A stretch of DNA of 33,972 nt from Candidatus Moraniibacteriota bacterium (GTDB taxonomy: Bacteria > Patescibacteriota > Minisyncoccia > Moranbacterales > UBA1568), in assembly GCA_903859375.1 (NCBI GenBank), contig CAIOMK010000025.1, positions 1-33,972 on the forward strand. The letters are read 5' to 3'. The notes under the pieces are model-generated. The model was not told where the DNA came from. It saw only the letters and a program-made list of their open reading frames with translations, and searched no databases. A program made the position numbers and the translations under genes. Positions 1 through 33,972 of this stretch are shown in pieces (position 1 is the first letter of the stretch; each line of letters opens with the position of its first letter).

Positions 1-7
1 CAAAACG

Positions 8-261
8 TTCCCCATTGTCAGTTGTCAGTTGCAAGTTGTCTGTTCCCCGTTCCCGTTGTAAGTTGTCTGTTCCCCGTTGTCAGTTGTAAGTTGTAAGTTG
101 TCTGTTCCCCGTCCCCCGTTGTCAGTTGTCAGTTGCAAGTTGTCTGTTCCCCGTTCCCGTTGTAAGTTGTCTGTTCCCCGTTGTCAGTTGTAAGTTGTAA
201 GTTGTAAGTTGTCTGTTCCCCGTCCCCCGTTGTAAGTTGTCAGTTGCAGGTTGTAAGTTCC
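8..261. repeat. Heptanucleotide tandem array (minus-strand words AACTTAC/AACTGAC/AACGGGG/AACAGAC) with 104- and 111-bp higher-order period
   Basis: Minus strand parses as consecutive 7-mers starting AAC (occasional GAC and 6-mer AACGGG). The block starting TTGTCAGTTGTCAGTTGCAAG at 15 recurs at 119 (period 104); the next partial copy is one heptamer longer. Confidence 0.93.
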
Positions 262-356
262 GTCGCGAAAAATGTACCTGACCCCTTTGTTTTGTCCCGC
301 GTGGGGAGTGTTTTTTAAACCGAGGTGATTCTGGATTTTTACCAACGAAATCTTTT

Positions 357-1361
357 TTAGGCCGCCAATTTGAGTCGCGCTTCATACTCCGCATTTTTCG
401 CCGTATCCAGCGATATTAATGAGGCATCCCTTTCGATACCAGCGGCAGCCAATTGTTCTTTCAATGCGATCACTTCCGGATCGCTGTCCACGTTTCTCAT
501 GGAATCAATCTCCGCACGACGGACATTCCCATATTGGGCATAAGTATCGTTATCCACGATACCGTCATTCAACAGCCGAAACACCTGGTCGCTTTTCTCT
601 TCGAACAGGCTCGAAAGGTTTTCCTGACTCAACGGGCTCCCCTCATACGCCTTCACGTCGTTGATCAGCCCCTGAAGCATATCCATCTGTTTCTGTATCG
701 GGTTCTTTCCCTGATCCTGTGATTCCCCCTTGTCCCGCTTTTCCCTTAATGTATTCATCATTATCGCCAAGGGACCATTTTCGGTGTCACGAAAAGCATT
801 GCCCATACCTTTGAAAAAGGCCGAGTATGTCCTTACGGATTCCGATTTCATATTCGGATTACCGTTATACTTCCTTTCCAATTTCTCCTGCATGTCTTGA
901 ATCGTCTTTTCATTCGCGTCAAAAATCGCCTGTCTTTCTGCCAGATCGTTCTTCAACCCCTCATATTGCACCTGCAAGGCCTCGCTCTCGGCCGTCGGTG
1001 CTTCCGCGACCAAAGGACCTCCGCTCTTGATCTGTTCCGCGAGCGAGTCCGCATTCGCCTTATCGGTCGAAACACTCTCATTATCCGCAAGCTGTTGCGC
1101 TTCCCGCTCAGCGGTCTCGTCTACGGTGGGTTCGGCCGACTCAGCCAACTCCGGTTGCTCTGCTGTTACACCCTCGCCAGAAGCCTCTTTCCCTATCTCT
1201 TCTTGCAAAGCTTTCGCCTCTTCGGCAAGTGCGGACAGTTTGTCGAATTCGAAATCATCGGTCGCTTTTTTGATTTCCGCGTTCAAGGCATTCAATCGTT
1301 CCTGCGCCGAAGCCTTCTTCGCTTCCTGTCCCGGCACGGAATCTTCGGGAGAAAAACCCAT
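357..1361 (-). CDS. Hypothetical protein, Glu/Ala-rich, predicted coiled coil
   Basis: 334-aa ORF with heptad-like charged helices (KKASAQERLNALNAEIKKATDDFEFDKLSALAEEAKALQEEI); promoter upstream at 1391-1419. Confidence 0.75.
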   Translation of the reverse strand: MGFSPEDSVPGQEAKKASAQERLNALNAEIKKATDDFEFDKLSALAEEAKALQEEIGKEASGEGVTAEQPELAESAEPTVDETAEREAQQLADNESVSTDKANADSLAEQIKSGGPLVAEAPTAESEALQVQYEGLKNDLAERQAIFDANEKTIQDMQEKLERKYNGNPNMKSESVRTYSAFFKGMGNAFRDTENGPLAIMMNTLREKRDKGESQDQGKNPIQKQMDMLQGLINDVKAYEGSPLSQENLSSLFEEKSDQVFRLLNDGIVDNDTYAQYGNVRRAEIDSMRNVDSDPEVIALKEQLAAAGIERDASLISLDTAKNAEYEARLKLAA

Positions 1362-1390
1362 ACAAATTCTGTTATTGCTTATATGCAGTC

Positions 1391-1419
1391 ATTATAGAAT
1401 TTTTCCACACGAACACCAA
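1391..1419 (-). promoter_or_regulatory. Sigma70-like promoter for the coiled-coil hypothetical gene
   Basis: Minus strand TTGGTG-17 nt-TATAAT (-35 at 1414-1419, -10 at 1391-1396), 30 bp upstream of ATG 1361. Confidence 0.6.
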
Positions 1420-1450
1420 ATGCAAGAATACATGACAACACGACTATTGG

Positions 1451-2929
1451 TTATGATTCCAGCCTTTTCCGAAGTATCTCGGAAACCACCTGCGGATTCG
1501 CCTTACCTTTGGTCTCCTTCATAATCTGACCGATGAGGAATTGAAAAGCGTTCTGTTTGCCGGCACGGAAATCCTCGACAGACTTGGCATTCGCTCCGAG
1601 AACCGTATCGACGATTCCTTCGAGCGCCCCCGTATCACTCACCTGTCCGAGGTTGAGTCGCTCGATGATGTGCGACGGGTCATTGTCCCCACCCAACAAC
1701 ATCTCTGCCAAGACCGCCTGTGCGGCACTCGAATTGATTTTCCCGTCGGCGAGTATCGATATGAATTCGGCATAGTTCTCCGGTGTGATTCCGGACGTGT
1801 CGACAGTCTTCCCGAGATCGGCGAGCCGTTTGCGCAGTTCGGTGACGAGATAGTTCGCAGCGAGTCGGATCGCCTTCTCCGTGTCGGCTCCGAGCTCCTC
1901 CGATTCCTTCTTGGATTCGATCTCACTCACGACCGATTCGAAATAGTTCGCGGTTGGCTTCTCGGCAGTAATCACCGAGACCGCCTCACCGGAGAGACCG
2001 TACTGCTCCGTGAACCGTTTTTCCTTGCCTGCCGGCAGTTCGGGAATGGTCTTTCGAAGTATGTCGAAGTCCGCCTCCGTGAACGAGAATGGCGGGATAT
2101 CCGGCTCTGGGAAATAGCGGTAATCATGCGCCGATTCCTTCTTGCGCTGGGAAACGGTCCCCTGCCGGTTCTCATCCCACCCCCTTGTTTCCTGGGCGAT
2201 AGCACGACCAGCCTCGAGCTCTTCGGTCTGCCGACGGATTTCGAACTCGATCGATTTCTCCACCGCCTTGAACGAATTGATATTCTTCACCTCGACTTTG
2301 GTGCCGGAGAGTTTCTCCGTACCCTCTTCATGAAGCGAGATATTCACCTCGCACCGCATCTGTCCCCTTTCCATGTCGGCGTCGGATATATCGAGGTACC
2401 GGAAAATCTGCCGGAGCTTCTGACAGAACAGACGCGCGTCGGAAGACGATTCGATATCCGGTTCCGTCACGAGCTCCATAAGCGGAACGCCGGCGCGGTT
2501 GAGATCGACGAGCGTGTAGTCGGCTCCGGCCGGATGAGTGAGCTTGCCGGTATCCTCCTCCATGTGGATACGGGTGATGCCGACCGTCTTGCCCTCACGG
2601 ATTTCCAATTCGCCCCGTCCGCAGAACGGCTCGTCGTACTGGGAAATCTGATACCCCTTCGGGAGGTCCGGATAGAAATAGTTCTTGCGGTCGAATTTCG
2701 AATGTGTCGCGAGCGTACAACCGAGAGCGAGTCCCGCACGTTGGACGGATTCGATCGCCTTCCTATTCGGGGTCGGGAGCGCTCCCGGCTGTGCGGTGCA
2801 GACAGGACAGATATGGATATTGGGTTCGGACTCCTGCCCGAGACCGTTCTTGCACGCACAGAACATCTTGGACGCCGTCTTGAGCTCCACATGCACTTCC
2901 ATGCCGATGACCGGGATGAGTTTTTTCAT
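1451..2929 (-). CDS. gatB: Aspartyl/glutamyl-tRNA amidotransferase subunit B
   Basis: MKKLIPVIGMEVHVELKTASKMFCACKN...CPVCTAQPGALPTPNRKA...DLNRAGVPLMELVTEPD is the GatB signature; full length 492 aa. Confidence 0.98.
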   Translation of the reverse strand: MKKLIPVIGMEVHVELKTASKMFCACKNGLGQESEPNIHICPVCTAQPGALPTPNRKAIESVQRAGLALGCTLATHSKFDRKNYFYPDLPKGYQISQYDEPFCGRGELEIREGKTVGITRIHMEEDTGKLTHPAGADYTLVDLNRAGVPLMELVTEPDIESSSDARLFCQKLRQIFRYLDISDADMERGQMRCEVNISLHEEGTEKLSGTKVEVKNINSFKAVEKSIEFEIRRQTEELEAGRAIAQETRGWDENRQGTVSQRKKESAHDYRYFPEPDIPPFSFTEADFDILRKTIPELPAGKEKRFTEQYGLSGEAVSVITAEKPTANYFESVVSEIESKKESEELGADTEKAIRLAANYLVTELRKRLADLGKTVDTSGITPENYAEFISILADGKINSSAAQAVLAEMLLGGDNDPSHIIERLNLGQVSDTGALEGIVDTVLGANAKSVEDFRAGKQNAFQFLIGQIMKETKGKANPQVVSEILRKRLES

Positions 2930-2998
2930 AGATTCATTGTTTCATTGCTGCATTGTTTCCATCCCCTCGTTGAAAATCATCTGTTATCTGTTACCTGC
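2930..2998. repeat. AAC-NNNN heptamer tract filling the dut-gatB intergenic region
   Basis: Minus: AACAGAT AACAGAT GATTTTC AACGAGG GGATGGA AACAATG CAGCAATGA AACAATG AATCT-ATG. Confidence 0.75.
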
Positions 2999-2999
2999 T

Positions 3000-3425
3000 T
3001 CATGATTTCCCCGTACTGCCGAATCCGCCGTCTCCACGAATGGTAGCATCAAGTTCCGAAACTTCACAAACGTCCGGAAACATGACCGGCTGAACGAGTA
3101 TCTGAGCGATCCGCTCTCCTGCAGCGACCTCGTATGGGACATCGGACGTATTCAACATGATGACACCCCACTCTCCCCGGTATGAGGCATCGATGACGCC
3201 ACCGAGATTCGTGATCCCGCTCTTCGCCGCGAGTCCCGACCGGTCCCATATGAGCCCGACATGACCCGATGGTATCGCGATGGCGACGCCTGTCCGAGCC
3301 ACTCGCCGTTCCCCCGGACCCACCACGAAACTTTCGAGTGAATACAGGTCCAGTCCCGCATCCCCTTCGTGTGCACGGGTCGGCAACACCGCTTTCGGAT
3401 CAAGTTTTTTCACGTCAAGATTCAT
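3000..3425 (-). CDS. dut: dUTP diphosphatase
   Basis: Motifs EGDAGLDLYS, RSGLAAKSGI, GVIDASYRGEWGVIMLN, GERIAQ, RGDGGFGSTG in order. Confidence 0.97.
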   Translation of the reverse strand: MNLDVKKLDPKAVLPTRAHEGDAGLDLYSLESFVVGPGERRVARTGVAIAIPSGHVGLIWDRSGLAAKSGITNLGGVIDASYRGEWGVIMLNTSDVPYEVAAGERIAQILVQPVMFPDVCEVSELDATIRGDGGFGSTGKS

Positions 3426-4024
3426 ACGATTTCGAAATGCTTGTCGAGTATCGCCCGTATATCCTCCGAGACCGCTTCGATATCACGGTTCGCGTCCACG
3501 CGTTCCCAGCCGTACCGCTCGCCGAGCAGAAAATGAAAGTTCTTGCAGATCGTTATTCGTTCCGATTCCATCTCATTGCGATGATCCTTCTCGACGGCCG
3601 TCAGGAACCGGCTCCCGTGCATCAGGATCTCCACGTCCGGTTTCAACAGATGTCCGTTTATCCGCTCGAGATATTCAAGCTCCCCTCCCCAGGTCAATCC
3701 CCATGCGACACCCGTCCCGACATAGTCTTCCGCGACGATCCACTCTCCCGCATCGAGTCGCTCTTTGAGTGTCGACTCGTAGCGAGCCCGGTTCTCGGCG
3801 TATTTCTCCTGCAACGCATGTGTGGAAAGTTCGTTCCCGGCACGGAATTCCGGATCCCGAAGATACCGGTGGATAAACGGGCCTTCCGGTTCCAGATCGT
3901 ACACCGGGTATTTGAGACGCGACGCGCTCTTTCCCTGCCCACGAAAAAATTCCACAAGCGCTTCCACCTGCGTCGTTTTTCCGATGCCGTTGATCCCGTA
4001 TATGGCGATGAATTTCCCTTTCAT
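3422..4024 (-). CDS. tmk: Thymidylate kinase-like P-loop kinase (ORF can extend to 4054)
   Basis: MKGKFIAIYGINGIGKTTQVEALVEFF Walker A and KYPVYDLEPEGPFIHRYL; overlaps dut start by 4 bp. dTMP kinase assignment from sequence resemblance and context. Confidence 0.75.
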   Translation of the reverse strand: MKGKFIAIYGINGIGKTTQVEALVEFFRGQGKSASRLKYPVYDLEPEGPFIHRYLRDPEFRAGNELSTHALQEKYAENRARYESTLKERLDAGEWIVAEDYVGTGVAWGLTWGGELEYLERINGHLLKPDVEILMHGSRFLTAVEKDHRNEMESERITICKNFHFLLGERYGWERVDANRDIEAVSEDIRAILDKHFEIV

Positions 4025-4063
4025 AACAAGCGTATTTATTCGATCCATCGACAAGTGGTTCTG

Positions 4064-4639
4064 TTACTGATGCGACTCATTCGCCTCCTTCTGCAACTCC
4101 GCGACGATATCGTCCACCTGTGAGTACAGGTCTTCGAGCGACCCGTCATTGTTGATGATGAAGCGCGCCTCGGACCTGAGTGCCGAGATGCCGATCTCCG
4201 TCTCGAGGAGATGATCCTTTTGGAAATCCTCGAAGGTCTTGGTCTCGTCGTCGGCGTTCTGACGACGTCTCACGATACGCTCGTACCGGGTCTTGATATC
4301 GGCCTCGACATACAGGAGCGAGAATTCCGGAAGTTCCTTCACGGCTTCGATATCGGACTGGCGCCGTACGCCGTCGATGACGACGAACGATGGCGGATCG
4401 TTTGCCGCGTCGCTCGCGATACTGTGTGAGAGGATATTGTCCCCGAACTCCGTCCGGATCGCTCCCGAGACACGCGTCAGGTTCTCCCTGGTCTGCGCAA
4501 GATGCAACCGGTCGAGCACATCTCGGAGCGGATCCGAAAGGAAAAAGATCCTGGCGCCGTAGCGGTTCTCGAGATAGTGGGTCACCGTATCCTTTCCCGA
4601 AACGATTTCCCCTGCGATGCCGATGATTATCTTTCTCAT
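4064..4639 (-). CDS. P-loop nucleoside/deoxynucleoside monophosphate kinase-like protein
   Basis: MRKIIIGIAGEIVSGKDTVTHYLENRYGA (Walker A GEIVSGKDT), VVIDGVRRQSDIEAV, YERIVRRRQNADDETKTFEDF. Confidence 0.72.
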   Translation of the reverse strand: MRKIIIGIAGEIVSGKDTVTHYLENRYGARIFFLSDPLRDVLDRLHLAQTRENLTRVSGAIRTEFGDNILSHSIASDAANDPPSFVVIDGVRRQSDIEAVKELPEFSLLYVEADIKTRYERIVRRRQNADDETKTFEDFQKDHLLETEIGISALRSEARFIINNDGSLEDLYSQVDDIVAELQKEANESHQ

Positions 4640-4786
4640 AATTTTTTTATTACATTGTTATATTGCTGAATTGTTTCATTGCTTCCGCTCCCTGTTCCAT
4701 GTTCCCTGTTCAATGTTATCTGTTCACTGTTCAATGCTTCCACTCTCTGTTCCCGTTGTTAGTTGTAAGTTGTAAGTTGTAAGTTG
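4640..4786. repeat. AAC-NNNN heptamer tract filling the thyX-to-kinase intergenic region
   Basis: Minus: AACTTAC x3, AACTAAC, AACGGG, AACAGAG..., AACAGTG AACAGAT AACATTG AACAGGG AACATGG AACAGGG ... ending at the ATG of the kinase. Confidence 0.85.
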
Positions 4787-6079
4787 TCATTTGACCGAAA
4801 TATCCTGCAGTCCCCGCCGGACGTCCCAATCATCCGGATCAAAGTCGACATACAGCGTCACTTCCGGAAACCGCTTCGATATCTCGTCTCCCATCTTCTG
4901 CGCTATCGGCCGCAGTGTCGGGTGGACGGTCTTCCCGCTCCGCAACTCGACGAGATAGACGAGCCCCGGCAGGTCGAATGTGTATCGGCACGGCATACGG
5001 AATCCCATCGCGATAAGGTACTGCTTCTCTTCGGGTGATGCGTCGATCCCTTCGATTGCCACGGACTGTTCGGCGATGAGCGTTTCCGCGATCACACGCA
5101 AAGCCTCCGGCAATTGGTCGAGGTACCACGGATGGAACCCGTATCCGGTCGTATGCAAAGGCATCTGATGAATACCGACCCGGTGGCGTTGCAGATCGCG
5201 ATAGGAGCCGAAGTCGAGCAGGAAGTCGAACGTGAACGTGCCGAGCGCACGCAGGAATGACGGGAGGTTCGTTTTTGTCGGACGCTTCCCGAGAACATCG
5301 GAAAACGGAAGCAGGGATTCTTTTTCAATGGTCGTTCCCGCGACGAATTCCGCCGGAAACGATGTCGGTGCGAAATAGGTATGTTTCGACAGGATGTCCT
5401 TCCGATAGGATTCCTGTGCCTCGTATGATTTGTGACCGAAACTGTTCGGATATCGCGTTCTCAGGACGTCGAGCATCCCTTCCGCGACCTCGCGGACCTC
5501 GACAAGCGGATGATGCCGGAGTATGGAAAGTTTGTCCCAGGCCTGACGGAGATTCGTGTGCCACGAAAGCTGGGTCGTCGTCCCTGCCGGCAAAAACCCG
5601 CGAAGGATATCGAAGGAACGCGCCTTGATAGCCTTGTCATATACGTTCCCGTTCTCGTCATCTTTTTTCGGAAAGCGTTTTTTCAGATGCTCCTCGACCG
5701 CCGGGCCGGAAGAGACATAGAATTCGTGCCACTTGCGGATGATTTCCTTTGACGCATCCGTCTTGATCGGATCTTCGATTGGCTGACGGCTCATGTCTAT
5801 ATAACGGGTACTCGTTTCCTGTCCGGAATAGAGTGGCCAGTCCTGTATCGCCTTTGCGGCAAGCATGCTCACCCCTTCGGCAAAAAGCGTCGTGCTCCCG
5901 CAGTCGGCGATGGACATATGTCCGTAGCCCACATAGAACCGTTCCATGAACTTTCCCGAGCCGGATTCCCTCACTTTCGCGACATGTTTCTCCACGCTGT
6001 CCGCACTGCGTGAATATAGTGCCTGCATCATCGCCACATCTTCGGGTCCGTATTCGTCGTACAGAAAAATCTTGGGCAT
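4787..6079 (-). CDS. thyX: FAD-dependent thymidylate synthase, double-domain (fused/duplicated) form
   Basis: 430 aa; N half GHMSIAD..SGQETSTRYIDMS..ILRGFLPAGTTTQLSWHTNLRQAWDKLSILR; C half LQRHRVGIHQMP..GFRMPCRYTFDLPGLVYLVELRSG. Confidence 0.85.
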   Translation of the reverse strand: MPKIFLYDEYGPEDVAMMQALYSRSADSVEKHVAKVRESGSGKFMERFYVGYGHMSIADCGSTTLFAEGVSMLAAKAIQDWPLYSGQETSTRYIDMSRQPIEDPIKTDASKEIIRKWHEFYVSSGPAVEEHLKKRFPKKDDENGNVYDKAIKARSFDILRGFLPAGTTTQLSWHTNLRQAWDKLSILRHHPLVEVREVAEGMLDVLRTRYPNSFGHKSYEAQESYRKDILSKHTYFAPTSFPAEFVAGTTIEKESLLPFSDVLGKRPTKTNLPSFLRALGTFTFDFLLDFGSYRDLQRHRVGIHQMPLHTTGYGFHPWYLDQLPEALRVIAETLIAEQSVAIEGIDASPEEKQYLIAMGFRMPCRYTFDLPGLVYLVELRSGKTVHPTLRPIAQKMGDEISKRFPEVTLYVDFDPDDWDVRRGLQDISVK

Positions 6080-6112
6080 TGGTTTGGTATTTCACGATCC
6101 CGAATCTCCATT

Positions 6113-6130
6113 TTCGCATGAATATGCGAA
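6113..6130. other. Inverted repeat TTCGCAT-GAAT-ATGCGAA in the thyX leader
   Basis: Perfect 7-bp arms, about 34 bp upstream of the thyX ATG. Confidence 0.6.
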
Positions 6131-6193
6131 GGTCGCAAACAGCCCTTCTGAGCGGTACTTTCCCATTTCAGGACCATTTTTCCGATTTCACTG

Positions 6194-6224
6194 AAAAAAC
6201 AAGGCTCCGATAAGCCTCGTTTTA
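6194..6224 (-). terminator. Intrinsic-terminator-like hairpin (possibly bidirectional)
   Basis: AAACAAGGCT-CCGATA-AGCCTCGTTT with A/T tails on both sides. Confidence 0.7.
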
Positions 6225-6256
6225 GATATTTTCAAAGTTCGACACCACATCAACTC

Positions 6257-6276
6257 CCTTGTGGCACGCCACAAGG
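6257..6276. other. Near-palindrome CCTTGTGGC-AC-GCCACAAGG
   Basis: Perfect 9-bp arms with 2-nt centre in the thyX upstream intergenic region. Confidence 0.7.
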
Positions 6277-6347
6277 TATCCTCCGACTTGTCATTCCGGA
6301 CGGGTCACGGTCGTTCGGAATCCGACAGCATCAAACACGAGGAGGGA

Positions 6348-6396
6348 ATAAAAAGGGCGGCGTATCATCATGGGTTGATGAGGATACGTCGCCATA
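6348..6396 (-). terminator. Intrinsic terminator of the TIM-barrel/glycosidase-like gene
   Basis: Minus: GGCGACGTATCCTCATCAA-CCCA-TGATGATACGCCGCC followed by CTTTTT. Confidence 0.85.
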
Positions 6397-6401
6397 TACC
6401 G

Positions 6402-7634
6402 CTACTGATTGAAATAGCTGAGGCCGATGCCGAGCGCATCGTTTTTTTTCGTGAAGGAGAACAGGACGTTCCTGAGCGGATTATTCCGGTCGTTCAGGTC
6501 ACCGTATGACCAATCGATATGTTCGCTGGTCCGTATCTTATCCTCCGCGAACAGGTTGATGGAAACCGTATATCCTTCTCTCTTGAGCTGTCGCGCGTTC
6601 CGGAGAAGCCCGCCCAGTACGATGGCCCGTTCGGCCGGCGTACAAGAGAGAAGCGTGCCTCCCTGATTCATCTTCCCGAACGTTCCGGAGTTTATCCAAA
6701 TCCGGCCGACACCGAGCCACTTCGCAGCGGATGCCGCACGTTCGACATGCAAGAAAGCATCGGGCGACATCGAGACAACGTCCTCGTCACGCTTCCCGGA
6801 CTTCCACGGAAACCCCTGAATACCAAAACTTTCCACAGTCCTCGGGATGATGTCCTGGATGTACGGCAAGAAATCCACATACCGTGCGTTCGCCCATTTC
6901 GTGTCCGACGGGTCATACGATGCGGCGTTCATGAGGATCGTCCCTTTCGCACCGGGATATCTTTCCCGAAGTATCGGGAAGAACCGGTTCACCATGATCG
7001 AGAAATCCCCGGGGAAAAACCCCCTCTTGTCCCATATGGGAGCGTTGATCTCGGGATAGGGAGCCCATTCCCCGATCATCGTCCCGACAACGCCGTTTTC
7101 ATGGAGAAAAGAAAACAGGTCACGGAGAAACGGGTCATATTCCCCCGAAGCGATACCGGCGAGCGGGATGTCTTTCCCGGACTCGGTTTTCGGCTCGAAA
7201 ATGACAATCGGTGTGATACCGAACCGATGGAATTCCTTCAACCTCGGAGCGAGACCGGATGCGATCGACTGCGCCTGTTCCCGACTTTCCGGAAAACCGA
7301 CGAAACACATCACGCGATCCGTCACCAACGAGCCACAGATGTCCTGATATTCCGAGAGACGTCGCAGGCACGGGAGCGTGCCGGTCTCAAGGCCACCGAG
7401 TTTCTTTTTGGTCGAGAAACGTCCGTCCTTTTCTAGGGAGGCGGTTTCCGAGACAGTCACTTCCTCTTCATCAGCCCTCATCCGCAGCTGCCACCAAACG
7501 ACAGCTGAAATGCTTATGCCGATCAGAAGAAATAACATGATGCGTGACCTCGTACGCTTTCCATCAGACCCGTCTTCACAAACGGAATGAAAAATATTCC
7601 GGCGAAAAAACCGGGAGAGCGATTCTTTTCCCAT
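6402..7634 (-). CDS. Membrane-anchored glycoside hydrolase-like (TIM-barrel) hypothetical protein
   Basis: One N-terminal TM segment (IMLFLLIGISISAVVWWQL) then a barrel-like sequence with GTMIGEWAPYPEINAP, ILMNAASYDPSDTKWANARYVDFLPYI, WLGVGRIWINSGTF. Fold call by pattern only. Confidence 0.55.
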   Translation of the reverse strand: MGKESLSRFFRRNIFHSVCEDGSDGKRTRSRIMLFLLIGISISAVVWWQLRMRADEEEVTVSETASLEKDGRFSTKKKLGGLETGTLPCLRRLSEYQDICGSLVTDRVMCFVGFPESREQAQSIASGLAPRLKEFHRFGITPIVIFEPKTESGKDIPLAGIASGEYDPFLRDLFSFLHENGVVGTMIGEWAPYPEINAPIWDKRGFFPGDFSIMVNRFFPILRERYPGAKGTILMNAASYDPSDTKWANARYVDFLPYIQDIIPRTVESFGIQGFPWKSGKRDEDVVSMSPDAFLHVERAASAAKWLGVGRIWINSGTFGKMNQGGTLLSCTPAERAIVLGGLLRNARQLKREGYTVSINLFAEDKIRTSEHIDWSYGDLNDRNNPLRNVLFSFTKKNDALGIGLSYFNQ

Positions 7635-7694
7635 TGCAACCTCCTTCTTATTCGTTTCGAGAAAATATGTTTGAAATGTTAACGTTCCGCATAC

Positions 7695-7724
7695 AATATC
7701 TCAGTTCTCTCCTCCTTTTGTCAA
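7695..7724 (-). promoter_or_regulatory. Promoter for the TIM-barrel gene
   Basis: Minus TTGACA (7719-7724), 18 nt, GATATT (7695-7700); AAGGAGG ribosome-binding site before ATG 7634. Confidence 0.5.
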
Positions 7725-7805
7725 TACTGAAAAAAACAAGTGCATTCAAATAAAAAAAGAGGTCTTCAACAAGGTAAGATGAAAGCACCAAGAAGGTTCT
7801 GTATA

Positions 7806-7838
7806 TAAAAAGGGAGTGTCCTTCAAGACGACTCCCTT
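7806..7838 (-). terminator. Intrinsic terminator after the 166-aa hypothetical gene
   Basis: Minus AGGGAGTCGTC-TTGAAG-GACACTCCCTTTTTATA. Confidence 0.8.
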
Positions 7839-7856
7839 CCTCACTTCCGCAATCAA

Positions 7857-8357
7857 CTACACACTGTTCCGGCAAAAATCAAGATCGACGCCCGGAGTCT
7901 CTCCTAGGTCCAAAAGAATTTTCCTCGCGATCCGCTCCGCGCCCGACTCTTTTGAGTCGAGTTGGTTAACGGCGTATTTCGCCTGCCAGACAATCGAGTC
8001 CGCCTCAGAAAATGATTTGAGATCATTCGCATACAAAGAGAGACCGAAGCGTACGATAATCGGCGGTATTTTTTCGCAATATTTTTCAATCTCGATAATC
8101 AAATAGTCACGGAATTTTCTCGATGGTTTAAGGTACGGAAGAAAATTTGAGTATTCGTCTATGACCGCAATCGAATCAAATGTCGGCAGACCCTTCTCAA
8201 ATTCACCTGCAAAGACGCTGAGGTGAAGAAACGATATGTTGCGATAATATTCGTCACCACATTTCAAATCCCCTTTTAAGATTATCTCGGCCTTATCACC
8301 GGCAATTTCCGAGTGAAAAAATCGGATATCTCCGAGCATCCGTATTTCTTGCGTCAT
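7857..8357 (-). CDS. Hypothetical protein (166 aa)
   Basis: ORF with SD (ACAGGAGGCTGTTATG), its own promoter and terminator; no family recognised. Confidence 0.75.
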   Translation of the reverse strand: MTQEIRMLGDIRFFHSEIAGDKAEIILKGDLKCGDEYYRNISFLHLSVFAGEFEKGLPTFDSIAVIDEYSNFLPYLKPSRKFRDYLIIEIEKYCEKIPPIIVRFGLSLYANDLKSFSEADSIVWQAKYAVNQLDSKESGAERIARKILLDLGETPGVDLDFCRNSV

Positions 8358-8432
8358 AACAGCCTCCTGTTTTTTTGGTTAATAGTTTCAAGATTTGTTA
8401 AACAACACATGGTCGTCAGATGACGGCAAACT

Positions 8433-8460
8433 ATAATAGCATACCGTACATACCCGTCAA
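8433..8460 (-). promoter_or_regulatory. Promoter of the 166-aa hypothetical gene
   Basis: Minus TTGACG (8455-8460), 16 nt, TATTAT (8433-8438); palindrome CGTCAGATGACG at 8414-8425 near the expected +1. Confidence 0.55.
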
Positions 8461-8512
8461 TTATCTGTCCCCAACAACGGGAAATACCCGTCATGGATGA
8501 GAAAAAGAGGAG

Positions 8513-9112
8513 CTACTTGCCCCCCTTTTTGGTTGTTTTCGTTTCGGACTTCTTGAAGTTGAGATACATCTTCGACGCGACCGGTTTCTTGTCACCGAAG
8601 TATTTGGAGTTGAGGCCCTTGGAGCCGTACGGCCGATCACACGGCGATGAAAGTGGTTCGAATGCAATCTGTCCGATGGACATCCCATAGTGGAGCTTGA
8701 TCGGCAGACGTCCCGCGTTGAAAAGCTCGAGCGTGAGGTGAAGAGAGTTGCCCGGATCGAGGTATCCCGCGGTCGTATGAATGATGAGTCCGAGTCGACC
8801 AAGGGAGCTCTTGCCCTCGAGGCGACCGACGAAACTGTCAGACACGCCCGTCTCTTCAAAAATCAGTCCGAGTGCGAACTCTCCCGGATGCAAGATGAAC
8901 GGTTCGTTCTTTTTCATCTCCACCGGTTTCATGAGGCCTTCTGCCGGTGCCTTCGGATCGATGACGAAATTGTGTGTGGTATCGAACACGAGAAATTGCC
9001 GATCGAGATGCAGATCGACGCTCGCCGGTTGCACGTACTTCCGATTGAACGGTTTGATGATGATGCCACCCTTTTTCTGTTCCTTGATGATGTCGCGATC
9101 TGAAAGAATCAT
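8513..9112 (-). CDS. dcd: dCTP deaminase
   Basis: MILSDRDIIKEQKKGGIIIKPF...QPASVDLHLD...FVGRLEGKSSLGRLGLIIHTTAGYLDPG...LTLELFN. The 271-aa ORF start at 9328 is an artefact of reading through the repeat leader. Confidence 0.94.
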   Translation of the reverse strand: MILSDRDIIKEQKKGGIIIKPFNRKYVQPASVDLHLDRQFLVFDTTHNFVIDPKAPAEGLMKPVEMKKNEPFILHPGEFALGLIFEETGVSDSFVGRLEGKSSLGRLGLIIHTTAGYLDPGNSLHLTLELFNAGRLPIKLHYGMSIGQIAFEPLSSPCDRPYGSKGLNSKYFGDKKPVASKMYLNFKKSETKTTKKGGK

Positions 9113-9194
9113 AGACGGATAATTAAAAGTCAAAAGTCGAAAGTCAAAAGTCAGGAGGCCGTAGTCCACGGTCGAAAGTTGAACGTTGAACGTC
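9113..9194. repeat. RAC-NNNN heptamer tract in the dcd leader
   Basis: Minus: GACGTTC AACGTTC AACTTTC GACCGTG GACTACG GCCTCCT GACTTTT GACTTTC GACTTTT GACTTTT AATTATC CGTCT-ATG. Confidence 0.85.
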
Positions 9195-9286
9195 AATCGA
9201 TGTTTGATGGACTTGTATGAACCGTATGGACTTGTGACGTGAAACGTGTGGTGTGCGACTGCTACGTATCTGTCCCATTCTACATC

Positions 9287-9317
9287 AAAAAACGGACCCG
9301 GGAAAGGGTCCGTTTTT
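9287..9317 (-). terminator. Terminator of the secE-nusG-rplK-rplA operon
   Basis: AAAAAACGGACCC-GGGAAA-GGGTCCGTTTTT. Confidence 0.92.
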
Positions 9318-9334
9318 CTCTTATACAAGCGCTA

Positions 9335-10033
9335 TTATGAGAGTTTCACGGAAACGCCGGGGCCCATCGTCGAGCACAGCGTGATGGATTTCACGAACTT
9401 GCCCTTCGCCGATTCCGGCTTGGCTTTCCTGATCGTATCGTTGAAAGTCTCGAAGTTCGCAGTGAGTTCTTCGGCCGTGAATGAAAGCTTCCCGATGACC
9501 TGATGAATGTTTCCGGAGTCATCATTCTTGAAACTCGCTTTCTTTCCTTTGGAGAGCATCTCTACCGCCTCGGAGATCTTCGTGGTGACCGTCTCGTTCT
9601 TCGGGGACGGCATCAGACCTTTCGGGCCGAGGATCTTCGCGACCGTCGCGAGCTTGGGCATCATGTCGGGCGTCGCGAGCAGGATATCGAATGTGGCACC
9701 CGGGACAAGTGTCCCGTCTTTGATGGCCGCGACGATTTCTTCGCCACCGATCAATACCGCACCGGCTTCCTTGGCTTCCTTGATCTTGTCGGCCGCATTC
9801 GTCACGACGGCGACCTTCTTGACCCGACCGGTACCGTACGGCAGGACGACAGTCGCGCGGACCGACTCATCCGACTTCTTCGCGTTGATATTCAAACGGA
9901 CATGCACCTCGACCGATTCGTCGAATTTCGCGATGGCATTGCCTTTGACGAAAGCGATCGCCTCCTCAAGGGTGTATTCCTGCTTCCTCACGATCTTCTC
10001 CGCTGCCTGACGATATTTCTTACCGTATTTCAT
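9335..10033 (-). CDS. rplA: Ribosomal protein L1
   Basis: MKYGKKYRQAAEKIVRKQEYTLEEAIAFVKGNAIAKFDESVEVHVRLNINAKKSDESVRATVVLPYGTG...GPKGLMPSPKNETVT. Confidence 0.97.
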   Translation of the reverse strand: MKYGKKYRQAAEKIVRKQEYTLEEAIAFVKGNAIAKFDESVEVHVRLNINAKKSDESVRATVVLPYGTGRVKKVAVVTNAADKIKEAKEAGAVLIGGEEIVAAIKDGTLVPGATFDILLATPDMMPKLATVAKILGPKGLMPSPKNETVTTKISEAVEMLSKGKKASFKNDDSGNIHQVIGKLSFTAEELTANFETFNDTIRKAKPESAKGKFVKSITLCSTMGPGVSVKLS

Positions 10034-10165
10034 AGTATTGTCGTTCGTGGTGATAACGATGGGACCGACGGTCCGCACCTCCCACAAAATTAATTATTTG
10101 CGACCAGCTTCATCTTTGTAGCTTCGTGAGCTTCTTTTTTCGAAAAGCTTTTACAGCTTCGGGAT

Positions 10166-10591
10166 CTACCCCTCTATCTTGATACCCATCGAGCGGGCGG
10201 TGCCGGCGATGATTTTCGCTGCGGCCTCCACGTCGTTCGCGTTGAGGTCTGACATCTTCTGTTCCGCGATGACAAAGAGCTGTTCTTTGGTCACGGTGCC
10301 AACTTTGTCCTTCTTCGGGTTCGCCGCGCCCTTCTCCGCCTTGGCTGCCTTCTTCAGGAGTTCGGCTGCCGGGGATGTCTTGAGCACGAAATCGAATGTA
10401 CGATCCTCGTAGACCGTGATTTCCGCAGGGATGATGTCTCCCATACGGTCTTTGGTCGCCTCGTTGAACTGCATGCAGAATCCCTGGATATTGAGTCCAT
10501 GCTGACCGAGCGCCGGACCGACCGGCGGAGCCGGGTTCGCCTTGCCTCCCGGAATCTGCAGTTTGACGACTGTCTTGATTGCTTTTGCCAT
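10166..10591 (-). CDS. rplK: Ribosomal protein L11
   Basis: [39 protein letters not shown]...[12 protein letters not shown]. Confidence 0.98.
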
Positions 10592-10651
10592 ACTCTCTTG
10601 AAATATTTCCGATACCGGTCCGACAGACCGATCTCCGGAGTCTTAATGTAT

Positions 10652-11197
10652 TTATGCCTTCTTCACCTGGAGGAAATCGAGTTCCACCGGCGTCTCGCGT
10701 CCGAAAAGGGACACGAACACCTTGAGTTTCCCCTTCTCCTCATCCACCTCCTCGACCTTGCCATCAAAATTCTTGAATGGGCCATCAACTACCTTCACGA
10801 CGTCACCCTTTCTGACATCAACCTTGAATTTCGGCTCGGAAACACCCATCCGTTTCTTGAGAGCATCGATTTCCTTGGAGTCGATCGGGGTCGGCGTCGT
10901 GCCGAGACCGATGAAACCGGTGACATTCGGGGTGTTGCGGACCACATACCATGACGCGTCCGTCACCATCATGTCCACGAGCACGTATCCGGGATAGATG
11001 CGCTCCTCGACGGTCACGCGCTTCCCCGCCTTGATCTTGATCTTCTTCTCCTTCGGGACGAGGATGTCGAAGATATAGTCCTGCATGTCCATGGACTCGA
11101 TACGCTGGCGGAGATTCCGGGCGACATTGTCCTCATATCCGGAATACGTATGGAGCACGTACCAGGCCCGACCGTGATGTTGTGTCTGCTTCGCCAT
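10652..11197 (-). CDS. nusG: Transcription termination/antitermination protein NusG
   Basis: WYVLHTYSGYEDNVARNLRQRI...YPGYVLVDMMVTDASWYVVRNTPNVTGFIG...GDVVKVVDGPFKNFDGKVEEVD. Confidence 0.97.
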   Translation of the reverse strand: MAKQTQHHGRAWYVLHTYSGYEDNVARNLRQRIESMDMQDYIFDILVPKEKKIKIKAGKRVTVEERIYPGYVLVDMMVTDASWYVVRNTPNVTGFIGLGTTPTPIDSKEIDALKKRMGVSEPKFKVDVRKGDVVKVVDGPFKNFDGKVEEVDEEKGKLKVFVSLFGRETPVELDFLQVKKA

Positions 11198-11230
11198 AAT
11201 ACTTGGAAAAAAAGAAACGTTTATCGACTA

Positions 11231-11413
11231 TTAAAAGAGAAACTTTTTCGCGAGAGTTTCGAATGCGAAATCCAGCAATCCGAGAAAAATGGCCGTCGAA
11301 AACGAAATACCGAGTACGATGACCGTATCCCGGATCATCCGCTCTTTCGTCGGCCAGACGACCTTGAGCAGCTCCGTCTTCGCTTCCTTGAGAAATTCGA
11401 TGGGGTTCGGCAT
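11231..11413 (-). CDS. secE: Preprotein translocase subunit SecE
   Basis: MPNPIEFLKEAKTELLKVVWPTKERMIRDTVIVLGISFSTAIFLGLLDFAFETLAKKFLF; upstream of nusG. The longer ORF start (11488) lies upstream of the promoter. Confidence 0.93.
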   Translation of the reverse strand: MPNPIEFLKEAKTELLKVVWPTKERMIRDTVIVLGISFSTAIFLGLLDFAFETLAKKFLF

Positions 11414-11426
11414 AATTTCCTGTTTC

Positions 11427-11448
11427 AAAAAAAGCCCGTACAGGCTTT
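11427..11448 (-). terminator. Terminator-like hairpin with U7 in the secE leader
   Basis: Minus AAAGCC-TGTAC-GGGCTTTTTTT, between promoter and start codon. Confidence 0.7.
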
Positions 11449-11459
11449 CGTATGGGATA

Positions 11460-11488
11460 AGCATACCAAACCTTGACACTCCTGTCAA
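11460..11488 (-). promoter_or_regulatory. secE operon promoter with palindromic -35 region
   Basis: Minus TTGACA (11483-11488), 17 nt, TATGCT (11460-11465); perfect palindrome TTGACA-CTCC-TGTCAA at 11473-11488. Confidence 0.75.
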
Positions 11489-11512
11489 TCGAAATCAGAA
11501 TTCCACCAAAAT

Positions 11513-11684
11513 TCACGCCTCTGTGCCACCGCCCTGAATGATAGCGAGTGTCCTTTTGACCGCATCTTCGGCATTTTCAGCGGGAATCGCCTTCATCCGC
11601 TCACAGGCGTCGAAATACCGGCCGGCCATCTCGTCCCCGCCCACCCGCCGACCCCATCACTCCTATCTGCAGTTTTCTCTTCAT
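11513..11684 (-). pseudogene. Internally deleted remnant, N-terminus resembling LOG/lysine-decarboxylase-like (TIGR00725-type) proteins
   Basis: Minus: MKRKLQIGVMGSAGG, then a frame-shifted tail DEMAGRYFDACERMKAIPAENAEDAVKRTLAIIQGGGTEA*; the Rossmann core is missing. Confidence 0.55.
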
Positions 11685-11730
11685 AAGATATAGACAATTC
11701 CTTCCGCACACCGTACGCCGCTCGGTAGGG

Positions 11731-12258
11731 TTAGAGCAATTCCAATTCTTTGAAAAAACTCTCGTAAAACGCCAGGAATTTTTCAGCCTCCTCTTTCGGA
11801 AGCACGAAGTCCGGTTCATGGATGATCCGGTTCCGAATCTTGTGTGCCTCCTGAAGCCGTTCCGAGGAAAGCAACTGGTCCGGCAATATGCGCCCAAGCC
11901 GATCACCGACGTCGCCACCCTTGTATCCTATCTCCCCGAGCATCTCGTCCGCGAGTGCGTCCGCTTCGAGGATGGCGGCCTTGTAATATGATGGGTTTCC
12001 ACTTTCTGTCCGCGCCTTGATCGTCTCCCAGCGTTTCAGGAACCGCGCCGGCGAGATAAGAGGACGTCTCGCACCGAACCGATGTTTCTGCAGTGTCGAT
12101 TGCACGTCATGAAGGTAGAACAGGAACAGGACATCGAGAATCACGACGATACCGAATATCTTGAGGAACATGGTGATCAGAAAATACAAGGCAGATCCTT
12201 CCAGACCATGCCAGAGGAATACCGCCGCCGTCAGTATGGATTGTGTGCTGAATGACAT
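11731..12258 (-). CDS. Hypothetical membrane protein with HEPN-like C-terminal helical domain
   Basis: N-terminal TM segments (FLITMFLKIFGIVVILDVLFLFYL) and C-terminal EAHKIRNRIIHEPDF (Rx4H, RNxxxH-like). Confidence 0.7.
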   Translation of the reverse strand: MSFSTQSILTAAVFLWHGLEGSALYFLITMFLKIFGIVVILDVLFLFYLHDVQSTLQKHRFGARRPLISPARFLKRWETIKARTESGNPSYYKAAILEADALADEMLGEIGYKGGDVGDRLGRILPDQLLSSERLQEAHKIRNRIIHEPDFVLPKEEAEKFLAFYESFFKELELL

Positions 12259-12269
12259 TGCGTTCGTTT

Positions 12270-13730
12270 TTATTCCGTGTCACCGACCACAGCCTTTTCA
12301 AATGCGTCCGCCGCACGAAGCAGTGTCTCCTCGTCGAACCATTTTCCCATAAGCTGTCCGCCGAGAGGGAGCGCCTTCCCCGCCTCTTCCATCGTTCCCA
12401 TGGGGAATGATATCGCCGGGATGCCCGCGAGGTTCGCCGTGACCGTGTAGATGTCGGAGAGATACATACTGATAGGGTCATCCGATTTGGCACCGAACCG
12501 GAAGGCTCCCTCGGGTGACGTGGGCGAAAAGATGAGATCGACTTCCTGAAACGCATCAGCGAAATCATGACGGATGAGTGCCCTCACCGCCTGGGCCTTC
12601 TTGTAATATGCGTCATAATAACCGGCCGAGAGCGTGTATGTCCCGAGCATGATGCGTCTTTTCACCTCGTCGCCGAATCCGTAGCTTCGCGTGTCGAGAT
12701 AGGTCTCAAGCAATGTGTCCGATCCGGCGAAGCGCTCGGATTGGTCGTTCGCGGACATCCCGTATCGGATACCGTCGAGTCGGGCGAGGTTGGAACTCAC
12801 TTCGGACGGCATGATAATGTAATACACCGGCAAGGCATACTTCGAATGCGGAAGTGAGATCTCCTTGATCTCCGCACCAAGCGCACGGAACCGTTCGACC
12901 GATTCCGAAAAAACCTTCCGGATCCGCTCATCAAGATTTTCCGAGAGATATTCCTTCGGTATGCCGATCGTGAGTCCGCGTATGTCTCCCGTCAGGAAAT
13001 CCTCGAATCGTTTGCCCTCGCTCTCGGCGGTCGTGACGTCCATCGGATCGTATCCGTAGATTTCGGACAGGACGATTGCCGCGTCCTCGACCGTCGTCGT
13101 CAGCGGACCGATCTGATCGAGCGACGATGCCATGGCGATGAGTCCGTACCGCGAGACGCGTCCATAGGTCGGCTTGAGTCCGACCACCCCGCAGAAAGAT
13201 GCCGGCTGGCGGATAGATCCTCCGGTATCGCTCCCGAGTGCGAATACGGCCATATTGTCCGCGATCGCCGCAGCCGAGCCACCGGAAGAACCGCCCGGGA
13301 CACGATCCGTATCGATCGGATTTTTCGTGAGTTTGTACGCACTCGATTCGGTGGATGACCCCATGGCGAACTCGTCCATGTTCGTCTTGCCCAGCACGAC
13401 CGCGCCGGCTTTTCGAAGCCTGTCGATCACGGTCGCGTCATACGGGGCGGTATAGTTGTCGAGAATCTTCGAGCCGGCGGTCGTCCTTGTCCCGCGCATG
13501 CACATATTGTCCTTCACCGCGCCGGGAATCCCTTCCAAAAGACCGATGGCCTCGCCACGAGAGATCTTCTCATCGACAAGGATCGCTTCGCGTCGGGCTT
13601 CGTCCCCGAGTACCGTAAGATACGCGCCGATATCCCCGTCGCGTTCCGCTATGCGGGCAAGATACGACTCGGCAAGCGCGAGTGCGGTCACGTTCCCATT
13701 CTTCAGTTTTTCGTGCAGTTCTCGGATCAT
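12270..13730 (-). CDS. gatA: Aspartyl/glutamyl-tRNA amidotransferase subunit A
   Basis: Amidase signature GGSSGGSAAAIADNMAVFALGSDTGGSIRQPASFCGVVGLKPTYGRVSRYGLIAMASSLDQIGPLT. Confidence 0.98.
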   Translation of the reverse strand: MIRELHEKLKNGNVTALALAESYLARIAERDGDIGAYLTVLGDEARREAILVDEKISRGEAIGLLEGIPGAVKDNMCMRGTRTTAGSKILDNYTAPYDATVIDRLRKAGAVVLGKTNMDEFAMGSSTESSAYKLTKNPIDTDRVPGGSSGGSAAAIADNMAVFALGSDTGGSIRQPASFCGVVGLKPTYGRVSRYGLIAMASSLDQIGPLTTTVEDAAIVLSEIYGYDPMDVTTAESEGKRFEDFLTGDIRGLTIGIPKEYLSENLDERIRKVFSESVERFRALGAEIKEISLPHSKYALPVYYIIMPSEVSSNLARLDGIRYGMSANDQSERFAGSDTLLETYLDTRSYGFGDEVKRRIMLGTYTLSAGYYDAYYKKAQAVRALIRHDFADAFQEVDLIFSPTSPEGAFRFGAKSDDPISMYLSDIYTVTANLAGIPAISFPMGTMEEAGKALPLGGQLMGKWFDEETLLRAADAFEKAVVGDTE

Positions 13731-13775
13731 ACGTACAGTGAAAAGTCAGGGGACAGTAACCGGGGAATGATTCGA

Positions 13776-14069
13776 TTAAAAGACAGACTTCACCTTCACG
13801 GCGCCGTCCTTCTGTGCGGGAACGTTTTTCAGGATATCCTCGCGACCGAGCGAACCAAACTCCGCCACACGATCTTCACGCGTGTCGTTCTCCTTTACGG
13901 GAATACCGTTTCCGATCCGCTCCTTGGACAGATCAAGTTCCTCGAGCTCATTGAAAAAATCAAGGACGCCGGAAAGATCCTTCCGATATTTCTCCGTCTC
14001 GACTTCGGTAAGACCGATTCGGGCGAGGAGCGCGATGTGTTTCACTTCTTCGGTCGTCAGCATGGTCAT
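13776..14069 (-). CDS. gatC: Aspartyl/glutamyl-tRNA amidotransferase subunit C
   Basis: MLTTEEVKHIALLARIGLTEVETEKYRKDLSGVLDFFNELEELD; upstream of gatA. Confidence 0.93.
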   Translation of the reverse strand: MTMLTTEEVKHIALLARIGLTEVETEKYRKDLSGVLDFFNELEELDLSKERIGNGIPVKENDTREDRVAEFGSLGREDILKNVPAQKDGAVKVKSVF

Positions 14070-14091
14070 ATCGGTTCGTTATCAGTCATCG

Positions 14092-16296
<2,205 letters not shown>

Positions 16297-16914
16297 TCAG
16301 AGACTCCCGACATACTGATAGTCGCGAAGCGAGACCGTGGTCTGGATATCTTCTTTTTTCACGCTCGCCGCGTCCTTCTGTACACTGAAGAAGATGGTGA
16401 CCCGTCCCAAGTGTTTCGGGGTGAAAGTAGAGGGATTGACCGTAAATGAACCGGTGATAGACCCTGTTGAAGAGGTCAGATTCGTCCATGTGCACGTAGC
16501 ATCTCCGCAACCGGCCAGCACACCCTGGTTGCATCGCACGGTGATGACATCGGATACCCCTGCCGCATAGGTGATAGTGCTCGAAGGGACAGACTTCCAT
16601 CGCTCCCGAAGAACGGAACCATTGAAATTATATTCGATGCAACGTTCCGAGGAATAATCGTAAAATATGATATTCTGTGACGATGCGGTCGTGGCTACCG
16701 TACTCGTCCTCAGATATTTCGCGAGCGTGTTCATTGCATACTGCGCCGTGTCGAGATTTCGCTGCAGTTCACGCGAATTCCCAAAGGCGGAGAACCCCGA
16801 AGCGAACGTCGCCGACAGCGAGGCCACCATGATGGAAAAGACGCCGATCGAGACGACCATTTCCACAAGCGTGAATCCTTGAAGTTTCTTTGCTCCTTTT
16901 GTTTCCTTGCTCAT
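16297..16914 (-). CDS. Type IV minor pilin / PilW-like prepilin
   Basis: LQGFTLVEMVVSIGVFSIMVASLSATFASGF prepilin signature. Confidence 0.85.
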   Translation of the reverse strand: MSKETKGAKKLQGFTLVEMVVSIGVFSIMVASLSATFASGFSAFGNSRELQRNLDTAQYAMNTLAKYLRTSTVATTASSQNIIFYDYSSERCIEYNFNGSVLRERWKSVPSSTITYAAGVSDVITVRCNQGVLAGCGDATCTWTNLTSSTGSITGSFTVNPSTFTPKHLGRVTIFFSVQKDAASVKKEDIQTTVSLRDYQYVGSL

Positions 16915-16923
16915 ACGGTTTTA

Positions 16924-17550
16924 TTATTCCCACGGCGTCAATTTCGTCTCGGCATACACGCACTGCGGAGATTCATTGGTACAGGCACTTGTCGGATCGC
17001 CTGATTGTCGGGCGATACAGATCCGCCATCGGTCGCACTGCGTTTTCGCCGTCGCATACGATGTCGGAGCATCCGCAGCCGGCCCCCAATACACCATACT
17101 TATGGTAGTGACGGTCTTGTTCCCAAGGTTATAGTCGATGAAGAGCCGTCGCTTGAATCTCCCATCCGCACCTAAATGTTGTAGTGGCGACGAGGTGAGA
17201 TCAAACGACGACTGTCCGCAGGTGATCCTGTTTCCGGAACCCGGGTTCGTCACCACGGAATCATTGTAGTCTATCCTACAATCACTCCAGTTGGATCCGG
17301 ATGCGGGAAGCCACGATAAGGGTTCGAGTTGAGCGGCAAGTCGTATATTGTTATCCTTCACGTTCTTGATGAGTTCGACACCTTCTTGGGCGAGTTCCGA
17401 ACCGATGATGGTATCGCGACTCCCGATGGATATCCGCGTCCCGCCGACCATCAATTTGAGGATGGGCAGCATACCGAATAGCAGAATCGTCACCGAAAGG
17501 AGGACTTCAGCGAGCGAAAAACCTCGTACTTTTTTCCGATTTTTTCTCAT
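16924..17550 (-). CDS. Type IV minor pilin / PilV-like prepilin
   Basis: VRGFSLAEVLLSVTILLFGMLPILKLMVGG prepilin signature. Confidence 0.85.
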   Translation of the reverse strand: MRKNRKKVRGFSLAEVLLSVTILLFGMLPILKLMVGGTRISIGSRDTIIGSELAQEGVELIKNVKDNNIRLAAQLEPLSWLPASGSNWSDCRIDYNDSVVTNPGSGNRITCGQSSFDLTSSPLQHLGADGRFKRRLFIDYNLGNKTVTTISMVYWGPAADAPTSYATAKTQCDRWRICIARQSGDPTSACTNESPQCVYAETKLTPWE

Positions 17551-17651
17551 ACGGCAAATGCTCTTCTAATGACCTGTACGTTTCTCCGTCATGGCCGAAA
17601 CGATTATCTTGGACCGGTATCGGCAAGACACCGACGGCTTCCCTACCGACA

Positions 17652-18194
17652 TCAACATGCGACTCCGATAGGTTTCTCCTCGACGCGTCCAAGCGGATAG
17701 ACGCAGACGTGACTCGTTTTTCCATCCTTTGAAACTGAGAAGTCGACCACATCGGATCCGACAAGTTCCGCTCCGCCGGTACCCTTGGATGGTTCACCCC
17801 GCGGAACAGTGAAAACGACTCCCCCGTTCGTCGAGTTGACCGTGACAGCGTTCAGAAGCGTCGACGCGGTTCCCGCAAATACCGCCGGAGCATCGATACT
17901 CGATTGCTCCAAGACATACGCCGAACCGCTTGCACTCACCTTGAAACTGTAAGGAACACACGGTTTTGCTCCGCACATTCCCCGGATATTTTTCCCCGTG
18001 AGCGCGTAATTCTGTGCCTCGCGGATAGTGGTCATCAGGATACGCGCGTTCGCTTCGATATCCTTGTTGCCTCTGGATCCGCTTATGGTGCCGAGTGATA
18101 CGACGCTCATGACGCCGATGATCGCCATTGTGATCATCACCTCGACAAGTGTGAATCCCCGTACGCCGGAACGATTCCATCCGTATATTCCCAT
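17652..18194 (-). CDS. Type IV minor pilin / GspH-FimT-like prepilin
   Basis: VRGFTLVEVMITMAIIGVMSVVSLGTISGSR...ARILMTTIREAQNYAL. Confidence 0.87.
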   Translation of the reverse strand: MGIYGWNRSGVRGFTLVEVMITMAIIGVMSVVSLGTISGSRGNKDIEANARILMTTIREAQNYALTGKNIRGMCGAKPCVPYSFKVSASGSAYVLEQSSIDAPAVFAGTASTLLNAVTVNSTNGGVVFTVPRGEPSKGTGGAELVGSDVVDFSVSKDGKTSHVCVYPLGRVEEKPIGVAC

Positions 18195-18201
18195 ACTGCT
18201 G

Positions 18202-18996
18202 TTATATCAAGAAAAATCCGAATGCTCTCCCAACCATTGTACCAAAGAACAACATAAAAATCACGCTCGCCGCCAAGAACGGGCCGAACGGCATAGGACT
18301 TCCCATACCTTTCTTTCCACGTAGCATAAGAACGATACCGACAAGCGCGCCTGTTCCGAATGCGAGCGTGAGTGCGGGTAGCAGCAATTTCCATCCGAGT
18401 GCGAGTCCGAGCAGAAGAGCAAGCCACGCGTCCCCTTCTCCCATCCACGTTTCCTTTGAAAAATACACGAGCGCATAAAAAAGCGCGAATGCGATACCGC
18501 TACCGATCACCCCCTCCACGAGCCGCGAGTCGATGAATGCACCGCGTGGTGAACCGAAATACCAAAGACAGAAAAGTGAGACCGCCGTCCATACCGAACC
18601 GAACACGAGTGCGGACACGGGAATCTCCATATGAGAAAGGTCGTAGACGAATATCACGACAAGCGAAGCGATAAGGCCGAGGATGAATACCGTCGCGATC
18701 GCCGACTCGAGATTTCCGGGAATAAAAAACGTCTTGCCTGCGAAGGCGAACAGTATGGCAGTCGCGCTCTCGACTGCCGGATACTGCCAAGAAATACCCA
18801 TACCGCAGGAGCGGCACTTCCCTCGAAGAAAAACAAATGAAAGCAACGGGATATTGTCATACCATGCGATCGTTTTCTCGCATCCGTTGCATCGTGACCG
18901 ACCCGAAACCACCGTCTCGCCGGTTCCGAACCGGAACAACACGACATTGAGAAAACTCCCTATAATAAGTCCGAAAATAAAAAAAAGAAACGTCAT
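18202..18996 (-). CDS. pilD: Prepilin peptidase (A24 family)
   Basis: IIGSFLNVVLFR, CNGCEKTIAWYDNIPLLSFVFLRGKCRSCGMGISWQYPAVE, GEGDAWLALLLGLALG. Confidence 0.95.
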   Translation of the reverse strand: MTFLFFIFGLIIGSFLNVVLFRFGTGETVVSGRSRCNGCEKTIAWYDNIPLLSFVFLRGKCRSCGMGISWQYPAVESATAILFAFAGKTFFIPGNLESAIATVFILGLIASLVVIFVYDLSHMEIPVSALVFGSVWTAVSLFCLWYFGSPRGAFIDSRLVEGVIGSGIAFALFYALVYFSKETWMGEGDAWLALLLGLALGWKLLLPALTLAFGTGALVGIVLMLRGKKGMGSPMPFGPFLAASVIFMLFFGTMVGRAFGFFLI

Positions 18997-19008
18997 ACGA
19001 GAATAGGT

Positions 19009-19407
19009 TCAGCACCCCGTGAACGTACAGCCGGAAACGGCGCAGACAGCGGAGCATCTTCCGGTGAGACAGGTCTGCGTTATCGACCAATTGCCTCCCG
19101 TACCGTTCAATACCGAAAAAGATACGGCATTGGAACACTTCGAGGAAAGTTGCGGATACACACCCGAAGAAATGGACACGTTGTTGCAGATAGGGGCGTC
19201 AGACACACCGGCTATGACCGTACCACCGCCTTCGCTGCACATCGTCGCCGATTGGGTCACGGAATCGAGCGAGGTGCGAAACGATGCGAACGCGGCCTTG
19301 TTGCGAGCATCCCCCAGACCGACCAGTATGATGGACGCGAGAATACCGATAATCGCGATCACGATGAGGAGTTCGATAAGGGTGAATCCTTTTTTATTTT
19401 TGTTCAT
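19009..19407 (-). CDS. Type IV pilin (major-type) with Cys-rich C-terminus
   Basis: [31 protein letters not shown]...[20 protein letters not shown]. Confidence 0.93.
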
Positions 19408-19516
19408 GAGAGGTTTTCAAAGCGAAACCAATAACACTCAAATAGTATACAACATCCGGACGGAAAATGCACTCCGACGCGAAAGAACATAGACGCACAT
19501 CCCGGCCCGGCACATG

Positions 19517-19565
19517 CAGGCATATCGTTGCGATATACAATCCGGTTCCGTCGGATATATGCCTG
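19517..19565. other. Potential three-way-junction inverted-repeat structure
   Basis: CAGGCATAT / ATATGCCTG outer arms, inner hairpins ATATCG-TTG-CGATAT and ATCCG-GTTCCGT-CGGAT. Confidence 0.5.
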
Positions 19566-19655
19566 TGGAACACCTCGTAAACGGATGTGGCCGAACGTTA
19601 TCGGAACAGAGCGTCATTCATGATTCGCATCATGATCGGATGGTTGAAACCGATA

Positions 19656-19685
19656 GAAAAAGCGCCCGGATACCCGGGCGCTTTT
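19656..19685 (-). terminator. Terminator between pilin genes
   Basis: AAAAGCGCCCGG-ATAC-CCGGGCGCTTTT, T5 on the minus strand. Confidence 0.9.
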
Positions 19686-19706
19686 CCATCCGATAGGTCG
19701 TCGAGC

Positions 19707-20135
19707 CTAACAGCCGGTGAACCTACATCCGATACCCGTACAAGCCGCTGTACATGTCACGCCGGAAGCCGTACATGACTGGGCAGTACTCCAAGCATCG
19801 GTCGTTCCCGATGAAACGGTATAATTTCCGACACCGACACAGCCGGTCGGAAGAGTCGGCCATACTGCAGCCGTACCAAGCGCGGTATCGGAGCAGATAT
19901 TCGCTCCTCCGGCCCCGGTCAGAACGCTTCCCGCGCCATCACGACACAGGATACCTGCTGACACCGTCGAATCGAGAGACGCCTTGAATGCCGCGAACGT
20001 CGCCTTCTGTCGGGCGCTTCCCAAACTCACGAGCACGATCGACGCCAAGATACCAATGATGGCAATGACGATGAGGAGTTCGATAAGGGTGAAGCCCTTC
20101 TTCATATTCTTCATATTATTATTCGTCTGTTTCAT
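19707..20135 (-). CDS. Type IV pilin (major-type) with Cys-rich C-terminus
   Basis: [45 protein letters not shown]...[22 protein letters not shown]. Confidence 0.93.
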
Positions 20136-20157
20136 GTTATGACTACCGTCCCTTGAA

Positions 20158-20601
20158 CTAACATCCTTCTGGATATGTCACACCGGTCTCATTGAGAATG
20201 GTACTATCCGAGGTTTCACAGGCGTTCGCACCCGATGAGATTCCGAGATCGGAAGATTCCGTCACGATCGTAAAGGTGTTGGCTCCCATGGTCCCACAAC
20301 TCCGAGCCTGTATATCAGCATCGGTGAACGATCCATTGTTTATCCTATTTGCTTCAGTCGGGAGAAAAGCATTGAGAGCGGCGGCATCCAGAACTCCGGC
20401 GTCTTCCGAACATCGTATGACGAGTTCTGAGTGGAAAGAATGCAACTGTTCCTTGTACGCCGCGATATTCGCCTTATCCCGAGCGCTCGAAATGCTCACG
20501 AGCACGACCGAGGCAAGAATACCGATAATCGCGATAACGATGAGAAGTTCGATCAACGTGAAGCCTTCTTCCGTTTTTGTTTTCAAATCCATTTTCCACA
20601 T
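20158..20601 (-). CDS. Type IV pilin (major-type)
   Basis: [46 protein letters not shown]; strong SD AAAGGAGGTGAACGCA-ATG supports start at 20601. Confidence 0.92.
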
Positions 20602-20662
20602 TGCGTTCACCTCCTTTCTTTTTTATTGTTATATTCGAAACGACAGACCTCTTCGAAACCTC

Positions 20663-21871
20663 TTAGAAGTTCCCGACCACATTATATATTGGAAGCAGTA
20701 TTCCCACAACCAGAATCGCGACGCCGATACCGAGGAAGACAATGAGTATAGGCTCGAGAAGCGTCGTGAGATTCTGTGTCATATTATCCACTTCCTGCGA
20801 ATAAAAATTCGAGATATTCCGAAGTATGGCGGATATGGTTCCGGTTTCCTCTCCGATCTTCACCATCTGTGACACGAGATGCGGTATCTGCTTGGAACGG
20901 AAGAACGCGGTACTCATGCTTCCGCCCTTCCTGACTTCTTCCTCCGCGTCATGTATGATCGCCTGGAATGTCTGATTGCCGACGATGCCGCTCACAATCG
21001 AGAGGGCGCGTATGATCGGAATACCACCATTGAGCAGGATACCGAGGTTCTCCGCGAGACGGGCGATGAACACATATTGGGCGATCTTGCCGACGATCGG
21101 AATGACGAATACTTGCTCGTCCCATGCGCGACGTCCGTCCGAAGTGCGTATATAATAGTTGAACGATCCGCCCAATGTCGCGACCAAGACGACCACGGTC
21201 CACCAATATACGGCGAAGAAATCACTCACCGCCATGATGACCACGGTATACCACGGCAGTGCCGTCGAGAAATCCTTCAGGATGACCGTGATCTTCGGAA
21301 CGATGAATGCGATGACGATGAAACCTATAATGCCGGCGACACCGAGCACGAAGGCCGGATAATACATCGCGCCTTTGATCTTCGATACGAGAATGTAGTC
21401 CTTTTCCAGAGAGTCCGCGATGAAGGTGATCGAGTGCTGAAGTCCTCCGGATACTTCCCCCGCATGAATCAGGTTTATGGAAAGCGCGGGAAAAACGTCC
21501 GTGTGTTTGCCGAGCGCATCCGACAAAGACATACCGTCGTCCACGTCGTCCTTTATTTCCTTGAGTACGATACGGAAATATGCGTTGTCGGTCTCTTCGG
21601 CGATAGCGAGAATGGATGAGGTTACTGGGACCTTCGCCTCGATAAGCACACTCAACTGACGGAAAAAAGCCACCAGCTCTTTCCGATTCACGCCCTCCCA
21701 GATACGGGAAAGATCTTTTATCACGGCGTATTTCCCCCCTTCTTCACGGATGAGTACCGGCAGAAGTCCGTTCTTCTGGAGGAGGAGATTGGCCGCATCA
21801 CGGCTGTCCGCCTCGACAAAGCCCTCCTTCAGGACTCCTTCGACGCTCTTCGCCTTGAATGCGAACTTCAT
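20663..21871 (-). CDS. pilC: Type IV pilus inner membrane platform protein PilC/GspF
   Basis: MKFAFKAKSVEGVLKEGFVEADSRDAANLLLQKNG...FFRQLSVLIEAKVPVTSSI...GGIPIIRALSIVSGIVGN. ORF start at 21967 overlaps pilT and is unlikely. Confidence 0.95.
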   Translation of the reverse strand: MKFAFKAKSVEGVLKEGFVEADSRDAANLLLQKNGLLPVLIREEGGKYAVIKDLSRIWEGVNRKELVAFFRQLSVLIEAKVPVTSSILAIAEETDNAYFRIVLKEIKDDVDDGMSLSDALGKHTDVFPALSINLIHAGEVSGGLQHSITFIADSLEKDYILVSKIKGAMYYPAFVLGVAGIIGFIVIAFIVPKITVILKDFSTALPWYTVVIMAVSDFFAVYWWTVVVLVATLGGSFNYYIRTSDGRRAWDEQVFVIPIVGKIAQYVFIARLAENLGILLNGGIPIIRALSIVSGIVGNQTFQAIIHDAEEEVRKGGSMSTAFFRSKQIPHLVSQMVKIGEETGTISAILRNISNFYSQEVDNMTQNLTTLLEPILIVFLGIGVAILVVGILLPIYNVVGNF

Positions 21872-21902
21872 ATGTTTTTCGATTCGTTTCTTAGAACAGA
21901 TC

Positions 21903-23000
21903 CTATTCCGATTTCGCGATAAGCATCTCGAGATACTGCCGGTTCTTCGAATAGGTGAGGGCATCATTCACCGAGATAAGACCCTTGCGGACCAGATCGG
22001 AAAGGGACCGGTCGAGCGATATCATCCCCTCTTTGAGATTCGTCTCGATGACACTGTCTATCTGATGTGTCTTGTTCTCGCGGATGAGATTCTCCACGGC
22101 GTGGTTCTTGAACATGATCTCGACAGCCGGGATACGTCCCGCCCCGTCCATGCGCGGTATGAGCCGTTGAGACACGACACCGAGCAGAACACTTGCGAGC
22201 TGGGCGCGGATCTGATTCTGCTGATGCGCCGGGAAGACGTCGATGATACGATCGATAGTCTGAGCGGCATCGTTCGTGTGCACCGTCGCAAAGATAAGGT
22301 GCCCCGTCTCCGCGGCCGTCATCGCCGTAGAGATAGTCTCGAGATCCCGGAGTTCGGCGAGCATGACCACGTTCGCATCCTCGCGGAACACGGCCCTCAA
22401 TGCGAGCGGGAATGTCTTCGCGTCCCGGCCGACCTCACGCTGGTTGATGATGCACCGGTCCTGCGTATAGACGAACTCTATCGGGTCCTCGATGGTCACG
22501 ATGTGCTTCTCCTGATTGTGGTTGATGTATTCGATGATCGCGGCCAGTGTCGTCGACTTGCCATGTCCGACCGGACCAGTCACAAGCACCAATCCCTGGG
22601 AATAATTCGCAAAATTGTACAGTGCCGAAGGAAGATTGAGTTCTTCAAGATTGCGCACATGGTCCATGACGAACCGCATTGTCACGCTCACAAACCCCTT
22701 CTGAAAGAAGATATTCGTCCGGAACCGCATCCTGTTCTCGAAGTTGTATGAAAAATCCGTCTGCCCCGAGGCCAACAGTTCATCCTTGCCTTCTTCGGAT
22801 AACAGGATATCCGAAAGAGCCTTCGTATCGGCCGGCGTCAAGACCTTCTCTTGGGTAATCGGATGGAGTTTCCCGTTGATACGGAGTGTCGGATACCGAC
22901 CGACGACCAGATGCAGATCGGAAGCGTTCTGCTGTCCGACAAGAAGCAAGAGGTTTTTTATCCGTTGTTCGGCGTGCAATATTTCGGATCCTTCTGACAT
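21903..23000 (-). CDS. pilT: Type IV pilus retraction ATPase PilT
   Basis: ASDLHLVVGRYPTLRINGKL, GPVGHGKSTTLAAIIEYIN, EDPIEFVY, AELRDLETISTAMTAAETGHLIFATVHTNDA. Confidence 0.96.
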   Translation of the reverse strand: MSEGSEILHAEQRIKNLLLLVGQQNASDLHLVVGRYPTLRINGKLHPITQEKVLTPADTKALSDILLSEEGKDELLASGQTDFSYNFENRMRFRTNIFFQKGFVSVTMRFVMDHVRNLEELNLPSALYNFANYSQGLVLVTGPVGHGKSTTLAAIIEYINHNQEKHIVTIEDPIEFVYTQDRCIINQREVGRDAKTFPLALRAVFREDANVVMLAELRDLETISTAMTAAETGHLIFATVHTNDAAQTIDRIIDVFPAHQQNQIRAQLASVLLGVVSQRLIPRMDGAGRIPAVEIMFKNHAVENLIRENKTHQIDSVIETNLKEGMISLDRSLSDLVRKGLISVNDALTYSKNRQYLEMLIAKSE

Positions 23001-23024
23001 ACTCGCGTTTTTATTTTTTTACCC

Positions 23025-23489
23025 TCATGTTTTCGGGGAATCGGAAACTGTCTCATCGGAAGTCTTTTCTTCTTCAAGAATACCATCTTTGACACTCTTC
23101 TCCAAAACGGACTCGACTTTCCTGAGCACCTCCGACGGCGTGAAGTGGGACTTGATGAGATACTCTTCCGCACCGAGATCGAATCCGTCACGAACCCCTT
23201 CGTTTGCGGAAAAATTCGTCAGCAGGATGACCGGGATATCTTTCCAGAGGACTTCTGCCTTTATCTCCTTGAGCACTTCGCGACCATCCATACGCGGCAT
23301 GAAAATATCAAGCATGATAAGATCCGGAGCCGTTTTGTTCGATCGAAGATGTTCCATACCCTCGGCCCCGTCGCTGGCCGAATCGACCACGAATCCACAC
23401 TCCTTCAATTTTCGCTGATAAATGTCGCGGACGAAAAAATCATCTTCCATGAGCAGAATTTTCTTTCCGGCAAATTTCGATATCCCCAT
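23025..23489 (-). CDS. CheY-like response regulator receiver protein
   Basis: KILLMEDDFFVRDIYQRKLKECGF...LIMLDIFMPRMDGREVLKEIK...PVILLTNFS...YLIKSHFTPSEV. Confidence 0.93.
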   Translation of the reverse strand: MGISKFAGKKILLMEDDFFVRDIYQRKLKECGFVVDSASDGAEGMEHLRSNKTAPDLIMLDIFMPRMDGREVLKEIKAEVLWKDIPVILLTNFSANEGVRDGFDLGAEEYLIKSHFTPSEVLRKVESVLEKSVKDGILEEEKTSDETVSDSPKT

Positions 23490-23516
23490 ATGTCCGATTC
23501 GTTATGAGCCACCGTT

Positions 23517-25262
23517 CTATTCCTCATCCACCAGTGTGGCACCCTCGGTCACACGCTCGACTTCCGTCAGGGTCGTCAATCCCCGCAATGCTTTCAGCAG
23601 TCCGTCCTGTCGAAGTGTGATCATATTCTGACGGTTCGCTTCCTCGAGTAGTTTCGCCTCGTTCGCATGATCGTCGGTAATGATCTGTTTCACCTGTTCG
23701 CTCACCTCGAGTGCCTCATAAATGGCGACTCGCCCCTTGTATCCGGTATTGCCACATACTTCGCATCCTTTCCCGCGAAAAAAGTGGGCGCCTTTTTTCG
23801 GATCGTACCCGTATTTTTCCAATTCTTCAAGACTGATATTCTCGATGGATTCCATGGTCCCTTTCCGGATTTCCGGGGTTACCGTTATTTCTTCACTGCA
23901 TTCCGAACAGATACGGCGGACGAGACGCTGAGCCGCGACGATCTGCACCGCCGATGCGATAAGAAACGGCTCTACTCCCATATCGACAAATCGGGGGATG
24001 GATCCGATAGCGCTGTTCGTATGCAGGGTCGAAAGCACGAGATGTCCGGTCAAAGCCGAATGGATCGCGAGCTCGGCGGTCTCGCCGTCGCGGATTTCCC
24101 CGACCATGATGACGTTCGGATCCTGACGCAGTATGGACCGGAGTCCGTTTGCGAAGGTATATCCGATTTCCGGCTGCACTTGGCTCTGGTTCACACCCTC
24201 GATGGTATATTCGACAGGATCCTCGAGTGTGATGATATTGCGTTCGTCCTGGTTCAGAATCTGCAGAAAAGAATACAGCGTCGTCGATTTTCCTGAGCCG
24301 GTCGGCCCCGTCATAAGGATGATACCGAACGGTTCCATAATCTTCTTCCGAAGCAGTTCGCCGTTTCGGCCCCACAGACCCATTGCTTGGAAATCTACGG
24401 TACTCTCTTTCTTTTCGAGTACGCGCATCACGACTTTTTCTCCGTTCACGACAGGCAACGTCGACACGCGCAAATCGACGGCTTCACCCTGATGGTCGAC
24501 TCGGAACCGTCCGTCCTGAGGCTTGCGCTTCTCGTCTATCTTGAGGTTCGCAAGGATTTTGATACGCGCGACGACGGCCTTGCCGATTGACAGAGGAAAA
24601 AGGAGCGACGCGTTCAGGATACCGTCGACACGAAACCGGACACGATAGTTTTCCTCACCAGGCTCTATATGGATATCACTCGCACGGGCATCGATGGCGT
24701 GCTTTACGATAGATTCGACCAAACGTGCGATCGGCGCATCCTGAATGACTTCCTTTTCCGATCCTGATTGTTCCGCGGTTATCTCGAGTTCGCCCGAAAA
24801 CTGGTCTTCGAGAGCGGTATCGTCCTGCTTGAATGACAGGATGGCTTCCTTGAGAACCTGATCGGCTCCGGAATACCATTTCAGAATATCAAGAATGACT
24901 CTCTTCGGGGCCAAAGCGATCTCGATGTTCTTCTGTTCTTTTTCGGCAAGAAATCTGAGCAGGTTGAGAGCTTCGTAATCCTCAGGGTCAACCATCGCGA
25001 TTCGAAGTGTGTTCCCATCCTTCGCATACACGCTCATCTGATACTTCCTCGCGGTATCCTGTTGGATGTATCCGAACAACGCTCGTTCTATTTTTTTTGG
25101 TGCCTCATCAAGAAAAGGCATGCCGAGATCATCGGCACGCTTTTTCAGTTCGACATCGTCCATTTCCTTTACGACCGGAGTGGTCACGACAGTAGCATCG
25201 GTATCGGTGTCGGTGTCGGTCGAATCAGAAGTCAGATCCTGGTCCAGAGAGGAATCGCTCAT
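23517..25262 (-). CDS. pilB: Type IV pilus assembly ATPase PilB
   Basis: ASDIHIEPGEENYRVRFRVDG, GPTGSGKSTTLYSFLQILN, EDPVEYTIEGVNQSQVQPEIGYTFANGLRSILRQDPNVIMVGEIRDGETAELAIHSALTGHLVLSTLHTN, C..C/C..C zinc motif. Confidence 0.97.
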   Translation of the reverse strand: MSDSSLDQDLTSDSTDTDTDTDATVVTTPVVKEMDDVELKKRADDLGMPFLDEAPKKIERALFGYIQQDTARKYQMSVYAKDGNTLRIAMVDPEDYEALNLLRFLAEKEQKNIEIALAPKRVILDILKWYSGADQVLKEAILSFKQDDTALEDQFSGELEITAEQSGSEKEVIQDAPIARLVESIVKHAIDARASDIHIEPGEENYRVRFRVDGILNASLLFPLSIGKAVVARIKILANLKIDEKRKPQDGRFRVDHQGEAVDLRVSTLPVVNGEKVVMRVLEKKESTVDFQAMGLWGRNGELLRKKIMEPFGIILMTGPTGSGKSTTLYSFLQILNQDERNIITLEDPVEYTIEGVNQSQVQPEIGYTFANGLRSILRQDPNVIMVGEIRDGETAELAIHSALTGHLVLSTLHTNSAIGSIPRFVDMGVEPFLIASAVQIVAAQRLVRRICSECSEEITVTPEIRKGTMESIENISLEELEKYGYDPKKGAHFFRGKGCEVCGNTGYKGRVAIYEALEVSEQVKQIITDDHANEAKLLEEANRQNMITLRQDGLLKALRGLTTLTEVERVTEGATLVDEE

Positions 25263-25283
25263 ATCCGGTCTTACTTTTAGAAC

Positions 25284-26066
25284 CTAGTTAGAAGAGAACG
25301 GATTCGTCCGTCCCGCACTTCCGGGTTCCCCAAGTGCCGGAACGGCTCCCTCCTTTGCCAATACGACATTGACGGCATCGAGATCGAATGTCCCTCCATT
25401 GAAAACAGGCAACAGATATCCCTTAGCGTAATGTTTCAAAGGAAGATAATTGAAGGTCACCGCGATGTTTCCGGAAAGTATCCCGTTATCCGGAACCGGT
25501 TGACCGGTCGAATCGACACTGATCGATTTGTTCTTGGCTATCGAGAACGTACCGATCTCCTGGGAACGGCCCGAGTGCGACACCGCTTTCAAGAAAGACC
25601 GGATATTATCGTACGACCCCTGTATATCGGCATGTAGCGTGAACGTATCCAGAATCGGCGCGCTCGGAGCCACGCTTTCGCCTGACAATGGATCGACGGC
25701 GTCGGGAAGGAGGGCATCGTTCGAAGATGAGGACCTCGTGCCGGCATCGAACACGATCTTGTTGATGGTCGCACCGGACTGTATCGCGTAATAATTGAAA
25801 ATATCAACGACCCGATCCTGACTAATCGATGTGGGAAGGTATCCGAGTATCGACTTTCCGGCGTCGGTATCCGCAATCGTTTCGCGAGACACCAACAGAC
25901 TGCTGAGATTCTGCTGTGTCCGCTGCACCGCGTCGAAGTCGCCCACTTTGGAAGCCAAGATGTCACGCTTCTGAAATATGGATTCAATGGACGGCTTTAT
26001 CCAAAACACACCCACAAATATGGTTATGATGATGAAGATCGGGAAGGAAAGATTCTTGAGAGACAT
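25284..26066 (-). CDS. pilO: Type IV pilus PilO-like protein
   Basis: Single N-terminal TM segment, periplasmic GSYDNIRSFLKAVSHSGRSQEIGTFSI; position after the PilN-like gene. Confidence 0.72.
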   Translation of the reverse strand: MSLKNLSFPIFIIITIFVGVFWIKPSIESIFQKRDILASKVGDFDAVQRTQQNLSSLLVSRETIADTDAGKSILGYLPTSISQDRVVDIFNYYAIQSGATINKIVFDAGTRSSSSNDALLPDAVDPLSGESVAPSAPILDTFTLHADIQGSYDNIRSFLKAVSHSGRSQEIGTFSIAKNKSISVDSTGQPVPDNGILSGNIAVTFNYLPLKHYAKGYLLPVFNGGTFDLDAVNVVLAKEGAVPALGEPGSAGRTNPFSSN

Positions 26067-26098
26067 ATCGTTTTGTGTTTATTCCTATTGTCAAATTT

Positions 26099-26617
26099 TC
26101 AAAGCGCGATGATGAAGGCGAAATTGATCCGGCCGACGTCGTTTCGCTCAAGTTTCGATACGGACAGGTCCTTGAAATCAGGCAGTTTCTTGAGTACGGT
26201 CAATTGTTGGACAATTGTCCGGAACGAATCCGACTCGCCGACGAGATCGACTGTCTTTTGGGTGACGTTATAGGAATAATTCGAAAGCGTGATGCCGGGA
26301 AGGATAGCTCCCTCGACGGATTCGAGAACCGCCATCGGCTCGGTCTGACTGCTCTTGCCCGATTCGACGATATTATTTATTCTGAACTGAAAATCAGAAA
26401 TGGAATCGATCTGATCCTGAGTCATGTTCACCCGCGCCTGAGTGGTCTGCGCTTCCACATCGGCAATGTCCTGTATCAGCTGGTTCTCGTAATAAGAAAG
26501 CCCTCCCCAGATCGCCACGACGACGACGATACTCAGGATAACGAATATGAGTCCTTTTCCAAGATATTGTCCCACACCTTTTGGTTGCGCTGACTGCGCC
26601 AAGTTCATTCCCGGCAT
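26099..26617 (-). CDS. pilN: Type IV pilus PilN-like protein
   Basis: Single TM segment (LIFVILSIVVVVAIWGGLSYY) plus LESVEGAILPGITLSNYSYN; between pilM and pilO-like gene. Confidence 0.72.
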   Translation of the reverse strand: MPGMNLAQSAQPKGVGQYLGKGLIFVILSIVVVVAIWGGLSYYENQLIQDIADVEAQTTQARVNMTQDQIDSISDFQFRINNIVESGKSSQTEPMAVLESVEGAILPGITLSNYSYNVTQKTVDLVGESDSFRTIVQQLTVLKKLPDFKDLSVSKLERNDVGRINFAFIIAL

Positions 26618-26691
26618 ATGATTTCAGTTTTTTTGTTTTATCGAAATCCCTCTGTTCGAAAGTATATACCACCCCGACGATTCTTCAAAAT

Positions 26692-27858
26692 TTATTTCTT
26701 CTTTTTCTTTTTCTCCATCTCTGCCGCCCCATACAAAGCAAGTCCGATCGCCGCAGAAAAGGACGCACCCACCGATTCTATCTTCGGCTGAAGAGCCGGT
26801 GAATACGAGACCATACGCCACGGATTCGACAGCACCGTCGGGACACCGAGTCGTTTCGACAGATACTGGGTAAGCCCGGTGAGCCGTCCCGTCCCACCCG
26901 ACAAGACGACACTGTCAACCTTCACGTCCGGACGTTTCTGTTTCCACGATTCGATCATACGACCGGCCTCGTTCACGATCGTTTCGATAGCGGGGAAAAT
27001 GACCGCGACATCCTTCGCATTCAGGAAATCCTTCCCGCTCTTCTTGAGCGCATCAGCCCGATCCTGAGAAATATTGAGGCTTTCGGCGAGAGAGCGCGTG
27101 ATATCGCGTCCACCCGTATCGATACTCCGACTCTTCTTCACATACCCGTCTTCCACCAGGATGATGTTCGCCGCGCGTGCACCGATGTCGATGATCAGAA
27201 ACGTACCTGGATCGTTTCCGACAACCGCACGGGGAATCGAAAACGTTTCCAGCTCAAGCAGTTTCATGTCATATCCCGCGTCTCTCACATACCCTTCATA
27301 CTGTTCCACGTCCTTATTGAGAGCGGCGACCAGAACCACTTCAGTCCTCACCTTTTCCTTCTTCGTATCAGGGGATTCCTTGTCCGCACCGACGTGATGC
27401 CCTTCTTTCTTGTCCACTTTCTTGTCCGCGTCAGTCGGATCCTTTTCAACTTCCGTCTCGACGGGGTCTTTCGCTTTGAGCGCTTCCCACGACAAGGAGA
27501 CCTCCTCGAGAGGGCTCGGGATATATTTGCGAGCCTCGAACCGGACCGCTTCCTCGAGCTCGGTCTCCGTCATCTCGGGAAAATCTATAAGAGAAATGAG
27601 ACCGAGAAACGACGGCATGGAAATGCAGATCTCTTTTGTTTCAGGTCGCATCTTCTCAAGCAACGCCCGGAAGCGGATCGTCATATCCTGACGAAAGGAA
27701 TGGCCCAAAGAATCCTGCAAATCATGCGGCTGGAACAATGTCGCCTCTCCGTAGTTCGTGAGAAACGGACGACCTCCGCGGATTTCGAGCTCGACCGCCT
27801 TGATCGATTCCGTGCCAAAATCGACACCGAGGAACCTCTCTTTTGAAAACATACCCAT
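26692..27858 (-). CDS. pilM: Type IV pilus assembly protein PilM
   Basis: ERFLGVDFGTESIKAVELE, FLIIDIGARAANIILVEDGYVKKSRSIDTGGRDITRSLAESL, VVLSGGTGRLTGLTQYLSKRLG. Confidence 0.94.
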   Translation of the reverse strand: MGMFSKERFLGVDFGTESIKAVELEIRGGRPFLTNYGEATLFQPHDLQDSLGHSFRQDMTIRFRALLEKMRPETKEICISMPSFLGLISLIDFPEMTETELEEAVRFEARKYIPSPLEEVSLSWEALKAKDPVETEVEKDPTDADKKVDKKEGHHVGADKESPDTKKEKVRTEVVLVAALNKDVEQYEGYVRDAGYDMKLLELETFSIPRAVVGNDPGTFLIIDIGARAANIILVEDGYVKKSRSIDTGGRDITRSLAESLNISQDRADALKKSGKDFLNAKDVAVIFPAIETIVNEAGRMIESWKQKRPDVKVDSVVLSGGTGRLTGLTQYLSKRLGVPTVLSNPWRMVSYSPALQPKIESVGASFSAAIGLALYGAAEMEKKKKKK

Positions 27859-27928
27859 ATCTTTTTCTGTGTTTCGGAATACCGGGCGAAATCGGAAACG
27901 TCTCTTCCGATTTCTTCATATCTCTCAC

Positions 27929-27956
27929 ACTATACCATAATTTTCACAAGCAAGAA
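27929..27956 (-). promoter_or_regulatory. Candidate promoter of the pilus operon
   Basis: Minus TTCTTG (27951-27956), 16 nt, TATAGT (27929-27934) upstream of pilM. Confidence 0.45.
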
Positions 27957-27991
27957 AAGAGACAGGTCGTGAACACTGGCAGTGGCGAATA

Positions 27992-28020
27992 TTGACACAA
28001 TGGTTCAGGGAAAATACAAT
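27992..28020 (+). promoter_or_regulatory. Strong sigma70-like promoter of the clp gene
   Basis: TTGACA (27992-27997), 17 nt, TACAAT (28015-28020). Confidence 0.85.
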
Positions 28021-28070
28021 CAAATACCACCTTCATCGGAAACCGTTACGTCCGTGATATCATACAAAAT

Positions 28071-30617
28071 ATGGAAACAGGCCATCTTCCGGAAAAATTC
28101 TCGCTTCGCGCACGAAAAATCCTCGACGAGGCCGAGTTGGTCGCGCGCGCGACCGATGCGGTTGCGATACACCCTATCCACCTCCTGATTGCCATTTTGT
28201 CCGAAGACGGCAGTCTTGGCAGTCTGTTTCTCATAAATGCCGGCCTGAAACGGGAAACGCTCGGGAAAACCATCACGGATCCGGCACAACCGGCGTCGAA
28301 AACCGTCCCAAAAAACAAAAAAAGAGGCAAAGGACGCTCACCGTCGACGCTCCCCTTTTCCGCCGGAACCAAAGAAGTCCTGACGGGCGCTTTCCTGTCC
28401 GCCAACCGTTTCGGTTCGCCTTATGTCGGCACGGAGCATGTCGTCCATGCCATACTGTCCCGGCCGGATGACGAAATACTCGTCTCCCTTGCCGAAGCCG
28501 GCATCGACCATACACAGACGCTGGTCGATCTCGAATCCCATCTCGGCCTCGAGCATGTCCCCGATTTCGGCAAACTGCTCGATTTCCCAGAGCTCACCCT
28601 CGCGAAACGGAAATCATCCGCGGGAGGACTGCCCCCGGCACTTTCCCAATATACGGTAGATCTCGGTCGTGAAGCGATCGAACGCCGAGACGCGTTCTTC
28701 GGACGCGACTCCGAAATCGCCCGGATCACGAACATCCTCGGACGTCGACAAAAAAACAATCCGGTACTCCTCGGCGAGCCCGGTGTCGGCAAGACGGCGA
28801 TCGTCTCCGCCATCGCAAAACGGATAGAGGAGGGCGAAACAGGCGCGTCACTCGCCGGCAAGAGGATCCTCGCTCTCGACCTCGCGCTCGTCGTCGCCGG
28901 CACGAGTTTCCGTGGTGAATTCGAGGCCCGTCTCAAGGATATCGTCCGAGAAATGAAGGACCGTCCGGATATCATACTTTTCATCGATGAGCTCCATACG
29001 ATTGTCGGTGCCGGCAATGCACAAGGAGGACTCGACGCCGCGAATATTCTCAAACCGGCACTCGCCCGCGGTGAAATCAGGATCATCGGCGCGACCACGC
29101 TTGCCGAATATCGCAAACATATAGAGAAAGACCCGGCACTCGGACGGCGGTTCCAATCCGTAATCGTCCACGAGCCGTCCACTCAGGAAACGAAGAAACT
29201 CCTCCGCGGAATCCGCCCTGCATACGAGTCATTTCATGGGATCTCGATCGGTACCGAACTTTTGGATATTTCGGTCGATTTGTCCGTCCGCCATATTCAC
29301 GACCGATTTCTTCCGGACAAGGCGATCGACATCCTCGACGAAGCCTCGTCTCTCTCGAAAAACCGTATCGAAAGGAGTCCGGCCCACAAAGCGGCAGCCA
29401 TACTCGAAAACACCCGTAAAAACGTCCTCGATGAAAAAGAGTCCCTCATTTCCGACGGACGGTTCGACGAGGCGACAAAAATGCTTGAAGAGGAAATCCG
29501 CCTCGATCGTGAGATAGCGGAACTCAACAAACTCATGACAGAACGCGGATCCGGATCGGACAGACCTGCTCTCACGGCCCGTGATCTCCTGGAAACCGTT
29601 TCAGCCATGACCGGTATCCCCTTCGCGACCCTCGAACGGGATCGGCCGGAACATCGTCTGGAGCGTCTCGGCCGTACGCTCCGCGAGCGCATCGCCCTCC
29701 AGGAAGACGCCATCTCAGCCGTCGAATCATCGTTGCTCCGGTCGCTCTCCGAAGTCCGCGACCCCGTCCGCCCACTTGGCTCGCTTCTTTTTCTCGGGCC
29801 GACTGGTGTCGGCAAAACGCTCGTGGCCAAAACTGTCGCCGAGGAATTCTTCGGCGGTCGGGACCGTCTCATCCGTCTCGATATGAGTGAATTCATGGAA
29901 CGGCACAGTGTCGCACAAATGATCGGCGCACCTGCCGGCTATGTCGGCTATGGCGAAGGCGGACGTCTCACAGAACGGATCAGGCGCATGCCACATGCCG
30001 TCGTCCTCTTCGACGAGATAGAGAAAGCCCATCCGGACGTCGCAGGCATCCTCCTCCAGATTCTCGATGAGGGGACACTTACCGATGCGGAAGGACGGTC
30101 CGTCAGTTTCCGCGACGCGCTTATCATCATCACATCAAATGTCGGCACCGGCGCGTTTTTCAAGACCGATCAGATCGGTTTCAACAAAGGAAACGGGAAT
30201 GATGCCGTCATCCATACCGAAACGGCAAAAAACACGGCGCTCGACGAACTCAAGAAAACGTTCCGTCCCGAACTGCTCGCCCGTATCGACAGGACGGTCG
30301 TCTTCGACGCGCTCGGACAGGACGCCATCATGAAGATCGTCAGGCTCGAACTGAACGCCCTCAGGAAACGTCTTTCCAAACGAGGCGTCACGGTCGCCGT
30401 TCCCACATCCGTCATCGCCTTCCTTACGAAGAAAAGCCTCGTCCCGGAACACGGCGCACGCCTGGTCCGCAGAAACATAGAGGAGCTCGTCGAGAAACCG
30501 ATAGCATCCGTGCTCCTCTCCGGGACGGGAAAGAAACGACGTCTCGAGCTGCATGTTTCCGACGATATGATCGTGTGCAAGGAATCCGGAATCCCCGTGA
30601 AAAAAGCGGGGAAATAA
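28071..30617 (+). CDS. clpC: ATP-dependent Clp protease ATP-binding subunit (ClpC/ClpA type)
   Basis: Two AAA+ modules (GEPGVGKTAIV, GPTGVGKTLVAKTVAEEFFGG), double Clp N repeat; QIGF tripeptide-loop-like motif consistent with ClpP docking. Confidence 0.93.
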   Translation: METGHLPEKFSLRARKILDEAELVARATDAVAIHPIHLLIAILSEDGSLGSLFLINAGLKRETLGKTITDPAQPASKTVPKNKKRGKGRSPSTLPFSAGTKEVLTGAFLSANRFGSPYVGTEHVVHAILSRPDDEILVSLAEAGIDHTQTLVDLESHLGLEHVPDFGKLLDFPELTLAKRKSSAGGLPPALSQYTVDLGREAIERRDAFFGRDSEIARITNILGRRQKNNPVLLGEPGVGKTAIVSAIAKRIEEGETGASLAGKRILALDLALVVAGTSFRGEFEARLKDIVREMKDRPDIILFIDELHTIVGAGNAQGGLDAANILKPALARGEIRIIGATTLAEYRKHIEKDPALGRRFQSVIVHEPSTQETKKLLRGIRPAYESFHGISIGTELLDISVDLSVRHIHDRFLPDKAIDILDEASSLSKNRIERSPAHKAAAILENTRKNVLDEKESLISDGRFDEATKMLEEEIRLDREIAELNKLMTERGSGSDRPALTARDLLETVSAMTGIPFATLERDRPEHRLERLGRTLRERIALQEDAISAVESSLLRSLSEVRDPVRPLGSLLFLGPTGVGKTLVAKTVAEEFFGGRDRLIRLDMSEFMERHSVAQMIGAPAGYVGYGEGGRLTERIRRMPHAVVLFDEIEKAHPDVAGILLQILDEGTLTDAEGRSVSFRDALIIITSNVGTGAFFKTDQIGFNKGNGNDAVIHTETAKNTALDELKKTFRPELLARIDRTVVFDALGQDAIMKIVRLELNALRKRLSKRGVTVAVPTSVIAFLTKKSLVPEHGARLVRRNIEELVEKPIASVLLSGTGKKRRLELHVSDDMIVCKESGIPVKKAGK

Positions 30618-30643
30618 TCATCAGGAAGGCAACGTTCACAAAG

Positions 30644-31396
30644 ATGGACATGCATTCGTCAATCAGGACGGCATTTCTCCGAACCGGTGAATTTCTCGCC
30701 GACCTCCTCTTTCCGCGCGTTTGTATCGATTGTCGAAAAAAAGGCGCCTATCTCTGTGACTCGTGTCTCGACGCCGCGCCGAGAAAGCGGGAACACACCT
30801 GCCCGTTCTGCACATCCGTACTGACGCCTTTCGGACAGACCTGTTTTTCATGCGCACCGAAGCATTCACTCGACGGTATTTTCGCTGCCGTGAGCTTTCG
30901 GGAAGCATCGGTCATCGCACAATCGATCCATATCTTCAAATACGAATACGTCCGCGAACTCGCCACCCCGTTGGGCGCGTTACTCGCCGAAACCGCATCC
31001 AAGACCGATCTGCCGATTCCCGATTTCCTTGTCCCCGTCCCGCTTCATACCTGGCGCAATCGCTATCGCGGATTCAATCAGTCATCCCTCCTCGCCAAGG
31101 CATTCGCTTCCTCGTTCATGCCGGAGCTCCCCCTTGTCGTCCGCGACAACATCCTTGTCCGTACCCGCTTCACACTCCCGCAGGCGAAAAGTCACGGCGC
31201 AAAAGAGCGGAAAGCGAATCTGAAAAATGCCTTCTCAATCCGATCAAAAAACCCGTTTGTCAAAAAAAGTTTGAAAAATAAGACCGTCTGGCTCATAGAC
31301 GATGTCGCCACGACCGGAGCGACACTCGAGGAATGTGCCAAGACACTCAAAAAAGCCGGGGTGAAAAAAGTCTTTGGCATCGTCGTCGCCAGATGA
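30644..31396 (+). CDS. comF: ComF family phosphoribosyltransferase-like protein
   Basis: LFPRVCIDCRKKGAYLCDSCL, CPFCTS...CFSCAP, VPVPLHTWRNRYRGFNQSSLLAKAF, VWLIDDVATTGATLEECAKTLKKAG. Confidence 0.93.
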   Translation: MDMHSSIRTAFLRTGEFLADLLFPRVCIDCRKKGAYLCDSCLDAAPRKREHTCPFCTSVLTPFGQTCFSCAPKHSLDGIFAAVSFREASVIAQSIHIFKYEYVRELATPLGALLAETASKTDLPIPDFLVPVPLHTWRNRYRGFNQSSLLAKAFASSFMPELPLVVRDNILVRTRFTLPQAKSHGAKERKANLKNAFSIRSKNPFVKKSLKNKTVWLIDDVATTGATLEECAKTLKKAGVKKVFGIVVAR

Positions 31397-31419
31397 GCCG
31401 AACCCGTGAATGCGAAATA

Positions 31420-31462
31420 AAAAACAAACCGCCTCAAGAGGTATTCCTCCTTGGGCGGTTTC
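31420..31462 (-). terminator. Intrinsic terminator between convergent comF and the HAD-like gene
   Basis: AAACCGCCTCAAGAGG-TATT-CCTCCTTGGGCGGTTT; T-rich tail on minus (TTGTTTTTTATTT). Confidence 0.85.
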
Positions 31463-31476
31463 CTGAACCTGTCAGA

Positions 31477-32088
31477 TTACATGGTCACGATAGCATCCGT
31501 CCTCTGGCGGATATCCAGCCAGGAAAAAGCCGGAACCGTATAGGGCGGAGACCATTCTTCTTCCCTACCGAACAGTCGAAAGTGGAGCAACTTCGGGAGC
31601 TTCTTGAATTGGGCCCTTTCACGAAGAATCTGCCGGCGTTTCTTGTCGCTGTTGTCGATATAGACATGGATATCGTACTTCCGAAGAACGTCCCCCTTGC
31701 TTTTCTTGACACCGTTCTCATCCGTTCCGACACCGATGAAAGGAATGATAGCCAGGCCGCTCATCTCGTGAAACCACTCTTTCGAAAGTTCACACGACCT
31801 GCCGACCCGCGACGTCACGACCAGCACATCATGCCCTGATTCGACGAAACGACGAAGCGTATCGAAAGCCCCTTTGACCGGAGACAATCGATACCGGTAC
31901 GCCGGCAGGTAAATCATGTCACGAAGCTCTTCAAACCTGTCTCTCGGGATGTCTTGTCGTTGAAATTCTTTCCAGGTACATTTTTGTGGACGAGTCTTCA
32001 CATCGGGAAATGAACAATACAGAATCTCCGCCTCAAGCGATAGGTTCGGCGCGAGAATAACCTTATTGAAATCGACTCCGATTCTCAT
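31477..32088 (-). CDS. HAD-superfamily-like protein (motif I altered)
   Basis: MRIGVDFNKVI (HAD motif I position), VLVVTSRVG (motif II-like), KSKGDVLRKYDIHVYIDNSDKKRRQ (motif III/IV-like). Confidence 0.6.
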   Translation of the reverse strand: MRIGVDFNKVILAPNLSLEAEILYCSFPDVKTRPQKCTWKEFQRQDIPRDRFEELRDMIYLPAYRYRLSPVKGAFDTLRRFVESGHDVLVVTSRVGRSCELSKEWFHEMSGLAIIPFIGVGTDENGVKKSKGDVLRKYDIHVYIDNSDKKRRQILRERAQFKKLPKLLHFRLFGREEEWSPPYTVPAFSWLDIRQRTDAIVTM

Positions 32089-32246
32089 GTGACTGCCTCT
32101 GTTTTTGTTAAACGAACGATTCGTGCCGACTCACTCACCCTAGCGCAACATGACGGCAGTGTAAAGGTCCCGTGATACGTCAAAAACCACTCCGACATCA
32201 TTGCCGCGCGACCATGTTCCACAAGTCTTTTATATATGCGAAAACA

Positions 32247-32309
32247 GTGAGATTCGCCCCGCATGCGCGGGGTAAAAACTCACGATACCCTTGCAGGTAT
32301 GACAGTTTT
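32247..32309 (-). repeat. Partial copy of tRNA-Ser 3' half with 20-bp insert in the T-loop
   Basis: 32247-32256 = 32401-32410 (GTGAGATTCG); insert CCCCGCATGCGCGGGGTAAA; 32277-32309 identical to 32411-32443 (33 bp). Confidence 0.93.
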
Positions 32310-32310
32310 T

Positions 32311-32341
32311 CCGCTACATCCCCGCAGGGCGGGGTGAGCGG
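32311..32341. other. GC-rich nested hairpin CCGCT-ACAT-CCCCGC-AGG-GCGGGG-TG-AGCGG
   Basis: Perfect inner 6-bp and outer 5-bp arms. Confidence 0.8.
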
Positions 32342-32342
32342 A

Positions 32343-32364
32343 CCCGCTCGCAAGGACGAGCGGG
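32343..32364. other. GC-rich hairpin CCCGCTCG-CAAGGA-CGAGCGGG
   Basis: Perfect 8-bp arms. Confidence 0.85.
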
Positions 32365-32392
32365 CAAGACCGACTTCAGAATCTTTTCGGGG

Positions 32393-32479
32393 CGGAGGAG
32401 GTGAGATTCGAACTCACGATACCCTTGCAGGTATGACAGTTTTCAAGACTGTTGCCTTCAACCACTCGGCCACTCCTCC
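32393..32479 (-). tRNA. tRNA-Ser (anticodon TGA)
   Basis: Minus GGAGGAGTGGCCGAGTGGTTGAAGGCAACAGTCTTGAAAACTGTCATACCTGCAAGGGTATCGTGAGTTCGAATCTCACCTCCTCCG: acceptor, D, anticodon, long variable and T arms all pair. Confidence 0.96.
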
Positions 32480-32512
32480 GCTCCAAAAAGATTCGTTTCA
32501 AACAACAACCTT

Positions 32513-32530
32513 CTCGGCCACTCCTCCGCT
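32513..32530 (-). repeat. Partial copy of the tRNA-Ser 5' end
   Basis: CTCGGCCACTCCTCCGCT identical to 32465-32482 (offset 48 bp). Confidence 0.88.
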
Positions 32531-32647
32531 TATCTGAAAAATCTTTTCCGCTGTTTCAGGTGCCTTTCAGCCAACAGGCATCTCTTCGGCTGATTTCCCC
32601 ATCTCTCACAGGCTAGCAGAAACAATCGCTGCTGTGAAGACACCAAA

Positions 32648-33295
32648 ATGACGTGGTATACTGAAACCAATAATTCTTCCTCATCGCTTATGGGTACCGA
32701 TATGAACGACACGACGCGCCCGACGAAAGAAGATCCATCACCGTTCCTCGCTTCTTCACGGGAATCCATCGAAGATCCCCGGCCGAAGAAACAGTTCAAC
32801 CATCCCACATCGAATCCGTACCGTACAGGAAAACTGCTCGCCCACTGGGAGTCCGAAGCGCACGATTCGCCCTTTCTTGAATCGAAAAATCTCATGATTG
32901 GAGCCGTTTTTGCGCTGATCGCGATCGTCGCCTATTCCATCTATACCGACAGTCCGATAATGTCCATCACGTTCATCCTAATCGGTATGACCGGATACCT
33001 CCTTTTCAGCCGACCCGGCGAACCCACGGAATACAAGGTGACCGATAAAGGCATTTCCATCGGCAAAGAATTCTATGATTACCCGGGTCTCACTTCGTTT
33101 TGGATTATCGAAGGTCATCCTCAGTTCCCGAAACATCTCATCCTCGACACGGCAGGCATCCTCACGCCACGATTGCATATCCCCCTGGAAGGGAATGACG
33201 CCACCATCATGAGAAAGGTACTCCTGAAATATGTCCCCGAAGTGGAATACGAGCCGACTGTCATTGACATTCTCGAAAGAATACTGCATATTTAA
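32648..33295 (+). CDS. Hypothetical membrane protein (215 aa)
   Basis: Two TM segments (LMIGAVFALIAIVAYSIY, IMSITFILIGMTGYLLF) followed by a PH-like soluble domain; no family identified. Confidence 0.78.
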   Translation: MTWYTETNNSSSSLMGTDMNDTTRPTKEDPSPFLASSRESIEDPRPKKQFNHPTSNPYRTGKLLAHWESEAHDSPFLESKNLMIGAVFALIAIVAYSIYTDSPIMSITFILIGMTGYLLFSRPGEPTEYKVTDKGISIGKEFYDYPGLTSFWIIEGHPQFPKHLILDTAGILTPRLHIPLEGNDATIMRKVLLKYVPEVEYEPTVIDILERILHI

Positions 33296-33353
33296 AAGAG
33301 TCCGGACCACTCTGGACGGTTGTTTTTGTTTTAGAGTGACAGATTCTTGTGTC

Positions 33354-33426
33354 GCGCTTGTAGCTCAGTGGATAGAGCGTTTGGTTGCGGTCCAAAAGGT
33401 CGCAGGTCCGATTCCTGCCAAGCGCA
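33354..33426 (+). tRNA. tRNA-Arg (anticodon GCG)
   Basis: GCGCTTGTAGCTCAGTGGATAGAGCGTTTGGTTGCGGTCCAAAAGGTCGCAGGTCCGATTCCTGCCAAGCGCA, all stems pair; loop TTGCGGT. Confidence 0.96.
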
Positions 33427-33431
33427 CAGAC

Positions 33432-33457
33432 AAAACTCCCCTCTTGGGGAGTTTTTT
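33432..33457 (+). terminator. Terminator of tRNA-Arg
   Basis: AAAACTCCCC-TCTT-GGGGAGTTTTTT. Confidence 0.93.
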
Positions 33458-33491
33458 AGTGCGCGAGGAGCAAACAAACGATTTTGTTTGC

Positions 33492-33609
33492 GCCAGGAAT
33501 CGGACGCCGGAACGAGCTTTGTCACCAGACAAAGCCGTGAGGTGGTGCCTAGCCCGAGGAGCGCGACGGCGCGCCGAGAGGCGAAGGAGGTTCCTGCCAA
33601 GCGCACAGA
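33492..33609. repeat. Hairpin-rich 118-bp direct repeat, copy 1
   Basis: GCCAGGAATCGGACGCCGG...GGTTCCTGCCAAGCGCACAGA identical to 33855-33972; contains hairpin GCTTTGTC-ACCA-GACAAAGC (33516-33535). Confidence 0.97.
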
Positions 33610-33645
33610 CAAAACTCCCCTCTTGGGGAGTTTTTTAGTGCGCGA
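33591..33645 (+). repeat. Copy of tRNA-Arg 3' end plus its terminator
   Basis: 55 bp identical to 33412-33466 (offset 179). Confidence 0.97.
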
Positions 33646-33854
33646 AGAGTGAGTGAACGGTTTTGCGAGAGCCCGGCAACAATCCCATGTCGAGATGAAA
33701 ATTGAAAAATTCGAGCGAAAAGCTTGAAAGTTGAATGAGGGTTACTATCGTAACCCGATGAGACTTGAGGGATTTGCAGCCGAATTTTTCGGTTTTCAAC
33801 CGGCAAGCGATCCTTTCCGACAATAGTAAGCGGTGGGATTTTGACGGGCTCTAT

Positions 33855-33972
33855 GCCAGGAATCGGACGCCGGAACGAGCTTTGTCACCAGACAAAGCCG
33901 TGAGGTGGTGCCTAGCCCGAGGAGCGCGACGGCGCGCCGAGAGGCGAAGGAGGTTCCTGCCAAGCGCACAGA
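33855..33972. repeat. Hairpin-rich 118-bp direct repeat, copy 2 (runs to window end)
   Basis: Identical to 33492-33609 at offset 363; again ends in the tRNA-Arg 3' end sequence. Confidence 0.97.

Follow-up and report, generated by a model that had tools for sequence, protein, structure and literature searches.

Heptamer arrays in the window

The DNA analysed here, referred to as the window, is a stretch of 33,972 nucleotides in which tandem seven-base words were found next to gatB, dut, thyX, dcd and the genes for thymidylate kinase, dNMP kinase and ribosomal protein L1. The initial annotation had described four tracts built from heptamers of the type AAC-NNNN, and three of these proved to be heptamer arrays. 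The longest, at positions 8-261, comprises three minus-strand runs of RACNNNN words (15, 15 and 5 words, 35 in total), which are separated by two phase slips of 1 base at AACGGGAACGGGG. Its words mainly conform to RACNNAY, with AACGGGG and AACAGAC admixed, and the tract shows a 104-base higher-order repeat. It extends between the contig end and the gene at 357-1361, whose stop codon faces the tract, and its AAC strand runs away from this stop codon.

The tract at 4640-4786, in the thyX-dnmk gap, contains two minus-strand runs with different words. Six words at 4690-4731 belong to a lexicon of the AACAGNN type (AACAGTG, AACAGAT, AACATTG, AACAGGG, AACATGG and AACAGGG), while the RACNNAY array at 4751-4786, with its run of five words at 4751-4785 (AACTTAC three times, AACTAAC and then AACGGGA), begins 1 base past the thyX stop codon with the AAC strand leaving it. 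Upstream of the ATG of dcd, the tract at 9113-9194 likewise comprises two minus-strand runs, namely four words of the RACTTNN lexicon at 9125-9152 (GACTTTT, GACTTTC, GACTTTT and GACTTTT) and five words at 9160-9194 (GACGTTC, AACGTTC, AACTTTC, GACCGTG and GACTACG), which are in register with the former and separated from it by a single non-conforming word. The longest RAC runs of these three tracts (15, 6 and 5 words, respectively) were not reached in any of 2000 dinucleotide shuffles of each tract. The fourth tract, at 2930-2998, was rejected, because its longest RAC run of only 2 words was equalled by 12% of the shuffles and no excess at lag 7 was detectable; TRF assigns it a period of 8/16 (AAACAATG CAGCAATG AAACAATG). 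As had been noted, the tracts at 2930, 4640 and 9113 are each flanked by a stop codon and the following ATG. Elsewhere in the window, RAC runs at periods 4 to 12 never exceeded 3 words. Searches of the window and six other loci against Rfam gave only tRNAs above the gathering score, leaving the arrays unmatched.

A period of seven with several lexicons

The expectation that further tracts would exist elsewhere in the genome was borne out, since five consecutive RACN4 words were matched 95 times, with overlaps, at about 35 distinct sites of the genome to which the window belongs. Such runs occur in all six genus members, are patchy across the rest of the family and become prominent once more in certain other families of the order. 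With the strict pattern ACAACNNACAACNNACAACNNACAAC, 1 to 78 matches were obtained per genus member and none with the reversed pattern used as a control. These genome surveys rest on sampled stretches. An unanchored scan of the sampled stretches for periods 4 to 16 detected segments with period 7 or its multiple 14 and hardly any with other periods; indeed, only 7 and 14 clearly exceeded the Markov control, which agrees with the special status initially given to the heptamer.

Different loci do use different words, as had been observed in the window, and several lexicons coexist: RACNNAY, RACTTNN, AACAGNN together with AACATGG and AACAATG, and ATTCNNN with its complement GAATNNN. The AAC-NNNN grammar was therefore too loose a description. 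The main lexicon is RACNNAY, a skeleton of five near-fixed bases and two free ones, and other lexicons need not contain AAC at all. Some arrays are homogeneous, such as one with 12 copies of GACTTGT. AACTGAT words occur as well, yet arrays mix many RACNNAY words instead of repeating the exact word TAACTGA. Words within a tract resemble each other equally whether they are adjacent (similarity of 0.33) or distant (0.34), and the similarity between tracts is 0.15. This lack of a closer likeness between neighbours means that slippage by single units is not the visible driver.

Two further observations concern the genome G000. Its RACTTNN arrays (L091 1174-2240, L036 3300-3850 and L094 4019-4372) are part of larger repeated blocks of the form TTCCCGCTTT-GACTTGT...-GACTATTCTCC, which are adjoined by a GC-rich palindrome, TGCCGGGTCGTAGCCCGGCAT. 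In addition, the contigs C7, C10, C13, C21, C24, C25, C31, C56, C60 and C76 carry heptad arrays a few hundred bases or less from their ends. Assemblies therefore probably break at arrays, and array counts in draft genomes are probably too low.

Gene edges set the orientation of RACNNAY arrays

In gaps with RACNNAY words on one strand only, the AAC strand led away from the nearest gene edge in 26 cases and toward it in 3, counting arrays within 60 bp of an edge. The rule held at stop codons (15:1) as well as at start codons (11:2). All 14 gaps with RACNNAY words on both strands were convergent. These counts give one vote to each gap and exclude the genome G004, and some of the counted gaps are orthologous between species, so that the votes are not all independent. 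Opposite-strand RACNNAY arrays within 250 bp of each other faced one another in 32 cases and were back to back in 2, a count that includes both of the close relatives G001 and G004. Arrays mostly start 1-17 bases from the gene edge, and at stop edges the TGA or TAA frequently belongs to the first word. The gene ends were called for this analysis with a hexamer-based method (coding fraction of 0.83 of the sampled DNA), so that individual edges may be misplaced, although errors of this sort should not bias the orientation in one direction at start and stop edges alike.

Outside the genus the rule was repeated, with 20:3 near edges and 11:0 for convergence. Three genomes of other families contributed 5:0 and 4:0, respectively (with at least 2 words per arm for one of these genomes), other loci of Patescibacteria 12:3 and 4:0, and loci of Nitrospinota, WOR-1 and Bacillota 3:0 and 3:0. 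For the loci of other Patescibacteria and other phyla (15:3 and 7:0 together), only arrays lying outside the pattern used to fetch them were counted. The RACTTNN lexicon, including the blocks in G000, does not obey this rule.

The strand shared by all tracts in the window had been taken to be the coding strand of their neighbours. The shared minus strand is real, but it is incidental because all neighbouring genes in the window are on the minus strand; genome-wide, the strand follows the gene edge that an array touches. Nor is the strand tied to the downstream gene, as the AAC strand leads away from start and stop edges alike. Convergent pairs are also found in divergent gaps, and single arrays that have no partner, which are common, obey the orientation rule as well. 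Given that the rule is equal at the 5' and the 3' end of genes and that divergent gaps contain convergent pairs too, transcription does not set the orientation. Gaps between tandem genes had a median length of 163 with arrays versus 91 without. A facing layout was also seen with a different lexicon in G012, which represents another genus of the family: its dut-gatB gap (L065 7515-7635) carries AACAATG-type words on both strands as an imperfect inverted repeat, laid out as in RACNNAY pairs.

Evolution of the arrays between relatives

In aligned orthologues, RACNNAY words changed at rates of 0.03-0.05 at positions 2, 3 and 6, of 0.09-0.10 at positions 1 and 7, where the changes were mostly A/G and C/T, and of 0.13-0.17 at positions 4 and 5. 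We reason that about half the free rate is to be expected for a neutral skeleton, because words that lose the skeleton drop from the count. Skeleton changes amounted to about half of this ascertainment-corrected neutral expectation, so that the skeleton is under a constraint, albeit a modest one. Individual orthologous alignments had suggested that the arrays are invariant, a view that did not survive the full count: the overall rate of RACNNAY arrays was equal to or just slightly below that of the local flanks, and other lexicons changed as fast as their flanks or faster. The numbers of observed versus expected changes were 26 vs 43.8 for G001/G004 and 3 vs 22.7 for G000/G003, while other pairs were about neutral. 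The deficit in G000/G003 is mostly due to one element beside tRNA genes. A convergent pair directly upstream of tRNA genes (L050 3873-4039 and L130 3860-4026) is nearly identical in G000 and G003, with 5 changes in about 210 counted sites (other tract sites included) and flanks that are about 17% different. It is possibly a functional leader.

Length changes in steps of 7 bp had been anticipated between orthologues. Whole-word steps were indeed seen in some, such as a 14-base step between L149 and L148, but across all aligned arrays only some of the alignment gaps have a length divisible by 7. The thyX-dnmk gap illustrates several outcomes: the gap is common to G000 and G003 with whole-word length differences, other words (AGCAGNN and AATCATG) occupy the gap in G001 and G004, and in G005 it is short and array-free. 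Another gap holds convergent RACNNAY words in G001/G004 and AAGTCNN with GACTTNN, equally convergent, in G000/G003. At orthologous edges of G001 and G004 (L147/L146), arrays persist with substitutions mainly at free positions. The differing words at shared orthologous gaps therefore indicate that position and period persist while words turn over.

A heptad insertion was also noted inside a putative miaA coding sequence, identified by eye, at one shared site in four species (L061 6085-6140, L063 5839-5891, L062 5749-5806 and L064 approximately 6870-6920). Its words differ, being GACTTGT in G001/G004, GAATTTC in G002 and GATTCTT-like in G005. Downstream of gatB in G001, G004 and G005 lies a gene that, read by eye, resembles a REP-associated tyrosine transposase (L061 4940-5700, L063 4700-5450 and L064 5800-7200), with GTAGAGACGCCCCGTCGGGGCGTCTCT palindromes around and inside it.

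Distribution across phyla

The arrays are not peculiar to this lineage. The convergent RACNNAY pair pattern matched at least 117 stretches in species genomes, against a chance expectation of about 0.03 matches (uniform base composition, 24 fixed bases, 31 spacings and 257 billion bases). Among the matches listed, facing pairs were found in about ten phyla, including Patescibacteria, Nitrospinota, WOR-1/Saganbacteria/Margulisbacteria, Methylomirabilota, Bacillota, Bacteroidaceae, Acidobacteria, Chloroflexi, Verrucomicrobia, Desulfobacterales and Actinomycetota, and TAACTGA arrays have been published (PMC4679880). Some of the cross-phylum pairs, such as the one in Kitasatospora L151, form near-perfect palindromes that could be ordinary terminators. 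Among 380 evenly sampled Patescibacteria, the genome of the window was the only one that matched the strict pair pattern, which is thus rare per genome. A full-text literature search with partial coverage found no published description of such arrays in Patescibacteria.

Two candidate causes were rejected. Loss of mismatch repair does not explain the patchy distribution, as MutS_I gave no match in the 38 genomes of the order that were searched, whether these have arrays or not. The presence of DNA polymerase IV (IMS) does not track the arrays either: it is encoded by all six genus members and by the array-free G018, and is absent from the array-bearing G029, G034 and G037.

Possible origins of the arrays

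Convergent pairs can fold into long imperfect hairpins, several of which span the whole gap from the stop codon to about 8 bases before the next ATG. This raises the view that selected RNA stem-loops are formed by an array after a stop codon and a complementary array before a start codon, and that these protect, cut or uncouple polycistronic mRNA. The mild constraint on the pairing skeleton positions and the transitions at positions 1 and 7, which keep G-U pairing, are consistent with it. The free bases of the two arms, however, are no more complementary than those of shuffled arms (0.48 vs 0.53), and words with G1/T7 are equally frequent in sense and antisense arms, so that there is no wobble bias toward an RNA strand; a hairpin with matched arms was rejected on these grounds. 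Moreover, the orientation rule extends to partnerless arrays, convergent pairs are present in divergent gaps as well, and back-to-back pairs, which would fold equally well, are almost absent. We consider RNA stem-loops rather unlikely. Much the same doubt attaches to a factor that would bind DNA or RNA through RAC..AY contacts spaced 7 bases apart and mark gene borders. The position-specific constraint and the persistence of arrays at orthologous edges of G001 and G004 would suit such a factor, whereas a lineage-specific factor does not predict a skeleton that is patchy in unrelated phyla, and equivalent edges in other species can carry a different lexicon.

The roughly constant layout of the convergent ends, which often enclose cores of 30-50 bases, could also point to a small mobile element that has heptad arrays as inverted ends and inserts in gaps. 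Within a genome, however, the cores of different elements are unrelated, except for orthologues and a small number of short matches; none of 29 elements showed target duplications, single arrays are common, and the free bases of the two ends are unmatched. Lacking a shared core and target duplications, a transposon- or MITE-like element was rejected, and we regard a mobile origin as very unlikely. Ordinary neutral slippage repeats, with no rule of orientation or position beyond the avoidance of genes, would fit the homogeneous arrays and the rates of change at or slightly below the local rate. In many bacteria, long simple repeats are also most often heptanucleotides, and contact of the polymerase with seven bases has been suggested as the reason (Mrazek 2007, to the extent that it is cited in PMC4679880 and, for the abundance, in PMC4692102). 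This explanation nevertheless seems clearly unlikely to us in view of the edge rule and the convergence, the occurrence of one skeleton in unrelated phyla and the uneven substitution along the word.

Our preferred reading, which we hold tentatively and regard as somewhat short of probable, is that the arrays are of the long-simple-sequence-repeat kind and are made and resized at the DNA level during replication or repair, lengthening gaps from their edges inward. An origin in DNA replication or repair is favoured over an RNA stem or a transposon because the arms are unmatched and there is no RNA-strand bias, no shared core and no target duplication. Slippage by 7 nt, or reiterative copying, at 3' ends in gaps or breaks would build the arrays and alter their length seven bases at a time. 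Where both 3' ends of a break were extended with the same repeat strand, joining them would give a convergent pair, in which the AAC strand leaves the old sequence on each side and the free bases are unmatched; the unmatched arms thus fit an independent extension of the two ends. Arrays inside genes would be purged, so that those in gaps survive, and the skeleton could be held by a copying preference or by weak selection. From extension of 3' ends into a gap one would thus expect convergent as well as single arrays, arms that do not match, lengthened gaps and a recurrence among unrelated phyla, and neither a regulator nor an RNA function is needed to explain the layout.

In favour of this DNA-level origin we count the edge rule, the convergence, the longer gaps with arrays, the short array-free gap in G005, the whole-word steps and the patchy recurrence. 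Against it stand the lack of likeness between neighbouring words, the alignment gaps that are only in part multiples of 7, the RACTTNN arrays that are off the edge rule, the opposite orientation of TAACTGA in Beggiatoaceae (PMC4679880), the DNA polymerase IV genes that do not track arrays and the absence of MutS. The skeleton constraint also counts against it, as a purely mutational account does not predict such a constraint unless arrays keep being re-made. An extended version, which we regard as a decidedly improbable one, is that a conserved bacterial process of DNA-end or gap filling extends both 3' ends of an intergenic break by seven-base repeats, in the fashion of telomeres, and that the convergent RACNNAY pairs along the gene edges of many phyla are its scars.

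These observations bear on the preference of many bacteria for seven-base units among their long simple repeats. A strict rule, combining a skeleton, an orientation set by gene edges, convergence and recurrence across phyla, makes its cause testable, and the edge-set layout argues that a process acting on DNA lays the arrays down from the edges of gaps and that they are not placed for transcription. The arrays would then supply very small genomes with new intergenic DNA.

Comparison with known systems

The heptanucleotide class of cyanobacterial STRR or long simple sequence repeats (LSSR), reportedly tandem seven-base units in non-coding DNA, was initially named as the nearest analogue, and this is a fair comparison. 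The present arrays likewise consist of tandem seven-base units in non-coding DNA, in runs longer than expected by chance, and belong to this class. To our knowledge, no edge or strand rule has been described for these repeats. REP/BIME palindromes, which are associated with RAYT transposases, are single conserved palindromes that form intergenic inverted pairs across a genome. RACNNAY pairs are similarly intergenic, inverted and spread over the genome, but they are tandem repeats with unrelated cores.

A close parallel is provided by the (GGGANTN)n or GGGAATC heptamer arrays of Xanthomonas, with about 185 arrays per genome that are mostly intergenic and form 70-75 convergent close pairs, and by the GGGGA(T/C)T arrays of Nostoc, as described by Rehm et al. 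2015 (PMC4692102). These arrays share with RACNNAY the period of 7, the combination of fixed and free positions and the mostly intergenic location, and those of Xanthomonas also share the convergent pairs. Their skeleton, however, is G-rich and quadruplex-forming, whereas RACNNAY cannot form G-quadruplexes, and they lie nearer to the 5' neighbouring ORF; they are not known to follow a strand rule at both gene ends, as RACNNAY arrays do.

TAACTGA direct repeats have been described in Beggiatoaceae, Cyanobacteria and Bacteroidetes, where they are intergenic, near gene ends and patchy across phyla, and in Cyanothece strains the arrays differ mostly in 7-nt steps (MacGregor 2015, PMC4679880). When rotated, TAACTGA gives AACTGAT, which conforms to RACNNAY, and the two kinds of array are alike in their intergenic, gene-end and patchy occurrence. 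In contrast to the mixed words of RACNNAY arrays, those of the Beggiatoaceae genome consist nearly entirely of one exact word on the sense strand, with a single inverted case, and they lead toward the start codon, which is the opposite of the RACNNAY orientation at start edges (PMC4679880). Heptanucleotide repeats, TAACTGA arrays and convergent GGGAATC arrays were therefore known already, and the present arrays differ from them in the skeleton and in the edge rule.
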